Virus record (IMG/VR): IMGVR_UViG_3300003323_000950
Location: 1-64,000 of that record
DNA length: 64,000 bases
Source: a virus
Strand: one strand, 5' to 3'
The stretch's first letter is position 1; each line of letters opens with the position of its first letter. The translations under genes and the position numbers were made by a program. Under the pieces are notes generated by a model that saw nothing but the letters and a program-made list of their open reading frames with translations, did no database searches and was not told the origin of the DNA. Below, one piece after another: positions 1 through 64,000 of this stretch.

Positions 1-224
1 GAGCAGTCGGAGCAGCGGGAGCAGCCGGAGCAGCCGGAGCAGCGGGAGCAGCCGGAGCAGCCGGAGCAGCGGGAGCAGTCGGAGCAGTTCCAGCACGCCT
101 CGTTAGACTCGTTTTGCTTCTCGAAATCCGGATGCACCTTAGCGAATTCTTCGCTTACGCCGTTTACTTTCTTGTCTTCGCGATCATAAAATTCTGAGTA
201 AGTTTTGAAAATTTGGGTCTGCAT
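1..224 (-). CDS. Cys-Ser-X triplet-repeat protein (partial, runs off the left edge)
   Basis: The ATG is at 222-224 and the frame stays open to the window edge, so the C-terminus is missing. The first ~43 residues (beginning MQTQIFKTYSEFYDRED) are polar and non-repetitive. They are followed by CWN and then nine complete Cys-Ser-X triplets, with X being D, R or G, plus the start of a tenth. Every Cys is TGC and every Ser is TCC, so the DNA is a clean 9-bp tandem repeat, which suggests recent expansion. Proteins of this design occur as uncharacterised proteins in Bacteroidota and their phages. Function is unknown; metal binding or a compact Cys-lined solenoid is possible. An operator-like box lies just upstream. 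Confidence 0.8.
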   Translation of the reverse strand, partial: MQTQIFKTYSEFYDREDKKVNGVSEEFAKVHPDFEKQNESNEACWNCSDCSRCSGCSGCSRCSGCSGCSRCSDC

Positions 225-239
225 GATGGTTATGTTTTT

Positions 240-262
240 GTAATGTAACGTGAAGTTACTAC
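240..262 (-). promoter_or_regulatory. Promoter/operator box upstream of the Cys-Ser repeat gene
   Basis: The plus strand has TGTAAC-N5-GTTACT, one copy of the repeated operator-like palindrome. On the minus strand a TACATTAC sequence resembles the -7 element TAnnTTTG. No good -33 TTTG is present. It overlaps the stop codon of the upstream gene. Confidence 0.4.
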
Positions 263-1236
263 AATGACGGCTTCGGTGCAACATTTTGTGCAGGTAAATT
301 TAATAGGCCCTCCGCGCGGGCCTCTTCCACTATGTTCCACAGTGCCTCGTCGGTCATTTCGTCAAGCTCGTCGTTTGGCATAGTTGCCCGGCCATCGCTG
401 GTACGCTTGAATACTTTCAGCCAATCTTCCGGATTACGGTTCGTCAGAGCGAAGATGATCGCCATCGGGCTCGGGCCGTACCACTTTTCCTGCGTTTTCT
501 TCTCAATAGGTATCTCCAGACGCTTGCCTGTGGGCGCCATCTTGTAATGGTAGCGAACAGTCTCCAGGACCTTGGTATGGCCGGTTATCAATTTCTTAAG
601 GTTGGCTTTGGCGATGTCCCGGATAATGATGTTGTATGCTTTGCGGGACTTCTGGTAGGTCTCTTCGAATAAGGCCTCAAAAATAGGCCGGCTGAATATC
701 CACTCCCAGAAATGGCGATACTCGATGTTATTTCGGACCATGCATTCCAGCAATCCGAAGTGCCCGCTCTTAAAATCCTGCATGGCGAAGGCGAACCGCT
801 GGTATTCCTCGCGCTGATCCATCGGTATGGCGTCGTATTTATCTAGGAATTCCTTATCCAGGCTCATAGCTGCCGAGATGTCGCTTACGATGCCGTCCCG
901 GCCTTCCATGCTGGCCATCCTGTCGCGCATAGCTTGCGCCTCTTCTTCAGCTATCTGCTTCTCCACACGCTCCTGAATCTGCTTGGCTTTGACCTGCTCT
1001 GAGGTTTTTTTGCGGGCTTCCATCTGCTCGGGCGTGAGCTCGGAAGGCGTTATGGTGCCGGACATAACCGCCAGAATGCGGGGGTCGTAAAGGATCTTGC
1101 CGCGGTCGCGGGGCTTATGGGTGAGGAACTTGAATACCTCCGGGTGATTTGCTTTTAGGTTGTCTAAGCGTCTATCGAGGGTGCGTCTGGTGACTTTGGC
1201 CAAAGCGGCCAGCTGCTTTATATCCAGAAAATCCAT
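259..1236 (-). CDS. Possible small terminase subunit-like protein
   Basis: A 325-residue protein. The frame extends seven codons further to a TTG, but the ATG at 1234-1236 is preferred because it follows the leader AAAACCTCAACTTTTA seen before other genes of this phage. The N-terminus (MDFLDIKQLAALAKVTRRTLDRR) looks like a helix-turn-helix. Residues ~70-110 are charged and helical. The C-terminal part, with a YHYKMAPTG segment followed by GPSPMAIIFALTNRNPEDW, resembles the sheet-and-helix ending of many small terminase subunits. Its location would place it just before a large terminase lying outside the window on a circular map. This is an inference; a different DNA-binding role is equally possible. 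Confidence 0.4.
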   Translation of the reverse strand: MDFLDIKQLAALAKVTRRTLDRRLDNLKANHPEVFKFLTHKPRDRGKILYDPRILAVMSGTITPSELTPEQMEARKKTSEQVKAKQIQERVEKQIAEEEAQAMRDRMASMEGRDGIVSDISAAMSLDKEFLDKYDAIPMDQREEYQRFAFAMQDFKSGHFGLLECMVRNNIEYRHFWEWIFSRPIFEALFEETYQKSRKAYNIIIRDIAKANLKKLITGHTKVLETVRYHYKMAPTGKRLEIPIEKKTQEKWYGPSPMAIIFALTNRNPEDWLKVFKRTSDGRATMPNDELDEMTDEALWNIVEEARAEGLLNLPAQNVAPKPSL

Positions 1237-1300
1237 TAAAAGTTGAGGTTTTGACAAATATCAAGCGCCTCGTTTTTTGATGCAACTTTTCCTCAAAAAA

Positions 1301-1369
1301 CCTTGGACATTTCGACGTTAGACAAAACGTGTCCATGTCCAAGGGCTTTGAAAGATGTTGGACATGTCC
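1301..1369. repeat. GGACAT inverted-repeat cluster
   Basis: The 10-bp arms CCTTGGACAT (1301-1310) and ATGTCCAAGG (1335-1344) form a perfect inverted repeat with a 24-bp spacer. A further palindrome GGACATGTCC follows at 1360-1369 and touches the stop codon of the next gene. The cluster lies in the intergenic space ahead of the small-terminase-like gene. It could be an operator or a packaging-protein binding site. Confidence 0.55.
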
Positions 1370-2445
1370 TATGTCAAAGGTTCGTTTTGGCGCGATTTTA
1401 AGTACTTTTCTTGGATTTCAAGATACAATTTTGATGGTGAATTTTCCTCTTCTACCTCCATTTCGTTAAGGTTTATGATGCGAAACTCGCGGGTGAGGAT
1501 GCTGTGTACGAGCGTCGTTATCTGGGTTGTTGGTGACTCGATCTGCGCGTTGATGGTGGCTTTGAGCATGCGGTACATGCGTAGGACGATATCGGTTTTG
1601 TTGAGCCTTTCTTCGAGAATAATGATACCGTAGTCGTATCCAGCATAGATGCAATTGTCTTTGGTTCCCATGAGGAAGATGTAATCTTCGAAAGACTGCT
1701 CCAGGGCTTCTATTAACGAGAATTTGTTCTTGAGCATGAAGGCGTCGAGATTGAGGTGTTTTATTGGTCGCTTTGAATGTGGAACCTTTGATAGGACAAA
1801 ATCCTTTGTGAACCGCTGGCGTGTGCCGGATATCTTGACGGGCTTGTAATAACCTGCTGGCTTGTCGTCGCGGTTTACAATTTTGTTGTCTTTGAAATCC
1901 CATGTGGCGTCTGCCTGGGCGGCTGTGAATGGCTGTGGAATCTTGCTGAGGTCGTCCGATGATAGACCGAAATTATAAATGGCGAAGGTGCCGTGATTCT
2001 GCCTGAAGGCTTCAGCTTGTTTTGAAATCGGGAACGTTGGATATTTGTATTTGTCGCCTGACTTGCCGCTGGTTATGGTGATGCCACCAAGTATTCCGTT
2101 TAGAATACCTTCGTGAATCTGTGATCCGGCTTGCATGGCTGGCGGAACATATGTTTGCTCATTTATGACGGCGTCCCGCTGTTCGTTCGGGGTTACACCA
2201 AAGTCGCATGATGTTACGAGCTCTGAATTACTGAATGCGTCGATTGCGTCATGGAATGCGGCGGCGGCGACCTCGTTACCACTTCCTTCGGGAAACATGC
2301 CGTAAATGCGCGGTCCTTCGGCGGGTGGCATGTCTGATAGCTGCTTTATGACGGCCAAGCGGTCAGCGTCGTTTTTGAAGAGCAGAAGGATTTCATCGCC
2401 CTGGCGGTCGGCATCGAATAGATACCGGTTGATCATTACTTTCAT
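1369..2445 (-). CDS. Hypothetical protein, 358 aa
   Basis: I do not recognise a family. The ATG is at 2443-2445, with a second possible ATG three codons later. The protein is soluble with mixed composition and shows no signal peptide or membrane segment. The central part contains PQPFTAAQADATWDF, and the C-terminal third is rich in charged helices. A terminator separates it from the gene upstream, and the GGACAT cluster follows its stop codon, so it may be a single-gene transcript. Confidence 0.7.
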   Translation of the reverse strand: MKVMINRYLFDADRQGDEILLLFKNDADRLAVIKQLSDMPPAEGPRIYGMFPEGSGNEVAAAAFHDAIDAFSNSELVTSCDFGVTPNEQRDAVINEQTYVPPAMQAGSQIHEGILNGILGGITITSGKSGDKYKYPTFPISKQAEAFRQNHGTFAIYNFGLSSDDLSKIPQPFTAAQADATWDFKDNKIVNRDDKPAGYYKPVKISGTRQRFTKDFVLSKVPHSKRPIKHLNLDAFMLKNKFSLIEALEQSFEDYIFLMGTKDNCIYAGYDYGIIILEERLNKTDIVLRMYRMLKATINAQIESPTTQITTLVHSILTREFRIINLNEMEVEEENSPSKLYLEIQEKYLKSRQNEPLT

Positions 2446-2485
2446 TGGAGATGCGGTTTAAGTTTGATTGATTGTTGAAATAAAT

Positions 2486-2522
2486 AAAGGGCCGTACCTG
2501 GCGTCTCCTGGTCGTGCCCTTT
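2486..2522 (-). terminator. Rho-independent terminator
   Basis: On the minus strand AAAGGGC pairs with GCCCTTT around a further CC(A/T)GG inner stem, followed by an ATTTATTT tail. It lies between the 2540-2917 gene and the 1369-2445 gene. Confidence 0.65.
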
Positions 2523-2539
2523 GGTCTATAGTTGAGTTG

Positions 2540-2917
2540 CTAAATAAGCCGTTTGAAGAATAAATTTACTTTATTTGGTTGTCCTGCCGGTACGGCAGAA
2601 ACAAGCTCCCAACCAATCGAACCCAAGTCATTCATGGCCTCGTGTATTCGTGAATAAAAGCATTCCTCCCATTGATACTTCCATCTTGGGCCACGGTACT
2701 TGACTTCAGCCGGGTCGCCATAGCCGAACTCCTGCCGGAACTTGTGGACACGTATTTTGCCCATAATCCGAATTTTCATCATCTCATCGTCTGTGAGAGT
2801 AAGAAGTTCCTGGCAAGTTGTGGCGCCATACATTTCAAATGCTTGGGCTGCAATGTAACGCGACTTGAAGAACTCTTCAATAGTGGTTTGGTTGGTTATA
2901 GGTGTTTCTGTTTTCAT
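2540..2917 (-). CDS. Small protein combining an alpha-CTD-like helical domain and a DUF4177-like domain
   Basis: A 125-residue protein. Residues ~20-65 (AFEMYGATTCQELLTLTDDEMMKIRIMGK) match the pattern of the C-terminal domain of RNA polymerase alpha, a helix-hairpin-helix fold. The rest ends in LGSIGWELVSAVPAG then FFKR, the pattern of DUF4177 domains. The two halves are joined by a short basic linker. The combination suggests DNA or transcription-complex binding, but this rests on pattern only. It is preceded by two small overlapping genes and followed by a terminator. Confidence 0.65.
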   Translation of the reverse strand: MKTETPITNQTTIEEFFKSRYIAAQAFEMYGATTCQELLTLTDDEMMKIRIMGKIRVHKFRQEFGYGDPAEVKYRGPRWKYQWEECFYSRIHEAMNDLGSIGWELVSAVPAGQPNKVNLFFKRLI

Positions 2918-3032
2918 TGGATTTATGGTTTGACGTGATTGATCGGATAGAGAACCCGGGGCGGCCGCCGGCGATTGGGTTTTCCGGCGGCGCTGATCCG
3001 GGCGGGGCGCAAGACGTGGGCCTGCGATGTCT

Positions 3033-3200
3033 TTAGTTTAGGTGGAGCATTGATTTGATCTCCATGAAGCCGACGTGCGCTGGAAAGCATAATCTGAAAA
3101 GCTGGGCGTCAGACCATCTACCGCTCAGATTATAGAATCTAGTGTTTCTCTGTTTAAAGGCTTCACGCATGGCGCCATAAACGTATATGTCGAGTTTCAT
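3033..3200 (-). CDS. Small hypothetical protein, 55 aa
   Basis: The start ATG overlaps the stop of the upstream gene (ATGA), so the two are translationally coupled. The protein begins MKLDIYVYGAMREAF and has an aromatic, basic middle (RFYNLSGRW). No known domain was recognised. It fills most of the gap between 2918 and 3436. Confidence 0.6.
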   Translation of the reverse strand: MKLDIYVYGAMREAFKQRNTRFYNLSGRWSDAQLFRLCFPAHVGFMEIKSMLHLN

Positions 3201-3376
3201 GGCCGTGCTTTCTTTTGCCGGCGAGCTTTTCCTTGTGATCCGTGATCCTTACGAGGACGGCCTGCCGTATGTAGGCTCTTCCATATAGCCATCAACTTTA
3301 TTTCATTCGCGTTTTTTGGACCCCCGCAAGCAATTATTAAAGATGCTTCTTTTTCAATTTTTTCTATTGTGCTCAT
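3197..3376 (-). CDS. Small basic hypothetical protein, 59 aa
   Basis: The ATG at 3374-3376 lies just downstream of a good promoter at 3402-3433. The N-terminus (MSTIEKIEKEASLIIACGG) is amphipathic. The C-terminus is strongly basic (GRPRKDHG, then KARRQKKARP), as in small nucleic-acid-binding proteins. It is coupled to the next gene through an ATGA overlap. No family was recognised. Confidence 0.6.
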   Translation of the reverse strand: MSTIEKIEKEASLIIACGGPKNANEIKLMAIWKSLHTAGRPRKDHGSQGKARRQKKARP

Positions 3377-3401
3377 GTTTTCCGTTCGTTGATTGATGAT
3401 G

Positions 3402-3433
3402 TAAATGTAACGTCAGATTACATGAAAAGCAAA
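3402..3433 (-). promoter_or_regulatory. Bacteroidota-type promoter with operator-like palindrome
   Basis: On the minus strand the sequence reads TTTG-N20-TACATTTA. The spacer carries a variant of the repeated box (TGTAAC ... ATTACA on the plus strand). It is placed to drive the small genes at 3376 and below. Confidence 0.7.
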
Positions 3434-3435
3434 TA

Positions 3436-3669
3436 TCAAGACGGATATTTTTTGACGCGTCCGCCAGTCTTGGGGCGTTTGCCTCTTTTTGTGCGTTTTT
3501 CAGCCTTTGCCTCCATCATGATTTGATAGTTAGGGCGGCCGTTGTTCGGGCAGGCGCTGATGTATGCGTCTGGATCGTTGGGGATATTGGCGATGAACTC
3601 TTCGTGTAAGGCATCGACTTTGGTTATCGGCTTATGGCAGCCGGGGCATATGGTAATTCTGCTCGGCAT
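3436..3669 (-). CDS. Small zinc-ribbon-like protein, 77 aa
   Basis: The N-terminus carries CPGCHKPI and residues ~40 carry ACPNNGRP, giving two Cys-containing knuckles that could bind one zinc. The C-terminus is a basic tail (KRTKRGKRPKTGGRVKK) suited to nucleic-acid contact. The ATG is at 3667-3669. No named family was recognised. Confidence 0.65.
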   Translation of the reverse strand: MPSRITICPGCHKPITKVDALHEEFIANIPNDPDAYISACPNNGRPNYQIMMEAKAEKRTKRGKRPKTGGRVKKYPS

Positions 3670-3703
3670 AAGATTTTGGGGTTACATTGAAAAATATAAG
3701 GAT

Positions 3704-3892
3704 ATGTCACTTTTAAGCATAATTGTAGCGTTGATCGTTATCGGTATCGTGCTGTGGCTGATCAACAATTACATACCGATGGATCAGAAGATTAAGACCA
3801 TCCTGAACGTGGTGGTAATTCTTGTAGTTGTTATTTGGCTGCTGAGTGCTCTTGGGGCTCTTTCTTATCTGAATCGGCCGGTTCACTTTTAG
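3704..3892 (+). CDS. Small two-helix membrane protein, Thivi_2564-like
   Basis: A 62-residue protein on the plus strand, starting at the ATG at 3704 after an AAGGA-like ribosome site. It has two hydrophobic helices (LLSIIVALIVIGIVLWLI and ILNVVVILVVVIWLLSALG) around a polar NNYIPMDQKIK loop. This is the pattern of the Thivi_2564 family of small bacterial membrane proteins of unknown function. It lies against the direction of the surrounding genes and overlaps the 3' end of the convergent gene by about 60 bp. An earlier in-frame ATG at 3542 would give a less plausible antisense extension. Confidence 0.7.
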   Translation: MSLLSIIVALIVIGIVLWLINNYIPMDQKIKTILNVVVILVVVIWLLSALGALSYLNRPVHF

Positions 3893-4163
3893 TGAAATGG
3901 ATCGGCATTTCAATGAGCGTACCAAGTAAGCCAATGTTGTATGCGATTAAATGGCCGTTCTTTAGCTTTTGAACATTGCAGTGGTATTCAAAATCGCGGT
4001 TATTATACATTGATGATTTTGATAATACCGATCCTACGTGAATCTGGTCAATTTCTGATGGCGGGTTAGGCTGAAATTTAAATAGCCCGTCATTTCGCTT
4101 AAACTCTTCACCGGCAAGGAACCGTTCCTTTGTTATCGGTATTTCAATTCTTCCACTATTCAT
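3831..4163 (-). CDS. Hypothetical protein, 110 aa
   Basis: The ATG at 4161-4163 overlaps the end of the upstream gene. The protein is soluble, begins MNSGRIEIPITKERF and has a polar, probably disordered C-terminus (KSEPADSDKKEPQEHSAAK). That tail is read opposite the plus-strand membrane-protein gene. No family was recognised. Confidence 0.6.
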   Translation of the reverse strand: MNSGRIEIPITKERFLAGEEFKRNDGLFKFQPNPPSEIDQIHVGSVLSKSSMYNNRDFEYHCNVQKLKNGHLIAYNIGLLGTLIEMPIHFTKSEPADSDKKEPQEHSAAK

Positions 4164-4458
4164 GATGCAATTGTGGGTTGTCGATTAAAAACCAGTGTCC
4201 GTTCGGCCAGCGGCGCCAGGTCTTGGGCTCGGGTTGTTGTCTATGCTGTATGCGAATGTAGAGCCGCGTGTAAAGCCAGTTATCCTTTACTGCCTTGGCA
4301 GAATCCATTTTCTCTTGGTAGTATTCTTCCGATATCTGCCCTCTCATTCGCCGCCTGAGCAGCTGGCGGATGTATTCAGCCTGTTCGGCTATCCGCCTGG
4401 TGCAGAACTCCTCGCTGTCGAGGAGCTCTGCAGCGGTTGGTAATAGGTTATCGGGCAT
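4156..4458 (-). CDS. Hypothetical helical protein, 100 aa
   Basis: The first 75 residues are strongly helical and charged (EYIRQLLRRRMRGQISEEYY, QEKMDSAKAVKDNW). The end is Trp- and His-rich (KTWRRWPNGHWF). It overlaps the genes on both sides by 8-11 bp, which indicates a tightly coupled operon. Function is unknown. Confidence 0.6.
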   Translation of the reverse strand: MPDNLLPTAAELLDSEEFCTRRIAEQAEYIRQLLRRRMRGQISEEYYQEKMDSAKAVKDNWLYTRLYIRIQHRQQPEPKTWRRWPNGHWFLIDNPQLHHE

Positions 4459-4555
4459 TGAGACAGGCGTTTAAGAATACTACGGCGCCAGTGATGGCAG
4501 CTGCCGCCAGGATCCGCAGCAGGATCAGGAGAGCGAATGCAGTCGTGTGTTTCAT
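4448..4555 (-). CDS. Single-span membrane peptide, 35 aa
   Basis: It starts MKHTTAFALLILLRILAAAA, followed by a second hydrophobic stretch. The ATG overlaps the stop of the upstream gene as ATGA, and its own stop lies inside the start of the next gene. The coupling on both sides supports it as real. It may be a small membrane regulator or holin-like peptide; function is unknown. Confidence 0.5.
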   Translation of the reverse strand: MKHTTAFALLILLRILAAAAITGAVVFLNACLNAR

Positions 4556-4953
4556 GGCTTCAGTATTTTAGCTCCATGCTCAATAACTGCCCGTATGTAC
4601 ATTTTCTGTATGATCGCAGCGAAAGTCGGCTCTGGATACTTGATACGGCGCGGTAAGACATTCTTACGGTAGTAGTCCAATGCGAATACCTCACCCAGTA
4701 AGAAGTGTGTGATCTTTACCAGGGCGTCGCCGTGACCGTATATCGTAAGCCCGAGCTTGTCGTAATAGAACAAGTCGTCCGGAAGGATGTCGTTTATCTG
4801 GAGGTTAAACTCGCCGCGGACTCCGGTCTTTTCCTGTAGTGCTTTGACGTCGCTGATGTCCTTCGCGAGCATGTCCAGGCCTGCGAGGTTAATAGCGATC
4901 GGGTCGCGGCCGTCGAAGCGGCGAGTTTTAGGGTCGTATTGGAAGCGTTGCAT
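4552..4953 (-). CDS. Hypothetical protein, 133 aa
   Basis: A soluble protein beginning MQRFQYDPKTRRFDGRDP. It has a helical middle and a basic segment (YYRKNVLPRRIKYPEP) near the C-terminus. It lies between a coiled-coil-type gene upstream and the small membrane peptide downstream. No family was recognised. Confidence 0.6.
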   Translation of the reverse strand: MQRFQYDPKTRRFDGRDPIAINLAGLDMLAKDISDVKALQEKTGVRGEFNLQINDILPDDLFYYDKLGLTIYGHGDALVKITHFLLGEVFALDYYRKNVLPRRIKYPEPTFAAIIQKMYIRAVIEHGAKILKP

Positions 4954-4957
4954 GGTT

Positions 4958-5386
4958 CTATTTAACCGTAACGGCTGATACTACCGTCTTGAATTGCTCA
5001 AACATCGTATCTGATATCGCCTTCGACTGACTGGAAAGGTATTTTGAAATCTCTTCCTTTACAGTTCTGTCGAACATCCTGGAAATGTCAGATGCCGTAA
5101 GACTCTCTTTGAGTTTTATTCTAAAGAAAGACTCGAGTGAATCATAGGTCTTGTTAGACCAGCCATCGGAAACTGTAACCTTATTCTTGAGGTATTCAGT
5201 GATGAGTGTGTTAATTTCCGTATCGACATATTCTTTGGTGAGTCTTGCGGCTGAATTATCAAGCGCTTTCTCAATCCGATCTTTGAACTGCTCGATAATG
5301 GTGTCGCTCACAATTTGCTCGATGTCAATCCGATCAAATTCTTTCTTGATTTGCTTGGTGACGAGTTCTTCGATATTTAATTCCAT
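4958..5386 (-). CDS. Helical, coiled-coil-like hypothetical protein, 142 aa
   Basis: The start is set at the ATG of MELNIEELVTKQIKKEF, directly after the leader AAACCCCAACTTTTT. A longer frame to 5452 would run through the promoter and is rejected. The sequence is almost entirely charged amphipathic helix (IIEQFKDRIEKALDN, TVKEEISKYLSS). It may be a scaffold or structural oligomer; function is unknown. Confidence 0.65.
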   Translation of the reverse strand: MELNIEELVTKQIKKEFDRIDIEQIVSDTIIEQFKDRIEKALDNSAARLTKEYVDTEINTLITEYLKNKVTVSDGWSNKTYDSLESFFRIKLKESLTASDISRMFDRTVKEEISKYLSSQSKAISDTMFEQFKTVVSAVTVK

Positions 5387-5413
5387 AAAAAGTTGGGGTT
5401 TATATTGATTAGT

Positions 5414-5445
5414 CAAATGTAACACGAAGTTATATACAAGGCAAA
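5414..5445 (-). promoter_or_regulatory. Strong promoter with operator-like palindrome
   Basis: The minus strand has TTTG-N20-TACATTTG, an exact match to the Bacteroidota consensus. The plus-strand spacer carries TGTAAC-N5-GTTATA. It drives the gene starting at 5386. Confidence 0.8.
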
Positions 5446-5456
5446 CATCCAAAGAA

Positions 5457-5915
5457 CTATATTTTAAAACCGTTCTCTATTAGCCACTGAACGACCTTGT
5501 CGTCATCATAAATTCGGCGTAAAAGGTCTGTTTCCGACATAGCCATCGCAGTTGCCACTTCGGCGAGTGTCTTGTAACGGTGGATTGCCAGGGTAAAGTT
5601 TTCAAATGAAAATTCCTCTGGGCTGCAGAAGTCACCCCAGAGCGCGAGCTCAACGATAAAGGATTGGGAAAAATCTCGCTGTTTGGCCCACTTGTCCCAC
5701 CGGCTTTTATTCTGGGATTCGTTTATGGCATTTAGAAGCGCCTGGTATCCTTGTGTTATGAATGCCTTGCATTGGTGGAGCGTTGTGGGATTATCGACTA
5801 TGTAAGCGGATACCTCCTTGGGGTCCAACTGTAAGCCCTTGCAGGCGTGCGTAAGGCCTAGCCCGTTGCAAAGGGCGGCATAGATAGTCTGGTGCTGTAG
5901 CTCGTTCAGGATCAC
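5457..5915 (-). CDS. Hypothetical protein, 152 aa
   Basis: The start is a GTG whose GTGA overlaps the stop of the upstream gene. The N-terminal half (HACKGLQLDPKEVSAYI) resembles the helix-turn-helix of phage DNA-packaging or regulatory proteins. The C-terminal part (LAEVATAMAMSETDLLRRI) has a second such motif. A DNA-binding role is plausible but unproven. Confidence 0.6.
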   Translation of the reverse strand: MILNELQHQTIYAALCNGLGLTHACKGLQLDPKEVSAYIVDNPTTLHQCKAFITQGYQALLNAINESQNKSRWDKWAKQRDFSQSFIVELALWGDFCSPEEFSFENFTLAIHRYKTLAEVATAMAMSETDLLRRIYDDDKVVQWLIENGFKI

Positions 5916-6379
5916 GTTTTGCTTTTTAGGATATCAATGATGGCTTGCGGCGCCCATTTATCGAACCGGCGTTCGTCGATGTTCAGAACGACTACTGATG
6001 GCTCTACTTGGCTACTGGAAAACATTACCATGTATTTGTATCCGCCGTTCTTAAACCTGGTTCCCTGCTTAATGGGTAATCCCTCGATGGTGTACATGTC
6101 GCGGCGCGGCCACTTGCCTTTAGCGATAAAATGCAGGGCATTTAACTTCTCAGCCATGACATAGTCCGGAAAAGGTTGGTAGCCCACGGCGTTGTAGCAG
6201 TTTTCGAGCGTCAGGATACCGGTAAGGAAGTTTGTCAGAGCATCATAAAGGAACTGATAATTGCCGCACTCGAAGCGGACCAACTCGGGGTTTTTGAAGT
6301 CTTTATGGTAGACGAAATTGGAAAGCATGTCGCCCAGTGGGGGCACGGTCTTAGGGCTTGCAGTCTTCAAATTCTTCAT
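5912..6379 (-). CDS. Hypothetical protein, 155 aa
   Basis: A soluble protein with the ATG at 6377-6379 and its stop coupled to the next gene. It contains RFKNGGYKYMVMFSSSQ and ends KWAPQAIIDILKSKT. No signal, membrane segment or recognised motif was seen. Confidence 0.6.
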   Translation of the reverse strand: MKNLKTASPKTVPPLGDMLSNFVYHKDFKNPELVRFECGNYQFLYDALTNFLTGILTLENCYNAVGYQPFPDYVMAEKLNALHFIAKGKWPRRDMYTIEGLPIKQGTRFKNGGYKYMVMFSSSQVEPSVVVLNIDERRFDKWAPQAIIDILKSKT

Positions 6380-6578
6380 CGGGTGAAATTGTGCTGGTGA
6401 TCATCGTAGGGTTTTTGCCGCAGAAATATAGTTCGCCGGCAGGCCATGAAGCAAGGCTTTCACCTGGTTGTAATGGCGGATAGAAGCTTACATTTTCATA
6501 ATCAACGATAGCCAATCCGCATACTATGCAAAACTGCTTAACGCCATCAAACTCGCCGGCTATGTGTCGTATGTTCAT
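6351..6578 (-). CDS. Small Cys-containing protein, 75 aa
   Basis: The frame is open up to 6785, but the upstream part is shadow-like. The ATG at 6576-6578 (MNIRHIAGEFDGVKQFCIVCG) is taken as the start. FCIVC followed by later single cysteines could form a weak metal site. It overlaps the next gene by 29 bp. Function is unknown. Confidence 0.5.
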   Translation of the reverse strand: MNIRHIAGEFDGVKQFCIVCGLAIVDYENVSFYPPLQPGESLASWPAGELYFCGKNPTMITSTISPDEEFEDCKP

Positions 6579-6714
6579 TTTTTTCGTATTGGCGTTTTTG
6601 AATAGAAATAATGTCCAATCTCGTACACGTGGACAATATTCCAAGTGAACAGGAATAAAACAATATGGTAAGCTATTCGGCGAATGTATAGCCAGCAGAT
6701 TGGATCTCGTTTCT

Positions 6715-7161
6715 TCACATCCCCAGCTGTTTAAACCCGTTGTCCTTGAGCGTTTCGTAGAACGTCTGGCCCTTATCCAGGACATAGACGTATGGCATGA
6801 ACACTTCCATAAATTCTACCTGCTCAAGCTTGATCATGGTTGCCTGGAGCTCAACCCATTCTTTGATGTTCTTCCAGGCTGTACGGTCAGCCTGCTCTTC
6901 AGCGGACTTCTCCTGCAGTCGGGTTGGCCGACGGTACTGCTGCATGAAAATCTTCTTCAGCGGGCCGCGCTTGGCTGGCAGCTTGAACGGAATCACGCCG
7001 CCGCCCATGGTTGGATGTGATATTGAGAAAGTGATGCTATCTACCTTTCCAAACCCGTCGTATTCTTTGGCAATGTTGCGCGCGCCCATGCCGATCAGCG
7101 TCTTTTCAATCTGGTTGATTGACTTCTCCGGCGCTACGGAGGATGTTCTATTTTTGATCAT
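6715..7161 (-). CDS. Hypothetical protein, 148 aa
   Basis: Two starts are possible, at 7194 and 7161. The second (MIKNRTSSVAPEKS) is preferred because it follows the CCAATCAAACTTC leader and overlaps the upstream gene by only 14 bp. The central part (GGGVIPFKLPAKRGP) is followed by charged helices (ATMIKLEQVEFMEVFMPYVY). It looks like a single-domain phage protein of unknown function. Confidence 0.6.
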   Translation of the reverse strand: MIKNRTSSVAPEKSINQIEKTLIGMGARNIAKEYDGFGKVDSITFSISHPTMGGGVIPFKLPAKRGPLKKIFMQQYRRPTRLQEKSAEEQADRTAWKNIKEWVELQATMIKLEQVEFMEVFMPYVYVLDKGQTFYETLKDNGFKQLGM

Positions 7162-7894
7162 GAAGTTTGATTGGTAAACGTTCTGGTATTTCATCGTATG
7201 TTCTGCCCTGCAGAAGTCGGCCGCTTTCTTTCTTGTTCTTACCTCCCCATTGTTTGAAGAAGAACTTTACGCCGGCGCGAGCACACTGGTCTCGTATTGA
7301 TGTAACCCACTCTTCGCGCATTGGCCGAGGCTTACGGCCACTTTCTCCGCCGACAATTACCCAATCTATCATGCCCAATTGCATATTCTCTATAGGTCCT
7401 AAAAGTGGCTCTAAAGAAAGAAATTTTGTATGGGCAGTTGTGGCAGACAAGTCAGTTATACGTTTGGTGTATAACTCGCTTTCGACACTGACACCAAGCC
7501 ACAAGTTTTCAGGCCATGGTGTTCTTGGACCTATCCATTCATAATCCAAAAGCCTTGAACTGCGCTTGGTTAGAACCTGGAAAGTATGCTGTGGGTTTTC
7601 GCGGATCACCTTCATCACCCGATCTATGAAATCGAATGGAACATCGTGATGAAACAGATCGCTCATTGAATCAACGAAAACCATTCTACTGCCTCGCCAT
7701 TTGTATGGGCGCTTAAGCTCGTCTTCGTGAATGCGCAACTTGAAGCCGTCCTGATACTTTTCCTGGCCCATGCCTTTCAGCCGGCGCGTCATCACTTCGG
7801 CATAGCAGAACTTGCAGCCTGTTGAAATCTTGTCACATCCCGTTGTCGGGTTCCACGTGATTTCTGTCCATTCTATTCTTGAAGATGTGCTCAT
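7148..7894 (-). CDS. Phage Gp37/Gp68 family protein (DUF5131), radical-SAM-like
   Basis: A 248-residue protein starting at MSTSSRIEWTEITWNP; a longer frame would run into the tRNA-like gene and is rejected. The segment TTGCDKISTGCKFCYAE supplies three cysteines (C20, C27, C30) like an iron-sulfur cluster site. It continues with FVDSMSDLFH, QVLTKRSSRL and GGESGRKPRPM, all hallmarks of the Gp37/Gp68 family. Members are widespread in phages and plasmids; the biochemical role is not established. Family call is firm, function inferred only as redox or radical-SAM-like. Confidence 0.9.
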   Translation of the reverse strand: MSTSSRIEWTEITWNPTTGCDKISTGCKFCYAEVMTRRLKGMGQEKYQDGFKLRIHEDELKRPYKWRGSRMVFVDSMSDLFHHDVPFDFIDRVMKVIRENPQHTFQVLTKRSSRLLDYEWIGPRTPWPENLWLGVSVESELYTKRITDLSATTAHTKFLSLEPLLGPIENMQLGMIDWVIVGGESGRKPRPMREEWVTSIRDQCARAGVKFFFKQWGGKNKKESGRLLQGRTYDEIPERLPIKLHDQK

Positions 7895-7914
7895 AATTGA
7901 AATCTTAAAAAGAA

Positions 7915-7934
7915 CCCCGACCAGTTGGTCGGGG
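7915..7934 (-). terminator. Rho-independent terminator after the tRNA-like gene
   Basis: A perfect 8-bp stem CCCCGACC/GGTCGGGG with a 4-nt loop, followed on the minus strand by TTCTTTTT. It lies between the tRNA-like gene and the Gp37/Gp68 gene. Confidence 0.85.
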
Positions 7935-7958
7935 TAGACAAACAACCCATTAACATGC

Positions 7959-8026
7959 TCCCGTGGACCGATTCGAACGATCACCGCCCGCTTTCGCAGC
8001 GGTTCTGCCAGTTAAACTACACGGGA
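7959..8026 (-). tRNA. tRNA-like gene with a shortened anticodon arm
   Basis: The acceptor stem TCCCGTG/CACGGGA, the D-arm GTTT...GAAC and the T-arm GATCG-TTCGAAT-CGGTC are all present and pair well. The gene is only 68 nt long because the anticodon region is short. Folding gives CCGC-TGCGAAA-GCGG, a 4-bp stem whose loop lacks U33 in the usual place. Reading CT-GCG-AA would suggest anticodon GCG (Arg), and the centre of the 7-nt loop would suggest CGA (Ser). No CCA is encoded. It may be a degenerate or unusual tRNA. Confidence 0.65.
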
Positions 8027-8033
8027 TGACCAT

Positions 8034-8378
8034 TTAATATATTGTTATAGTTCTGTACTGGAAACATCCACCCTGTACGAGCCCGAACTCTGTTTCAATC
8101 CAGGGGCCGCAATTACTGCATGATTGTGATTGGTCTTGGCAGACTGCCCAACCACATCCATAAACAGAACCATAGTTTGCCCACTGGCTACACTGTAGTA
8201 ACATCGGGGCCACAATTTCCTCTTCATCCTCAATTACAAGGATGTAATGCGCGTAGGGCTGAAGTTCTTTTAGATTTTCTACAGTAACCTCGGTTACAGG
8301 TAATGGCTCAGATTTAGTTTGAGCTTGAGAAACAAAAGCGCAAAGCGCCACAACGAGCGTTAAAACTAACTTTTTCAT
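8034..8378 (-). CDS. Secreted Cys-rich small protein, 114 aa
   Basis: It has a clear Sec signal peptide (MKKLVLTLVVALCAFVSQAQ), with cleavage expected near residue 20. The mature part carries six cysteines, mostly clustered (YGCGWAVCQ, SCSNCG, GGC), enough for three disulfides. It lies directly upstream of the tRNA-like gene. Function is unknown; it may act in the periplasm or outer envelope of the host. Confidence 0.7.
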   Translation of the reverse strand: MKKLVLTLVVALCAFVSQAQTKSEPLPVTEVTVENLKELQPYAHYILVIEDEEEIVAPMLLQCSQWANYGSVYGCGWAVCQDQSQSCSNCGPWIETEFGLVQGGCFQYRTITIY

Positions 8379-8462
8379 AAAATGCCCTTACTTTACCCCC
8401 GGGCCAGAGGTTAAATTGTTAAATATTCTACCCGTTTCCTGAATCAATGTCGTGTTTCATAT

Positions 8463-8804
8463 CTACTTTCCGGTTGGTGGTTCAGTGTACGTAATGACTA
8501 CTTTTTTGCCGTCGTATTTTACAGTGGTATTGTCGGTGTGCACCTCTCTGGGCAATCCCCCTACGCTATCTATCACGTTGCCTGAGCCGAGATCTTTACT
8601 CCCTTCCTCTGAATTCCATATCCTAGGTTCTTTGGATATCTCTATTGAAGGTGTATTATCACCAAACACCCGCCCAGTGTATGAAGCCAGTGGTATGGGC
8701 CAAATGATAGGCCCTCCAGTATTAGTGTATTTTTTGGCAAATTCGGCCCATGATTCATAGCCCGCATACTGAGCGACTTTATCCTTTGCTTCCTGTAGTG
8801 TCAT
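8463..8804 (-). CDS. Hypothetical protein, 113 aa
   Basis: The N-terminal ~27 residues (EAKDKVAQYAGYESWAEFAKK) form a helical segment like small phage peptides with an YxSWxEF motif. The rest is polar and extended. The ATG is at 8802-8804. The short intergenic space upstream contains a GGGCC/GGGCCC hairpin. Confidence 0.55.
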   Translation of the reverse strand: MTLQEAKDKVAQYAGYESWAEFAKKYTNTGGPIIWPIPLASYTGRVFGDNTPSIEISKEPRIWNSEEGSKDLGSGNVIDSVGGLPREVHTDNTTVKYDGKKVVITYTEPPTGK

Positions 8805-8904
8805 GTTATTGTTTTTAACTGGGCCCTATCCGGCGTCAGGCCCGTTGATCCTTGCGCTTTGCCGGATCAGAGTTAATCATTCCCCATAAATTGCCGGGGT
8901 GGCG

Positions 8905-9411
8905 TTATTTTTTTGATTCAGAGATCATAGAATTCATTATGGCTATAAACTCATCAGTATCATGATGCCTGTAATATTTTATACCTCCTTCAAGAGCATT
9001 CCTAACGTTATCACGATGTATGTACCATTTATAACTTTTTGTTGTTGTCTGGATTGCATTTACGCCGAATTTCTTGGCAATATCAATTACGTCCATAGGA
9101 TGGAGACTGCCGCAGAAACTGCAACAACGGTCGCCGTTAGGCATTTTATTCCATACATCTATGTTTTCCTTTTTTTCCCAAGGTCCATATTCAGACATTC
9201 TACGACCACATGTCTGTCTTTCCAACAGATCAATTTCTGATTTATCAATAACAACAAACTCTTTTTCGACTTCGTATTTATGTTGCCGGTACGGCGTACT
9301 ACTATCAGAAAATAAGAATCTGAGCAAATAATCTCCACTTTCGTGAAATCCAACATGCTCTACAATGTGACCAGATCCGTTGTTTCTTTTTAGGTAATTT
9401 AAAATTTCCAT
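8905..9411 (-). CDS. Hypothetical zinc-knuckle protein, 168 aa
   Basis: The start is at MEILNYLKRNNGSGH because the longer frame would overlap the tRNA-like gene at 9434. The middle contains RCCSFCGSLHPMDVIDIAKKFG, a zinc-ribbon-like CxxC adjoining a helix. The C-terminus is helical. It may bind RNA or DNA; no family was recognised. Confidence 0.65.
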   Translation of the reverse strand: MEILNYLKRNNGSGHIVEHVGFHESGDYLLRFLFSDSSTPYRQHKYEVEKEFVVIDKSEIDLLERQTCGRRMSEYGPWEKKENIDVWNKMPNGDRCCSFCGSLHPMDVIDIAKKFGVNAIQTTTKSYKWYIHRDNVRNALEGGIKYYRHHDTDEFIAIMNSMISESKK

Positions 9412-9433
9412 TGTTATATGATGATGATTTTGG

Positions 9434-9512
9434 GTGGATGGCCGGATTCGAACCGGCATTGTCACTGCGAATACTTAAATCACAGCTCGTATTACCATTA
9501 TACGACATCCAC
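9434..9512 (-). tRNA. tRNA-like gene with an enlarged anticodon arm
   Basis: The acceptor stem GTGGATG/CATCCAC, the D-arm GTAT...ATAC and the T-arm GCCGG-TTCGAAT-CCGGC are perfect. The gene is 79 nt. The anticodon region folds as CTGTGA/TCGCAG with a 9-nt loop TTTAAGTAT, preceded by three unpaired bases and followed by a 7-nt variable region. Candidate anticodons are TAA or AAG (both Leu). The enlarged loop is unusual. Confidence 0.65.
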
Positions 9513-9737
9513 CTTTTATCGGCCCCGCTATCCGATTACAACTCGGAAGATCATTTAAGACATAATGCTGTACACTCATCAAATCTTAAATAACATTATC
9601 GCAGGGCACTCGCTTTTAGTGTTTCAAAATAAACCGGCGGCTATTAACCCGTTACATGCCTTACCGCCGCCGGCGCCAGTAATCCTCTCTATGAAGAACG
9701 CCGCAGATACCTGGCATATATCCGCGAATAACAACCA

Positions 9738-10013
9738 TCAAACAATATAGTGCTTTCCGTCGCTCAGCGTGTTATGCTTTGCGTGTTGCATATTGATAAA
9801 TTCTTCCTTAACCCATTCTTTCACCTCCAACAGGGTCACCGAGAACTTACCGCTCAAATCTTCAAACTCGGTCCTGGCCAGATCTTCAAGATTGTACTTG
9901 GTATCTTCTGTGATCTCTCCTGTTTCAAGAGCAATCTTAAACAGGCCGGGATACTTCGTAATAAAAGCCTTAGCGCTTTGTCTTGCTTTCTGTTCTGCTT
10001 CCGTCTTATTCAT
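9738..10013 (-). CDS. Hypothetical protein, 91 aa
   Basis: A small acidic helical protein (MNKTEAEQKARQSAKAF..., then FSVTLLEVKEWVKEEF). It lies directly downstream of a promoter box whose start-proximal part overlaps the ATG region. The 220 bp downstream, up to the tRNA-like gene, show no convincing gene. Function is unknown. Confidence 0.6.
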   Translation of the reverse strand: MNKTEAEQKARQSAKAFITKYPGLFKIALETGEITEDTKYNLEDLARTEFEDLSGKFSVTLLEVKEWVKEEFINMQHAKHNTLSDGKHYIV

Positions 10014-10017
10014 GATG

Positions 10018-10049
10018 TAAATGTAACTTCAGGTTATTTAGAAAGCAAC
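10018..10049 (-). promoter_or_regulatory. Promoter box upstream of the 10013 gene
   Basis: The minus strand reads GTTG-N20-TACATTTA, one base from the consensus in each element. The half-site TGTAAC is present and the second half (GTTATT) is imperfect. It overlaps the leader of the 9738-10013 gene. Confidence 0.6.
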
Positions 10050-10063
10050 AATATTTTTAATTT

Positions 10064-10639
10064 TTATTTCAAAACAGCCGCGTACCCCTCTTCGGTGAGG
10101 CGCTTATGCAATTCCTCAGCCTTATGCATGTCGTTGATCGTTACGGTTACTATCCAACCGTTTTTCACATCTTCAGTTGTTTCGTCGGCCTTTGGGGTCA
10201 GGTTAAACTCGACTCTTCTGTTTTTCTTAAGTGAATCGAAGTTTGTGTTTACCGATAGCCAATCCGGTTGAATGTCAAATGTGAACTTCAAGTAGCCTTC
10301 ATTGGTCACCGTTCCGAATTGGCTACTGATCGCCAGAAGATTCTTTTTCGCTTCTTCAGCGTTGGCGCCGGGAACCAGAAGGTAAGGGATCTTGATCGGC
10401 TCTACATTTTCCATCCGGAAAACATACCGGCGTTGATTGCCATCGATAAGGTATAGCTTTTCGTCCTGCGGATTCTTCCACAGCACGAACGGGGACAGCA
10501 GCCCCTGGTTTATTAAACTGCTTCGAAGGCGGGCGTAATTGCTCTTCTTGAGCTCTTTAAGGCCTCCCTGAATATCCACCGGGTCTCGGTAATCTATAAC
10601 AGGTAGTTGTGATAGGTTTGGGTTGATGTTGATTTTCAT
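10064..10639 (-). CDS. ParB-like (Srx-fold) domain protein, 191 aa
   Basis: The N-terminal 100 residues have the ParB/sulfiredoxin pattern: an xxSNYARLRSSLINQGLLSPFVLW segment followed by YLIDGNQRRYVF (residues ~63-74), which matches the conserved G-x-R-R box. The C-terminal half is mixed alpha/beta and unrecognised. Stand-alone phage ParB-like proteins include nucleases and DNA-binding regulators. The role here is inferred to be DNA-related. Confidence 0.75.
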   Translation of the reverse strand: MKININPNLSQLPVIDYRDPVDIQGGLKELKKSNYARLRSSLINQGLLSPFVLWKNPQDEKLYLIDGNQRRYVFRMENVEPIKIPYLLVPGANAEEAKKNLLAISSQFGTVTNEGYLKFTFDIQPDWLSVNTNFDSLKKNRRVEFNLTPKADETTEDVKNGWIVTVTINDMHKAEELHKRLTEEGYAAVLK

Positions 10640-10644
10640 CGTTT

Positions 10645-11103
10645 CTATTCGAGTTTATTGATTCTATCTATTGGCAGCACGATCTCGCTGTCGTATGAGT
10701 TTTTGACTGTTACCCATTTTCCAGATATCTGCTCTTCTGTGATTTTCGGGTATTGAACGGCGAGCCATGCTTCTTTGTCCTTTATGCCAGATATGTGTTT
10801 GAAATCGCGATCGATCGCCATTATTATACCGCATCGGGAAACATCCAGTGAATCGCATACGCGGTCGCCCAAGCGGATGATGTCGTCGCTTTTGCTTACA
10901 AAATCGATGTGGCTAACATCGTCGCTCACTGCTGTAGCGGTGATTGTCGCGCGTATCAGCGAGATGTCCGCATCGAAGAAATCCTCCGACGCGGCAAGAA
11001 TCGCTTTCTTGATAAGTTTTAGATGGTGATTGTTGACTGGAGTATCTGTAACCAGGTCCAATTTATAGCTAGTTTTATACTCGCTGTTGCTTTTCATTTT
11101 CAT
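10645..11103 (-). CDS. Hypothetical protein, 152 aa
   Basis: It starts MKMKSNSEYKTSY; the second ATG is possible as well. The protein is acidic and soluble, with no recognised domain (contains RATITATAVSDDVSHIDFVSK). It lies 5 bp from the ParB-like gene, so the two are probably cotranscribed. Confidence 0.6.
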   Translation of the reverse strand: MKMKSNSEYKTSYKLDLVTDTPVNNHHLKLIKKAILAASEDFFDADISLIRATITATAVSDDVSHIDFVSKSDDIIRLGDRVCDSLDVSRCGIIMAIDRDFKHISGIKDKEAWLAVQYPKITEEQISGKWVTVKNSYDSEIVLPIDRINKLE

Positions 11104-11135
11104 AGTTAAGGATGTTTACAGCGAATATAAACAGG

Positions 11136-11972
11136 CTAGTCCATTTTGTCGTGCGGCAATATTTCATGCTCTGGCGGCGAAGGCGGCAAGATAGTATCGA
11201 AGATGCTGTCGAAGTTCAATGCATGTTTGATCCACATCTTAGTATCAAGCGTGAAATCAGATTTGAGCATCCATTCGGCATATTGCCGGTCCGATGTTAT
11301 CGTTTTGTTAATGTTCTTTCCGAAGTTGTAAACGATGTGTCTGTTCTCGTTCAGCGCAAGCTTACCGGCAAAGTCAACGATCTGTTTGCCGTTTGTTGCT
11401 ATTTTGTGGTACTCTTCGATGCCTTCTCCGATAACATCGGAATGATTGTCTACCTGGCAAGCAAAAACTATTTTTGCTACCTCAGTATCGTACTCAGCGC
11501 CGTGGGCCTTCTTGTCGTCCATCTCCAGGCCGGTGTAGTGCTTGTAACAGGCGCCGAGTGTACGCGGCATGATAACTGATTGATTCTTCAGCGTGTCGAT
11601 GAAACGGGTTTCCTTGTTTATTACACCATGATGGCCAGCGCGTAAAAGCTCTTCGGCCAACAGCGGCAAATCAAAGCCCATGATATTGTGGCCTGCCAGA
11701 TCACAGCCACTAATGAAGTTGGCAATTACAGAAGCGACTTCAGAGAACGGCGGATGGAAAGCAAGTAATTCATCGGTAATACCTGTCACTTCTACGGCGC
11801 CAGGCGACATGGGCACAGTAGGGTTGACATAGAAACTGATTTTGTCGATAATTTCTTCATGACTGAGATAGCGCTGAAGATCAACCTTTACCATGGAAAT
11901 CTCTGCTATCCTGGCGGTGGCTGGATTTGTATCCGTGGCCTCAAGATCGAAGAATACTACTGGTCTACTCAT
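11136..11972 (-). CDS. DnaQ-type 3'-5' exonuclease
   Basis: A 278-residue protein with the DEDD exonuclease pattern: FFDLEATDTN (D9, E11) as motif I, GHNIMGFDLPLLAEEL as motif II, and HGAEYDTEV as motif III. The catalytic fold fills residues ~5-175; the C-terminal 100 residues are an unrecognised extension. Such phage enzymes act in proofreading, DNA turnover or RNA processing. It lies 9 bp downstream of a ParB gene. Confidence 0.88.
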   Translation of the reverse strand: MSRPVVFFDLEATDTNPATARIAEISMVKVDLQRYLSHEEIIDKISFYVNPTVPMSPGAVEVTGITDELLAFHPPFSEVASVIANFISGCDLAGHNIMGFDLPLLAEELLRAGHHGVINKETRFIDTLKNQSVIMPRTLGACYKHYTGLEMDDKKAHGAEYDTEVAKIVFACQVDNHSDVIGEGIEEYHKIATNGKQIVDFAGKLALNENRHIVYNFGKNINKTITSDRQYAEWMLKSDFTLDTKMWIKHALNFDSIFDTILPPSPPEHEILPHDKMD

Positions 11973-11981
11973 TGGTTTATT

Positions 11982-13625
11982 TTAGTTTGATTGTGTCTCT
12001 GCAGATGTCTTCTTCGCGCGCATGTCCGCTCGGGCCTTGGCTGAGGCAGCTTTCATAACTGCCTTGTCGTCGATAGAAGTCTGGCCGATCAATAACGCCT
12101 TTGATTTATCCTGTCCGTTGCCCATGGAAGCGAGGAATACAATATCAAGAAGTAAAAATTCAATTCGCTTCTTATCCTTGGCGGGGCTCGTCGATGTGTT
12201 ATTGTTAAGGTTGTCTACGATTTCGTCAAAGTCCAATGTGAAGAATACATCTTCTGATATCTCGACACCTGGTTTGATATCCATCGGCGTCCAGTGTTCA
12301 CCATCAAGCAGCGCCTGAACATTCAAAGTGAGGTCGTACTTTTTACATAGATCATATACAACTTTGTTCTCAAGCTGGATCTCTGACCAAATCTTGGCGA
12401 TGGCGATGATCTGCGCCATGTTATGCAGGCCGGTATCGCGCCGGCATTCATTATCGCGAAAAGCTTCCCAAAGGAGGTTATCGTAATTAGCCTCGGCTGC
12501 TGCTTTGAGATCCATCTGTTCTGCCTGCTCCCGGCTCACTTCTGGCTGAGGCGTTGAATCTATAGGCTCAGGTTTTTTCTCTTCAGTCTTAGATGAATTA
12601 ATAATCCGTATGTATCCGGATTCGATTGCTTTTTCGTGGCTTTTGGATGGACCGACGAAAACGGCATATACCAGATCCTTTAAGCTTTTTTCCTTCTTGG
12701 CATCTACTGGCTGATAATTGTCAATACTTATGATGTCGCCGAGATCTTTGTAGTGTTTTTCAGCACCAGGATATCGGGCTGCATAAACCACGGTTCGCAT
12801 TTTTTCGCTGTACTGGCGATGAAGGTCTTGATAATGCGCAATGTGTTTATCTCGATAACAGGAAAGGTCGAGGCATTTATCTGAATCTGTCATATCCTTG
12901 AACAGTCCCGGCATCGTTCGCTTCATGCATGACATGCAAGAACCGCATGCAGCTAATTTTTCAGACGACACATCGAAATCAGCCCAGGCCAAAGGCATAA
13001 GGACATTGTGATCGAAGAAAGCTTTCAAATCCTTCAGTCCCGAAAACATGGGCTGTTCTACGCCGTTTACGATCACATTGACGATTGTCATATTCAGCGC
13101 TTCCTTCTGCAATTTCTGCTCTAGCTGCGAAATCTTTATGGCTGCTGTTACTGGTAGAATATCCTTCTCTAAATACTGCTTAGCCTCGGGAATGAGATTA
13201 ACGAGCCGGATGCGGCTATATACGTACTCCTCTGTCTTGCCAAATTTATTGGCTATATCGATAAGCTGCACGCCTCGGCGCTTCTTCAGTATGCTGTCGT
13301 ATGCCTCTCCTTCATCCAGAGGTGTAAGATCCTCACGGTTCAGGTTTTCAGCCACTTGCATGTCGAATACCTGATCATCGTTAAGCTCCAATATTTTACA
13401 TGAAATATTGGTCCATCCAAGCGCGGTAGCAGCCCTGAATCGACGTTCTCCAAATACAATTTCATAGACCCCTGTAGGCAACAGCCGAACACCAAGCGGC
13501 TCCAGAAGACCATGCTGGTTCATACTGGTCGCAAGCTCTTGAATATTTGATTCTGAGAAGTGTTTACGTGGGTTGGTAGGGCTCGTGCGGATCAGAGCCA
13601 AATGTAGTGATGTGTATTTTTCCAT
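11982..13625 (-). CDS. ParB/RepB/Spo0J-family protein with Cys cluster
   Basis: A 547-residue protein. The N-terminus has the ParB fold with LIRTSPTNPRKHF and the GERRFRAA box (residues 59-66), followed by a helix-turn-helix region (IDIANKFGKTEEYVYSRIRL). A mid-section CGSCMSCMKRTMPG with a later CLDLSCY forms a probable zinc site. The C-terminal ~200 residues are unrecognised. This layout is common in Bacteroidota mobile elements and may be a partition, regulatory or CTPase protein. No ParA was seen in the window. Confidence 0.85.
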   Translation of the reverse strand: MEKYTSLHLALIRTSPTNPRKHFSESNIQELATSMNQHGLLEPLGVRLLPTGVYEIVFGERRFRAATALGWTNISCKILELNDDQVFDMQVAENLNREDLTPLDEGEAYDSILKKRRGVQLIDIANKFGKTEEYVYSRIRLVNLIPEAKQYLEKDILPVTAAIKISQLEQKLQKEALNMTIVNVIVNGVEQPMFSGLKDLKAFFDHNVLMPLAWADFDVSSEKLAACGSCMSCMKRTMPGLFKDMTDSDKCLDLSCYRDKHIAHYQDLHRQYSEKMRTVVYAARYPGAEKHYKDLGDIISIDNYQPVDAKKEKSLKDLVYAVFVGPSKSHEKAIESGYIRIINSSKTEEKKPEPIDSTPQPEVSREQAEQMDLKAAAEANYDNLLWEAFRDNECRRDTGLHNMAQIIAIAKIWSEIQLENKVVYDLCKKYDLTLNVQALLDGEHWTPMDIKPGVEISEDVFFTLDFDEIVDNLNNNTSTSPAKDKKRIEFLLLDIVFLASMGNGQDKSKALLIGQTSIDDKAVMKAASAKARADMRAKKTSAETQSN

Positions 13626-13667
13626 ATAAAAAAAGGGACGTTTCTTTTGTAAGGGGACGGCATTTGG

Positions 13668-14135
13668 CTACTTCAAGTCATCAGAGACTTTATAACCGAG
13701 CTCGCAGAGCAGGAAAATGATAGTGCCGATGTTGTCGGGAAAGTCCAACATCTCGCCATCATTCTTCATGCGGTAAATACTCCAGTTTTTGGTAATGAAT
13801 ACGACAGAGCCATCGTATCCAAGCATAATCTGCTTTTCGCTTGGAATGACGTTTAGCGGTTCGCCAAGGCCTTTACCGCCAAATCTCAGATGCGCGATGA
13901 TGTCGGCCAGATGCTGCTCGGTCAGGGAAGAAAAAGACCTCAGCGCAGGCGTAACCATATCACCATCCACCCACTGCGAGCGCTCGCCAGACTTGATCTG
14001 GACGCCGCTGTCCTCCATATCCACGTTTTCAATCTGCCCAGTCTGGTTGTGCTCCTCGCCAAGGACCATAGCGAAAGCACCGATATAATGCTTTAAAAAG
14101 GTCCACCGGCTTAATTTTTCCATTTGAATGGTCAT
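13668..14135 (-). CDS. Hypothetical protein, 155 aa
   Basis: The start is at MTIQMEKLSRW, directly after the leader AAAACCCCAATTTTT; a longer frame runs through the promoter. The protein is alpha/beta with YDGSVVFITKNWSIYRM. No family was recognised. A promoter box lies about 20 bp upstream, giving a very short leader. Confidence 0.6.
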   Translation of the reverse strand: MTIQMEKLSRWTFLKHYIGAFAMVLGEEHNQTGQIENVDMEDSGVQIKSGERSQWVDGDMVTPALRSFSSLTEQHLADIIAHLRFGGKGLGEPLNVIPSEKQIMLGYDGSVVFITKNWSIYRMKNDGEMLDFPDNIGTIIFLLCELGYKVSDDLK

Positions 14136-14153
14136 AAAAATTGGGGTTTTAGT

Positions 14154-14176
14154 AAAATGTAACTTCGCATTACAAA
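14154..14176 (-). promoter_or_regulatory. Promoter/operator box with weak -33 element
   Basis: The minus strand carries TACATTTT as the -7 element and the plus strand TGTAAC-N5-ATTACA. No TTTG is present at the standard -33 distance, so activation may depend on the box-binding factor. Confidence 0.5.
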
Positions 14177-14251
14177 TAAATGCTATTTGCATGCGAAGTC
14201 AAAATATTTTATCTAAAATTTGGAAAAATGACCTGCCAGGAGTATTGCGCC

Positions 14252-14470
14252 CTATTTCTGATAGGCGAGGCTGAAATCTTGGGCTTTCTCGTTCCAGATA
14301 ATGTAACGGAAACGCCCCATAACGGTATAATCAAGCTTGCCGTTTACAAGATTGTAATCTAACGCCTGATTGCTGGTGTAGGTTATGCCGCGGGCAGCTT
14401 TGAACTCCTCGAGGCTCAGTAGCTTATATTCAACTCCATCGATGATGATGTTTGGCCGCGGATATTCCAT
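14252..14470 (-). CDS. Hypothetical protein, 72 aa
   Basis: The ATG overlaps the upstream stop as TAATG, which fixes the start at MEYPRPNIIIDGVEYKLL rather than further up. The C-terminal part (YNLVNGKLDYTVMGRFRYI) is beta-rich. Function is unknown; it is the last gene of the lysis-type cluster. Confidence 0.6.
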   Translation of the reverse strand: MEYPRPNIIIDGVEYKLLSLEEFKAARGITYTSNQALDYNLVNGKLDYTVMGRFRYIIWNEKAQDFSLAYQK

Positions 14471-15108
14471 TAACGCCTTATGATAATTATTATCACCAAA
14501 AATAGGATGATCGCGATCAGAATCCAAAATAACGACGTTTTCCAAAATTGTTGCCGGCTGCCGTCGAGAGTTACATGCTGCGTTTGAACATCCTTTTTTA
14601 CCGTTTGCTCCTTGATCTTGTAAAAAACTGAAGCAAGCTGCCCGCCCTTGATCGTGGTTTCAATGTTTATTCGATCGTCGTTGAAAACATAGACGCTGTC
14701 GATGGCATACCCGCGCATGAACTTGTCCCGTGCCAGCTTGATCTGCTGATTGACTTTATAGGATTCAGCGAGCGCCCGCTCCCTGGCTGATGCCAGAAGG
14801 TTACCAGACGCTATTGCGCGGCGTAGAGAATCGTTTCTCAGCACGAGGCTGTCATAGTCACCTGCATCCTTATTGAATGCGGCAGAATCGATTTGTGGGG
14901 TTATCAGGACCTCCCGAGTTTCGCCTGGAACGATTATCTCCACGGTGAGCATCTTGTTTACCGAGTCTGCCACGCTGGGATCTAAGCGAATGCCTTTTTG
15001 GATTTTGTCAAAGCCTCGGCGTACTAGGGAACGCGCGCGCTGCTTGGTGGATATGCAGCTGCTGGCGAGTAGCGCAATTAAGAGTACAGAAAGGGTTATT
15101 TTTTTCAT
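14470..15108 (-). CDS. Unimolecular spanin candidate (lipoprotein with C-terminal TM)
   Basis: The 212-residue protein begins with a lipoprotein signal (MKKITLSVLLIALLASSC, lipobox ASSC), has a long charged periplasmic region with a predicted helical middle (SLRRAIASGNLLASARERAL), and ends with a membrane helix (LFWILIAIILFLVIIIIIRR). An outer-membrane lipid anchor and an inner-membrane C-terminal helix in one chain is the topology of u-spanins, which fuse host membranes at lysis. It lies in a cluster with other lysis-type genes. Confidence 0.7.
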   Translation of the reverse strand: MKKITLSVLLIALLASSCISTKQRARSLVRRGFDKIQKGIRLDPSVADSVNKMLTVEIIVPGETREVLITPQIDSAAFNKDAGDYDSLVLRNDSLRRAIASGNLLASARERALAESYKVNQQIKLARDKFMRGYAIDSVYVFNDDRINIETTIKGGQLASVFYKIKEQTVKKDVQTQHVTLDGSRQQFWKTSLFWILIAIILFLVIIIIIRR

Positions 15109-15563
15109 GTTTGTCGCTCGGTGTAGTCTTTGACAGCCTTACGAACTGAATCGTCGAATATCTTGTATAAGCTTCCCACCATTGTCAATTCTTGATTCCG
15201 CGCTTGGGTTAGGGCCTGAATAATGGATTCTAAATCCCATCCGTACGCCATCGATTTCTTTTTCAATTCGATCAAACAGTTGTCGATCACCATGAAAAGT
15301 ATTTGTATCAGTCCACGCGTGCTGCAGACAATCGGCAAAGGTCCAACGTGGTTGATTCGGTGGATTAAGTCGTTCGACTCGTCTATGTGCTGTTTCTTTA
15401 TTGCCTCCAATTCCTCCAGGTGCTTCTGCTGCATTAAATGCAATTGCATTTGATGTTTGAGTAGAAGCTTTTTTACGGCGCGGGCGAGGAATAGCAGATG
15501 TAGCGGCAAAGAAGCAAGCAAGCCAAGCAAGAACATCCCGAATAGCATCAGGTAAAAGTTCAC
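15105..15563 (-). CDS. Membrane-anchored coiled-coil protein, 152 aa
   Basis: The GTG start overlaps the upstream stop as GTGA. Residues ~3-27 are a membrane helix (FYLMLFGMFLLGLLASLPLHLLFLA), followed by a strongly charged coiled coil (HLMQQKHLEELEAIKKQHIDE). The topology resembles an i-spanin or a phage membrane-bound accessory protein. It is coupled to the u-spanin candidate by an ATGA-type overlap. Confidence 0.55.
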   Translation of the reverse strand: MNFYLMLFGMFLLGLLASLPLHLLFLARAVKKLLLKHQMQLHLMQQKHLEELEAIKKQHIDESNDLIHRINHVGPLPIVCSTRGLIQILFMVIDNCLIELKKKSMAYGWDLESIIQALTQARNQELTMVGSLYKIFDDSVRKAVKDYTERQT

Positions 15564-16096
15564 GGATTAAAAATGTTTCGGATTTCATTACATAATTTTA
15601 AAAATGGTTTCGCGGCTATTAATACGAAGTAGGCAACCAATTTAATGGTGTTGATGTCGAAGCCGCCCGGCAGGACATCGTCATTATAGCGCAAAACGAA
15701 ATCAAAAAGTGTTGCCACCTCCAAAACGATAAAGCAGATCACATTCGTCCTGTTTTTGGGCATGAAAATGCATACCAAAAAAAGAATTGTGGCCTGGTAG
15801 ATAATTCTGGATACATGTTCGGATGACAAGTAAACGACCCACTCGGCTGGTATTTGCTTGTCTGAAAGAGGAAACTTGTACAGTTTTTCTGCCGGCACAA
15901 CGTTATGAATAACCATAACGCCGACGCCGGCATACATCATAATCTGTAGCACCTGTTCCTTATTGCGAACCAGCATTCCCCATACATACGCCGGCCTGCT
16001 CTTCAGCCATCGCATAAAATTATGGTATACCGCAAAAAATAGCTGTATGACAGCTGCGGTATTATGCTTTACGATATGTACGAGTGTGGTTATCAA
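15560..16096 (-). CDS. Multi-pass membrane protein, 178 aa
   Basis: Several hydrophobic segments are visible (IMMYAGVGVMVIHNVV, IIYQATILFLVCIFM, VICFIVLEVATLFDFV, LVAYFVLIAAKPF), about four membrane spans. The first codon of the frame is TTG, so the true start may be a few codons away. It may be a holin or envelope protein, since it lies in the lysis region; no family was recognised. Confidence 0.5.
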   Translation of the reverse strand: MITTLVHIVKHNTAAVIQLFFAVYHNFMRWLKSRPAYVWGMLVRNKEQVLQIMMYAGVGVMVIHNVVPAEKLYKFPLSDKQIPAEWVVYLSSEHVSRIIYQATILFLVCIFMPKNRTNVICFIVLEVATLFDFVLRYNDDVLPGGFDINTIKLVAYFVLIAAKPFLKLCNEIRNIFNP

Positions 16097-16122
16097 AGGG
16101 GAATAAAGAAGGGTCTAAAACT

Positions 16123-16290
16123 TTAATTGCTGCCAGGTGGTTTGGTCGGCGGCGGTGTGATGGGCTTGCCGTTGTCGTCGTCGACACCGTTTGTTTCCGG
16201 CAGCTCGGGCTCAGGCACCGGCGTAGGCGCAGGTACGCAATCTTGAGTCTGTTCGTTTTCCGGTGAGGTCTCTTTAGGATCTGGTTCCAT
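16123..16290 (-). CDS. Proline-rich acidic peptide, 55 aa
   Basis: It begins MEPDPKETSPENEQT and is rich in Pro, Glu and Asp (VPAPTPVPEPELPE, ITPPPTKPP). It is likely disordered. It sits between two membrane-protein genes and fills an otherwise empty 200-bp gap. Function is unknown. Confidence 0.5.
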   Translation of the reverse strand: MEPDPKETSPENEQTQDCVPAPTPVPEPELPETNGVDDDNGKPITPPPTKPPGSN

Positions 16291-16300
16291 AAATTTTTAA

Positions 16301-16747
16301 TTATTGTTTTGTTCTTGCGACTAGCAAGGTAGCAGATAAAACTGAAAGAAACCCAACACTTCCTTTTAGTAGATTTATGTTATTGATATCGTGCTTTAAA
16401 ATATTAAGGCGTTGTTGGTATTTGGTAGACGACTTCTGATAATACTTCAGACTTTTATTCAGCGTTACGATATCTTCCTGGAGATCGCGTTCGGATGCTT
16501 CATGAACGCGTACTTGATTTGTAAGATATACTATCTGTGATTGTTCCTGAGTACACAATGAAGTTCTCAAGCGCTTATTTTCGGCATTGAGAACGCCGAT
16601 ACTGTCGAATAGATGGACTGATGTTTTTCGCGCGGCGTCGCGTTCTCGGACAAGGCGATTATAATCAGACTCGCTGATGATCCTATCTTGGCACCACGCG
16701 CTGAAGGCTCCGAATATAATTACGCAAAGAATCAACCCTTTTTTCAC
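16301..16747 (-). CDS. Candidate outer-membrane-side spanin partner or exported coiled-coil protein
   Basis: The GTG start lies inside the 3' end of the upstream gene (65-bp overlap). The N-terminus is an export signal (MKKGLILCVIIFGAFSAWCQ) with a Cys at position 19, but the preceding residues AW do not fit a classic lipobox. A long coiled coil follows (ARDAAR-, NAENKRLRTSL), ending in a hydrophobic tail. The overlap with a membrane-anchored upstream partner resembles Rz/Rz1 pairs; the identity is tentative. Confidence 0.5.
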   Translation of the reverse strand: MKKGLILCVIIFGAFSAWCQDRIISESDYNRLVRERDAARKTSVHLFDSIGVLNAENKRLRTSLCTQEQSQIVYLTNQVRVHEASERDLQEDIVTLNKSLKYYQKSSTKYQQRLNILKHDINNINLLKGSVGFLSVLSATLLVARTKQ

Positions 16748-17078
16748 AATCTGTCCTGGTTTTTTCGATGATCTTCTTCTGCTTATTGATGGTGAATGAC
16801 TTGTCTTTTGTGTCCCCCTCGTATATCGTAATCATGATGCTGTCTTCCTTGACACGGAATAAAAGTTCTTTTGTTAGCCGGCTGTATACATAAATGATGC
16901 TGTCCTTTTTCTGCATGACGCTATCCTGAATCTGCAGCGTGCTGTCCGTTTGGATAAGGATTTGATGTGTTTTCAGAGTCGACCGCTTCGCTTCATACGT
17001 CACAATCATGATCAAAATCAATATACCAACGGCAGCTATGACAAATTTATATTCCTTTAAAACATCACTTACTTTCAT
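16683..17078 (-). CDS. Candidate i-spanin (Rz-like) protein, 131 aa
   Basis: A membrane helix (FVIAAVGILILIMIVTYEA) at residues ~12-30 is followed by a charged periplasmic helix region ending RKRVDSLRNYIRSL-like. N-in topology with a coiled periplasmic domain fits i-spanins. Its 3' end overlaps the exported-protein gene 16301-16747, as spanin pairs often do. It lies three genes after the endolysin. Confidence 0.5.
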   Translation of the reverse strand: MKVSDVLKEYKFVIAAVGILILIMIVTYEAKRSTLKTHQILIQTDSTLQIQDSVMQKKDSIIYVYSRLTKELLFRVKEDSIMITIYEGDTKDKSFTINKQKKIIEKTRTDCEKRVDSLRNYIRSLQRVVPR

Positions 17079-17358
17079 ACTTATCGATTTTTTTACTCAA
17101 TTCTTCTATTCTTTGATCTCTCATCTCGTTGGCTTCTTTGATTTTCTCCTTCATCTCGTTGTCAAACTGTGCACGCTGCCTTCTTCCATCCAAATATTGC
17201 CACACGTTTAAAGCGACAAGAACAGAGCATATCCACTTCATTAGGTCGAAGAGGGCGTTTTGCTTAGCAAGTTCCTCCATGGCTCCGCCATTCATCGAAG
17301 GAATGACGGAACCATCAATTTGAAGAAGGATTGTGTATATGTATAATATAACTATCAC
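17065..17358 (-). CDS. Holin candidate, 97 aa
   Basis: GTG start overlapping the endolysin stop as GTGA. A short hydrophobic start (MIVILYIYTILLQ) and one strong membrane helix (LFDLMKWICSVLVALNVWQYL) are followed by a basic, charged helix (RRQRAQFDNEMKEKIKEA). This resembles BhlA-type or T7-type small holins in layout. Its position next to the endolysin supports a lysis role. Confidence 0.6.
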   Translation of the reverse strand: MIVILYIYTILLQIDGSVIPSMNGGAMEELAKQNALFDLMKWICSVLVALNVWQYLDGRRQRAQFDNEMKEKIKEANEMRDQRIEELSKKIDKYESK

Positions 17359-17849
17359 ACTACTTTAATGAAGCCCATTACATCAAGGCCGCTTTTATCT
17401 CCGCTGAGTGTGCGTGTGTGCTCAAATACCCGGTCACCGTTCCGTGATCCGCTCGCGCCAGTATTTCCTTCAATCGACATGAATGTTGTGTCGTTGATAG
17501 CCATGGATACTATACCAGCGTGCCCGTTGTAAGTAAGTTTTCCATCTTTGTACAAACCCCATATAACAAGCGATCCGAGAATAGGTTTATCGAATATGGT
17601 ATATCCGGCGGCTTTGAAGTTCTCAAGCGTCTTTCGAGTAGAAGGATCAAATAACTTCTTAAATGCTTCCGATTTCTCGGGGAAAGCCTTTCTGAAAACC
17701 ATCTGCGCAAAGCAGGCGCACCACGCATAGCCTGGCTGCCACTCTCCAAGGGCCTTCATCTCCTTTTCGAATTCAGGATCTTTGAATCCGGCATTGCCGG
17801 GTACCTCCAATTTGCCCAGGTAGGTTCGGGCTATTTCAATTTGCTTCAT
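17355..17849 (-). CDS. Endolysin, CHAP/NlpC-like amidase or peptidase (TIGR02594-type)
   Basis: A 164-residue peptidoglycan hydrolase. YAWCACF (C44) supplies the nucleophile, GHAGIV (H110) the general base and SIEGNT (E127) the third residue. It starts with an IEIARTYLGKLEVPG segment typical of the TIGR02594 group. There is no signal peptide, so it depends on a holin for release. It is immediately followed by the holin candidate and spanin candidates, which makes a lysis cassette. Confidence 0.88.
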   Translation of the reverse strand: MKQIEIARTYLGKLEVPGNAGFKDPEFEKEMKALGEWQPGYAWCACFAQMVFRKAFPEKSEAFKKLFDPSTRKTLENFKAAGYTIFDKPILGSLVIWGLYKDGKLTYNGHAGIVSMAINDTTFMSIEGNTGASGSRNGDRVFEHTRTLSGDKSGLDVMGFIKVV

Positions 17850-17854
17850 ATTTT

Positions 17855-18121
17855 TTAATTAACGGCTTGATCCCCGTTATGGCAAAGATAAACATCTCCG
17901 CCGGTAACAGATACAATCCTGCTTACCAGGATCGGATGATATCCTTTCGATAGCGCCACACCTGTCTGCGTCGCGCTGCCACCGGAATCCTTCAGAGTTA
18001 CAGTAGAATCAGCTGTCAGGTAGAATGTCACATTGTTTAACACTTTACCATTGAAGGTGATGTCGGCATCAACTGGAGTGTACTTTGTGAAGTATCGGCA
18101 TTGAAAAATAGGTCCTCCCAT
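17855..18121 (-). CDS. Hypothetical small structural-type protein, 88 aa
   Basis: Beta-rich sequence (VLNNVTFYLTADSTVTLKDSGG, ATQTGVALSKGYHPILV) without charged helices, as in small virion or fibre-associated proteins. It lies between the beta-helix tail protein and the endolysin with 12 and 5 bp of spacing. Its role is unknown; association with the fibre is a guess. Confidence 0.6.
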   Translation of the reverse strand: MGGPIFQCRYFTKYTPVDADITFNGKVLNNVTFYLTADSTVTLKDSGGSATQTGVALSKGYHPILVSRIVSVTGGDVYLCHNGDQAVN

Positions 18122-18133
18122 AAAATTTATTTT

Positions 18134-20701
18134 TTAAGTCATTTTTTCATAAGCAGAGTAAGCGCCTGAAACATCCATCGGCCATTTAACACCTTCATAA
18201 TCGTATTGCGCCATGTGGTGTATTCTGGTGAACGACTGCCGCGCCCGGAATGCTGGCGATGAAGTGCTGGTCAGGTGAAAATCATTATTCGCCTGATCTA
18301 CAAATCCAGGTGTCGCAATGTTCGTAGTGATGTAGTTGTTTACTATCCAGTTCGCCTGTGAGCTCACGTTTCCGTTTACGCCATATTGCGTTGTGTTGGC
18401 CGCAACAATCAAATTGTCCGCAGATATATACGGATTAACTTTTGTTGATCCCATGCCGGAATTGTAGAACATGTAAAAAGGCGGGTTCGTAGCTGAAGCT
18501 GGTATAATAAGCGTATTGTTGAAGAACTTAATAATTATGTCATTGAATCCTTCAACGTTGTTCGACGCCTGGCTAAATATGTTCGATGCAGGATTTGATA
18601 TTCGATTCACGAAAATATTGGAGAACACTTCTACGTTTCTACCCTTCGTTCCGGTTTGAGTCTGCATGAGCTCGGGAGCGGTAAGAATGAGATTTTGGTA
18701 GAATGCCACATCTCTGCACCCAGGGTTTATAACTATGCCGTCGCGCTGGCCGCTGTTGTTACGTAAGCCTGAATTCAAGAAGACGTTATTGTGGGCCTCT
18801 ACGTTATTGCAATTTCCGAACTGTATAGAATCGTTTCCGGAGTTCTCACAAATCACATTGTAAAGGCGGACGTTTGAAAGCGTTCCATAGTTGTCCGTGT
18901 CGCCAGTTCGCCCCAGATATAAGGATTCGTCGAGCATATCGTGGATGTACATCCGAAGCATCCATATCTTATTGAACTGGTAATTCGAATAGTTGATATC
19001 TGAATCGGCGAAGTTTTGTGCCTGTGCCGTGCATGAAGATCCTATTCGAGCATTTGAAGCGCCGCCCCGGCCGTCTACCTCGAATCCGGCCAGCGTAATA
19101 CCTTTTCCGGCGTTGGCCAGCGTAGTCGATCCGTCGTCTTCTATGCCGCGTAGGTATATGGATTGGCCAGCGGTCGATATGCCTGGCCCGAAGGTAAATT
19201 TGACAGCGTACTGCAGCGCGTCATCCGCGCAACCGTCGAAAAGAATATTCTGGCACTCGGTTACATTGAATGGATACGGGTAGCCATTGGTCTCTATGAT
19301 CATCTGTTTACCAGGAGTCTTTGATTTAAATATTACGTGAATAGGCAGGTTTTCATTCGTGCTTTTCGCCTTAATGGTGGTTATGGCGTTGGCGAAGTCT
19401 ATCGTGTTCGCGCCGTTCTTACCGGACCTTGTTCCATTACCGGTAGCCCATATTTTATATCCTTGCCGATCAACATTACCCAAGTCTGCAAAACCGCTAA
19501 ATCCACCCGAGTCCATATCCCATGTTACGTTTGCCTGCGCCTGGGTGAATATTGCGGGGAATACCGTTACCGCCCGCTTGAAATACCGCTCAAATGACAG
19601 CGTTCCTTTCGTAACGACTACACGAAGATCATAAGCCTTCATAGCAGTTGTAAATGTATAAAGAACAGATACGCCAACGCTGCTGGTTTCTTCTGCAAGT
19701 GTCTCAGAGTCTATGAGGGACCAAGTGCAATTATATCCGGTAGGAATATTCAGTGAACATCCGTTTGAAACTCCCACGCGCCATACATCTTTCAAACCAG
19801 TTGTCGTTATTTTCTCTCCTAACAAATTCGGTGTTGAGTCTCCAATGCCGATACCAGAAGATATTGCTGTTGTAGAGCCTCCAGTATTTGTTGCGGTTAC
19901 TGCGCAAGTAATCGTGGTGCCATCGTCTGCCCCAACGAGAAGGTATGTAGAAGATGTAGCGCCAGAAATATTCGTTCCATTACGGCGCCATTGATACGTA
20001 TATGAAAGTGTCGCTTGAGATGTCCATGTGCCGTTTGATGTGGAAAGCGTCTGGCCTACAGCGGGCGTTCCAGTGATTGCTGGCGGCACGGTGTTAACCG
20101 GGTTCGCTGGCAATACTGATGCAGTAGACGCTGATGTTGCCGGCGTCGATCCGCCAGTGTTGGATGCCGTCACGACAACGGTTATGGCTGTATTGTAGTC
20201 GGTGGTTATAAGCGTGTAGTTCGAGGCTGTCGCGCCAGATATATCACTTCCGTTACGCTTCCATTGGTATGTGTATGAAATTGTTCCCTGGCCAGTAAAC
20301 GTTCCATTGTTCGTTGATAGCGTGTTTCCAACTTTAGCGGTACCGCTGATTACTGGCAGCACTGTATTCAACGGATTTGCTGGCAGCGTAGTCAAAGAAT
20401 TAGAATCTGCCGAAGCTGATCCGGATCCATTGGTAGCCGTTACTGTACAGCTTAAAGCAGTATTATAATCAGCAGTAACAGGAGTATAATTTTGACTTGT
20501 CGCGCCGGAAATATTTACTCCATCTCTTTTCCATTGATATGTAAACGTTGGGGAGTTAGTCCAGGAGCCGACGCTTACTGACAAAGATGTTCCAACTTTT
20601 GGTGTTGCTGAAAGGCTGGGGGCAGCCTGATTAACCGGCGGTCCAATTCCGTTATTACCCGTTATTGAACCTGCTATGAATATTGAATTAGAGATCAGCA
20701 T
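18134..20701 (-). CDS. Tail adhesin with Ig-like repeats and right-handed beta-helix
   Basis: The start is taken at MLISNSIFIAGSITG; the longer frame to 20839 would overlap the promoter and terminator upstream. After a ~20-residue N-terminal segment there are three ~85-residue Ig-like repeats (each with TYQWKRxGxxISGAT and a VTATNxxGS ending) up to residue ~280. A linker domain follows, then a right-handed parallel beta-helix with many Asn and short turns (residues ~390-850). The beta-helix type is used by phage depolymerases and receptor-binding proteins. It shares its N-terminal design with the proteins at 58771 and 60640. Confidence 0.8.
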   Translation of the reverse strand: MLISNSIFIAGSITGNNGIGPPVNQAAPSLSATPKVGTSLSVSVGSWTNSPTFTYQWKRDGVNISGATSQNYTPVTADYNTALSCTVTATNGSGSASADSNSLTTLPANPLNTVLPVISGTAKVGNTLSTNNGTFTGQGTISYTYQWKRNGSDISGATASNYTLITTDYNTAITVVVTASNTGGSTPATSASTASVLPANPVNTVPPAITGTPAVGQTLSTSNGTWTSQATLSYTYQWRRNGTNISGATSSTYLLVGADDGTTITCAVTATNTGGSTTAISSGIGIGDSTPNLLGEKITTTGLKDVWRVGVSNGCSLNIPTGYNCTWSLIDSETLAEETSSVGVSVLYTFTTAMKAYDLRVVVTKGTLSFERYFKRAVTVFPAIFTQAQANVTWDMDSGGFSGFADLGNVDRQGYKIWATGNGTRSGKNGANTIDFANAITTIKAKSTNENLPIHVIFKSKTPGKQMIIETNGYPYPFNVTECQNILFDGCADDALQYAVKFTFGPGISTAGQSIYLRGIEDDGSTTLANAGKGITLAGFEVDGRGGASNARIGSSCTAQAQNFADSDINYSNYQFNKIWMLRMYIHDMLDESLYLGRTGDTDNYGTLSNVRLYNVICENSGNDSIQFGNCNNVEAHNNVFLNSGLRNNSGQRDGIVINPGCRDVAFYQNLILTAPELMQTQTGTKGRNVEVFSNIFVNRISNPASNIFSQASNNVEGFNDIIIKFFNNTLIIPASATNPPFYMFYNSGMGSTKVNPYISADNLIVAANTTQYGVNGNVSSQANWIVNNYITTNIATPGFVDQANNDFHLTSTSSPAFRARQSFTRIHHMAQYDYEGVKWPMDVSGAYSAYEKMT

Positions 20702-20751
20702 TGTAACAAGTTGTTTACTGATCAAAAATAGCCCAAAAGAATCGACACAAA

Positions 20752-20779
20752 AAAACCCAGGAATTTCTTCCCGGGTTTT
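20752..20779 (-). terminator. Strong terminator or attenuator in the leader of the adhesin gene
   Basis: On the minus strand AAAACCCGGGAA-GAAA-TTCCTGGGTTTT forms a 12-bp stem (one G-U) with a GNRA tetraloop, followed by further T residues. It lies between the promoter at 20813-20844 and the adhesin ATG at 20701. It could end the upstream operon or attenuate the downstream transcript. Confidence 0.8.
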
Positions 20780-20812
20780 AACCCTACTACTAAATGATGA
20801 TAATTTATATAA

Positions 20813-20844
20813 CAAATGTAACTTCAAATATTGTATCAACCAAA
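20813..20844 (-). promoter_or_regulatory. Promoter with operator half-site
   Basis: The minus strand has TTTG-N20-TACATTTG, a perfect consensus. The plus strand has TGTAACTTCAAA, so only one palindrome half is intact. The expected start site is about 25-30 bp before the terminator hairpin. Confidence 0.75.
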
Positions 20845-21093
20845 TGCCCCGCCGACAAAAAGCAGAAAAATACCAACAGATTGAAACACTAAAGTTATTA
20901 TCAGCATTCTGTAGCTGTCTTTAAATTGGTATTTAGCCTGGGTCAGGTTGTGGACAAGCCTCGGGTTATTATTTGGATTATTCATTTGTTGAATCGTCTT
21001 ATGCAAAAGACGGCGGTGAAATTCGAAGTGCCATATGCTGGCAAGCACCGGTAACGCCTGAATTATCAGGAACATGATCAAGTACACGTTCAT
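20836..21093 (-). CDS. Small membrane protein, 85 aa
   Basis: The ATG overlaps the stop of the KTSC gene (ATGA), which fixes the start at MNVYLIMFLIIQALPVLAS. A second hydrophobic helix lies at the C-terminus (MLIITLVFQSVGIFLLFVGGA), with a polar middle. Two membrane spans; function unknown. Confidence 0.6.
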   Translation of the reverse strand: MNVYLIMFLIIQALPVLASIWHFEFHRRLLHKTIQQMNNPNNNPRLVHNLTQAKYQFKDSYRMLIITLVFQSVGIFLLFVGGAFG

Positions 21094-21314
21094 TGTATTA
21101 CTTCTGTGGTTTTGATCCAATCGTGCTGGTTTTTGATCTTGTTGGAAACATACGATCCAGCCGAATCAGAGGCTATTAACTCCTCCCATTTGTCAATGGT
21201 GACGCGGAGATAGTTATACAACTTACCTCCTTTGTATTGAACTTGAAGAGTGGACGTTTTTTCATCGTATGCCACCCTTTCTACATTCGATGAATTTTCG
21301 ATTTTCTTGTACAT
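21090..21314 (-). CDS. KTSC-domain protein, 74 aa
   Basis: The whole sequence matches the KTSC pattern: SSNVERVAYDEKTSTLQVQYKGG, then YNYLRVT, then a C-terminal AGSYVSNKIK. KTSC domains are named after their conserved Lys, Thr, Ser and Cys region and occur alone or fused to RNA-related proteins; activity is not established. It is coupled to the membrane protein downstream. Confidence 0.8.
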   Translation of the reverse strand: MYKKIENSSNVERVAYDEKTSTLQVQYKGGKLYNYLRVTIDKWEELIASDSAGSYVSNKIKNQHDWIKTTEVIQ

Positions 21315-21319
21315 GGTTT

Positions 21320-21808
21320 TTAGTACTTAAGTCCGAAAACAAGCTTGGCGGCGTCACGGTTGTGTTCGTTTGAAGAGCCCTGCCAGCCGGTGAATTTTTT
21401 CATCTCCTCGGCATCCCACTTCCTGGTCTTGGGCTGCACCTGGCGGAAACGTATTCTCCTTTTATTCATGTATTCCATGAACAGAAATGCGTTCTCCTTA
21501 TTGCGGCCGACATCCTGGGCGATCTTCCGCATCATGCGCTCTGTAGTTCCTGGCCTTACGAATGCGGGCTCGTTAAGTTGCGGATCTTCGATGACGATCT
21601 CTAAATCGGTTTCGAAATCCAGTTCGCCTGGAAGAACGGTTTCTTTGGCGAGCTCTTCCTTGATTACCTTTTCGAATGTATCAAGCAGCTTGATAGTGCC
21701 CCAGAAGTCCAGTAGCATCAGCTTAACAAGGCGCTTCTTGCTGACCTGGTATATGGCAATCCCGGTGTTGCGGCCGGGATCTATACCTAAAAAAAATTTC
21801 TCTTTCAT
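21320..21808 (-). CDS. RuvC-like Holliday-junction resolvase
   Basis: An RNase H-fold nuclease of 162 residues. GIDPGRNTGIA holds the first acidic residue (D10), VIEDPQ the second (E74), and NEHNRDAAKLVFG the C-terminal Asp (D152) typical of RuvC. It would resolve recombination and replication intermediates before packaging. It overlaps the DnaC-like gene by 4 bp and is cotranscribed with the replication module. Confidence 0.85.
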   Translation of the reverse strand: MKEKFFLGIDPGRNTGIAIYQVSKKRLVKLMLLDFWGTIKLLDTFEKVIKEELAKETVLPGELDFETDLEIVIEDPQLNEPAFVRPGTTERMMRKIAQDVGRNKENAFLFMEYMNKRRIRFRQVQPKTRKWDAEEMKKFTGWQGSSNEHNRDAAKLVFGLKY

Positions 21809-22638
21809 CGTCTGCTCTTTGCGTCTTTACTGAATCGAATGACGTTGTATGACTCGCGCAGGCGGTCCCGGAAACGGGTACCATAACGCTCTTCCAGTTC
21901 ATCGGGACCAAGATTAGTAACGATGTGCGTGGCGTTTTGCGGTAGCTTGTTGTCATACCGATTCATGATAATCTCAGCCATCACATTCTTCTGGGTACCA
22001 AAAGAGTTTTGCCGCTCTTCTGTGCCAAGGTCATCGAAACATAGTCCTATCGAGGTCTGGCGCCATGGATTCGCGTTGGTTGGAACATCGATCATTCGAC
22101 TGTACCGGTTGATAACTGTCTCACTTTCTTCAACCATATCCTTAATCTTTCCCTCCATTAACCATTCGTTGCACACGTCGCGGCATTGCGCCATCCGATA
22201 CGACAAATTCTGGTTGTGAAAGAAGAACGACATAATGTGCGACTTGCCGCAGCCGGATGGACCCATGAGAAGTATTCCCTTTTTGAGGTCGTATTTTTCG
22301 GTGTTAAACGCCGGATCCTTCGCGAAATAAAGGCAAAGCCTGTGCACGAGCTCGTTGTTGTCATCATCGACCTTGTATGGCTTTCCAGTTCTGGATCGAG
22401 TCAAAAGAAGCTGCTGGTACATGTGACTGGCGGTGACGTATCCGATAGGCTGTTGCTTGATTTTCTCAAACCATTCTTTCTTGTTCTGCTCTACCCACTT
22501 TTCCTCGCGGGCAAGGCGCAGGGCCTCCGCAGTCTCCTCGGGCGTCAGGACTATATCGCTATATTGGTTTTTCGTAGTCAATTGACCCGGGTCTGATAAC
22601 GGCGCTAATTGCTCCATTCGTGCTTTTAGTGGATGCAT
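21805..22638 (-). CDS. DnaC-like helicase loader (AAA+ ATPase)
   Basis: A 277-residue AAA+ protein. Walker A is GPSGCGKS (126-133), Walker B is LCFDDLG (199-205), and a sensor-like IVTNLGPDEL followed by RYGTRFRDRLRE supplies the arginine finger region. The N-terminus is a helical segment that may bind helicase. The family loads the replicative helicase at the origin. It follows the initiator gene with an 80-bp overlap; the helicase itself was not seen. Confidence 0.87.
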   Translation of the reverse strand: MHPLKARMEQLAPLSDPGQLTTKNQYSDIVLTPEETAEALRLAREEKWVEQNKKEWFEKIKQQPIGYVTASHMYQQLLLTRSRTGKPYKVDDDNNELVHRLCLYFAKDPAFNTEKYDLKKGILLMGPSGCGKSHIMSFFFHNQNLSYRMAQCRDVCNEWLMEGKIKDMVEESETVINRYSRMIDVPTNANPWRQTSIGLCFDDLGTEERQNSFGTQKNVMAEIIMNRYDNKLPQNATHIVTNLGPDELEERYGTRFRDRLRESYNVIRFSKDAKSRR

Positions 22639-23362
22639 AATTGTTTTTGTTTTCTTCGTAGATACCTGTATAACCGTTTCCAGCGCTGTGGATAAGTGCG
22701 GCGATCGCGCGAGCTTCGCCCAGATCGCTGCATTTTTTTAACTGAAGGCGGCGGGCCGTTGGGGTTCGTTTTGTTTTTAGTTTCTCACCAATATGCTTCT
22801 CCCAAATAGCCCATGCCTCTTTAAATTCCAAACTTTTAAAAGGCAAATCCGGTTCCGCAGGACTATTATCACTGATAGTATGATTGATAGTATTATCTAT
22901 GATACTATAATTGTCCGAATTTTCATCCGTAGGTCCATCGGCGTTTGATCCGGTGGTTGGCCGATTTTCGTCCATAGGTTCTGATTTCAAGGCCCGATGG
23001 GTCGGTTTTCCATCCGTAGGTTTTGCGGTTGAAAAAGCCAGCAGATGAAACTTCCGCCCGAATGTGTAGAATGGTTTATTGAGTTCCTTATTTGAAGGAT
23101 GAGCTTCGAGTAATTCCTGTTCACACATTGACTTTATGCGGCGATAAACACCATCTTTACTTTTTATGCCAAGCATCGGCATCTCCTCGATTATTTTTTT
23201 GTAATCAAACCAGTAATAGCTTTTGTTATTGTGATACAGGGTAGCCATTTTACCGGTATGTACAAAAGACTCGAAGAAATCCAATATGGCGGCATCGATA
23301 AGATCCAAGTCAAAGCCATTGTTAATGATGGCATACTGATTAATACGAATGTTGTATTTCAT
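22559..23362 (-). CDS. Replication initiator (DnaD/O-like winged-helix protein)
   Basis: A 267-residue protein starting at MKYNIRINQYAIINNGF; the longer frame would overlap the promoter box. Residues ~10-110 have the winged-helix pattern of phage replication initiators (DLIDAAILDFFESF, KIIEEMPMLGIKSKDGVYRRI). A low-complexity linker (residues ~115-165) coincides with repeated DNA. The C-terminal ~90 residues are helical (FKEAWAIWEKHIGEKLK). It lies just ahead of the DnaC-like loader, as in lambda O-P. The helicase-loader neighbour and internal repeats support an initiator role. Confidence 0.8.
   Translation of the reverse strand: MKYNIRINQYAIINNGFDLDLIDAAILDFFESFVHTGKMATLYHNNKSYYWFDYKKIIEEMPMLGIKSKDGVYRRIKSMCEQELLEAHPSNKELNKPFYTFGRKFHLLAFSTAKPTDGKPTHRALKSEPMDENRPTTGSNADGPTDENSDNYSIIDNTINHTISDNSPAEPDLPFKSLEFKEAWAIWEKHIGEKLKTKRTPTARRLQLKKCSDLGEARAIAALIHSAGNGYTGIYEENKNNYASTKSTNGAISAVIRPGSIDYEKPI
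22858..23025. other. Candidate replication origin inside the initiator gene
   Basis: Three iteron-like copies of (T)TTTC(C/G)xxCC(G/A)TAGGT lie at 22919-22934, 22965-22979 and 23006-23021. Next to them is an A/T-rich tract (22861-22915) with TGATAGTAT at 22873 and 22885 and TGATACTAT at 22900. Iterons beside an A/T-rich region inside the initiator gene is the lambda ori layout. Confidence 0.6.
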
Positions 23363-23377
23363 GGTTAAGTAGGGTTT

Positions 23378-23398
23378 AAAATGTAACTGCAAGTTATG
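23378..23398 (-). promoter_or_regulatory. Promoter/operator box upstream of the initiator
   Basis: The plus strand has AAAATGTAACTGCAAGTTATG: a TGTAAC-N5-GTTATG box over a TACATTTT -7 element. No clear TTTG is present at -33. It sits 16 bp before the initiator ATG. Confidence 0.5.
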
Positions 23399-23425
23399 CG
23401 CGAGAATGCGCATAGTAATCCACAA

Positions 23426-24139
23426 TCAATCCACAAAGAATCCACAATCCTCTGCCGGCTTGTCTTTCCGCAGGATATAATCCATCACGCCATTAAACTC
23501 GCAGAAGGTAATCAGCCCGCGCAAGTTGGAATTAAGCTCGTGATGCATTTCTCTGTTCGGGAAGAAACTAAAGTCCGACGGGGTGATCTCTCGGTAATCC
23601 CGCGACTCAGTTGGCTCCTTGTATGAAAAAACGTGGTAGGTAATGCGCTGCGCTTCGCTGCCAATAAGGTAGCACCGCCACTGCATGGATGATTCGAAGA
23701 AACCGTAATTCATCGGCCTGGAGGATGTCTTATGCTCATGTAGGCAGTCGCCCTCTATTCCATCAAATCGCATACGGAATTCAATCTCATACCGATCATC
23801 AAGAACATATAGGAACGTGTGCCAAGTCTCCCAGGTCATATTCGGATGCGCATGGTGATAGGCATCCGCATACTTCGCTTCCTGCTCTTTCAGGACGACT
23901 ATATCGGGCATGTCATCAGCCTTTACGAGGTATAGGCCGGTCTTTGGATCGAAGAATCGTTTCTTTCCATACTGCATAACAGCATGGAAGGCCGTCCCAA
24001 ATTCGGCCTTAGCAGAATACTTCGATTCGCCGGTGATTGTTTCTATGACATTCTCCCGGGTGATAGTACCGTTATACTCCTCTTCGTTGTATAAGCGGTA
24101 CTTCTCTACCTTACTGGGGGAAAGCTTCAGCTTTATCAC
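23426..24139 (-). CDS. PD-(D/E)XK nuclease (Cas4/RecB-like)
   Basis: A 237-residue nuclease. The FGTAFHAVM motif (residues 48-56, H52) is typical of Cas4/RecB-like exonucleases. The catalytic core is FDGIEGDCLHEHKTSS: D126, E135 and K137. The GTG start overlaps the upstream stop as GTGA. It is likely the exonuclease partner of the Sak4-like ATPase in phage recombination. Confidence 0.82.
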   Translation of the reverse strand: MIKLKLSPSKVEKYRLYNEEEYNGTITRENVIETITGESKYSAKAEFGTAFHAVMQYGKKRFFDPKTGLYLVKADDMPDIVVLKEQEAKYADAYHHAHPNMTWETWHTFLYVLDDRYEIEFRMRFDGIEGDCLHEHKTSSRPMNYGFFESSMQWRCYLIGSEAQRITYHVFSYKEPTESRDYREITPSDFSFFPNREMHHELNSNLRGLITFCEFNGVMDYILRKDKPAEDCGFFVD

Positions 24140-25587
24140 TGGGCTGCAGATGATCCAACCGTATTGGGCTCGGGTTGGTTATCAAATTCTTGCTGTATTG
24201 ACTGTTCCGTAGGCGCCTTGAATGGCATGTCGCTAAAGACATAATTCCGCATGTTCTGGTTGACGTTGAACAGGTGCGTGGCGTGGTCGGCATCCGTGAT
24301 GGTCATCGGACCATTGAACTTTTCAGAATTTGCCATTACTGTCTTACCAACCCGGTTTAAAAACCACTCTTCGTGTTTCAGAAGGTCGCCATCAATTTCA
24401 ACTGATGTGGTGGGCTTGGCTGGTGGTGCTTCAACTTTAGCCGGCTCAGGATCTGGTTTTGCCGGTATTTCTGCGGGCGCCTCCTGCTTCGGAATAGCGG
24501 GCGTTTTTTTGCCCTTGGCTGCATTATCTGCCTTAAGCGCATACTTCTTTGTAGCTCCATCGAATCGTACGCCTACAGCCTCCATAAGCGCCTTAAATGC
24601 ATCGCGCAATTCCGACTGCACATGCTTCGGTAGAGCCGTAATGCGATCACCAAGACGGTCGAAATCTTCTGGCGTCTTCATATGCTCGGAATCCATGTTC
24701 TCAGCAGCCCACAGCTCGGCATACTTCTTACCCCAGAACTGCAGCACTTGAGCTTTGTAGATCGGCGATAGCTTCTGAATGTCATTATCCATGACCTTTA
24801 ATTCTTCAACGTTCTGAATACCGATAATCAGGTCCTTGTATTCTTCGACCTTCTTCATGGCTTCAACCTGCTTGTCGCCTTGCCGGCGCATGTGCGCTTT
24901 CGTCTCACTGATTATCTTACCGAGGAAATTAGGCCATTCGGGTGCGGTAAAGTGCGGAAGATTAAACTTTGCAAAGCCTGCACAGTTTTTACCGGTGTGA
25001 ACGCTGGTAGGGTTGAAATCCAACGTTGCCTTTTCTCCAACCATCGACACGTACCCTACCAGATCAGCTTTTGATAGCAGGATATCGAATGAACCACCGG
25101 TCATCTGCGGGAAGAATTTAGAGGTATCCCCATCGTTTTCCTTTTTGGAATGGCAGACAAAAACGATATCTATTTTCAGTTCCCTTAGTTTGTTGAAAAA
25201 CTTTAAGCAGATATCTTTCATTACTCCAAAACCTTTCAATCCAAGTGCTCCGGTCTCTGTTGCGATGCCCTTACCGCCGATTTTCAGAATGTGGGCTGCT
25301 ATGTAATCGTCAAGCATTGTGCCTGCGGTATCGGCAATAATGGTCTTGATACCCTCCTCCTGAATGGTCTTGCTCTCAATGAGGTCCAGCGCATCAGGCC
25401 AGTTGTCGAACTTTACCGAAAGCTTCCGGCCGACAGCCCGCTGCAGACCTTTGTCAAAGTCCAAGCATATTGGATCATCGGCCGTGAAAGCTAGGGAAGA
25501 TTTACCCGTACCCGGGTCTCCGAAGATTATCACTACAATGCTTCCTACATCGAGCGCTTCATCCTCATAAATTAGTTTGTAAGCCAT
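24136..25587 (-). CDS. Sak4-like RecA-fold ATPase (phage recombination)
   Basis: A 483-residue protein. Walker A is GDPGTGKSS (23-31) and Walker B is near TIIADTAG (~85). VFVCHSKKEN and LLSKADLVGYV fit the phage nucleotide-binding Sak4 family. The C-terminal ~250 residues are a helical, Pro-rich region and an unrecognised tail. Sak4 proteins promote single-strand annealing. It begins after the leader AAAACCAAACTTTTTATT and is coupled to the nuclease downstream. Confidence 0.82.
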   Translation of the reverse strand: MAYKLIYEDEALDVGSIVVIIFGDPGTGKSSLAFTADDPICLDFDKGLQRAVGRKLSVKFDNWPDALDLIESKTIQEEGIKTIIADTAGTMLDDYIAAHILKIGGKGIATETGALGLKGFGVMKDICLKFFNKLRELKIDIVFVCHSKKENDGDTSKFFPQMTGGSFDILLSKADLVGYVSMVGEKATLDFNPTSVHTGKNCAGFAKFNLPHFTAPEWPNFLGKIISETKAHMRRQGDKQVEAMKKVEEYKDLIIGIQNVEELKVMDNDIQKLSPIYKAQVLQFWGKKYAELWAAENMDSEHMKTPEDFDRLGDRITALPKHVQSELRDAFKALMEAVGVRFDGATKKYALKADNAAKGKKTPAIPKQEAPAEIPAKPDPEPAKVEAPPAKPTTSVEIDGDLLKHEEWFLNRVGKTVMANSEKFNGPMTITDADHATHLFNVNQNMRNYVFSDMPFKAPTEQSIQQEFDNQPEPNTVGSSAAQ

Positions 25588-25611
25588 AATAAAAAGTTTG
25601 GTTTTGTGTTT

Positions 25612-25947
25612 TTAGTCCTGGCCGTCGCTCAGGAGTTTTTCTTCGTACTTCCGTAGATCTTCGATGGCGATCTCTGCCTTCGCACGCAGTTTCACCCATT
25701 TATCGTTCTTGCTGAACTCCTTCTGCTTGTCGGCGGGCGTGTAAATAGCGCCGTTGCGATACTTGATTCCGTCCTCTACAAGCTCGGGAAGTATATCCTT
25801 CATGGCCTTTTTCTGGCCCCGGCCTACCAAGCCAAGCCGATCGTTTTCTGCATTCATGAGGCGTTCAGCCGCCTGGTACACCCCTTTTGGAAAATCCAAT
25901 TGCCGCTTAATTGTCGCGCCGTCCCGGTCAATAGTGTCTTGTTTCAT
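25612..25947 (-). CDS. Hypothetical charged protein, 111 aa
   Basis: The start is at MKQDTIDRDGATIKRQ because the longer frame overlaps the promoter. The middle (RLGLVGRGQKKAMKDILPELVED) and the end (RAKAEIAIEDLRKYEEKLL) are helical. It lies just upstream of the Sak4-like gene and may work with it in recombination. No family was recognised. Confidence 0.6.
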   Translation of the reverse strand: MKQDTIDRDGATIKRQLDFPKGVYQAAERLMNAENDRLGLVGRGQKKAMKDILPELVEDGIKYRNGAIYTPADKQKEFSKNDKWVKLRAKAEIAIEDLRKYEEKLLSDGQD

Positions 25948-25968
25948 AATTAATCGTAAAATATTATA

Positions 25969-26000
25969 CAAATATAACACGACGTTACACCCTAACCAAA
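25969..26000 (-). promoter_or_regulatory. Promoter with operator-like palindrome
   Basis: The minus strand has TTTG-N20-TATATTTG. The plus strand has TATAAC-N5-GTTACA. It drives the gene at 25947 and probably the recombination and replication genes below. Confidence 0.75.
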
Positions 26001-26429
26001 ACAGATTTTTTCTTCGGTTTCACGTGGAACATTTAATAGGCCGAGATTCCCCTTTACCGGAAAGGATACTACCGGCCGGATGTTGTCCAGGCAAATGGAC
26101 TTAAGACCGGGCTGCCACCTTACAAAGGCTTCCTTCTGATCTTCGACTTTATTCATGTCCCGATAATCGTAAGCGTTAACGACAGCAATAGCGATCCCGC
26201 AGGCACCGTAGATATCAAAATGCAACTTTTTACGTATGGCGTTGAAATCGTTCCATTGCTCCTGCGTCATTATCGCCCGCACTTCGTCCGGCGTTTTCGG
26301 CTTCTTAGAAGAAGCTATCAGAATGTCGCCGCGGTATGCCATATTCCTGTTCCACATCCTTGTCTCAATTGTCTTCACCTTCATCGCTATCAGGCTGGCG
26401 AAAGGCTGCTGCACCATTAAAAGCTTCAT
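25992..26429 (-). CDS. ASCH-domain (PUA-like) protein, 145 aa
   Basis: The start MKLLMVQQPFASLIAMKVKT and the following ETRMW and YRGDILIASSKK match the ASCH pattern: QPxAxxIxxGxKxxExR and GxxxIxxS. ASCH domains bind RNA or modified nucleosides; some are N4-acetylcytidine amidohydrolases. The role in this phage is unknown, but it sits beside a nucleotide-metabolism HD gene. Confidence 0.75.
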   Translation of the reverse strand: MKLLMVQQPFASLIAMKVKTIETRMWNRNMAYRGDILIASSKKPKTPDEVRAIMTQEQWNDFNAIRKKLHFDIYGACGIAIAVVNAYDYRDMNKVEDQKEAFVRWQPGLKSICLDNIRPVVSFPVKGNLGLLNVPRETEEKICFG

Positions 26430-26431
26430 CC

Positions 26432-27001
26432 TTACGCCATGTATTGTTCAAATACGGAAATGAATTGCTCTTTGGCTTCCATAGGGTCCATGCCCCAGGG
26501 CGCTTTTTTGAGCGGGTGGCTGGCGGGAAGCGTTTTCCGGCCATCTCCGGTAACAAATGAACGCTCCAGCTTGTAAACATCCTTGTCCGCTTCTTTGATA
26601 TGATCGTGAAGTGCGGTTAACTGGCTAAATCGCAAGCCAAAAGCTTGCATAATAGCCCAATCCGCCTTATCACATATACCGGAATAAACAGTGTTGACCT
26701 TGTTTTCCTGGCCGCTGTTGAACATCAGGAACCGTTTTAATGGTGAAGTGAGGTCCTGGTAATAGGCTTCGTGGGCATCATGTAGCAGGAAATACGCCGC
26801 ATACATCTTGCTTGGGGACAGCATGGACACGTAGATGCTGTGCTCTGCAACTGAGTAGAACTTATTGACGTGGCCGGCGTATCGGCACTGGTGCGCCAGC
26901 GAATGCGCGATGTCTTCAATGTTTATTTTTTCAACCGGCGGACCTTCCTGCAGGTTGATCATATGACCTGTGTAGGTCCTGATCAAGAAATCTGAATCCA
27001 T
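26432..27001 (-). CDS. HD-domain phosphohydrolase (YfbR-like nucleotidase)
   Basis: A 189-residue metal phosphohydrolase. VAEHSIYV (H54) and LLHDAHEAYYQDLTSPLK (H74, D75, then D83) give the HD signature of the YfbR-like 5'-deoxynucleotidases. The N-terminus carries a CRYAGHVNKFYS metal-approaching segment. Such enzymes shape nucleotide pools for phage replication. The start follows AAATCACAACTTTT. It is the first gene after a strong promoter. Confidence 0.82.
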   Translation of the reverse strand: MDSDFLIRTYTGHMINLQEGPPVEKINIEDIAHSLAHQCRYAGHVNKFYSVAEHSIYVSMLSPSKMYAAYFLLHDAHEAYYQDLTSPLKRFLMFNSGQENKVNTVYSGICDKADWAIMQAFGLRFSQLTALHDHIKEADKDVYKLERSFVTGDGRKTLPASHPLKKAPWGMDPMEAKEQFISVFEQYMA

Positions 27002-27033
27002 AAAAGTTGTGATTTAAGTCTGATTTGTGATAA

Positions 27034-27064
27034 CAAATGTAACTTGAAATTACATAAACACAAA
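27034..27064 (-). promoter_or_regulatory. Strong promoter for the DNA-metabolism operon
   Basis: TTTG-N19-TACATTTG on the minus strand, with TGTAAC-N5-ATTACA on the plus strand. It lies 30 bp upstream of the HD-protein ATG and just downstream of a terminator, so it begins a new transcript. Confidence 0.8.
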
Positions 27065-27094
27065 TATTTTTCGTAGAATTGCTAACACAAAACA

Positions 27095-27122
27095 AAAAGG
27101 GCCAGCGTTAGCCGACCCTTTT
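27095..27122. terminator. Bidirectional terminator between the fibre genes and the DNA-metabolism genes
   Basis: AAAAGGGCCAGC-GTTA-GCCGACCCTTTT pairs as a near-perfect stem with A-runs before and T-runs after on both strands. It can end minus-strand transcripts from the fibre region. Confidence 0.8.
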
Positions 27123-27193
27123 ACCCCAAACTTCTTAGTAATACTTAGATGTGCGAAGAAAAGTCTTACCGGTACAAATATAACATTACAACT

Positions 27194-27634
27194 ATGAAAA
27201 CATCAATCATCCTCACTCTTCTCATTATCACTCTCGGCAGCTGTATGTATTCTGGTATGGATGATGATTATACCAGTATAGATCCAAAACTGCGGCCATA
27301 TTTGAAACTATTTATTAAAGAAGCTTCAAGTCGAGGAATCTATGTTGATACCGTCAATTTGAAATTGGTTTTTGGGAAAAGTGGAAAAGAGGGAGTGACA
27401 TACTACGATACCAAAACAATAATTATTGATAGCACATCTTATTCATGGAAACATCTTCCGGAATGCCTACTCATGCATGAGTTCGGACACCTTTTTTTAT
27501 ATAGAAAACATGATGACCGACTATTGCAAAATGGCCTACCGAAATCGTTAATGACATCGAAGGCTATTCCGATTTTATATATTGAAAATAATATGGGTTA
27601 TTATTTTGATGAATTATTTACACTTCATAAGTAA
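27194..27634 (+). CDS. Zincin-type metalloprotease lipoprotein (moron)
   Basis: A 146-residue protein on the plus strand, with the ATG at 27194-27196. A lipoprotein signal (MKTSIILTLLIITLGSC, lipobox) anchors it to the envelope. The catalytic motif is HEFGH at residues 95-99, the signature of zincin metallopeptidases. The gene is visibly A/T-rich compared with its neighbours and points against them, which is typical of a transferred accessory gene. It may alter the host envelope or act on surface proteins during lysogeny or infection. Substrate is unknown. Confidence 0.78.
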   Translation: MKTSIILTLLIITLGSCMYSGMDDDYTSIDPKLRPYLKLFIKEASSRGIYVDTVNLKLVFGKSGKEGVTYYDTKTIIIDSTSYSWKHLPECLLMHEFGHLFLYRKHDDRLLQNGLPKSLMTSKAIPILYIENNMGYYFDELFTLHK

Positions 27635-28763
27635 TGTACACGGTTCCTCTATCTATAGAAGTCGAACTAAATATTGATGCATCGAATTGATTGCCGCCAT
27701 GTATAATTTTTAAACCGATGGTGCTGGGTGTTAATTCATATAGTCCCGCAGTTGTAGCGCTGGAATTTTCCCTGCCTCCAATCAAACTATATCTTCTATC
27801 CTGAGCATCGTTAAATACCATTACATCTACAGCGATAACCTTGTTCCAGGAAGCACCAAGTCCATGAGTTATAACTTTGTCGGCACCTTGCATATTCCAA
27901 ACGCCGATCGGAATTTTCTTAACTACTTTCCTAACGTTGTCATCAGATGATGTAGATACAATAACGTTAAGACTTGGCAATTTGAGTAAATCTGCGGCAG
28001 CAACTGTAGACGATATAAGCTTACCAGTACCATTTGATATAACAGCCCTATCAGGAATCAAATTACTTGTTAAAACAGTTGTTATTGCTCCTGTTATAAT
28101 ATCCTGTTTGGTGCCTAAAGCAGTATTTAAACTATTTATTTGTCCCTGAACATTACCGGTAAGCCCTGAAAGGTTTGATGTCAGCGATGGAGATGTTGTT
28201 AGATTTCCGTCAGTATCCGTTACAGCAATTTCATTTGCTGCAAAATTTATCAGCCCAAATTCCTTTCTGCCAGCCCTTGTATATGTAACTCCGGTGTCAT
28301 CCAGCGCTGTCGCAGCAGCTGGCATATAGAGGTACCCCAGTATAATTTGTTTGTTTGGATCGGTGAGCGCCGGAGCTACCGGGCTCGCGGCTGGTGTACC
28401 TTGGATGATCGAGTACAGCGCCTGCTGACCGCCGACAACAAGGACGTATTGATGTTCAGCAATGACTATATCAATGCGCGGATTGATTCCGTTACCTGGT
28501 GCTATGGAACCTATCGTCAGGGAGTCATCCTGCTTTATTACGATCCCCTGTTTTGTTATAAAGCATCCCATCTTCGCAGATGCTTCACCATCCTTATCAA
28601 CATCGGTAAACCCTGTTGTTTGGTGGTTTAATTGAAGGTTCAGGTCAGAAGCCGGAACAAAATCAAATCCGTGATAAAGCCCCCATGGTATTATTCCAGT
28701 AAAGCAGCGATTGAAAAGTGCAGTTGCATCATCGTCTTTGTAGTTCCATCTTCTGTCTTGCAT
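27618..28763 (-). CDS. Fibre or baseplate-associated protein, 381 aa
   Basis: The ATG is at 28761-28763. The N-terminal 200 residues contain a phage-type beta domain (YLYMPAAATALDDTGVTY, LINFAANEIAVTDTDGNLT). After a short coiled part (INSLNTALGTKQDI) the C-terminal domain (GADKVITHGLGASWNKVIAVDVMVFND) resembles phage fibre tips. It lies directly after the large fibre gene. It overlaps the plus-strand zincin gene by 17 bp at the 3' ends. Confidence 0.65.
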   Translation of the reverse strand: MQDRRWNYKDDDATALFNRCFTGIIPWGLYHGFDFVPASDLNLQLNHQTTGFTDVDKDGEASAKMGCFITKQGIVIKQDDSLTIGSIAPGNGINPRIDIVIAEHQYVLVVGGQQALYSIIQGTPAASPVAPALTDPNKQIILGYLYMPAAATALDDTGVTYTRAGRKEFGLINFAANEIAVTDTDGNLTTSPSLTSNLSGLTGNVQGQINSLNTALGTKQDIITGAITTVLTSNLIPDRAVISNGTGKLISSTVAAADLLKLPSLNVIVSTSSDDNVRKVVKKIPIGVWNMQGADKVITHGLGASWNKVIAVDVMVFNDAQDRRYSLIGGRENSSATTAGLYELTPSTIGLKIIHGGNQFDASIFSSTSIDRGTVYITYEV

Positions 28764-28806
28764 GACTTTTTATTTATAATGTAAAAATAAATGTTGCCGA
28801 GTTTAA

Positions 28807-31800
28807 TTAATGTCCGCCTTTATAAATTCTGCCTATTTCCTTGATAAGGTCACCTGTTGCAGTGCCCTGGCCTGTAACTTTCAGTATCTGAGAACTTGCC
28901 GTTGATATACTGCTTGTATTATAGCTTATTGTTGAAACAAGAACGGAAGAAGAAGTCTGCAAAACCACGATACATTTTTGGGAGTTAGTGCCAAGGCAGC
29001 AAATAAGAACGCTTAATCTCCAGGTGTTTATTGTATTTATGGATAGGGCCCCTGAATCGAATATGGTAGTGCCTCCCCATTTTACTCGCAATGTTTTGGC
29101 GTTAACGGTAGCTGCGAAAGTTCCCGCTGATATAAGCTCCAACGAATCTGCCAATATTCCTATCGTTCCAGATCCTATCGTATACGAATATAAATCTGTT
29201 TCAGTTGATCCGGAGTTGTTAACCGTACTCAGATCTGTATTAAGATGGGTATATGAATTTGTTATACCAAAACCTTCCATCGTGGTTGGCTTGTTCAACA
29301 ATGTCTGATATGCCAAAGAACCTGTTATTACGACAGTTGTGGTAGATGTATACCTAACAACCACTGTTTCGCCAGGCTGTATTGATGTTAAACCAGTTAT
29401 TGATGCTCCGTTGTTAGCAAACGTCCATGATGCAGCACCAATATTTACTACAGTTATATAACTATCAATTACCAACGTAGGTATCTGAAGAACTGGAGAC
29501 CCTGACGGTGCATTCAAATACAATACGCACTCACTGTCATTTTGAATTAGCGTATCCCCTGTAGTAACTGTTCGGTTAGCTCTCAATTTTAACCTTAGCA
29601 CGTCTGGCCTTATTGCCAGGGCGGCCGATGAACTACCCGTCTGGGTACCAGCCAGTGCTTCTGTCGATGTCGCTATTTCCACCATACCTTTATCAGCCTG
29701 CGAAGCGGATACAGCGACAGCGGCCAGTCCGTTAAATACCGCCTGGGATGTCGGATATGTGGTATTGTTAGGTGAAGTGAAATCTGTTACCCTGTTCGAT
29801 ATCGACTCGTAATTGTTTGATCCGCCAACCTGTATAATTGCAATCGATGATGTCTTGAAATATATCAGCGCTGTACTCGGTCCTGCTATAAGGCTTGTTG
29901 ATCCAACAATTGTTACACCGCTGCCGGTAAAGTTTATGCCTCCAGTACCCAAATTCAAAATTGAAACAAAACCATTCGCAGGAATTGTGTTTACTGTACA
30001 AGCAACCGTCGATGCCGAATCTACAACAATCGTATACTGATCATCGGCGCTGGTTATGCTAAACGATGTTGCTGATACATCCCTGCGTACGGCAACCTTC
30101 GTTTTTAACTTCAGCGGCGTTATTATTCTTAAATCATCAGTACCTGCATTCGCCTCTGCTTGCGTCGCGAGCTCGGCAATACCTGCAACCGTTTCAGTAG
30201 CCTGGGAAGAACTGGAACCGGTAACATTTCCGCCGATTATGACTACTATGGTCGACGTTTTGAAATACAACAGCGCCGATCCGACACCGCCCGCCAAACT
30301 GGTAACGCCTTGTATGGTAACACCCGATCCCGTGAAGTTGATACCTCCGGCGCCTACATTGACAATTGTTACGAACCCGTTCGCGGGGATTGTATTCACT
30401 GTACAGGTTACTGTGGACGCTGACTCGACGATAACGTTCACCTGATCATCAGCGCTGGTTACTGAGAAATTGGCCGTGACATCCCTTCTGGCGGATATCT
30501 TCGACTTAACCTTCAAAGGTGTAACAATCCTTAAATCGTCGGTACCGGTATTGGTTTCTGCCTGGGTAGCCAGTTCGGCGCCGCCTACAGCCGTTTCAGT
30601 TGCCTGCGGGATATTTGCCGGCAGAAGCTTCGAAGAAGAATCAAGCGCCGGGTATCCGCTTGCCTGCCCCTTGTTAGCCGCGTTCTCTGGAACAAATCCG
30701 ATGTTGTTCTGAATTATCGACCAGTTTGCCTGAGTATTGCCAGGTGTATCAATAAGCGCGCGGACTATGTCGCCCACTTCAACCACTTGCCCGGTGGGTA
30801 AGGTGCCAGCAACGGAAATAGTCCAGATGTCACCTTTTAAAATGGCACCAGCTGTTCCGGATCCGCCAGTGCTGGGGTAAGCTCCACCCGCAGCGCTGAA
30901 ATTCCCGCGATCATCCCATATGCCCACCACAAGCGCATCAGCATACGTTTTTACCGCCTGCACGGTCGGGTAAAGCGTATCATTTACCGTCGAGAAGTTT
31001 GTTGCCTTATTGGCGATAAGCTCACGGGCAGACAGCGCCGAGTTAAGATCCGTTTGGGAAGCAAGTGTTCCCGTGATACTTCCCCATGTGGCGGATCCTG
31101 GCGCGCTGGTTCCGCTGGCCTGAATGACGCATATAGCCCCTGTTTTGAAGTACAAGAATGCTGATCCAATGCCGCCGTTCATAGACGATACACCCTGAAG
31201 GGTCATTCCAGATCCAGCTACAAAAGAAATTCCACCCGCGCCGAGGTTTATAATAGATGTAAATCCGTTGGCTGGAATTGTATTTACCGTACAGGTGACG
31301 CCCGTGGCAGATTCTAAAACAATGGTCACCTGATCATCCGCGGATGTAACCGAGAAATTTGCTGTCACATCCCTGCGCTTGGCAATCTTGGTTTTAAGCT
31401 TTAGCGGCGTTACCACAGTGAGGTCGTCGGTGCCGGCATCCGTTTCTGCCTGCGTGGCGAGCTCAACCTTGCCTTTTACAGTCTCGGATGCATCAGGCGT
31501 CGTAGATCCAGAAGACGCCGCATTGATGGCCCAGTTGCCCGCCGTCTGCCCGGGCGTATCAGCAAGCGCCCGCACGGTGTCGCCGGGAGATACCGCCGTA
31601 CCGCCTAAAGTTCCGGCTACCGTTATTGTCCAGATGTCACCCTTCAAGACTGCGCCAGCGGATCCCGAGCCACCCGTAGCCGGGAACAAGTTTGTCGATG
31701 CGTTGTAGTTACCGCGATCATCGTAAAGACCGGTTACGGCGTTTTGTATGGCCGTATTCCGATTCGTTACCTCGGTGGCTATGGCATTATTTATAGCGGT

Positions 31801-32442
31801 ACTTTGCGCCGTCGATACCGGTTTATTGGCATCCGATGTATTGTCAACATTTCCGAGACCAACATCAGATTTTGTAAGCGCCAGGTCTGTTTTTACCTGG
31901 GCAGGCGTGCGATTGGACCATGCGCCGGATTTACGCTGCATGAAGTCATCATTAGCTGGAGTGAGCGCAGAAATAGCTGTAAGATCAGTATCCAATGGCT
32001 GTTTGCCATTCAAAGCCGAGGATAAGTCTGTTTGGTCTGTAATTGTTCCGCCAATCGATCCCCAGCTTGCGCTTCCGCCAGTTGCCCCGGCTACCCATCC
32101 ATCCTGCGCATCCCAGATATATTGTTGAGCATCGGAAGAACCGCCTGCATCAACTATTGCATAATCCCCTATGCTACCTGTTGGAACACCAGCCTGTAAA
32201 TTCGCAAGACTTGTAAAGTATCCTCTAAAATGTGTAGGCGCCAGATACGACGGATCGATTTGCCCTGACGAATTCAATGGCGCGACACCGTTAACAGCAC
32301 CTTTCTGATTATTATTAATCTTGCTGTCGATCAAGTTTTCGAGCATCGTACCGACGCGCGTCGCGGTGTTTGCTTCCGGTAGCGTTTCGGTCTTTATTAT
32401 TTCCTTTTCTGAACTTAATTGCGCATCTGATCTCTGTGCCAT
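28807..32442 (-). CDS. Long tail-fibre protein with repeated modules, 1211 aa
   Basis: The start is at MAQRSDAQLSSEKEIIKTE; a longer frame overlaps the gpI-like gene. The protein contains three close copies of a ~95-residue module (RDVTANFSVTSADDQ, TCTVNTIPANGF, TGSGVTIxGxTS, YFKT), coded near 31.1-31.4, 30.2-30.5 and 29.8-30.1 kb, plus a diverged fourth. Each is preceded by an ELATQAETxAGTDDL segment. A second repeated unit (DDRGNxxAxxxxxPxTGGSGxAGAxLKGDIWT) occurs twice. Such repeats are typical of trimeric phage fibres. The N-terminus probably joins the baseplate. Confidence 0.8.
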   Translation of the reverse strand: MAQRSDAQLSSEKEIIKTETLPEANTATRVGTMLENLIDSKINNNQKGAVNGVAPLNSSGQIDPSYLAPTHFRGYFTSLANLQAGVPTGSIGDYAIVDAGGSSDAQQYIWDAQDGWVAGATGGSASWGSIGGTITDQTDLSSALNGKQPLDTDLTAISALTPANDDFMQRKSGAWSNRTPAQVKTDLALTKSDVGLGNVDNTSDANKPVSTAQSTAINNAIATEVTNRNTAIQNAVTGLYDDRGNYNASTNLFPATGGSGSAGAVLKGDIWTITVAGTLGGTAVSPGDTVRALADTPGQTAGNWAINAASSGSTTPDASETVKGKVELATQAETDAGTDDLTVVTPLKLKTKIAKRRDVTANFSVTSADDQVTIVLESATGVTCTVNTIPANGFTSIINLGAGGISFVAGSGMTLQGVSSMNGGIGSAFLYFKTGAICVIQASGTSAPGSATWGSITGTLASQTDLNSALSARELIANKATNFSTVNDTLYPTVQAVKTYADALVVGIWDDRGNFSAAGGAYPSTGGSGTAGAILKGDIWTISVAGTLPTGQVVEVGDIVRALIDTPGNTQANWSIIQNNIGFVPENAANKGQASGYPALDSSSKLLPANIPQATETAVGGAELATQAETNTGTDDLRIVTPLKVKSKISARRDVTANFSVTSADDQVNVIVESASTVTCTVNTIPANGFVTIVNVGAGGINFTGSGVTIQGVTSLAGGVGSALLYFKTSTIVVIIGGNVTGSSSSQATETVAGIAELATQAEANAGTDDLRIITPLKLKTKVAVRRDVSATSFSITSADDQYTIVVDSASTVACTVNTIPANGFVSILNLGTGGINFTGSGVTIVGSTSLIAGPSTALIYFKTSSIAIIQVGGSNNYESISNRVTDFTSPNNTTYPTSQAVFNGLAAVAVSASQADKGMVEIATSTEALAGTQTGSSSAALAIRPDVLRLKLRANRTVTTGDTLIQNDSECVLYLNAPSGSPVLQIPTLVIDSYITVVNIGAASWTFANNGASITGLTSIQPGETVVVRYTSTTTVVITGSLAYQTLLNKPTTMEGFGITNSYTHLNTDLSTVNNSGSTETDLYSYTIGSGTIGILADSLELISAGTFAATVNAKTLRVKWGGTTIFDSGALSINTINTWRLSVLICCLGTNSQKCIVVLQTSSSVLVSTISYNTSSISTASSQILKVTGQGTATGDLIKEIGRIYKGGH

Positions 32443-32443
32443 G

Positions 32444-33085
32444 TTAATTGAATGTTGTGTCGAATGTTGAATCGAATATTCCTTCAGGGCTGCCAGGTGT
32501 AAGTGGATTACCATTATAGGTGATCTGCACTACCTCAGCATTAATTGGATTGTTAAAATCTACAATTTTATATATAGCTGATATAACGTCATCGTTTATC
32601 GAAATCGAACCGGAAAGAACAAGATTGTATTTTATGCATCCACATCCATTGTTACTGTCCAGCGTTCTGTTTGGATCATCCAGCGGACCTGAATCAAGCG
32701 TTCCAGTACCCGAAAGCAAGTCGATGATAACTGAGGTGATCCCTATCATGTTGAACAATACAATGTAGCCTCTCAGTGTTCCTTTAATATCGTAAAGGCG
32801 CTGGGCAAACCTGAGTATCTTCCTTCTGAGGTTGTCATTATTCAGCGGGACCACTATTCCACCGAGATTGTATTCAGCCAGCGGAATAATATTCGATTTC
32901 ATGGTTGCCGGAACAATTATATTATTCAGCAGATTATCAATCAAGTCGCTCACATCGTCGTCGTATTCCCATCCCAAAGATTCCTGATAGCGCTCCTTTA
33001 CGCCTTTACCATTGACATCCTTGTAGGTGTCTTGGCGTTTGGCGTATACGCCGAAGAACTTGAATATTCTATAACGCAGCTGCAT
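32444..33085 (-). CDS. Baseplate wedge protein gpI-like (tail protein I)
   Basis: A 213-residue protein at the P2 gpI position, after gpJ and before the fibre. The conserved region is LLNNIIVPATMKSNIIPLAEYNLG followed by RFAQRLYDIKGTLRGYIVLF, as in gpI family proteins that join the fibre to the baseplate. The C-terminal half is Gly/Asp-rich (PLDDPNRTLDSNNGCG). Coupled to gpJ by overlapping start and stop. Confidence 0.7.
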   Translation of the reverse strand: MQLRYRIFKFFGVYAKRQDTYKDVNGKGVKERYQESLGWEYDDDVSDLIDNLLNNIIVPATMKSNIIPLAEYNLGGIVVPLNNDNLRRKILRFAQRLYDIKGTLRGYIVLFNMIGITSVIIDLLSGTGTLDSGPLDDPNRTLDSNNGCGCIKYNLVLSGSISINDDVISAIYKIVDFNNPINAEVVQITYNGNPLTPGSPEGIFDSTFDTTFN

Positions 33086-34749
33086 TACACACCCCCTGTT
33101 ACGTTTACAGTTATATCGGAAATATTTATTGATGGTATCGACTGCTCCACCAACTGCAGCACGTTTTTGTTGTATGGATACGTGTAAAACTCGTAGTTGT
33201 CACCTGATACGTGGTTGCCGTTGATCTGAAACTCGATCTCAGGATAGCTGTGTAATGTGTTAACCGTAAACTGCCCGAGGAATACACCGCTTTTATACAA
33301 CTCATAGTTCGAAACCGTCAAAAATCGGATCAGCCATTTGATTGTAAATGCGCTTCCTGGTAACTGCGTTCTTGTCCAGTTTAGGACATTCGTCGGTGTC
33401 ACGAGGTTCTTGGCGTACGGACGTATCGAAATTATTGTAATGTCCGAATAACTCACGCCCGATACGGCTTCGATAACCTCGTACAGATTACCAACGACTA
33501 TTATTCCACCTATAGCCTGATTCTCCGGCTCAAATAAATCAACCAGTGCATCTTTTACATCCGATGCGACCACCGAGTTTGAAAAACCTGGATAGGCGAC
33601 AACATTTATGGTTAAAATGATGTCTATAACGCCTGCGCGCTCAGCTTTCACCTTCAGTGAAAGAATCTTGCGTTCATCTATGAATACCTGGACTGCGGAA
33701 ATAAGTGTAGGTGTGGCGACACCGCCTCCTTCCGGTACAATATACACGTGTACTATATCGTCAGTATCGCAGTTGAAGGATACGCCCGCGCGCTCCACAC
33801 CGGCGACAAGCTCTGCCAGATCAATGAAATCAGGCTTTGTCACGCCTCTGTACTTTGTTCTTATGGACAGCGGAATACGCTTTTGAAGCTTAGTGAGATC
33901 CTCGAAGGAGGCCGCACCGTTGGCGGAAGCGTCGTTGGTAACAGACAAAACCTCTGCCCCAGGTACAACAATCGTCGAGTTTATGGTGTTTATAAGGCCT
34001 GCACCGACCTGGCCATCTACGCCCAGCGTTACTTTATAATCAACGGTAATAGCCTGTCCGCTGGGAGGAATCTTTCCATTTACGTTATCGCTAAAGTAAA
34101 TGTACATTTTGGTATCCTCGTCTATGGCCTGCACAAAGTGCTCGCTGGCAGGAAGGCTGAACACAAATGTATCCTGCGCCTGCCACGCTATGGCGTTCAC
34201 ATATGCGATAACACTCATGTCGGCTACGTTCTCTTCCAAAGCGAAGACTTGATTTGGATTACCGTTGCTGGTGCCGAGTAGTACCCCGGTAACTTGATCC
34301 CATTGTTTTGACTCCACTTGTACTGACGTGGCTCCGGTTAATATTGTTCCCGAAGTAGTGGTCATATAGACGATGCCATCGTTTGTCTGCACGCGGGTAC
34401 CGATCGGTATTACAATGTTTCCAGTGGCGGGTATACTTGATGTAAACCGAAGTGTCGCGGTAGCAGGCGTTGCTCCTTTTACCCGGTAGTCATAAGACTT
34501 TGCTATTTTAACCGCAGAGGCAAATTCCTGAGCGGTCGATAAGAATCTTTCCCTGGCTGTGGCATCGATGTAATACCCGAGCATCTCAATCAGCGCTGCC
34601 CATATCGATATGCCTTTTACCCATGGGTTGGTTTCGGTATGATCCGTTATCTCTGGAACCAAGCTCTGGAACTTGGTCAAAACGTTCGCTTTTATCTGCT
34701 CGTAGGATCTGTCAAAATATCCTACCCATCCGGGATTCCTTAGTACCAT
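33085..34749 (-). CDS. Baseplate J-like protein (gpJ)
   Basis: A 554-residue protein. It has the typical gpJ features: a helical N-terminus (SIWAALIEMLGYYIDATARERFL), then the beta domain with GATPATATLRFTSS and IPIGTRVQTNDGIVYMTT, and a C-terminal region with VPEGGGVATPTLISAVQVFIDERK. gpJ forms the baseplate wedges that change shape during sheath contraction. It lies between the gp25-like and gpI-like genes, the classic order. Confidence 0.9.
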   Translation of the reverse strand: MVLRNPGWVGYFDRSYEQIKANVLTKFQSLVPEITDHTETNPWVKGISIWAALIEMLGYYIDATARERFLSTAQEFASAVKIAKSYDYRVKGATPATATLRFTSSIPATGNIVIPIGTRVQTNDGIVYMTTTSGTILTGATSVQVESKQWDQVTGVLLGTSNGNPNQVFALEENVADMSVIAYVNAIAWQAQDTFVFSLPASEHFVQAIDEDTKMYIYFSDNVNGKIPPSGQAITVDYKVTLGVDGQVGAGLINTINSTIVVPGAEVLSVTNDASANGAASFEDLTKLQKRIPLSIRTKYRGVTKPDFIDLAELVAGVERAGVSFNCDTDDIVHVYIVPEGGGVATPTLISAVQVFIDERKILSLKVKAERAGVIDIILTINVVAYPGFSNSVVASDVKDALVDLFEPENQAIGGIIVVGNLYEVIEAVSGVSYSDITIISIRPYAKNLVTPTNVLNWTRTQLPGSAFTIKWLIRFLTVSNYELYKSGVFLGQFTVNTLHSYPEIEFQINGNHVSGDNYEFYTYPYNKNVLQLVEQSIPSINISDITVNVTGGV

Positions 34750-34750
34750 T

Positions 34751-35146
34751 TCAGTCTTTTAATTGTCTATAATACGGGAATATAAAACTGTCGATTTCAC
34801 TGGATTGTTTAATCCTATAGATTACCGTGCAATTGATGACTGACGGAGTATTGCCGAAATTATATTTTATATCAACGATCGCAATTCTTCTCTCCCACTT
34901 CTCGATGGCGTCTACAATGTAATAATCCAACATGCTGATAAGCACCAAGGTGTTGGGCTCGAATAATGCTTCCCGCAGGCGGCTCCCGTAATGCTCGCGC
35001 ATCAATTCTGAGCCAATCGGTTCATTGAAAAGGATTTCGAGAGATTGTTTTATCAGCGCTGAGTCATCAATCAGCGCAGGGCGGCCAAGGTTTGTAATTT
35101 GCGGCGGGAAGGCCTCTCCAACGCCTAAATATGGTCTATTAGCCAT
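34751..35146 (-). CDS. Baseplate wedge protein, gpW/gp25-like
   Basis: The 131-residue protein matches the T4 gp25/P2 gpW family: ALIKQSLEILFNEPIGSELMREHYGSRLREALFEP followed by YYIVDAIEKWERRIAI. The conserved EPR-like turn is here as NEPIG. gp25 starts sheath polymerisation at the baseplate. Neighbours on both sides are baseplate genes, and it is 1-2 bp from gpJ. Confidence 0.88.
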   Translation of the reverse strand: MANRPYLGVGEAFPPQITNLGRPALIDDSALIKQSLEILFNEPIGSELMREHYGSRLREALFEPNTLVLISMLDYYIVDAIEKWERRIAIVDIKYNFGNTPSVINCTVIYRIKQSSEIDSFIFPYYRQLKD

Positions 35147-35165
35147 AGACCCAAATATACTGTAA

Positions 35166-35417
35166 TTAACTGATGCTTCCGTTCAAGAGTATAGGACTGG
35201 GATTTGATTGCGTGGTGGATGATCCGGTTACTACAATTGCAGCTGATGGAATCGTTATGGTTATCGTTTTGATGTATACATCCACAGCGTTCGCTATAGC
35301 CAGGCAATATTGATCGCGAATTTGGTTACTGTCGGCTTCTGGATTTTTTGCGGCGTCATAAGCCGAATCTAAAGCCTGCCGTATTGAATTGAAGAGGGTA
35401 GTTTTATCTGCTGGCAT
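35166..35417 (-). CDS. Hypothetical baseplate-region protein, 83 aa
   Basis: N-terminal helical part (SIRQALDSAYDAAKNPEADSNQ) and a beta-rich, Ser/Thr-rich end. It sits between the gp25-like and spike genes, so it is probably a small virion component. A similar small protein of this shape often accompanies phage spikes in Bacteroidota phages; function unknown. Confidence 0.6.
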   Translation of the reverse strand: MPADKTTLFNSIRQALDSAYDAAKNPEADSNQIRDQYCLAIANAVDVYIKTITITIPSAAIVVTGSSTTQSNPSPILLNGSIS

Positions 35418-35419
35418 AT

Positions 35420-36040
35420 TTAACTCGTCTTTAAGAAATCAGTTATCGTATCGCGCATGGCGTTGTAGTCAGCTAAATTATTGAACGGTGCCGGGCCGCC
35501 AGTGGTGGGAACAGTGGTTGCCGCAAAAAGAGCGAAAAGATCATCGAGGAATTTACCAAGGTTAGCGCCGCTCTTCCCAAGGAATATTCCGTCCTGCGAG
35601 ATTTTCATTTCAAAACCTCCTGCATGTTTTATGTTGATGAAGTTTTCAGAATCAGCGTCATTGAGCTCAATACGATGACCGGCTTTAGTCTGCAAAATCC
35701 TGGTAGAAGGATTGGCGCCAAGCGGCGCGCTGCCCCTGGTCCACCAGCCATACCCCCAATACGGGAATCTCGGGTCGCCGCCCTGGCAAGTAACGTAAAT
35801 GGGGTCGCCTATCTCAGGAATCCAGAATATACCGTGCCCGGCGCCGGCCACAGAAGAAGACGGGAACGCCCAATAATCCGGCAAGTCTTCACCATAAAGC
35901 GGCACGCACTTTATCTTAAGCCTGCCCATAGTCTCCGGATCCTGGTTATCAACAACCTCGCCCGGATAGAAGCTATAGAATCTCTTGAATCCCTCTATGC
36001 CTTCATCGCGCATCGTGGTTTTAAACTGCCCGTAATCCAT
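35420..36040 (-). CDS. Baseplate spike/gpV-like protein with OB-fold
   Basis: A 206-residue protein. The OB-fold signature is DPETMGRLKIKCVPLYG followed by PEIGDPIYVTCQGGDPRFPYWGYGWW. This family (T4 gp5 N-domain, P2 gpV, VgrG core) forms the membrane-piercing hub. The C-terminal part has short beta repeats (GHRIELNDADSENFINIKHAGG). It sits next to the hub gene, as expected. Confidence 0.85.
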   Translation of the reverse strand: MDYGQFKTTMRDEGIEGFKRFYSFYPGEVVDNQDPETMGRLKIKCVPLYGEDLPDYWAFPSSSVAGAGHGIFWIPEIGDPIYVTCQGGDPRFPYWGYGWWTRGSAPLGANPSTRILQTKAGHRIELNDADSENFINIKHAGGFEMKISQDGIFLGKSGANLGKFLDDLFALFAATTVPTTGGPAPFNNLADYNAMRDTITDFLKTS

Positions 36041-37353
36041 TATCGTTTGTTCGTTATGAGGTCCCTGCTGAAATCTGATGTATATACCCGCTTCCCGTTC
36101 TCGTCGAAATAGATAGGTGACAATGATGTTTTAACCGGAGTATTGTCTTTTTGATTCGGTGCGGTAGTGTTGTTAACGTTGGTTTGTTTTTTGCTTCCCT
36201 TCTCGATCTGTTTTTTACCAGCGTTTTTCTGCAGCGACAGATGTACCATATACCCGCCACCATAGTCGACAACGTGTTTTGCTCGGACAACGTACCAGTT
36301 ACCAGAATCTTTCTTCGACACATTAGCCATAGATATGATCGTATCGGATTCATAATCTGGATCACCCTCGACAACCAATGTTGCCCGGTAATCCTTCATT
36401 GATTTTTTCTTCTTATTGAAGTTACCAAAATTCACCGCCTCACCTTGATCTTGATTAGGCATGTATGTGTGCTTACCGGCAGACTCCGGCTGTTGCTTGG
36501 CAGCCTGTATATCGCTAGGCCTGGCGTTAGTTATCAGATTATAACTTCTCTGCTGGTTTTGCTCAGATGATACTTGCTCTGCATTTTGGTTGAAGTGGTA
36601 TGCATATTCCCCGAGCTTTACATCATCCTTCGCGCTGGCATCATTGATAACCGTTTGAACAGGCTTATTTGTGAACGGGTCTACAGTGGTTATAACTGTG
36701 TTTCGAGCCTCGGCCTTCTTGAGAACTTCCTGGCTGAATGGATTGAAAGAAATCACGACGCCATCGCCATCGTTATAAGTAATCGTTTTCTTGCTCTTGC
36801 TGTCGAGCGCGATGCGATTAAATACGAGTTTCTCCTGCTGAATAAAAAATCTCCAACTGCCGTTTTTTTCTATCGCTGATAGATGCTTCAAAAATTCATA
36901 GTCATTCTTTCCGCCTTGCGGCATGAAATCATATACTTTTTCAGTGCGGTCAACCTTTGGCGTTAATCCGTTGGCATTTGCAATGGCTACTGCGATATCA
37001 CTGGCTCGAACGTTCTTCCATACCTTTTGCGACTCCTTTTTCTTCAGTACGATACCCATGTCGGTAGCATTGATGGTTAAATCAATTGTATCGCCATACC
37101 TCAGTATGATGTCCGATATGCGAAGCGATATTGTTTTGCTTTGCTTTCCCCCGATATATCCGAATTGTACAGTAATGATATTGCCTTCCTTCAAATCAGC
37201 GCTATCGATCAATTCTGTTGTGATCGTCTTCATATTTATAACAAGAAGTGAATCCTGGTCTGTGGCGTCTTCGAAAGATATCTTGCTGACTTGGTCAGAT
37301 ATATCTCTACCACTTTTCTGGAGCACTATTTTATAGAAAGGCGATCTAGCCAT
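36040..37353 (-). CDS. Baseplate hub protein, gpD/gp27-like
   Basis: A 437-residue protein. The beginning (FYKIVLQKSGRDISDQVSKISFEDATDQDS) has the pattern of the phage late-control/gp27 hub domain, followed by a KVWKNVRASDIAVAIANANGL segment and a C-terminal linker rich in Asn and Lys. Hubs join the tube to the spike. It precedes the spike gene, the usual contractile-tail order. Confidence 0.82.
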   Translation of the reverse strand: MARSPFYKIVLQKSGRDISDQVSKISFEDATDQDSLLVINMKTITTELIDSADLKEGNIITVQFGYIGGKQSKTISLRISDIILRYGDTIDLTINATDMGIVLKKKESQKVWKNVRASDIAVAIANANGLTPKVDRTEKVYDFMPQGGKNDYEFLKHLSAIEKNGSWRFFIQQEKLVFNRIALDSKSKKTITYNDGDGVVISFNPFSQEVLKKAEARNTVITTVDPFTNKPVQTVINDASAKDDVKLGEYAYHFNQNAEQVSSEQNQQRSYNLITNARPSDIQAAKQQPESAGKHTYMPNQDQGEAVNFGNFNKKKKSMKDYRATLVVEGDPDYESDTIISMANVSKKDSGNWYVVRAKHVVDYGGGYMVHLSLQKNAGKKQIEKGSKKQTNVNNTTAPNQKDNTPVKTSLSPIYFDENGKRVYTSDFSRDLITNKR

Positions 37354-37357
37354 AAAA

Positions 37358-37699
37358 TCAAAGAGCTATTTTAAACTTCATCACGTCCGGTATCAGGATG
37401 TCTTTCCCAATGAGATAATCTATATCAAGTGGATTTTTAATATTGTTCGCTACCGCAATAAGCCACCAGTACCGCGACGGAAGATCAACTTTGTCTTTGT
37501 ATTCGTTATATGCAATCAACGTTATGCTTTCTCCGATCTTAACGGTGTGATACCAGTCACCCTCTTGCGCGGTATAGCTCGTGAACGTACGGATAAGTTT
37601 TCCTGTACCGTCGGCGAACACGATCATAGATCCGCTGGCATACATGTTGTTTATCGACAGCTCGATAGGGTCAACGGTTTGTATATTATCTATAGCCAT
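37358..37699 (-). CDS. LysM-like baseplate protein (gpX/gp53-like)
   Basis: The 113-residue protein has a LysM-type region: DWYHTVKIGESITLIAYNEY, then RYWWLIAVANNI and GKDILIPD. Such LysM domains occur in P2 gpX and related hub-tube adaptors. The neighbours (hub before, adaptor-type protein after) support a tube-to-hub role. Confidence 0.72.
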   Translation of the reverse strand: MAIDNIQTVDPIELSINNMYASGSMIVFADGTGKLIRTFTSYTAQEGDWYHTVKIGESITLIAYNEYKDKVDLPSRYWWLIAVANNIKNPLDIDYLIGKDILIPDVMKFKIAL

Positions 37700-37700
37700 G

Positions 37701-38243
37701 TTACGCGATGTTACCAGGTGTCACAAAATCGTTGATGTTTCTAACCGGCGTGCTGTAGTTCTCTATTCTGACTTCCATCAGCCTCGGGTTTTCAACCGGG
37801 TCAAGCTCGAGCTCGACGTTTACCGTGGTGTTCATCGGGTTCATTTGGAAATTGGATGAAAAGTCTGTCATTATCCCCGTGACGTTTTTCACAATCCATA
37901 TTTTATGCCGGAATAGCGGCGTAGTGCCCCACACAATTTTCACATTCCTAACCGGTCCTACATACCCGTCGGTCATAATCAAGCTCAACAACCAAGAAAG
38001 CTTTTGCTGACAATGCTCTTTGTTGTCTTCAAATAAGCCTGAGAAATTTAATTGGAAGCTCAGTTTATCCTCTCCACCGGTAAGATGATGGCGGCTGTTG
38101 TTTCTTCCTACAATAGGCACATTTACCCAGTTCCCTGTACGGCTCCAGTTCAGTTCCGGCGGCACAAACTGAAAGTCCATCCTGTCGTAAGGAGGGGACA
38201 ATTCGTGCATAAATATCTGTCCGCTAGTTGTGGATATTCCCAT
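37701..38243 (-). CDS. Tail tube-to-hub adaptor, CIS tube-protein-like
   Basis: A 180-residue protein in the slot between tape measure and hub. It resembles the N-terminal tube-adaptor domains of contractile injection systems (Afp7/PVC7-type): FVPPELNWSRTGNWVNVPIVG, GGEDKLSFQLNFSGLF and MTDGYVGPVRNVKIVWG. It likely connects the tube to the hub. Exact family assignment is tentative. Confidence 0.6.
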   Translation of the reverse strand: MGISTTSGQIFMHELSPPYDRMDFQFVPPELNWSRTGNWVNVPIVGRNNSRHHLTGGEDKLSFQLNFSGLFEDNKEHCQQKLSWLLSLIMTDGYVGPVRNVKIVWGTTPLFRHKIWIVKNVTGIMTDFSSNFQMNPMNTTVNVELELDPVENPRLMEVRIENYSTPVRNINDFVTPGNIA

Positions 38244-38643
38244 ATACCAAAATTTGAAGCGTAAGGAACATAATAAACAAAATTACTTTAAGCGATAGCC
38301 TCAGGTATCGCATTTTATACCCGGCCAGTATACTATCAAAGAATCCGCCTTCCCGAGTGTACCACCAATCCCTGTTTGTAAATCGGTTATGGAATGGATC
38401 AAACAATAACCAGTATTCAAATCCAAGCGTAAGAAAAGACAAAACACACAAAACTGATACTCCGATAAAGTCGTTTACACTGTGGTATTGAATTATCGAA
38501 ACAACAGCCCAGGCAATGCCCCTCACGATGGCCGATTGTTCATGATTAATTTTCTCTCCTTTCTTCTGTTTGCGAGCATCAAAGTATGCCTCTACCAATG
38601 ATGCGATCGCGTTCAAAACGATGATTATAATTATGTACCCCAT
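38224..38643 (-). CDS. Integral membrane protein in the tail cluster, 139 aa
   Basis: About four hydrophobic segments: MGYIIIIIVLNAIASLVEAYF, AIAWAVVSIIQY, VSVLCVLSFLTLGFEYWLLF and LKVILFIMFLTLQIL. It overlaps the adaptor gene by 20 bp and lies next to the tape measure gene. A membrane protein in this position is unusual. It may act in genome entry, or be an accessory gene read through the tail operon. Confidence 0.6.
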   Translation of the reverse strand: MGYIIIIIVLNAIASLVEAYFDARKQKKGEKINHEQSAIVRGIAWAVVSIIQYHSVNDFIGVSVLCVLSFLTLGFEYWLLFDPFHNRFTNRDWWYTREGGFFDSILAGYKMRYLRLSLKVILFIMFLTLQILVYGNIHN

Positions 38644-38644
38644 A

Positions 38645-40915
38645 CTATTGTCTGGCGTCGGCCATTTGTTGTCTTTTAACTACCTGTGAATGTAATAAAT
38701 CACCATCGAGAAGAACGTTCAGATATATCGGACGATCATCGGTAGTAGTCTTTTGTTGCTCTTGTCCGGCACCCCAATATTCGCCTCGCATTCCCATCAG
38801 CAAAGCCGTCTCGCTACGGTTCTCGTCCATAGCCTTGCCGAATGTATTTGCTACTGAGAACGGAGTAGCGTTCCTAAACATTTCGCCAGTACGCTGATAG
38901 GTATTTTTTATGTTTGCACCTGGAACATAACTCCAGTCTCCGGTTCCAGCAGCTACTGACAAACCAGCTGCCCAGGCATTTAAATCTACCATCCTTGTCA
39001 CTTCTTTAAAGTTTGTGATGATGAATGACATCGTATCAGCGATAGTCGACAATAAAAAAGCAAGTACACGAAAAGGTGTTGTAAGAACATATATAGCGCC
39101 AGCTGCTGTTGTTGCGAGTCCCCTGACAGTACCGAGATTACCAATCGTATCCGAAAAAGGAATATTTAAGTCAGATAGAACCTGCGCCAAATTATCGAAT
39201 GATTCACCTACAACCGAGAACATTTCGCGTGCCACGGTATAGATTGAATATAGTCCATGAACAAACTCCACGATGAATTCTTTAAACCTGACTATCCATG
39301 TGGATAACTTCATCACGAAGTCTAAAATTCCGATACGCTGCAGCGCCGTATACATGTTTTGAGACAACGTAAACGTTTCGCCATTCCATGATGTGAATAT
39401 TTCGAATGCAGCCATGGCAACGCCACCAATCTTCTGCATAAGACCTATGAATCCTGTTAACGGACTTGTTTTACCGCTGAGAACGTCATTGAATTCGTCA
39501 ATCGATTCTTTGATAAATATTATTGATCCAGCCACAGCAGCAACCGCTGCGATAACCGGTAGCAATTCTATTGCTAATGCAGCGCCAGCAGTAACCATCG
39601 CCCACATTTGAGGAATTAAGATAGATGTTACGAATCCAAGAACTACAAGGCTGGACGCCACAAGCGCCACACCTGCTGATATACCTACCAACCATTGGCC
39701 GAACTTCGTGGAGACAATACTCTGAATACCTTGAACCATATCTCTGAAGGTCTGTGCCACTCCGCGGAGCGGACCTTCCTGTATGTCGCCAACCTTAATA
39801 AGCAACGTTTGCCAAGCGGAAGACAGGAGTTTTAGATCCATTTTCAGGTTATCCATGATACCGGCCGATACCGCCGCCGAAACGCCTTTTGCTTCATTGT
39901 TCTTTTTGGTAAAATAATCGAGTGCATCGGCGCCTTTATAAACGACCTTGGTTCCATTCTCCATTGTTTCGAACTCCAGGTTCATCAACTGTGTCATCTC
40001 CTGGATGGCCTCGTTTCCAAATATGGTTGATATGGCCATATCCCGCTGCTGCGGCGTAAGTCCGGTTATTGATCGTTGGAATCTTCTAACCATCTCAGAA
40101 AGACCTACAAACTTGCCCTGTGCATCATAGGAGCTGAAATTCAACTGTGACATCAGATCTGCAGCTTGCTTGGTAGGGTGTGACAGGTTGACCAGCGACG
40201 TGCCGAATGCCCTGGTACCGACAGAACCTCTCATACCGGAGTTCGCCATCATTTCGATGTAGCCAGCCGCCTCTTCAAGACTTATGTTAAATGCCTTCGC
40301 CGTAGGACCTAGGTACTTCATGGCGTTCCCGAAGTTCTCGACGGACATATTCGACATGTTTGCGGCATTCACGATTACGTCGCCTATGCGCTCCATGTCG
40401 GATACCTTCAGTCCGAATTGGAACATGGTATCAGACGCTATGCCCGCTGCGTAATCCAAGCTTACTACGCCGGCTGTAGCCAGGTTTGTAAGGGCGGGTA
40501 ACATTTCCAATTGCTGGTTGACGGCAAATCCAGCCTGCGCAAGCGTAACTTCCGCCTGCGCGATTTCCGTGGCATTGTAGATCGTGGTGTTCCCAAGATC
40601 GAACGCTGCCTCCTTCAGCTTTACTATTTCCTCTGCGGTAGCCTGGCCTATAGCTCCAGCTCGAGCTATCTGGAAATTGAATTCGGTTGATGCGCCCAAA
40701 GCAGCGATAAATGGCCCAAGCAACGCCGTTACCGTTGCCAGCGTTGCTATAAATCCAGATTGTATCTTCTGGGCTGCACCCTGTATGTTGGTCGCTGCTC
40801 TGTCTACAGCACCGGAAAGACCATTTATTGAATCTTGAGCCTGCCTTGCTGGAGCGGAAGCGCCATCCTGAAATACGAAGGAGATACCCATCCCTAGTGA
40901 TCCTGATCCAAACAT
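38645..40915 (-). CDS. Tail tape measure protein (TP901 family)
   Basis: 756 residues; the ATG of MFGSGSLGMGISFVFQDG at 40913-40915 is preferred over an upstream TTG. Residues ~80-370 are the TP901 core (ATAEEIVKLKEAAFDLGNTTIYNATE, GMRGSVGTRAFGTSL). The C-terminal half carries several hydrophobic stretches (IVGISAGVALVASSLVVLGFV, AAVAAVAGSII) that fit a channel-forming role. The tape measure sets tail length and leads DNA into the cell. It follows the chaperone gene with its frameshift. Confidence 0.9.
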   Translation of the reverse strand: MFGSGSLGMGISFVFQDGASAPARQAQDSINGLSGAVDRAATNIQGAAQKIQSGFIATLATVTALLGPFIAALGASTEFNFQIARAGAIGQATAEEIVKLKEAAFDLGNTTIYNATEIAQAEVTLAQAGFAVNQQLEMLPALTNLATAGVVSLDYAAGIASDTMFQFGLKVSDMERIGDVIVNAANMSNMSVENFGNAMKYLGPTAKAFNISLEEAAGYIEMMANSGMRGSVGTRAFGTSLVNLSHPTKQAADLMSQLNFSSYDAQGKFVGLSEMVRRFQRSITGLTPQQRDMAISTIFGNEAIQEMTQLMNLEFETMENGTKVVYKGADALDYFTKKNNEAKGVSAAVSAGIMDNLKMDLKLLSSAWQTLLIKVGDIQEGPLRGVAQTFRDMVQGIQSIVSTKFGQWLVGISAGVALVASSLVVLGFVTSILIPQMWAMVTAGAALAIELLPVIAAVAAVAGSIIFIKESIDEFNDVLSGKTSPLTGFIGLMQKIGGVAMAAFEIFTSWNGETFTLSQNMYTALQRIGILDFVMKLSTWIVRFKEFIVEFVHGLYSIYTVAREMFSVVGESFDNLAQVLSDLNIPFSDTIGNLGTVRGLATTAAGAIYVLTTPFRVLAFLLSTIADTMSFIITNFKEVTRMVDLNAWAAGLSVAAGTGDWSYVPGANIKNTYQRTGEMFRNATPFSVANTFGKAMDENRSETALLMGMRGEYWGAGQEQQKTTTDDRPIYLNVLLDGDLLHSQVVKRQQMADARQ

Positions 40916-40938
40916 AGTATCAAAAATATACAAAAAAA

Positions 40939-40962
40939 GGGTGCCCTATTTATGAGGCACCC
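40939..40962 (-). terminator. Terminator between chaperone and tape measure genes
   Basis: GGGTGCC and GGCACCC pair around a 10-nt loop, followed on the minus strand by TTTTTTT. It lies just after the frameshift stop, so the chaperone transcript may end here and the tape measure gene need its own promoter or read-through. Confidence 0.75.
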
Positions 40963-41150
40963 GACCTGGTAGTTTTAGCGTTTTCAATCGCATCACGCTC
41001 CTTCTTTTTAGCATTAAGAAGCATTTCCATTAACCGATCTATCTCTTCGAAATACATGTCCTCCAAATCTTGAATTCTCAGCCCTGATAAGCCGCCATAG
41101 TTAAGGTTAAAGAATACATCTATTAGCGACCCAGGGAAGGGAAGAAAAAA
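40950..41150 (-). CDS. -1 frameshift extension of the tail assembly chaperone
   Basis: Reading on in the -1 frame from the heptamer T TTT TTC (41150-41144) gives 64 further codons, with no stop before the one at 40950-40952. The extension contains GGLSGLRIQDLEDMYFEEIDRL, a helical segment. It is the pattern of lambda gpG-T and related tail chaperones: a long and a short form from one gene, located directly before the tape measure. The fusion product would be about 338 residues. Confidence 0.75.
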   Translation of the reverse strand, partial: FFLPFPGSLIDVFFNLNYGGLSGLRIQDLEDMYFEEIDRLMEMLLNAKKKERDAIENAKTTRSGAS

Positions 41151-41965
41151 GCTGGCACAGTAAGCAGATCAACATTTGCTACATCGCGGCTGTTTAGCTT
41201 CTTGATGGAAAGCATGGTGTCGATATTGCCTTCTACATTCTGGAATTCAACACGCAGGTGCTCTACATCGAGCATGTCAGTCTCTTCTGGATCAATAGCG
41301 CGCCATACTTCCTTACCGTCCTGGGATACGCCGAAAAGATACATCGCCCGGTGTATCGGGAACTGATCATTGATGTTGATTTTGGCTTCCGACTTCGACT
41401 TCTCAAGTTCCCGAGCGCCGGTAATCAGTTCCCATTTATACTGGCAGTCAGCTTCAGGCAGCGTGCCTCTGCGCTCCTTATTGGCCGCAAGCATCTCTTC
41501 ATAAGAGTCGTATAAAATCGGGAACGGTTTATTATGTCCATCAGGATTATAATCGATGCCATCTTCCTTTTGCTTGCTCAAGTATTCGCGCATCCATATC
41601 GGTGGTGTTACCGGGAAATTCTCCGATGTAAAAGAGATATTATGACTGTCTGTTTGCTTGGTCTGATCGCCAGGAGAAACGGGCCAGGTATAGGTAAACT
41701 CGAAGCTTTCCTTGTACTTCAGAGTATGCTGGCGCCCCACGACGAGCATAAATTTTCTGTCTACGCTCGTGAGAGTATTGAAGTAATCAGCCGTTAGCTT
41801 TTGATTGCTGCCTATCCTGCGGATGGAAGACAAAAGCAACTCATTCAATTTCGCATTGGAATTTTCCGGCGTCAATTCAGAAATCAGGCGCTGCTGTTTA
41901 CCTGTATAATTCACCACGGTGAATGCTACACCGGAGGGCGTAACGTAGTCTCTTATCCTTTCCAT
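41123..41965 (-). CDS. Tail assembly chaperone-like protein, 280 aa
   Basis: It lies exactly at the position of tail assembly chaperones (after the tube gene, before the tape measure). The start is after AATCAAACTTTTT. The sequence has SPGDQTKQTDSHNISFTSENFPVTPPIWMREYLSK, helical and charged, not like any virion domain I know. The final codons contain the slippery run TTTTTTC. The chaperone identity rests on position and the frameshift more than on sequence. Confidence 0.7.
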   Translation of the reverse strand: MERIRDYVTPSGVAFTVVNYTGKQQRLISELTPENSNAKLNELLLSSIRRIGSNQKLTADYFNTLTSVDRKFMLVVGRQHTLKYKESFEFTYTWPVSPGDQTKQTDSHNISFTSENFPVTPPIWMREYLSKQKEDGIDYNPDGHNKPFPILYDSYEEMLAANKERRGTLPEADCQYKWELITGARELEKSKSEAKININDQFPIHRAMYLFGVSQDGKEVWRAIDPEETDMLDVEHLRVEFQNVEGNIDTMLSIKKLNSRDVANVDLLTVPAFFFPSLGR

Positions 41966-41984
41966 AAAAAGTTTGATTGTATTT

Positions 41985-42004
41985 AAAATGTAACACGAAA
42001 GTAT
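41985..42004 (-). promoter_or_regulatory. Promoter box upstream of the chaperone gene
   Basis: The plus strand has AAAATGTAAC, then ACGAAAGTATA: the TACATTTT -7 element with an intact TGTAAC half-site. The -33 position falls in a T run with no TTTG. It lies right after a terminator. Confidence 0.5.
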
Positions 42005-42013
42005 ATAAAAAAA

Positions 42014-42034
42014 CCCCGAGCTAAAAGCCCGGGG
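42014..42034 (-). terminator. Terminator after the tail tube gene
   Basis: CCCCGGGC-TTTTA-GCTCGGGG forms an 8-bp stem (one G-U), followed by a T-rich tail TTTTTTTATA on the minus strand. It ends the sheath/tube transcript. Confidence 0.8.
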
Positions 42035-42088
42035 CCATCAATCAAACTTTCATGCTGACAACGTTGGATTGGCCGCGGTCAGGTCGGT

Positions 42089-42619
42089 TTATCCCAACGA
42101 TGCGCCGGCTAGGAAAGCGACGCCACCAGCGCGAGCAGCTGAGCCTGCAAACAAAGCCTGCAAGCCTGGAGAATCCTTCGGGTAATAGAATTGGGTGGCG
42201 AAAGTAACGGTTTCAATGAAATTTTCGCCGTCACCGTTTGAATTTAAGTTACTCGGGGAAATCTTCATCGGCCATATGTCGCCCAGGAAGAAAGTTTGAA
42301 TGGTAGTAACACCATCGTTGGCCAGGTGCTTCAAGAAGCCTGTTTTAATGAAGTCTTTACGGATGCCGGCCACGCCTTCAGCGAACCAGTCCCATGCCCA
42401 CGTATCAGCCTGGGTTGCCGGGCATAGTTTCTTCACAACCAAATCACCAACCTTCATTCTACCAGGTGTTTTGGCATTGGGGATATTCGCGGGCGCGCCG
42501 TGTTCGATCTTTGCATATTCTACATCCGGTGCCTGCACTTCCTGAATGAGGAACATGTTAATACCATCGATTTCAAGTATGTAGCGGAAGTTTTTCCGCG
42601 GGTTTGCTAATCCTGACAT
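42089..42619 (-). CDS. Tail tube protein (gp19-like)
   Basis: A 176-residue protein. NPRKNFRYILEIDGINMFLIQEVQAPD at the start and the TWAWDWFAEGVAG and NFIETVTFATQFYY segments match the phage T4-like gp19 tube family. Tubes made of stacked hexamers carry the DNA inside the sheath. It is followed by a terminator and lies 11 bp after the sheath gene. Confidence 0.86.
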   Translation of the reverse strand: MSGLANPRKNFRYILEIDGINMFLIQEVQAPDVEYAKIEHGAPANIPNAKTPGRMKVGDLVVKKLCPATQADTWAWDWFAEGVAGIRKDFIKTGFLKHLANDGVTTIQTFFLGDIWPMKISPSNLNSNGDGENFIETVTFATQFYYPKDSPGLQALFAGSAARAGGVAFLAGASLG

Positions 42620-42630
42620 GGTTTTATTGT

Positions 42631-44205
42631 TTAAACTTCGCTTACTACAAATTTAACTGAATTAGAATCCGTGGGCGTCACATCGATCGCTATAGCTTCA
42701 GTAGCTACAATCGGAACGAATACAAAGCGGGCGCGGTACTTGCCGGCGTCGAGGTCCTGCTGAGTATTCAGCTTGGCATCTTCGCGACGATCAGCGTTTT
42801 GATCACCTTGCCAGAACCAGTTCGTGTCTTCGCCTGGTACAATTGCTTGGTTTTCCTCGAGCGATGTAATAAACGGTAGCACTCTGCGGTACATCGCTTT
42901 CCACATGATCGGGTTGTTCGGGTCAAACTGCCCAGGACGAATGAGCGGGCGCAGGCTTCTCATGATGAATACGCAAAGATCCCCGACGTTAGAGAACTTC
43001 AAAAGACTGGATGTATTCTTCCACAGAGACCTGTTGCCGTAGAACATGGTTCCAAAAGAGTCGTCCTGTACTACCGGGTTGATACCTTTCGGGTAAATAC
43101 GATCGAAGTCGGCCGCATTTGCCTGTGATATTAAATTGAACGGGACGCCGTTGTTAGGGCTGATTACCACACCTCGCTCCGAGCCAGCGTCAGACCACCA
43201 CGCGCCATATTTGGCGTCCACGCGCAGACGGTTAGCGAATACGTCTACTACGCCAGGAATGTCAAAAGTCTTGTCTCTGTTTACGCTGTCGGTGATGTTC
43301 ACATCACAAGCCACCAGGCGGCCGACCCATTCATTATGGGCAGTATGCACATAAGGGCTCAAGCCATCGCGGTAGTTCTCAAGACCGGTAGCATTTATGC
43401 CGAGAGGTGTTCCGATGTGGTAGGTAGCATCGCCGCGCGCCACTACATAGGCACGAAGACCCTCGTCTACGTCATCATCACCAACCGCGCCGATGTTCGC
43501 GAAGCGGTATGAATCCGTAATCTTGTCAGCTACAAACCATCCATTTTGGCCCGCTGCAGTTCCTGTCCAGTCAGCCGCTACGATGTCGGTGATTACCTGG
43601 GCACCGGTAGCGAGCGTTCCAGTTCCGTTTTCGATTTGCGTCGCAATGCTCACGAGCTCAACACCAGCGCCTTTGCCCTTAAGAAGGTTGTTGAAATCTG
43701 CAATAGCCGCAGTATTCATAGTGCGGGGTATATCGTATACCGTTACAGATATATCAGAATCGGTCAGCTGGATAGTGATGTCTTTGGCGTTGGCAAGTCC
43801 GGAAGCAGCGTTTACGATTGTGATCGTGGTGCCGTTATAACCGTCTCCAACTTCTTCCGCGCGCCAAACAGAGTTATTGGTAGTTACCGTTATGGTCGCT
43901 GTGGCCTTTGTTCCTGCAAGCGTGGATTTGTCTGTTACCGTAGCGTAATGGCCTGCGCGGATGACATAGAATTTAGCGCCGGCCCTGATCATTCGCAAGG
44001 CGTATGTTACGCCTTTATCATCGGTCCTCTCTCCTCCGAGCTTACGAACAAAACTCTGCGGGTCACCGACAAAAATAGGTGTGCCGATTTTGCCTCGCTT
44101 CGTTATCAGCTGAATGACACCGATACCTCCTATCGGCGTGTCTTTAAGGATTGACCTGTCTACAACGCCGATAATTACTTTCGGCGCACCAGTTAATTCT
44201 GCCAT
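42631..44205 (-). CDS. Tail sheath protein
   Basis: A 524-residue protein with sheath features: MAELTGAPKVIIGVVDRSILKDTPIGGIGV, then a variable domain (residues ~100-340) and a conserved C-terminal part with RSLRPLIRPGQFDPNNPIMW and MYRRVLPFITSLEENQ. It forms the contractile outer tube. A -7 element TACATTTG lies 25 bp upstream. Sheath, tube and hub order is standard. Confidence 0.9.
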   Translation of the reverse strand: MAELTGAPKVIIGVVDRSILKDTPIGGIGVIQLITKRGKIGTPIFVGDPQSFVRKLGGERTDDKGVTYALRMIRAGAKFYVIRAGHYATVTDKSTLAGTKATATITVTTNNSVWRAEEVGDGYNGTTITIVNAASGLANAKDITIQLTDSDISVTVYDIPRTMNTAAIADFNNLLKGKGAGVELVSIATQIENGTGTLATGAQVITDIVAADWTGTAAGQNGWFVADKITDSYRFANIGAVGDDDVDEGLRAYVVARGDATYHIGTPLGINATGLENYRDGLSPYVHTAHNEWVGRLVACDVNITDSVNRDKTFDIPGVVDVFANRLRVDAKYGAWWSDAGSERGVVISPNNGVPFNLISQANAADFDRIYPKGINPVVQDDSFGTMFYGNRSLWKNTSSLLKFSNVGDLCVFIMRSLRPLIRPGQFDPNNPIMWKAMYRRVLPFITSLEENQAIVPGEDTNWFWQGDQNADRREDAKLNTQQDLDAGKYRARFVFVPIVATEAIAIDVTPTDSNSVKFVVSEV

Positions 44206-44230
44206 TGTGATGAATTGGGTTTTGGTTATT

Positions 44231-44238
44231 CAAATGTA
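44231..44238 (-). promoter_or_regulatory. Promoter element upstream of the sheath gene
   Basis: The -7 element TACATTTG is exact. No TTTG is at the -33 distance and the palindrome is absent, so this may be a structural-gene (late) promoter of a different class. Confidence 0.5.
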
Positions 44239-44253
44239 GTAATTTTTATATCC

Positions 44254-45633
44254 CTAAGATATAACACCGATTTTGCGCATGTACTTGGTTATCTCTCTGT
44301 TAAACTCCTTGATTTCAATGCCCTTCAGGCCGGCGCCACATGCTGAAAAGAGGATGCTTCCAGAGGTGCTATCGCCGATTGCCGTACCGTTTTCATCTCC
44401 GATATTCAGTTCATATATGTTGCCGTTCGGTATTAACGTCGGCTCTTCCTGCAAGAATCCTATAACGTCATCTCCTTCATATAGCTCCATCACAAATCTA
44501 TCCCTACGGTTAAGTGTATACAAAGTGTTAGGCTTGATTTCGCGCGCAACGGATAAATCGTCTGTAGAATTACCTTGCGCAATAATGTTAGTGAGATCAC
44601 GCTGTAATAAAAAAGACGTATATCCTTGGGAAGAGTCTTGAATTCCAAACAGATCTAATATCTGACCTGCCGGCGCTTCACCGACCCATATCATGTACGA
44701 ATAGCTTGTTAGATTAAATTGGCTGGCTGCATTACGGCGCGTGTTCAAATACTGGCCGATGGCCGACTTACGATACCCACGAAACGGAAAAAACGTGAGC
44801 CCTAAATTGACAGCCACAGAATTGGGATTCAGGATATCGACCAGCGCTTCTGCCTCGGTGTTCCTGGTGTAAAGGCGCGCCGAGAACATTTTATTCCACG
44901 CTGCGAGATCGTGCACCAAGCCGTGAAAGTAATCAAACGGTCTCTGCGAAACAGATAACACATCATTGCCGGCATCTGGATACTGAACATCATATCCGCG
45001 CGGGCCGATGTTTTCCACCAATCCGATTTCTTTCGCCGCTGGAATATTCTCTTCCGCGGTGCCGAGTCCTTCATCCAGGATTACATCCGAAACGGTGAAC
45101 ATGAAAACTCGCTCGATGTAGTCTCCATCAGATAAATCTGCCGGTTCACCCGTGCTGAATAACCAGAAGCTTTCCGACAAGTTCGTGAGATTATCATCAT
45201 CGGTAATGCCAAATATGGATACTCGATCCATTTGGACAAGCATATTTATAATTCGATCCAACTTCACATTGTCGCATACGAATCGAATCTCATAGTCTAT
45301 GTTTTTTGATGCCTCTGGCGTAACGAGTTTATCGTAGGTCAGATCGCTATTCAATTGGAATTCGAACGGATGCGCATATCCAACACTACCACCATACACC
45401 GCTGTCCGGCTGATGATTATGTTGTTCTTCTTTAGTTCGCTACGGTCCTTAAAATTGCCTACGCTAAACACATCAATTCTGTCGTCTTCGGGAATCGCTG
45501 CGAGGGCAGCATCAAAACCAACCTGGTCGTTTGCTGCAATAAAGGCTCTCTCGTTTGGCCAACGTCCAGTTTTAATAACCTTGTCTTTGAGATACCAAAA
45601 TATGGCCCGATCTATGTTTTCAAGCGTAAGCAT
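44254..45633 (-). CDS. Structural protein of the neck or tail terminus, 459 aa
   Basis: I do not recognise a named family. It begins MLTLENIDRAIFWYLKDKVIKTGRWPNERAF and has a beta-rich, long middle region and a C-terminal Gly-rich part (GDENGTAIGDSTSGS). It lies between the Mu gpG/HK97 gp10-like gene and the sheath gene. The position fits a tail terminator or sheath-associated protein; its length exceeds simple terminators, so it may be a fusion. Confidence 0.6.
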   Translation of the reverse strand: MLTLENIDRAIFWYLKDKVIKTGRWPNERAFIAANDQVGFDAALAAIPEDDRIDVFSVGNFKDRSELKKNNIIISRTAVYGGSVGYAHPFEFQLNSDLTYDKLVTPEASKNIDYEIRFVCDNVKLDRIINMLVQMDRVSIFGITDDDNLTNLSESFWLFSTGEPADLSDGDYIERVFMFTVSDVILDEGLGTAEENIPAAKEIGLVENIGPRGYDVQYPDAGNDVLSVSQRPFDYFHGLVHDLAAWNKMFSARLYTRNTEAEALVDILNPNSVAVNLGLTFFPFRGYRKSAIGQYLNTRRNAASQFNLTSYSYMIWVGEAPAGQILDLFGIQDSSQGYTSFLLQRDLTNIIAQGNSTDDLSVAREIKPNTLYTLNRRDRFVMELYEGDDVIGFLQEEPTLIPNGNIYELNIGDENGTAIGDSTSGSILFSACGAGLKGIEIKEFNREITKYMRKIGVIS

Positions 45634-45636
45634 AAT

Positions 45637-46224
45637 TTATCCTTTGCCTCCTGTTCTTCTCTTAAACTGGTCCAATACCTCGCGGCTGAAAAGTTCTGTC
45701 TTTATCAGCCATTCTCTCACTTCTTTGTAAACCGGCCTCCATAGCGGTCTGGCTGGGATACCCTTCTTTACTGAACCATACTCCATAGTTTTAGCTATAT
45801 CTGAAATGGCTAATTTTTTGGATGATGATTCTGAAGGTCTATTCCTTTTCGGATTCTTGCGCCGGCCGTTCTTAGACTTTGGCGTCTTCATCACACCTGA
45901 GTTTTTATAGAAAGACTTTCTAAATACCCCAGCGTAAGATTTTTTACCACCTGTATCAATATCACTTGTTATAGCTTGCATCATTTGTGAAGATGATATA
46001 AGCGTTTTTTCGCTCAATCCGGAGGCTATTTTTGATTTTAAATATTCTTCGCTCAGTGGTTTCCATCCAAGATCCTGATCGCGTAAATGCCGGACAGCCC
46101 TGGCTTCAGCCTCTGCTGCCGTTTTAATAAGAGCCCGCCGAGCGCCAACTGAAATATCTTCCGGGAAACTGTTCACCAGTCTATGAACAATATTCCAGTC
46201 GCCAGTTTTCTTAAGATCAATCAT
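45637..46224 (-). CDS. Neck protein, HK97 gp10/Mu gpG-like (virion morphogenesis)
   Basis: A 195-residue protein. The conserved end is ISDIAKTMEYGSVKKGIPARPLWRPV, the pattern EYGxxxxxxPARPxxRP of head-tail joining proteins, with a basic middle (KSKNGRRKNPKRNRP). It is coupled to the next protein by a 4-bp overlap. Its neighbours upstream are connector proteins and downstream the tail. Confidence 0.8.
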   Translation of the reverse strand: MIDLKKTGDWNIVHRLVNSFPEDISVGARRALIKTAAEAEARAVRHLRDQDLGWKPLSEEYLKSKIASGLSEKTLISSSQMMQAITSDIDTGGKKSYAGVFRKSFYKNSGVMKTPKSKNGRRKNPKRNRPSESSSKKLAISDIAKTMEYGSVKKGIPARPLWRPVYKEVREWLIKTELFSREVLDQFKRRTGGKG

Positions 46225-46688
46225 TTCAAGTCCTTTTTGTACCTCACCTTTATAAGCTGATAATTAGCTACGGATGGACCAGACGTAGGGCCAACGAGAT
46301 TTACTCCCATGATGGTTACCTCTTCGCCAGAATCCAACTTGAACGAGTCTTTATTGGCAACGAATACAGGCTCACCGCCAACTATTAGCGGCGGATTGTG
46401 CATAAGTAAATCATCGTAATAAAAGTATAGCACACCCATTGAATTATCCACGGCTCCGCTCTTGCTTATCGTTATCTCCGAGTCCGTGTCGTCTTTATTT
46501 TCAGGCACTTGAAGCGCCGATAGCGGATACTCAACAGCTTCCAGATCCTCGGACCTGTCTTCATGAAATTTAGATAGCGTGCGCGTGCGGCGCTGTATAT
46601 AGATTATCGGGAACTTAAAAAACGTATCTCGTAAATCTTTAATGGCCGACCTGAAAGAGTTCCAATCATTTGCTGATAGTAAATCCAT
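46221..46688 (-). CDS. Head-tail stopper/joining protein, 155 aa
   Basis: A protein in the slot of head-completion stoppers. The sequence is beta-rich (SMGVLYFYYDDLLMHNPPLIVGG, KLDSGEEVTIMGVNLVGP) with an N-terminal helix. The family could not be named from sequence alone. The position between an adaptor-like gene and the gp10-like gene supports a stopper role. Confidence 0.6.
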   Translation of the reverse strand: MDLLSANDWNSFRSAIKDLRDTFFKFPIIYIQRRTRTLSKFHEDRSEDLEAVEYPLSALQVPENKDDTDSEITISKSGAVDNSMGVLYFYYDDLLMHNPPLIVGGEPVFVANKDSFKLDSGEEVTIMGVNLVGPTSGPSVANYQLIKVRYKKDLK

Positions 46689-46689
46689 T

Positions 46690-47223
46690 TTATGACGGGT
46701 TGTGGTGCCACAAGTTCAAATCACAAGCAGGGAAATCACTCCCTTTCACGAATGCTGGTATAACAGGGTCATCGCATACGCACCATGGTATAGAATACGA
46801 TAGCTTTCTGGCCATTCCACATATCTCCAGCAGCAGATCCGCCATAAACGCATCTGAAGCCATCAGGAACGAGCTCCCATCACTTGCCTTTATGATCTGG
46901 AATTCGGCTTCAACAACGTCGGCTTTGGCTCTCTTGAGTACCTTGGAACCGCCACCTGAAGATCCGCTTGTTCCGTCGCCAGCCATGTTGAGAACGATTT
47001 TGTTCTTGAGCAACTGGTAGCAGACCATCGCGGCAATGAGCATGTTTTGATACGCCGTGTAGTTCGACTCTGTCTCTACATCAGCAGCATCGCTCTTTCC
47101 GGTTTCGCTCTGTATCAAATAGCAGATCATTACCCGTTGCCGCTCAATTATGGGATCGTTCGAAGGATCGCTCAAATACGGCAATCGGTCCTTAACCATT
47201 ACAACTACGCTCGAAATAGCCAT
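46690..47223 (-). CDS. Head-tail connector (adaptor), 177 aa
   Basis: Mostly helical in the first 75 residues (RLPYLSDPSNDPIIERQRVMICYLIQSE, AAMVCYQLLKNKI), then a Ser/Gly linker (GDGTSGSSGGGS) and a Cys-containing end (IPWCVCDD). Connector adaptors are short, helical and located just here. The Cys-rich C-terminus is unusual for the family. Confidence 0.6.
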   Translation of the reverse strand: MAISSVVVMVKDRLPYLSDPSNDPIIERQRVMICYLIQSETGKSDAADVETESNYTAYQNMLIAAMVCYQLLKNKIVLNMAGDGTSGSSGGGSKVLKRAKADVVEAEFQIIKASDGSSFLMASDAFMADLLLEICGMARKLSYSIPWCVCDDPVIPAFVKGSDFPACDLNLWHHNPS

Positions 47224-47260
47224 ATATCCATAATTTTTTGATTGCGTAAGGTACCAAAAG

Positions 47261-47282
47261 AAAATGCCCTTGCGGGCATTTT
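47261..47282 (-). terminator. Terminator within the head-tail cluster
   Basis: AAAATGCCC and GGGCATTTT pair around a 4-nt loop, followed on the minus strand by CTTTTGG. It lies between the 47284 gene and the connector gene. Confidence 0.75.
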
Positions 47283-47283
47283 T

Positions 47284-47550
47284 CTACTTCTTCAGTTTTG
47301 CTTCCTTGGGCGGATCGATAAAGGCTGTGCCGCTGAGGTTCATGCCATCGTCTTCTGTGTTATCCTCCGATTCCTTCAGAAGATTAGGCGGTAGGTCATA
47401 GGCTGGCACTTTTTCAATCAAGTTGATGGAAATGGCGTCTTTCAGCCTCTGCGTTTCTTCGACGTGAAAAATTTCGTGACCCGTCAAAACCACGCCATCA
47501 TTCTTGAACTTGTTCCGCGGATCTTTCATCCGGACATATACCTTCCCCAT
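47284..47550 (-). CDS. Hypothetical head-region protein, 88 aa
   Basis: A soluble small protein (MGKVYVRMKDPRNKFKNDGVVLTGHEIFHV) with an acidic tail (KESEDNTEDDGMN). Its position between capsid and connector suggests a virion-related role. It is followed by a terminator. Family unknown. Confidence 0.6.
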   Translation of the reverse strand: MGKVYVRMKDPRNKFKNDGVVLTGHEIFHVEETQRLKDAISINLIEKVPAYDLPPNLLKESEDNTEDDGMNLSGTAFIDPPKEAKLKK

Positions 47551-47557
47551 AACCTAC

Positions 47558-48013
47558 CTATTTTTTAGGAGCTGATGCGTTGGCGGCTGCAGCCTCGAGC
47601 TCGTTGATACGGGCGCGTAGCTTATCGTTCTCGGACTTGGTAGCTTCGGCATCGGCTTGTGCCTTTTTAGCTTCTTCAAGCTTTATTTCAGCCTCCTTCA
47701 ATGCTACCCGGTTTTCTTCTTCTTTGACGGCTGCAGCCTCCAAAGTTTTGTTTGCTGCGCTGATTTCTTTTGCAGCCTTAGCGTCAGCCTCAAAGCGATT
47801 TTTGTCATAGCGCTCAGCCTTTTCTTTCGCTTCGGATTCACTTAAAGAAATCAGACCTCCGGCACGGCGGGCGTGCATAACCCTTTCGGTTTCTGCTAAC
47901 TGCTTTACCTGACCACGGTAAAGCGTTTGCTGATCCTCGCGTGGCTGGGTGGGGTCCCAGAATATCGACGCCGATCCACCGAGCTCATAGTATTTTTCGT
48001 TTTCGTTTTCCAT
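47558..48013 (-). CDS. Coiled-coil protein in the head cluster, 151 aa
   Basis: The first 60 residues are folded-looking (YYELGGSASIFWDPTQPRED). The remainder is a long Ala/Glu/Lys coiled coil (AADAKAAKEISAANK, EAKKAQADAEATK). This is the pattern of scaffold-like or minor head proteins. It lies between the capsid and the 47284 gene. Confidence 0.65.
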   Translation of the reverse strand: MENENEKYYELGGSASIFWDPTQPREDQQTLYRGQVKQLAETERVMHARRAGGLISLSESEAKEKAERYDKNRFEADAKAAKEISAANKTLEAAAVKEEENRVALKEAEIKLEEAKKAQADAEATKSENDKLRARINELEAAAANASAPKK

Positions 48014-48065
48014 AATTGGTTTTTAGTGACTAAAAATAAATTATAATACCCTGGTCTATCAGGTC

Positions 48066-49364
48066 TTACAGTTGAGAGAATGCCTGATTGATACGAGCAT
48101 CGATATCCATGTATGCCGGGAACGGAGTAGAGGCGTAGGTTACGGCCTTGCTCTGTATAACACGGGCGCTACGGTTGATGATGCCGAAATTGATCCAGTC
48201 GCTCATGAACATTTCCTCAGTCTGGTTCTGCGGATTGCGGCGGCGCTCAGTCATGAAACCGCGGTAAGTCAGCTTCATCATCGCACGTTGAGGGTTCAGA
48301 TACAACATCTGGTTAGCAGGCGTGATGTACGCATCAATATCGAAAGCATCAGGAACACCAACGATCGAGCGAATGGTTGCCAGTCTGGTATCGCCATTGA
48401 AGCCTTCGAAGCGGTCAATGCCGGTGATATTGATAGCGTCGTCTTCAGAAGTGATCAGGCGGGTAGCAGGTGTACCCAGGCGGCGCATGCGGGTAAATAC
48501 ACGTTTGATATCGGCGTATGTGAATCCATTCGCAGTCACGTTTACACCAACAACAGGAGCCGATTCAGAGAGGTCAGCTTGCTCACCGTTCACCAGGACA
48601 CTGAATGCCAAAGCATCTGCGCCGATCGCCATGTCGTTACCAACTTCCTGGAGGAAGGTGTAGATCATGTCGATAGAAGATGCCATCACCATCTCGTCCG
48701 TGATCGCGAAACCGGTACCGATCTTGAAGATGTTCAGGTCCTTTTTACCGAATTTAACCGATCCGAAAGGAATGTTTGCACCTTCATTCACGCGCGACGG
48801 CATGCCATCGCCGCGTAAAATCATCGGCATGGTCACCTTCTGCTGGGCCATGTTCTGAGTCGTGGCAATCCAGTTCTGATGCAGCGACGCGTGCTGATAA
48901 CCAGTGCGCACAGCGCTCATGAAGATCTCAGGAATGATGAACCGGAAAGAGGAATCAACGCTTTGAGTGTTCACCGGCGCTGAATCGGCATATCTCATTT
49001 TCGAGTGATCGATCAGGAATTCTTCCACAGTGGACTTGTCCAGGCGGTGCATGCCGAGAGCAGCTGATACGTCGGAGAGGGAATCTTCACCGGGTGACAG
49101 GTCAAAGCAACGCAGGAACTGGCGTGTGTCTTTGAAACCGTAGACTTTGTTTAAGGCGTCGTCAAACGATACGTCTTTAGCCCGCAGCTTATTGCCTTTT
49201 TTGTCTACGGCAAGCCCGAGACGTGTTTCTGTGATCTGCTTACAGAATTCACCGAGTGTTTCTTCGACCGTGTGCCGTACTCTGGTGTCATCTTCCTTTC
49301 CAATGCCACCTTTCGCGAGTTCCATATTGTGCGCCTTTACGGCGCCCAGTTCTAATTTTTCCAT
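48066..49364 (-). CDS. Major capsid protein (HK97 fold)
   Basis: A 432-residue protein with a helical N-terminal scaffold-like part and HK97-type core features: SSFRFIIPEIFMSAVRTGYQH, PFGSVKFGKKDLNIFKIGTGFAITDE and the long helix IDMIYTFLQEVGNDMAIGADAL. The C-terminal region (MKLTYRGFMTERRRNPQNQ) fits a capsid domain. Position between decoration and connector genes, and length, support the call. Confidence 0.88.
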   Translation of the reverse strand: MEKLELGAVKAHNMELAKGGIGKEDDTRVRHTVEETLGEFCKQITETRLGLAVDKKGNKLRAKDVSFDDALNKVYGFKDTRQFLRCFDLSPGEDSLSDVSAALGMHRLDKSTVEEFLIDHSKMRYADSAPVNTQSVDSSFRFIIPEIFMSAVRTGYQHASLHQNWIATTQNMAQQKVTMPMILRGDGMPSRVNEGANIPFGSVKFGKKDLNIFKIGTGFAITDEMVMASSIDMIYTFLQEVGNDMAIGADALAFSVLVNGEQADLSESAPVVGVNVTANGFTYADIKRVFTRMRRLGTPATRLITSEDDAINITGIDRFEGFNGDTRLATIRSIVGVPDAFDIDAYITPANQMLYLNPQRAMMKLTYRGFMTERRRNPQNQTEEMFMSDWINFGIINRSARVIQSKAVTYASTPFPAYMDIDARINQAFSQL

Positions 49365-49410
49365 GTGATGAAATTTAAAAAATTGGGTTTTGGTTTATTC
49401 CGGTTAGGTC

Positions 49411-49863
49411 TTAGTTCAGCTGGTACGGTGTTCTGAGTATTCCGATCTCGATTACAGTGTCCACTGCGCCGCCACTGATTACAACGCCGCTTACGTAATC
49501 ACCGGCAGCCGTTGCTGTGTACTCGGGAAGACCCTCAGCAACAATGGCGGTGTTCCAGTTGCCGTTTGGTTTAACAGTAGCGCCGGCAGCAATTGTACCG
49601 CCCTTGGCGATTCCTTTTACGGTGCGCTGGAAAGCTGTGAACACTGAAACTCTTTCTCCAGTGCCTTTGCCTACTGTCACTACGCCAATCGGGAGTTGTG
49701 TTCCAGTGGTACGTTTTGTAACGGACAAGTTTGCGCTCATGATAACCTCCTGACCCTGGAAAAGGGTGCCAGCGAACGCATTAGTAAGCGTCAAAATTAC
49801 GCCGGTAGGTTCAGCATGCTTGGAGATGGTGACGGATGCCGGCATTATTGATTCGGTAGCCAT
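49411..49863 (-). CDS. Capsid decoration protein, 150 aa
   Basis: A beta-rich, Gly/Thr-rich protein (VILTLTNAFAGTLFQGQ, GKGTGERVSVFTAFQRTVKG) at the lambda gpD-like position between protease and capsid. The sequence also resembles DUF2190-type stabilisers. It starts directly after AAACCCAATATTTTT. Confidence 0.72.
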   Translation of the reverse strand: MATESIMPASVTISKHAEPTGVILTLTNAFAGTLFQGQEVIMSANLSVTKRTTGTQLPIGVVTVGKGTGERVSVFTAFQRTVKGIAKGGTIAAGATVKPNGNWNTAIVAEGLPEYTATAAGDYVSGVVISGGAVDTVIEIGILRTPYQLN

Positions 49864-49915
49864 AAAAATATTGGGTTTTGGTAAAAATGATGACTAAAAA
49901 GTATATGATACCGGT

Positions 49916-50497
49916 TTACCGGAGTGATTCTGCAAGGTGCTTGTTACCCAGCACGGTCTTTGACTTCGGTGGTGTATTCGGATCGTCAGTCTGCTTGCTG
50001 CTGCGGAAGCTGATGTCTGTTGATCCGCATTTTGCGCAGTGGCCACCGAACTCAGTAACCGCCTTTCCGCCGAACAATTTAAGTTTCGCGTTGACTGCCT
50101 CAAGGCTTGTCGCTGCATCGATCTCAGCTTCGATCGTAGGATCAACTTTATCGCCTGCAAACACGCCGTACAAACGCTTCGCTTCTTTCTTCGAAGCTTC
50201 CAGTACTTCAGTGCCTACTTTGGCCAGCGCTGCAGAAGCTGTCTTCTCGGCTTCCAACGTTGTCTTAGCTGCCTTAATGGTTGCTATCTCAGCTTCAAGG
50301 CTCACCACCTTAGCATCCGCTGCTTCCTTCTCGGCGGTAACCTTCTGGAAGTTTTCTGCATTCGTTTTCATTTGGGTGAAGGCTTCTTTTGAAGCGATCA
50401 CTTTTTCGGCGTCTGCTTTCGAAAACTTACCGGTGCCGATGTCCGCAGCCGTTGTACCGAAAATGCTCGCCAAGAGTTCTAACAGATCCTTGTTCAT
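49916..50497 (-). CDS. Nested scaffold protein (internal start in the protease gene)
   Basis: The internal ATG at 50495-50497 begins MNKDLLELLASIFGTTAAD, with a helical, coiled-coil-rich sequence (residues ~40-140, for example FQKVTAEKEAADAKVVSLEAE). It is in frame with the protease gene and preceded by an A-rich stretch and two promoter-like boxes. Lambda C/Nu3 and many phages make scaffold this way. The start is inferred. Confidence 0.5.
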   Translation of the reverse strand: MNKDLLELLASIFGTTAADIGTGKFSKADAEKVIASKEAFTQMKTNAENFQKVTAEKEAADAKVVSLEAEIATIKAAKTTLEAEKTASAALAKVGTEVLEASKKEAKRLYGVFAGDKVDPTIEAEIDAATSLEAVNAKLKLFGGKAVTEFGGHCAKCGSTDISFRSSKQTDDPNTPPKSKTVLGNKHLAESLR

Positions 50498-51370
50498 TTT
50501 TAAATTGTCGTTTTGTTCTTTATCAAAATGTAATGCGGAGTTTTGTAAATGTAATAGCTTTTGATCGTCGAAGCAATCGCACACAAAGTACTTGCGGTTA
50601 GGTTCATATATACGATTCTCTGGATCATCGGAGAACTTGTTCTTCGCGTACATGCTGGCATGATCTATATTAATCAACTCACCGTTTGGCGAAAGCATCT
50701 TCGCATAAGGATCAGCGCCTGCCCAAACCAAAGAGCTTTCTTCGTAACCGATGATCTTTGTGGCTATACGGCGAACCATCTCGTCGTCGATAATTTCACC
50801 AAGGTGCCAGTAAAAGTCTCCGTTAAATTCGAACTCGTGTGATGCTTCCCAGTCGAACAATACGGTAACCGATGCAGATGTTATAGGCGATACAGGTGAA
50901 GACATCCGGCGCACCAATTCGGGGTTTAAGATACCATCTATAACGAATGGAGCCTCAATGCCGCCAGGTACTTCGTCACCATTTGAGTTTTTATATCCAG
51001 GAACCCATTCGGTTTCCCCCACATTGCCTATTTCTTTGCCTACCATTTGAATGTGATTCAAGTAAGCAGGTTTATCTCTCAGCAAAGAGGTAGATTTCTT
51101 CAGCACCGTACCTTCAGAGAAATCTGTTGCTTTCCAGGAACCGCCGCCTACTATTGTCGCAGATATGTGCCGGAAAGGAAACATATAGAAGTCTTCCTTC
51201 TTTGGTATAAGCGGTATATCAAAGCTCTGCGCCGATGTCTTTCGATCCTTCGGCAACTCAAGCCCCATGCTTTCGAATATTCTCTTCGCTGCCTGTTCCT
51301 GAAGCAGCTTATCTGTATCGGATTGGACGCGGAATAACGTCAATGAACCCTTACCTCCGAACTTTGCCAT
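49916..51370 (-). CDS. Prohead protease with C-terminal scaffold domain
   Basis: A 484-residue protein; the start is at MAKFGGKGSLTLFRVQ. The N-terminal ~300 residues are a protease domain: YLNHIQMVGKEIGNV (His) and ITSASVTVLFDWEASHEFE (Ser) as candidate catalytic residues of a S78/U9-like protease. The C-terminal ~190 residues are a coiled coil for scaffolding, ending in a Cys-containing tail (GGHCAKCGS). It lies between portal and decoration genes. Confidence 0.75.
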   Translation of the reverse strand: MAKFGGKGSLTLFRVQSDTDKLLQEQAAKRIFESMGLELPKDRKTSAQSFDIPLIPKKEDFYMFPFRHISATIVGGGSWKATDFSEGTVLKKSTSLLRDKPAYLNHIQMVGKEIGNVGETEWVPGYKNSNGDEVPGGIEAPFVIDGILNPELVRRMSSPVSPITSASVTVLFDWEASHEFEFNGDFYWHLGEIIDDEMVRRIATKIIGYEESSLVWAGADPYAKMLSPNGELINIDHASMYAKNKFSDDPENRIYEPNRKYFVCDCFDDQKLLHLQNSALHFDKEQNDNLKMNKDLLELLASIFGTTAADIGTGKFSKADAEKVIASKEAFTQMKTNAENFQKVTAEKEAADAKVVSLEAEIATIKAAKTTLEAEKTASAALAKVGTEVLEASKKEAKRLYGVFAGDKVDPTIEAEIDAATSLEAVNAKLKLFGGKAVTEFGGHCAKCGSTDISFRSSKQTDDPNTPPKSKTVLGNKHLAESLR

Positions 51371-51467
51371 GATGATTATATTGGTTTGATATTGCGAAAC
51401 TACCAAAAAAATATATAATCGTTAAATCAATGCTTTTCATAACATCATCATTGACGTATATTTAAGT

Positions 51468-51962
51468 ATGAAAACAGCTATCGATATTACTGGTCAAAAG
51501 TTTGGAAGGCTTACCGTTTTGAAAAGAAACGGTGAAAGCAAGAACGGCATGTCTTTATGGTTATGCGTTTGCGAATGTGGTAGGAAAATAACTACTCGAT
51601 CGAATGGATTGAGAAGCGGAAGGGCGAAAAGTTGTGGCTGTCATAGGAAAGATCGAATGAAGACATTAAATCTTGATCATGGTTTAAGAAACCATTATAT
51701 CTATAACATTTGGAGAGGCATTAAAAAGCGTTGCTATAATAAGAAACATAAAAGCTATAATGATTATGGAGGTCGTGGAATCACGATGGCTCCTGAATGG
51801 CTAGATGACATAGTGGCTTTTTATAATCATGTTGGTGAAAGGCCATCGTCAACTCATCAAATTGATAGGGAAAATAATAATGGAAATTATGTTCCAGGAA
51901 ACGTTCGATGGGTAACACCTAAAGTCAATTCAAATAATAGAAGGAAATCTAAACGGCCTTGA
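51468..51962 (+). CDS. Free-standing HNH-type homing endonuclease
   Basis: A 164-residue protein on the plus strand. A Cys-based zinc site (CVCECG at 33-38, then SCGC at 55-58) is followed by IWRGIKKRCYNKKHKSYNDYGGRGI and HQIDRENNNGNYVPGNVRW, as in the phage zinc/HNH-AP2 homing endonuclease family. The gene is A/T-rich and lies between the protease and portal genes, overlapping the portal 3' end by 14 bp. Its target is probably a nearby phage site. Confidence 0.8.
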   Translation: MKTAIDITGQKFGRLTVLKRNGESKNGMSLWLCVCECGRKITTRSNGLRSGRAKSCGCHRKDRMKTLNLDHGLRNHYIYNIWRGIKKRCYNKKHKSYNDYGGRGITMAPEWLDDIVAFYNHVGERPSSTHQIDRENNNGNYVPGNVRWVTPKVNSNNRRKSKRP

Positions 51963-54507
51963 AGTAGGCAATACATCTTCCTCTGCAATGCGGGTGATAC
52001 GACGGCAGTGCAATACCTTTCGCCTGCAGTGATTTCGGATCCATGGTCACAAACTGATCAAGCTTAATCGTGGTGGCGAATGGCGTATATTCCGGTGTTT
52101 TCGCTATGCCTTCCCGAAACAATGTCTCGTATTGCTGCACACTGTTTTTAACGCTGAATATTTTGCCATTCATATGCTTGCAGTATCCGCACGTGAGTCT
52201 ATCCATCACCTCAACAACCTGGTACTCGGCAATATCTGCCTGATTCAGGTATAGAAGGTTTCCGATGTTTCGCGCTTTGTTGGATGTAGTCTCTATGATT
52301 CGGCGGATCTTCCACGCTTCAAGTAGTACCTCCCTGGCAAATTCGAGTATAAATTCCTGTATCAAGCTACTGCCCTTGCCAATCGGAACATCGCCCTGTT
52401 CAAATTTCTGCTTCACCCAGTTTACAATTCGCTCTTGGGTATCCGGATCAGTTATAAATTTGCCCAAATAGGTATGGTCTACTTCTTCCAGGAAGGCAAT
52501 CGCGCGGGCATCCAACAGATTGAATGCAGCATCCGGGACGGTTACGAACGATACAGGTGATCGGGAGTATTCACTCGATTCAGAAAATATCGATTTGTCC
52601 TGGCGGTAAAAGCTGTAGATATCTTCTATGTTATTTGTGACAATGTCATGAACCGGCGTCACGAAATTGTTTTCCCAGCCCTCCAGAAGGCCGTAATACA
52701 TAGCTGCTTGAACTTCACCAACTAATGCGGTTTCGCCTAAAGCTTTGAATTCTCTGGTTATTGACTTCTTTGACTTGTTAACGAAGGTTTCGAACTGGGT
52801 ATTAACAGCGCCCAGATATGCCTTCAGAAAATCCACCAGATGGGCATCGTGATAATTGCCTATTTCGTCGAAAGAAGCGGCCCCGGAGCAATCTTCCGGG
52901 ACCGCATAATCAAAAGGGGGCGCTTCGATGTTAAGCTTTTTACGGATACGGTCCAGCTTTTTTTCAGCGGTGGTCTGCGCTTTATTATCTTCCGATCCTC
53001 CTACTGCCTTCGACGGTAATATATTGGTTATTGGTGCATCAAGCTCAGGATCGTCGACTCCTGCGTAATTGGCTGCTGCTTTCTGGCTCATAAAGCCTGA
53101 GAAATAATACCTGGCGGCATTTTCAATGCGCTCTTTCTTGGCCTGTTCGTCTTTGAGTTCATCGGTTATCGATGCCCGCTTGTATCGGATATTGCATACC
53201 GCCGGTCTAAATCCAGCCAGGCGGAGCTCGAGCATAAACACCCGTGATTTGAATTCAGCGAGTGTGCGCTGGAAATTGGCAACCTGCTGCGTCATCTTGG
53301 TAAGCACTACGCGGCCGAACGTCTCCGTAGTCGCGTAGTTCTCGCCGTGCATATTCGGGTCCTGCTTGAGACCTGAATAGATCAGGGATTTGACCATCTT
53401 CATTAATTGCTCACCGGACGCGCCGTTCAGTTCAGATCCCTGTAGGGTGAACTCGTGATTATCTTTGTAACCCACCGTGAACCCACGAGAAAAACCATTT
53501 TCAACATCCTGTCTTACGCTGTTCAGATAGTTCCTGAGATAATTTTCATACTCTTCAGGTGATTTTTGTTGCTGTGGAGGTGCTTTCAACAATACCGACA
53601 GAAAGCCCATCATCCCGAGCCGGCGCATCATGTTCTTGAAGTTACCGATCATATCCTTTTCCGTCAGCAGGTCTTCAAGCGCTGAAGCGAAAGGTGGAAC
53701 GGCAACCGGCGATATGCCCAGCCGGCGTATACCAAGGTAGGTGTACGTCGCCGGATTGAGCTGTATATAGCCAGGATATAGCCCGGTTCCGTTATTTGAG
53801 TTTACGCCTACTATTTGCTGCAGGGGAACGTGAACAGACTTAACCTTGTCGTAGCCAAACCGGATGTAATATGGATCAACTCGAACAATGCTCTGGATGC
53901 CTTTAAGATTCGGCATGATCACAGCCTCTGCGCTTAGTGCGCCGGAGTACGCCATTTGGGTAAGAAGATCATTGTCGAGGGAGTCTTCGCCAGAGGCAAA
54001 TTCGTACCAGCTCTTTACTCGAGTCTGGAGATACTTGCGCATCTCAACGCTTTGTTTCTCGCCGGTCTCGCCGAAGTCTATGTCATAATCTGTATTGCCG
54101 AGGGCAACGATATTTTCAACGGCCATAGATACGTGGCGATCCTGGAAAGCGTACTTCTGTAGGGTTTTGAGTATGGTGTAGTCGAACTCGTTATCCACCG
54201 GGGCGTTCATGTTGCCGAAGCCATAGTTCCCTTCGTACAGAGAGACCCGTCCGCTGGCGATTGGAGCCATGACGTTATTCGTCGTGTCATCCACCTTGTT
54301 CGACATCGCTGCGTACTTCTGTTCCTCTTCCTGGAAAACCTTGCGGATTATGTCACCATATACCCTTTCGAATTCCGCTTCATTGATCTGCTGCGGGCTT
54401 GGTTCAGAAACAACTGCGGCTGATACGGCCGCTGGCTGGGATTCTTTTTCCGGCGCAGCCTTCACAGACTTACCCCAGCCGAAAGAAAAATTGACATTGA
54501 AACCCAT
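51949..54507 (-). CDS. Portal protein fused to a Mu gpF-like head morphogenesis domain
   Basis: An 852-residue protein. Residues ~70-500 have portal features: LLTEKDMIGNFKNMMRRLGMMGF, EQLMKMVKSLIYSGLKQDPNM and ATTETFGRVVLTKMTQQVANF. After a linker, the C-terminal ~280 residues form a MuF-like domain ending with LTCGYCKHMNGKIF and HPHCRGRC. Portals form the DNA channel; MuF-type proteins are minor head components. A fusion of both into one chain is less common than two genes. A -7-like element is just upstream. Confidence 0.85.
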   Translation of the reverse strand: MGFNVNFSFGWGKSVKAAPEKESQPAAVSAAVVSEPSPQQINEAEFERVYGDIIRKVFQEEEQKYAAMSNKVDDTTNNVMAPIASGRVSLYEGNYGFGNMNAPVDNEFDYTILKTLQKYAFQDRHVSMAVENIVALGNTDYDIDFGETGEKQSVEMRKYLQTRVKSWYEFASGEDSLDNDLLTQMAYSGALSAEAVIMPNLKGIQSIVRVDPYYIRFGYDKVKSVHVPLQQIVGVNSNNGTGLYPGYIQLNPATYTYLGIRRLGISPVAVPPFASALEDLLTEKDMIGNFKNMMRRLGMMGFLSVLLKAPPQQQKSPEEYENYLRNYLNSVRQDVENGFSRGFTVGYKDNHEFTLQGSELNGASGEQLMKMVKSLIYSGLKQDPNMHGENYATTETFGRVVLTKMTQQVANFQRTLAEFKSRVFMLELRLAGFRPAVCNIRYKRASITDELKDEQAKKERIENAARYYFSGFMSQKAAANYAGVDDPELDAPITNILPSKAVGGSEDNKAQTTAEKKLDRIRKKLNIEAPPFDYAVPEDCSGAASFDEIGNYHDAHLVDFLKAYLGAVNTQFETFVNKSKKSITREFKALGETALVGEVQAAMYYGLLEGWENNFVTPVHDIVTNNIEDIYSFYRQDKSIFSESSEYSRSPVSFVTVPDAAFNLLDARAIAFLEEVDHTYLGKFITDPDTQERIVNWVKQKFEQGDVPIGKGSSLIQEFILEFAREVLLEAWKIRRIIETTSNKARNIGNLLYLNQADIAEYQVVEVMDRLTCGYCKHMNGKIFSVKNSVQQYETLFREGIAKTPEYTPFATTIKLDQFVTMDPKSLQAKGIALPSYHPHCRGRCIAYFKAV

Positions 54508-54527
54508 TTCGAATACTTTTTAGGGAG

Positions 54528-54535
54528 TAAATGTA
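54528..54535 (-). promoter_or_regulatory. Promoter-like element before the portal gene
   Basis: TACATTTA on the minus strand resembles the -7 element. The -33 is poor and only the TGTAAC half-site remains. Weak evidence. Confidence 0.35.
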
Positions 54536-54544
54536 ACCAAAAAC

Positions 54545-54817
54545 TTAGTGGCTTGCTGACCACTGGAACCCCAGGTAGATCGCGAGTAATATGAATGAAA
54601 TTGATAGCGCCCAGAATAAAGGCACGTGTTTATCTGTAAAGGTGATCTTTTTTACAACGGTGGCGATTACCAAAGCGAGGAAGAGAGCGCCGGCGATCGG
54701 CCACGCGGCGCTATCTGATACGTCGTTTATGTACGGGCTGGCGATGGTGCCTGAAACGATTATGCCGGCCACAATCCGGAATATAAAGTTGTTCAATGCT
54801 GCTATTAAAGTGCTCAT
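54545..54817 (-). CDS. Small membrane protein, 90 aa
   Basis: Three hydrophobic segments (FIFRIVAGIIVSGTIA, AWPIAGALFLALVIATVV, VPLFWALSISFILLAIYLGF) separated by short charged loops. It lies between the methyltransferase and the portal. It might be a holin-like or envelope protein; no family was recognised. Confidence 0.6.
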   Translation of the reverse strand: MSTLIAALNNFIFRIVAGIIVSGTIASPYINDVSDSAAWPIAGALFLALVIATVVKKITFTDKHVPLFWALSISFILLAIYLGFQWSASH

Positions 54818-54832
54818 GGTTTTTTGAGCAAG

Positions 54833-56125
54833 TTACGGAAACATGGACAACTGCATGTCTCTGTTGCGGATAGCAAATTCAATCCGGGCGCGGGATATAT
54901 TGATGTTGTGTTCGTCGAGCTCTATCCCGGTATATAGCATTTTCTCGAACATGCATGCTTTGCCGGTTGAGCCGCTGCCTGAGAATGGGTCTATGACGTG
55001 GCCTCCTTTCGGCGTAACCAGATTGATCAGGTACCGCATTAGCGCGGTTGGCTTAACGGTCGGGTGATTGTTTGGGCTTGATTTGTCAGTACCTTCAGAC
55101 TGAAAGGAACCCGGGTTTTTGGTGCCGCTGCTCCAGAGCAGTGGCATAGATGCTAAAGCCTCACATCCTTCGTTTCTATCGAGGCGTGATGTCTTTGCGC
55201 AGTAAAAGAAGCGGGCTGCAGAACCTTCGTCGCCATAGCTTACATTTTCAGAACCGAAAGCTCTCACATGCTTGCCGTAGGTATTATTACCAGAATATCC
55301 GGTGGCTGTTTCGTTGGTAAAATTGGAATCGCCTGACTTAGTATATGGGAACATCTCCATTATGCATTCTGAACCGTCGTGAATGAGGTTTGCCGGCCAG
55401 CGGCCATTCTCACCACCAGATACAGCTTCAGCGTGCTTCTCACCGTTGTTGTTGCCTGGTGTATACGATGCGTTGTTAAGTTTTGGCTGGCTGCTTACAG
55501 TCCACGGTCCTAAGCCTTTTATGGATGACTCAGCGATGTTCAGCGCTCCCACACCGAAATGATCCATATTACTCTTAACGGTCCCATTCAAAGGCTTTCG
55601 GGCGACAAGGATAGGTTCATGAGCAGGCTTAAGCGCAGTGCCATAACCCTCGTGTTTACCTTCCAGATTGTGAGACTTGGGGAAGCCAGAACCGAATACC
55701 CAAAATATTTGATCGCGTACTTCGAAACCTGCTTCCTCGACGCCGCATACCATCCGGTGATATGTGCGCGGGCTCGCGAATACGATCATGTGCGCACCGG
55801 GTTTCAATATGCGGTACATCTCCGAAGCCCATGTAAATGTGAAGTCCTGGAACTGGCGCATCGCTACTATATCGTTTTTGTAGGTGCCGGCTGAAAGAGA
55901 CTTTCCAAAACCATTACTAACTCTGCCTTCGCGGACGGCTTCACTTTTGGCTTTATTGTCTCGAATAGCATGTTGCTTTTCGATATCGAACTTATCCCAG
56001 GCCTTGCCCATGAAGCGGATCCCGTACGGCGGATCAGTAACGCAAGAATCAAAATGATCTGCGGGCAGCTGCTTCATTACCTCCTCGCAGTATCCGGTGT
56101 AAAGTGTGTAGGGTTTAGCGGTCAT
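54833..56125 (-). CDS. DNA methyltransferase (N4/N6, DPPY type)
   Basis: A 430-residue enzyme. The catalytic motif DPPYG is at residues 31-35 and the AdoMet motif near the C-terminus is DPFSGSGSTGKA (order: catalysis first, AdoMet last, beta class). It matches phage methylases that contain inserted target-recognition segments (residues ~165-330). No restriction partner was seen, so it is likely an orphan protecting phage DNA or regulating. Base and site specificity are unknown. Confidence 0.85.
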   Translation of the reverse strand: MTAKPYTLYTGYCEEVMKQLPADHFDSCVTDPPYGIRFMGKAWDKFDIEKQHAIRDNKAKSEAVREGRVSNGFGKSLSAGTYKNDIVAMRQFQDFTFTWASEMYRILKPGAHMIVFASPRTYHRMVCGVEEAGFEVRDQIFWVFGSGFPKSHNLEGKHEGYGTALKPAHEPILVARKPLNGTVKSNMDHFGVGALNIAESSIKGLGPWTVSSQPKLNNASYTPGNNNGEKHAEAVSGGENGRWPANLIHDGSECIMEMFPYTKSGDSNFTNETATGYSGNNTYGKHVRAFGSENVSYGDEGSAARFFYCAKTSRLDRNEGCEALASMPLLWSSGTKNPGSFQSEGTDKSSPNNHPTVKPTALMRYLINLVTPKGGHVIDPFSGSGSTGKACMFEKMLYTGIELDEHNINISRARIEFAIRNRDMQLSMFP

Positions 56126-56165
56126 TTTATTTTACTCTGGCTCCTGGATCTATTGAAGTGTCATA

Positions 56166-56450
56166 TCAATATGCCCCATGATCAAGCATATCACTTGACT
56201 TTACAGATTTTTCAAACTCGTACTCTTTTAGAATTTTAACCAGATAGATCTTTCCGGTGGTCTCTTTGTGGTACTTATTCAAAAGGTCATCATACTCTGC
56301 CGGCAAAGCCGATCGAACTTTATCTGGCTGCGTGAGCAGCGCATACGCGACTAAAGTATCGCTTTCGCTTAGTTCCTGGTGCACTGGGCCTCTGTCGTCG
56401 AAGATCGCCATAACGCGCTCCGGAATGTTAATAACGGGAAGTTTATTCAT
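56166..56450 (-). CDS. Hypothetical protein, 94 aa
   Basis: A soluble protein with MNKLPVINIPERVMAIFDDRGP and an acidic, helical C-terminus (LVKILKEYEFEKSVKSSD). The start overlaps the stop of the small gene upstream (8 bp). Function unknown. Confidence 0.6.
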   Translation of the reverse strand: MNKLPVINIPERVMAIFDDRGPVHQELSESDTLVAYALLTQPDKVRSALPAEYDDLLNKYHKETTGKIYLVKILKEYEFEKSVKSSDMLDHGAY

Positions 56451-56580
56451 CGTCGTAAGGGGTTAAAAGAAACCGGCCACCATCTGAACCTAAGTTTCTT
56501 CCTATGGCAGCCGGAAATTCATAAAAGTGTAAGTGGTCGTCATGGGGCCATTGCTTGTTAAGAACGTCGGTGCGAATCAT
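56443..56580 (-). CDS. Small hypothetical protein, 45 aa
   Basis: It begins MIRTDVLNKQWPHDDHLHF and ends in GRFLLTPYDDE, overlapping the next gene's start. In-frame codons upstream also look coding-like (KPTPGHNAKV) but have no start, so it may be a truncated gene. The remaining 200 bp up to the 56782 gene shows no other gene and only a GGCGCA/TGCGCC hairpin. Confidence 0.45.
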   Translation of the reverse strand: MIRTDVLNKQWPHDDHLHFYEFPAAIGRNLGSDGGRFLLTPYDDE

Positions 56581-56781
56581 GACCTTCGCATTGTGCCCAG
56601 GTGTTGGCTTTCGCTGAACCCGGGCGGATGTAGTTTAAAGTTATCAATCAATCAAACAGCATCCATATCTTAAAGGCGCACGGCAGGATTGTCTGTTTTT
56701 ACTGGACTTATACAATTTGCCAGTGCCTTACCTGCAAATGTGTCCGGCGCATTTGATCGCCGCCACGTGCGCCATTAATTT

Positions 56782-57081
56782 TTATTCAGAAACCAGCATT
56801 TCAGCCGGGTAATAAGTCAATTCGAAAATATCAGGTTTGCATGGGTAGAACTCACCTTTAACGCCTTTGATAATATAGTCTCCTGGTAGCGCTTTGTGGT
56901 CGCCTTCAAGTGTTGGGATCGTCACGCTGAAGATAGGAGCGCCTTTACCGGCTTCGTAAGCTGTATCAGACTCCAATTCAGTTTTCAGTTCTGTGCCGAC
57001 AAATCCATTTATCTCGTCGAGATTGTGACCATTGTATTGCACTGCCTCAATGGTGATAGGTTTTTTAGTATATTTTTTCAT
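56782..57081 (-). CDS. Conserved phage protein of MKKYTKKP type, 99 aa
   Basis: The start is at MKKYTKKPITIEAVQYNG. It has the recurrent phage pattern LPGDYIIKGVKGEFYPCKPDIFELTY. Proteins of this kind are very common in tailed phages; function is not known. It lies directly downstream of the structured RNA region, which could act as its leader. Confidence 0.8.
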   Translation of the reverse strand: MKKYTKKPITIEAVQYNGHNLDEINGFVGTELKTELESDTAYEAGKGAPIFSVTIPTLEGDHKALPGDYIIKGVKGEFYPCKPDIFELTYYPAEMLVSE

Positions 57082-57097
57082 AAAGTTGATTTTCAAA

Positions 57098-57578
57098 GTA
57101 AGCCGCCAGTGTTACCCGGCGGCTTTGACGGTTTTTATGGATCTTACCGACAAACCGATTTGTTTCAAAGAAACGACCTGCGTACACTCTCACTTTCAAT
57201 TTCACCCTCTTTCTATCGAAAGGCTAATTTCCTGGGCAATACTACTACAGATCGTCTTGTCCGTTTCACAGACTTTGTCCGCATGCGCTTTGGACCAGCG
57301 TTGCATGTTTACATGCTCGTCCCGGTTAGCCGGGCGACTCCCAATTTAAAGATTAGGCTCTCTTGTCTTCGGCCAGCGGAGGGCTTCAACCTCCTGTCAA
57401 CATTACACGTCTGTTTATCGACCGCCGTTTATTACAGACCTTTAACACGGCCGAATGCAAACGCCAGCATGTAACCGATGACAAACTTTCAACACGTTGC
57501 CGGCCTAGTGCCTGCGGGGCTGGGTTCATCACGCCCAGGCCCCTATGTGCCTTTTCATTTTACCAAAACCCAAAGGAC
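57098..57578 (-). ncRNA. Candidate large structured non-coding RNA (~480 nt)
   Basis: No reading frame longer than a few dozen codons makes sense here on the minus strand, but at least nine hairpins do. They include GGGGCTGGG/CCCAGGCCCC (57516-57543), GTCTGT/ACAGAC (57409-57439), GGAGG/CCTCC (57378-57394), CCCGG/CCGGG (57321-57334), GCATG/CATGC (57303-57316), GTCC/GGAC (57277-57295), GTCCG/CAGAC with a GAAA loop on the minus strand (57259-57272), CTTTC/GAAAG (57209-57222) and AGCCGCC/GGCGGCT (57101-57124). A promoter precedes it, and loops are A-rich on the minus strand. The size is in the range of phage ornate RNAs (GOLLD, ROOL), but I cannot confirm membership. Confidence 0.6.
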
Positions 57579-57583
57579 ACATT

Positions 57584-57613
57584 CAAATTTATAGCCTTCT
57601 GCTAGTTATCAAA
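57584..57613 (-). promoter_or_regulatory. Promoter of the structured RNA
   Basis: The minus strand has TTTG-N18-TAAATTTG, a near-consensus Bacteroidota promoter (spacing one less than usual). It lacks the TGTAAC palindrome of the other promoters. The expected start site is near 57578, where the hairpin-rich region begins. Confidence 0.65.
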
Positions 57614-57672
57614 AGAAGCCGATGGCATTAATTTTTATACTATATCAACTGTAAGGGTTACAAAGGGACAAA

Positions 57673-57700
57673 GCTCGGCGGGCATATACGTCGGGCTTTT
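57673..57700. terminator. Terminator-like hairpin before the structured RNA
   Basis: AAGCTCGGCG and CGTCGGGCTT pair with two mismatches, with a T-tract on the plus strand and an A-tract on the minus side. It separates the small genes at 57710-58684 from the structured RNA. Confidence 0.5.
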
Positions 57701-57709
57701 TTATTGCCC

Positions 57710-57952
57710 CTACAGTATTTGTATGCGTGACGGCTCTATGCGCCTGTGTTCATAGGCACCGCTTTCGTTCTTTTCGAACGGCTCGATGATGGCATAGGTC
57801 CTGGAGAAAATCAACCCTACAGGCTGATCTGGCGGCTCAAGATCGCTCACGTATCCGATCAGATAGGCTTTTTTAAGCTTGCCATCCTTTATATCCAGGA
57901 ACAACACGCGCACGTGGGTAATTCTGCGGAGGAATCGAAACAGTCTATTCAT
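57710..57952 (-). CDS. Hypothetical protein, 80 aa
   Basis: The start is at MNRLFRFLRRITHVRVLFLD; a longer frame is shadow-like. The middle (AYLIGYVSDLEPPDQPVGLIF) and end (SRTYAIIEPFEKNE) are beta-like. It overlaps the upstream gene by 8 bp. No family was recognised. Confidence 0.6.
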   Translation of the reverse strand: MNRLFRFLRRITHVRVLFLDIKDGKLKKAYLIGYVSDLEPPDQPVGLIFSRTYAIIEPFEKNESGAYEHRRIEPSRIQIL

Positions 57953-58409
57953 GTTCAATAAATGAAGTTCTCTTGTTGTTGACCAATTCCATATTGAGAT
58001 CCGCGAACGCTTCGAGCTCGTTCTCACCCACGCCGAACGTACCAATGTGCGGACTGTCAGGCATCCACTCGCCAGCCATGCATGCGACAAAGTCACCTTT
58101 GTAAGCGTACACCATGACACCGCGCTTAATGCAATACTCCTGTATTATTTTACCGAAATGCTTATCCATTTCCTCAAACAGGGTATTTAATTTCTCCCAC
58201 TCTGGCGTGCCCCATACATCTCTGTAGAAGCCAGGTATCGCCATCACATAAAGGAGAAAATCCATCAACGAAAGGTGATTTGTGATGTGGAACAGAGTCT
58301 CAACTCCCTTCCACGTTTTGTACTGGTTTACGCCGATAGCCTGCACTAAATTTTCAGGCACGCACACCGGGGCATTGTCCTTGCCCAGGAAAATATAAAA
58401 TGGTTTCAT
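57945..58409 (-). CDS. Hypothetical protein, 154 aa
   Basis: A soluble protein beginning MKPFYIFLGKDNAPVCVPENLVQ, with TLFEEMDKHFGKIIQEYCIKRG. There is no membrane segment or motif I can name. It is in an operon with the 58418 gene. Confidence 0.6.
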   Translation of the reverse strand: MKPFYIFLGKDNAPVCVPENLVQAIGVNQYKTWKGVETLFHITNHLSLMDFLLYVMAIPGFYRDVWGTPEWEKLNTLFEEMDKHFGKIIQEYCIKRGVMVYAYKGDFVACMAGEWMPDSPHIGTFGVGENELEAFADLNMELVNNKRTSFIEHE

Positions 58410-58417
58410 AGTTCGGG

Positions 58418-58684
58418 TTACTTTATGGTGATGTCTTCGTATTTGAAAGATACCTTGGGTGAGTTCGTGCCCTGGTTAAAACCTATCTCGCGGATTACGG
58501 CATCACGCACGGATTCTTTCACAGAATCGGCTGACATCTCGTAGGTAGACCAGGCCAGCGCCTCGCAGTTATCAACAATCGTTTCACGATCACCATTCCT
58601 GGTATCATAGGATATTACCATGGTGAATCCGTTTCCTTTTTCGTCGTCGAAATTTTCGATTATCTGCTTTCTTAAGGTTGCCAT
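58418..58684 (-). CDS. Hypothetical protein, 88 aa
   Basis: MATLRKQIIENFDDEKGNGFTM is followed by a helical region (YEMSADSVKESVRDAVIREI). It is the first gene after a strong promoter with the repeated box. Function unknown. Confidence 0.6.
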   Translation of the reverse strand: MATLRKQIIENFDDEKGNGFTMVISYDTRNGDRETIVDNCEALAWSTYEMSADSVKESVRDAVIREIGFNQGTNSPKVSFKYEDITIK

Positions 58685-58712
58685 TTGCTTTTTGTTTGAC
58701 TGATTGATAGAT

Positions 58713-58744
58713 CAAATGTAACACGAAGTTACATGCAAAGCAAA
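58713..58744 (-). promoter_or_regulatory. Best copy of the promoter/operator box
   Basis: TTTG-N20-TACATTTG on the minus strand and TGTAAC-N5-GTTACA (58717-58733) on the plus strand, perfect in both. It is the reference copy of the repeated element. Confidence 0.85.
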
Positions 58745-58770
58745 TGTTTTATCTTTTTTATATGAAAATT

Positions 58771-60627
58771 CTACCAGTTGGCCAGTAACCAGTTCAGTCC
58801 ACCCACGCCGGAAACGCCGTTCAGCATGCCGTCTACATCGAAATCAGAATAGCGCGAAATCCATGCAGATTCAAAATCTGCCGCCATACGGGTAGCCATG
58901 CTACCGTTATTATTAAGGGCTCCTATGGAGATGAATTGACTCGGGAGGCCGGTAGATGCTACATTTGCACTGTGTAACACAGAGTTGTTTTTCAATAATG
59001 CCTTTGTGCCGACGTTTCTCGCTATGCCATACCAATTGCCAGATACAAAGGCAGCCTCTCCATTATAAACGGTAGCCGTATTGTCATTAACACGATATAA
59101 CAACCCTGTCGTGCCTGAACTCTGCGCCAGGAAGAAAGCGTTCACGGTATCCGTACAACCGAACATATACGCCGCAGTTCCTGAGGCAGTGGTACGAGTC
59201 TTCAGTTTTACCATCATCATCACATTATCTTGTGTGACCCTGGAAGTATTTATGTTGCCTCTGAAATTAAGCGCGTAGCTGGAAGTGCTGCCGTTTGTTG
59301 ATATATGGCTGTTGGCGGTGAATGTTCCTGAGCTGCTGCTCAAATATGTCAGCATGGACCAATCCAAGAAAACGTTGTTACCATTGCTTGTTTTAAATAC
59401 ACCCAGATATTCAAGCTTAAACCAGTTCCCGAGTGAAATCTGTGTTGACACAAAAGTTTCGATCAGGTTTTTGCGGGCAGTGGTGATATCATCGAAGTGG
59501 TTAGCGATGATCATACGGGCCCATTTACTGTAGCTCGCATTCGCCATCCATCGGGCGCGCATGTTCCCAATATCGTTGTTACCTGTCTGATTTCTGTGCA
59601 GACCGTCAGCACCGTATCCGCCAGATCCGATCAGTGCCGCATTTAAACCAACGATGTGCAGATAATCTCTGGCTACCGTTTCATCTATCAGAGCCTTCCT
59701 AAACGCGTAAATTCTGTCATTAAGAACGCTTGTTTCATATCTGCCCTCTTGTGACCACAGCACTGGAGTGTTCGGGTAGTCCGTGTGCAATCGGTTCATG
59801 TATTCCTGAGTCTTGGCTACAATAGTAGGCATATCTAAAACCGGCGAGACCGTAGTTCCATCTCTTCTGATGTCGTTTATGCCTAAACTTTCATGGATAG
59901 CTATCGGTTCATCTACCGAAGCTGCAGCCAACGCCGCTGTCGTTCTCGTTTTGGCGTCACTGTACAGATTACCACCGCTAATATCCCATGTATTCGTCGT
60001 GGGCACAGACTCAGCCCTGAATACAATCGTTGATCCTGCTGATGCGGCAGGCACAATAATCGCCTTAAGTGTTGTGAGCTCGTTGAATTTAATACCAAAC
60101 TGCGGATGTGGCGTGCCCTGACTGGCCGGGCAATTCCAGGTATCAGCGTTTGTTATCTGAACAATCGCCGAGTCGTTCCATTGGTATACTGTTCCCGCTG
60201 TCGGAGTAGGGCCAGGGCCTGTGGAGTTGTTGGAGCCTCTTTCCCGACTATCACCGTGGATAACCACCACAGCTTGGCCAGTAGCGGATATTTGCGAAGA
60301 ATACACCGGGCCCACCCCGGCCGAGGTAGCGTTCGCGCTCCCTCCTGAATTGGTGGCTGTGACATAAAATGTCAGCGTTTTTAACACATCAGCGTCCTGC
60401 GGGGTGTAGGTGATAGATGTTGCCCCTGATATTGGTGATCCGTCGCGCATCCATTGATAGGTCAGGAGCGGTCCATTTGTCCACGTGCCGCCGTTCCCGG
60501 TTAAAACCTGCCCCTTTTTTGGAGTGCCTGAAATACTGGGCGCTACTGTATTTGCGGGCGGTTGAACTGATGGGCCAGTCTGTGAACCCGTACCGCTGAT
60601 AACAGAGCTGATTATGTTTAACATCAT
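58771..60627 (-). CDS. Tail protein: Ig-like domain, SGNH hydrolase, LamG-like domain
   Basis: A 618-residue protein. An Ig-like repeat (residues ~27-110, LTYQWMRDGSPISGAT) is followed by an SGNH/GDSL esterase: HGDSRERG near residue 125 (nucleophile Ser), ESLGINDIRRD (oxyanion-type Asn) and GADGLHRNQTG (Asp-His). The last ~220 residues are a LamG-like beta domain (NTSRVTQDNVMMMVKLKT). It may remove acyl groups from host surface polymer, in the manner of tail esterases. Start at a tandem ATG. Confidence 0.78.
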   Translation of the reverse strand: MMLNIISSVISGTGSQTGPSVQPPANTVAPSISGTPKKGQVLTGNGGTWTNGPLLTYQWMRDGSPISGATSITYTPQDADVLKTLTFYVTATNSGGSANATSAGVGPVYSSQISATGQAVVVIHGDSRERGSNNSTGPGPTPTAGTVYQWNDSAIVQITNADTWNCPASQGTPHPQFGIKFNELTTLKAIIVPAASAGSTIVFRAESVPTTNTWDISGGNLYSDAKTRTTAALAAASVDEPIAIHESLGINDIRRDGTTVSPVLDMPTIVAKTQEYMNRLHTDYPNTPVLWSQEGRYETSVLNDRIYAFRKALIDETVARDYLHIVGLNAALIGSGGYGADGLHRNQTGNNDIGNMRARWMANASYSKWARMIIANHFDDITTARKNLIETFVSTQISLGNWFKLEYLGVFKTSNGNNVFLDWSMLTYLSSSSGTFTANSHISTNGSTSSYALNFRGNINTSRVTQDNVMMMVKLKTRTTASGTAAYMFGCTDTVNAFFLAQSSGTTGLLYRVNDNTATVYNGEAAFVSGNWYGIARNVGTKALLKNNSVLHSANVASTGLPSQFISIGALNNNGSMATRMAADFESAWISRYSDFDVDGMLNGVSGVGGLNWLLANW

Positions 60628-60639
60628 AAATTTTAATTA

Positions 60640-62058
60640 TTAAAACGAAGATTGAAGCAATGTTTTACATGCGGCGTGGCCGGATGCATTGAGGTGTATT
60701 CCGTCACCGATGTTGTAAGTAGAATTCAACGTGAAGTTTCCAGCATCTTTTGTGAGTGTGTAGAAGTCGATATCACCGGTTATTCCGGACACGTCTACAT
60801 TGGAGGCTACGGGGCGGCCGGTTACGACGGTTATGTCGGCAGCCTGCAGTGTTGATTTTATGGCGGCTATATTTGAATTAACCGTCGCCGCAGATGCGCC
60901 AGCGTCGATATCATTGCGGCCGATATTCATGTAAACCCGGCGTGGCTTCAAATACAGAATTTCATTAATGTTGGCTGTCACCTCATCGGTTCGGTCGGAG
61001 ATGCCCGCAGATATCTCATAAGTGTATGAATCTGCAACGAATGCCGCCTCTGTGTAACGATTGGCAGATACACCTGGATATATACCGTACATATTTGAAT
61101 CTCCTTTCCCTAAAGCCTCAGCAAAGCGCTGAACGGTACTCGACACTTCCCAGCTGTCAATGACAGTAGTTCCACCAAAATTGTAAATCGCAAAGTTTCC
61201 GGTGTTATGCGCCTGGGCAACGTTCGCAGTAGTGATGTTTATAGAGAATGTCGTTGTGTAAAGCTGAGTGTTTGACGTGTTCAGTATCCTGAAAGTAAAC
61301 TGGTGCACGTTCCTGGTAATCTCTAAAATATAGGTTGTGCTGGCGACTGGCGTGAAGGAAGTGCCCGCTACCATCTGGCCGGTTATCGTGTCTTTGGTGT
61401 AGAGATATACAGCCCCGGAGGCGTTGTCCCATGCCCATCGCACAATGCTGCTGAACGGATCGAAAGAATTGATACTTCTGATTCCGATACCAATACCGTA
61501 TACCGTGCTGCCCAGTGTAGCAGGCGTCGTGCATTGAACGCGCTGAGTCCATTTCTCCAGGCAGGTTACTTTATGCGGGCTCGTTGACTTGGTATAGGTC
61601 AGCGCGCTTGAAAATAGTGTCGGGTTGCCCGTCATGGTAACTGATCCGGAGCCGATGGTAATGCCAGTGCCTACTACGGTGTAATCAGCCAAAGTGCCGT
61701 TAAAGTCTTCGCTGAATATGGTACCGAGTTGAACAGGTACTGGCCACTGCACGGCTGCGGTGGCGGTAGAATACGCCGTAGTCGATCCAAAGGCATTTGT
61801 TGCGGTTACGCCTACGCGTATTACGCTTCCATAGTCAGAAAACAGTATTAGGTAGGTAGAAGCCGTAGCCCCGGAGATATTAACGCCGTTTTTCTGCCAC
61901 TGGTATGTGTATGATGTAGGGGAATTTGCCCAGGTGCCATTCGATGCGGAAAGCGTCTGATCGGCGCGCGCGGTTCCTGAAATAGCAGGTAGAACAGTAT
62001 TTGCCGGTGCGATTCCTGTAGAATTGTTTACTATGGAGGCGACGGCATTTATAATCAT
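60640..62058 (-). CDS. Tail protein: Ig-like domain, LamG-like domain, SGNH hydrolase
   Basis: A 472-residue protein starting at MIINAVASIVNNSTG. An Ig-like repeat (SYTYQWQKNGVNISGAT) is followed by a LamG-like domain and a C-terminal SGNH esterase with GKGDSNMYG (GDS Ser), NIGRNDIDAG (Asn) and DGIHLNASGH (Asp-His). The order of the last two domains is reversed relative to the neighbour at 58771. Probably a tail fibre esterase or receptor-binding protein. Confidence 0.78.
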   Translation of the reverse strand: MIINAVASIVNNSTGIAPANTVLPAISGTARADQTLSASNGTWANSPTSYTYQWQKNGVNISGATASTYLILFSDYGSVIRVGVTATNAFGSTTAYSTATAAVQWPVPVQLGTIFSEDFNGTLADYTVVGTGITIGSGSVTMTGNPTLFSSALTYTKSTSPHKVTCLEKWTQRVQCTTPATLGSTVYGIGIGIRSINSFDPFSSIVRWAWDNASGAVYLYTKDTITGQMVAGTSFTPVASTTYILEITRNVHQFTFRILNTSNTQLYTTTFSINITTANVAQAHNTGNFAIYNFGGTTVIDSWEVSSTVQRFAEALGKGDSNMYGIYPGVSANRYTEAAFVADSYTYEISAGISDRTDEVTANINEILYLKPRRVYMNIGRNDIDAGASAATVNSNIAAIKSTLQAADITVVTGRPVASNVDVSGITGDIDFYTLTKDAGNFTLNSTYNIGDGIHLNASGHAACKTLLQSSF

Positions 62059-62089
62059 GGCATTACTGTTTGTGCCATAAAAATACGAA

Positions 62090-62121
62090 GGGCTATGCAT
62101 TTCCGCTTTAATGCATAGCCC
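62090..62121 (-). terminator. Terminator hairpin before the Ig/SGNH tail gene
   Basis: GGGCTATGCAT and ATGCATAGCCC form a perfect 11-bp stem with a 10-nt loop, followed on the minus strand by TTCGTATTTTT. It lies between the coiled-coil gene and the tail gene. Confidence 0.65.
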
Positions 62122-62174
62122 GTTTAAACGTGACGTCATTTTTAATACCGTCACTTCTCTATATGTGCTTTGTG

Positions 62175-62411
62175 CTAATCGAACGATATTTTGGAGGTAC
62201 CGGAAATGGCACTGACCTTTTTCAGATGCTCTTCGGACTCGGCTTCCAACTTGGCATTTGCCTCGTCAGTTTCCTGCTTCAGCTTTTTCATAGCCTTTTC
62301 CTGCGCTTGCCTGGCTTCCTCGGCGGCTATGTCGGCCTTTTCCTTTAGATCCTGAAGCTGCTTCTTTTTCTCTTCGGATAGCTCTTCAAGTGGTTTTTCC
62401 TCGTTTTCCAT
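62175..62411 (-). CDS. Coiled-coil small protein, 78 aa
   Basis: Almost pure charged coiled coil (EEPLEELSEEKKKQ-like start, AAEEARQAQEKAMKKLKQE). Likely an oligomer or chaperone-like partner. The C-terminus is short (SAISGTSKISFD). No family was recognised. Confidence 0.6.
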   Translation of the reverse strand: MENEEKPLEELSEEKKKQLQDLKEKADIAAEEARQAQEKAMKKLKQETDEANAKLEAESEEHLKKVSAISGTSKISFD

Positions 62412-62427
62412 AGGTCAAAAATAGCTT

Positions 62428-62706
62428 TTATTGATAGCATTGCAAAGAGTCGCGGGTGAGGTTGGCGACTTGTATCGAGCTGTGTGAACCTCTCACGTAT
62501 ATCCACACTCCGAATTTCATGCCATCGTGAAATTCTTCTATGTAATGGATTTCACCGTCGGCGATTGGAGCGACGTATCCCGATAGTTTCGATTCGATTA
62601 TGTTTTGTTTCATATCGGATCGTGAATGCGTCAAAAGAACCACGCCATAAGATGTGAGGCCAATTGCTAATGTAATTATCAATACGAGCCAAAAATCAAA
62701 TTTCAT
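62428..62706 (-). CDS. Membrane-anchored small protein, 92 aa
   Basis: Start at MKFDFWLVLIITLAIGLTSYGVVLL, a single membrane span. The soluble rest contains HYIEEFHDGMKFGVWIYVRG and ends TRDSLQCYQ. A small exported-facing protein of unknown role. Confidence 0.6.
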   Translation of the reverse strand: MKFDFWLVLIITLAIGLTSYGVVLLTHSRSDMKQNIIESKLSGYVAPIADGEIHYIEEFHDGMKFGVWIYVRGSHSSIQVANLTRDSLQCYQ

Positions 62707-62719
62707 AAATGTATATTTT

Positions 62720-63058
62720 TTAGTTGATGTTCGGGATATCGGCAGGCTTGCCGGAATGGAGTCCTCTGTTTCTCGCAGTCTCATACTCCATGAAGTTGTC
62801 GTAAACCGTAACGGTGTCGATTCTTACAGCTATCTCCACTTTAGTTTTAAGCCACGCCGATGTCTGATAGGATATGTAAAGGTTATTGCCCATGAACACG
62901 AAATACTCAGATCGAACGCATAGGTCTTTAACATTTCGCTTCTTACGAAGCGTTTTTTTGTCGTGATCAGCTACCTTATGATTAGCGCGGATGATGGACC
63001 ACAGTTTGCCCATCACTTCATCTTTTGCCCAGTCTTCCTTTTTGAATGTTGCTGCCAT
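62720..63058 (-). CDS. Hypothetical protein, 112 aa
   Basis: N-terminal basic helices (KLWSIIRANHKVADHDKKTLRKKRNVKDL) followed by a beta-like part (NLYISYQTSAWLKTKVEIAVRIDTVTV). Its ATG overlaps the upstream stop (TAATG). Function unknown. Confidence 0.6.
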   Translation of the reverse strand: MAATFKKEDWAKDEVMGKLWSIIRANHKVADHDKKTLRKKRNVKDLCVRSEYFVFMGNNLYISYQTSAWLKTKVEIAVRIDTVTVYDNFMEYETARNRGLHSGKPADIPNIN

Positions 63059-63231
63059 TATATTTTCCTTAAAAGCCTTGTAATAACTACTACCTTTTTT
63101 CCGTCGAAATCGACCAGCATGCTACCGTTGCGGCCGCGTATGCATTTGCCGTCAGGTCTTAGCACGGCACTGCATATCGCATTTTTATAGTGTGACGCTG
63201 TAAATCGATCACCAATATATCGATACATCAT
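63058..63231 (-). CDS. Small hypothetical protein, 57 aa
   Basis: It begins MMYRYIGDRFTASHYKN and has a Cys pair (AICSAV, DGKCIRG). It is coupled to both neighbours by TAATG and ATGA overlaps. It fills the gap between 63058 and 63374. Confidence 0.55.
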   Translation of the reverse strand: MMYRYIGDRFTASHYKNAICSAVLRPDGKCIRGRNGSMLVDFDGKKVVVITRLLRKI

Positions 63232-63377
63232 GCTTTATCTGATTTTCTGTATTTCAAAGACGGTCCACGCTGCCATGCGACAATATCACTACTGAAGAAG
63301 AAATCGTCGTACGTTTTCAGCGGCCGCTTCGGCTTAGGCTGGTGAATGAAGGTGCGCTTCTGCTGCTGTGAGGTCAT
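63228..63377 (-). CDS. Small hypothetical protein, 49 aa
   Basis: MTSQQQKRTFIHQPKPKRPLK is basic and disordered, then TYDDFFFSSDIVAWQRGPS. It overlaps the zinc-finger gene by 4 bp. Function unknown. Confidence 0.5.
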   Translation of the reverse strand: MTSQQQKRTFIHQPKPKRPLKTYDDFFFSSDIVAWQRGPSLKYRKSDKA

Positions 63378-63586
63378 TCTGCCGAAGTTTGAATGTCTCT
63401 CTTACCTTCGACCGGCACGTATCCAGATCCACCGCAATTGGGGCAGTGTTCTTCGTTGCCATGAATGTCGAATATTGATCCAAACCCGTCGCAATCAGGG
63501 CATTCTTTGGATAAAGCGGGCACGGCTCTTTTGCCGTGCGCCGCCTTTGGATAGGCTCCTGCGAAAAATGCTTTTTTATTGATCAT
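63374..63586 (-). CDS. DnaJ-type zinc-finger small protein, 70 aa
   Basis: The start MINKKAFFAGAYPKA is fixed by a TGATG overlap with the upstream stop. The core CPDCDGFGSIFDIHGNEEHCPNCGGSG contains two CxxCxGxG motifs, as in the DnaJ zinc domain. Such small zinc proteins are common in phages; role unknown. Confidence 0.75.
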   Translation of the reverse strand: MINKKAFFAGAYPKAAHGKRAVPALSKECPDCDGFGSIFDIHGNEEHCPNCGGSGYVPVEGKRDIQTSAE

Positions 63587-63786
63587 CAGCTTGCTGAGTT
63601 TAAAAACCATTGCTTGCCGAGTTTGAATATGAGACTCCCTTTCTTGTTGCCGTGGTCGGCAATCAGAATACCAAGGGTTGAACGCTCGATCTTCTTTTCA
63701 GATTTCTTGCGCGGCCGCTCCGGGTTTTGCTCGTTGATCGCAGCTACGCGGGCTTCCTGGTATAGCTGGTGATAGGTCTTTTCCAT
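63586..63786 (-). CDS. Hypothetical protein, 66 aa
   Basis: A basic N-terminal half (NPERPRKKSEKKIERSTLG) followed by a beta hairpin-like end (ADHGNKKGSLIFKLGKQWFLN). It is coupled to the zinc-finger gene. No family was recognised. Confidence 0.55.
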   Translation of the reverse strand: MEKTYHQLYQEARVAAINEQNPERPRKKSEKKIERSTLGILIADHGNKKGSLIFKLGKQWFLNSAS

Positions 63787-63813
63787 TACGAAAGAAGGGT
63801 TGGTTTTTTAAAA

Positions 63814-63836
63814 CCCAGCCCTACACGAGGGCCGGG
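63814..63836 (-). terminator. Rho-independent terminator
   Basis: CCCGGCCCT-CGTGT-AGGGCTGGG pairs (with G-U) and is followed by TTTT on the minus strand. It ends the operon upstream (from above 63881). Confidence 0.75.
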
Positions 63837-63880
63837 AGTTTGTTCAAAATAAATTACTACTACAATTGCGCGGCATAGGG

Positions 63881-64000
63881 TCACGCTTCCGTCCCATACC
63901 CGGCTTTGTTTAGAGCTTTGATGGCTTGCCCTTCGGCGAAGTCGCAACCGCCGAAATTTATGTCCACATTTAATTCCAATAGCATTACATCGGCCGGTAT
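63881..64000 (-). CDS. Partial gene at the right edge (C-terminus only)
   Basis: An open frame on the minus strand runs from the edge to a TGA at 63881-63883, ending in ALNKAGYGTEA. Only 39 codons are visible, so function cannot be called. It is followed by the terminator at 63814-63836. Confidence 0.55.
   Translation of the reverse strand: MPADVMLLELNVDINFGGCDFAEGQAIKALNKAGYGTEA

What the first reader, a model, noticed from the sequence alone, without database searches (positions are those of the whole stretch)
57098..57613. Large hairpin-rich non-coding RNA candidate with its own promoter
This is the only long stretch without a credible gene. At least nine strong hairpins lie in ~450 bp, with A-rich loops on the minus strand, including one GAAA loop. 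A TTTG-N18-TAAATTTG promoter ends just before the hairpins, and a terminator-like hairpin lies upstream. No group I or II intron core, tmRNA or RNase P signature was recognised. Size and phage context resemble the ornate RNAs GOLLD and ROOL (established knowledge), but the class could be new.
Basis: partly seen in the sequence, partly recalled or inferred. Interest (0 to 1): 0.82.

Follow-up and report, generated by a model that had tools for sequence, protein, structure and literature searches.

The report
Promoter-driven noncoding leader RNA, orphan
A phage of Bacteroidota-type bacteria has a convincing promoter followed by about 500 bases that do not look like protein code and fold somewhat better than chance, most likely a long regulatory leader or noncoding RNA; no relative of it was found anywhere, so nothing shows that the fold is real or that it resembles the giant RNAs GOLLD or ROOL.

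Summary
The window is part of a 75.7-kb phage record with Bacteroidota-type promoters. A perfect TTTG-N18-TAAATTTG promoter lies at 57584-57613(-). It is one of ten such sites in the window (1.5 expected by chance), all on the minus strand. Most others have their ATG within about 30 nt; this one is followed by 502 nt before the next gene. No frame has good coding statistics or a family match, although a 46-aa frame at 57065-57205 is not fully excluded. The minus strand folds better than shuffles (z about -3.2; plus strand about -1.7). Against 481-nt windows of its own genome it ranks only 50th of 471, and a segment (outside the window) that includes an apparently protein-coding 86-aa frame scores z -5. 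Only seven uninterrupted local hairpins were found, and the 'GAAA loop' is a GAA triloop. GOLLD, ROOL, HEARO, OLE and group I intron models do not match. No homologue was found in phage or plasmid records, 17 distantly related records, or IMG/VR pattern scans, so covariation cannot be tested. The RNA lacks a U-tract terminator and probably reads on into the 104-aa gene. Best reading: a long structured 5' leader, function inferred. A stand-alone new RNA class is possible but unsupported.

The parts
57584..57613 (-). Bacteroidota primary-sigma-type promoter TTTG-N18-TAAATTTG
   Evidence: exact consensus, ten such sites in the window, all on the minus strand, 1.5 expected; consensus from PMC7366714 and PMC9723704
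57098..57577 (-). predicted untranslated, hairpin-rich first ~480 nt of the transcript; start about 57577 is inferred from the promoter
   Evidence: no clear coding signal, no family match, fold z about -3.2
57516..57543 (-). hairpin GGGGCCUGGG / CCCAGCCCC
   Evidence: pair probability 0.83, but not better than shuffles when folded alone, z -0.5
57378..57394 (-). hairpin GGAGG-UUGAAGC-CCUCC
   Evidence: pair probability 0.96
57321..57334 (-). hairpin CCCGG-CUAA-CCGGG, which competes with a long-range pairing
   Evidence: the alternative is in the MEA fold
57303..57316 (-). hairpin GCAUG-UAAA-CAUGC, which competes with a long-range pairing
   Evidence: pair probability 0.94
57171..57257 (-). 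long hairpin arm, 14-pair basal stem
   Evidence: pair probability 0.94 for the base; folded alone z -1.4
57100..57125 (-). strong 10-pair hairpin 18 nt before the ATG of the next gene; tail ACUUUG, no U-tract
   Evidence: folded alone z -3.96; not among the terminator-like sites
57529..57558 (-). possible 9-codon leader frame MKRHIGAWA*, 25 nt after the promoter; its stop overlaps (UGAUG) the ATG of a 47-aa frame with non-coding codon usage
   Evidence: sequence; 47-aa frame score -13.5, below 99.9% of true coding windows
57065..57205 (-). 46-aa frame from GTG that overlaps the start of the next gene; coding status ambiguous
   Evidence: score 0.2: above 93.6% of non-coding frames, below 98.3% of coding windows; no relative
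56782..57081 (-). next gene downstream (ATG start), widespread phage protein of unknown function
   Evidence: PHROG 419, E 5.6e-32; clear coding signal
56584..56785 (-). second short noncoding, structured stretch after that gene
   Evidence: fold z -3.6 / -3.4
57651..57727 (.). inverted repeat between the upstream gene and the promoter, with the T-run on the plus strand

Best explanation
The stretch is the untranslated, structured leader of a minus-strand phage transcript. Shown from sequence: host-type RNA polymerase has a consensus promoter at 57584-57613, about 500 nt without clear coding signal follow, and then the 104-aa gene. Inferred: transcription starts near 57577, and because the hairpin at 57100-57125 has no U-tract the polymerase reads through into the 104-aa gene, the methyltransferase and perhaps the portal, capsid and tail genes. 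No further consensus promoter was found on the minus strand until 44493. The folded leader would act in cis, by setting RNA stability, access to the start codon 18 nt after the last hairpin, or premature termination. Part of it may also accumulate as a processed RNA.
For: Promoter enrichment and strand bias. Of the eleven consensus promoters in the record, eight lie 4-32 nt before an ATG, one is the distal of a tandem pair (111 nt), one lies inside a gene, and only 57584 has 502 nt to the next credible gene. No clear coding signal or protein family. Minus-strand fold z about -3.2 against -1.7 for plus. No canonical terminator at the 3' side. In the distant relative MT121964 a 502-aa frame in the terminase position directly precedes the portal, so this segment looks like an accessory insertion.
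Against: No homologue, hence no covariation and no proof that the fold is selected. The fold is only in the top 11% of the genome's own windows. A 9-codon frame in a normal start position and a 46-aa frame overlapping the next gene could mean that parts are translated. There are no expression data. A cis-regulatory action is not shown.
Confidence: 0.45

Rival explanations
1. A stand-alone phage noncoding RNA of about 480 nt that ends at the strong hairpin 57100-57125 and acts in trans or as an RNA or RNA-protein particle.
For: Own promoter, no clear coding frame, many hairpins, a strong closing hairpin with z -3.96.
Against: The end hairpin lacks a U-tract, no Rfam match, no homologue, and the structure is not exceptional for this genome.
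Confidence: 0.22
2. Ordinary intergenic DNA or decayed insert downstream of a promoter; the hairpins are within what this genome gives anyway.
For: Top 11% only among own-genome windows; a segment that includes an apparently protein-coding 86-aa frame has z -5; no conservation found.
Against: 0 of 300 shuffles fold as well; phages rarely keep 500 bp without use (general knowledge); the promoter is intact.
Confidence: 0.2
3. One or more small unrecognised proteins: a 9-codon leader, a 47-aa frame coupled by UGAUG, and a 46-aa frame overlapping the next gene.
For: First ATG 25 nt after the promoter, like the other promoters of this phage; the 46-aa frame has intermediate codon usage.
Against: The 47-aa frame scores below 99.9% of coding windows and the 46-aa frame below 98.3%; no protein relatives.
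Confidence: 0.13

Closest known systems
ROOL and GOLLD RNAs (Rfam RF03087, RF02032; PMC12286853)
   Same: Large noncoding RNA candidate encoded in a phage genome, with many hairpins
   Different: No match to either model, shorter than the 659-nt and over-800-nt examples, no nearby tRNA island, no covariation, no terminator that would define a discrete RNA
Structured phage leader RNAs such as HK022 put (PMC9378689)
   Same: Structured RNA at the 5' end of a phage transcript, before an operon
   Different: HK022 put acts in a lambdoid phage and was characterised experimentally; there is no evidence of antitermination here
Bacteroidota promoters TTTG / TAnnTTTG (PMC7366714, PMC9723704)
   Same: Same two boxes, spacing 18
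   Different: The palindrome GTAAC-N5-GTTAC that overlaps several of this phage's other promoters is absent here

Membership tests
GOLLD (RF02032) | match to the covariance model at or above the gathering score | tested here: not met
   no match at E up to 10 in the record; no match
GOLLD / ROOL | often encoded near tRNA islands in phages (PMC12286853) | tested here: not met
   only one odd tRNA call, at 9432-9512, far away
ROOL (RF03087) | match to the covariance model at or above the gathering score | tested here: not met
   no match; the control genomes gave nothing either, so sensitivity there is unverified
HEARO (RF02033) | match to the covariance model at or above the gathering score | tested here: not met
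OLE (RF01071) | match to the covariance model at or above the gathering score | tested here: not met
   no match; controls silent
Group I intron (RF00028), tmRNA, RNase P | match to the Rfam models | tested here: not met
   ARAGORN found no tmRNA
Conserved structured RNA class | homologues with compensatory base changes | tested here: inconclusive
   no homologue found, so covariation could not be counted
Bacteroidota primary-sigma promoter | TAnnTTTG with an upstream TTTG at about -33 | tested here: met
   consensus from PMC7366714 and PMC9723704
Intrinsic terminator at the 3' end | G+C-rich hairpin followed by a U-tract | tested here: not met
   hairpin 57100-57125 present, tail ACUUUG; not in the list
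Cis-regulatory leader | changes expression of the downstream gene or operon | not testable with these tools
   needs reporter or mutant assays

The most novel reading that the evidence does not exclude
A new class of large (~480 nt) structured noncoding RNA carried by a poorly sampled lineage of Bacteroidota phages, unrelated in sequence to GOLLD, ROOL or OLE.
Probability: 0.1. Interest if true: 0.65.

Novelty: new member of a known kind. Interest (0 to 1): 0.27.

Why it matters
If the transcript is real and structured, it would be a lead into RNA-based control in phages of Bacteroidota. As it stands it is a single sequence without relatives, so it mainly serves as a candidate to revisit when closer phage genomes appear.

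Tried and rejected
Homologue searches that led nowhere: blastn of the stretch against phages and plasmids, best hits about 30-40 bases at E about 0.6; single-protein scans of IMG/VR with portal, capsid, terminase and a neighbouring 154-aa protein, no relatives; portal alignment scan, 31 distant loci at 27-32% identity, and one MAG contig, none with RNA similarity; exact patterns from the RNA in IMG/VR, five hits for one 17-mer, about what chance gives, the one read in detail lying in apparent protein-coding sequence. A plus-strand RNA ending at the T-run of 57670-57706 was considered: the plus strand folds less well over 57098-57578, no TANNTTTG site lies on the plus strand between 56000 and 58800, and the record's consensus promoters are all on the minus strand, so it was set aside, although the plus-strand window 57281-57761 is itself fairly stable. 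One search with RF01998 was a mistaken accession (a group II intron model, not GOLLD). One script ended at the time limit and was repeated. Records very near this genome may be left out by the search tools, so very close relatives could have been missed.

Full report
The window lies in a virus record of 75,658 bases. Portal, capsid and tail sheath families identify a tailed phage, and its structural genes are about 30% identical to and in the same order as those of MT121964. No close relative was found: single-protein scans of IMG/VR gave none, and an alignment scan gave only loci with 27-32% identity to the portal. The promoters are of the Bacteroidota type: ten TTTG-N16-20-TANNTTTG sites against 1.48 expected, all on the minus strand. 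The consensus is that described in PMC7366714 and PMC9723704.

The promoter at 57584-57613 is exact. Across the record, eleven such promoters were compared with the next ATG frame. Eight lie 4-32 nt before a gene, one is the distal of two tandem promoters (111 nt), one lies inside a gene, and the one at 57584 is followed by 502 nt before the 104-aa gene. A 47-aa frame begins 54 nt after it, but its codon usage is lower than that of 99.9% of true coding windows. A 9-codon frame (MKRHIGAWA) starts 25 nt after the promoter and its stop overlaps the start of the 47-aa frame (sequence). A 46-aa frame (57065-57205) overlaps the next gene and has intermediate codon usage. Neither longer frame has convincing relatives. 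So most of the stretch is best read as untranslated, with small peptides not fully excluded.

Structure: the minus strand folds to -165.6 kcal/mol, z -3.1 to -3.2 against dinucleotide shuffles, the plus strand z -1.7 to -1.85. Local hairpins with at least 4 G-C pairs number 4 against 1.5 expected, reached by 9 of 300 shuffles. The A-richness of loops is not above shuffles. Against 481-nt windows of the whole record, corrected for base composition, the stretch ranks 50 of 471 on its strand. Other computed gaps have equal or stronger z-scores, one of -5.1; that segment, outside the window, includes an apparently protein-coding 86-aa frame. Several helices compete with long-range alternatives, with pair probabilities near 0.5. 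The structural signal is therefore real against shuffles but modest against the genome.

Known families: nothing at gathering thresholds in the whole record and nothing relevant at E up to 10 around the locus. Direct searches with GOLLD, ROOL, HEARO, group I intron and OLE were negative.

The 3' side: the 10-pair hairpin at 57100-57125 is strong (z -3.96) but has no U-tract. Elsewhere this phage has a canonical terminator with a run of seven T (about 68,500 of the record). Read-through into the 104-aa gene is thus likely (inference). No other consensus promoter lies on the minus strand until 44493, so this transcript may continue towards the portal and capsid genes (inference). A second short structured stretch follows the 104-aa gene (56584-56785). 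The best-supported reading is a long structured 5' leader; a stand-alone RNA, ordinary intergenic DNA and small proteins remain open.

Noticed in passing
window 56584-56785 (-): Second noncoding stretch with a fold z of about -3.5 and an 8-pair closing stem GGCGCACG/CGUGCGCC, between the 104-aa gene and a 45-aa frame.
   Followed up: partly
window 5414, 25969, 27034, 58713 and L002 12460 (-): Several promoters carry a palindrome GTAAC-N5-GTTAC that overlaps the -7 box (TTACATTTG), which could be an operator or a phage-specific promoter class.
   Followed up: partly
window 51468-51962 (+): Plus-strand 164-aa frame between portal and the next head gene that looks by eye like a phage HNH/AP2-type homing endonuclease (not matched in Pfam).
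   Followed up: partly
window 27149-27634 (+): Plus-strand 161-aa frame with a lipoprotein-like start and an HEFGH motif suggestive of a metalloprotease, opposite to the gene direction.
   Followed up: no
window 9432-9512 (-): ARAGORN reports an odd tRNA with a four-base anticodon (gatt).
   Followed up: no
record ends, G000 1-24 and 75635-75658: The first and last 24 bases of the record are identical, as in a circular or terminally redundant assembly.
   Followed up: no
L002 11800-11920 (-): Strong hairpin (GGGCGUAGG...CCUACGCCC) directly before the ATG of the 534-aa gene.
   Followed up: no
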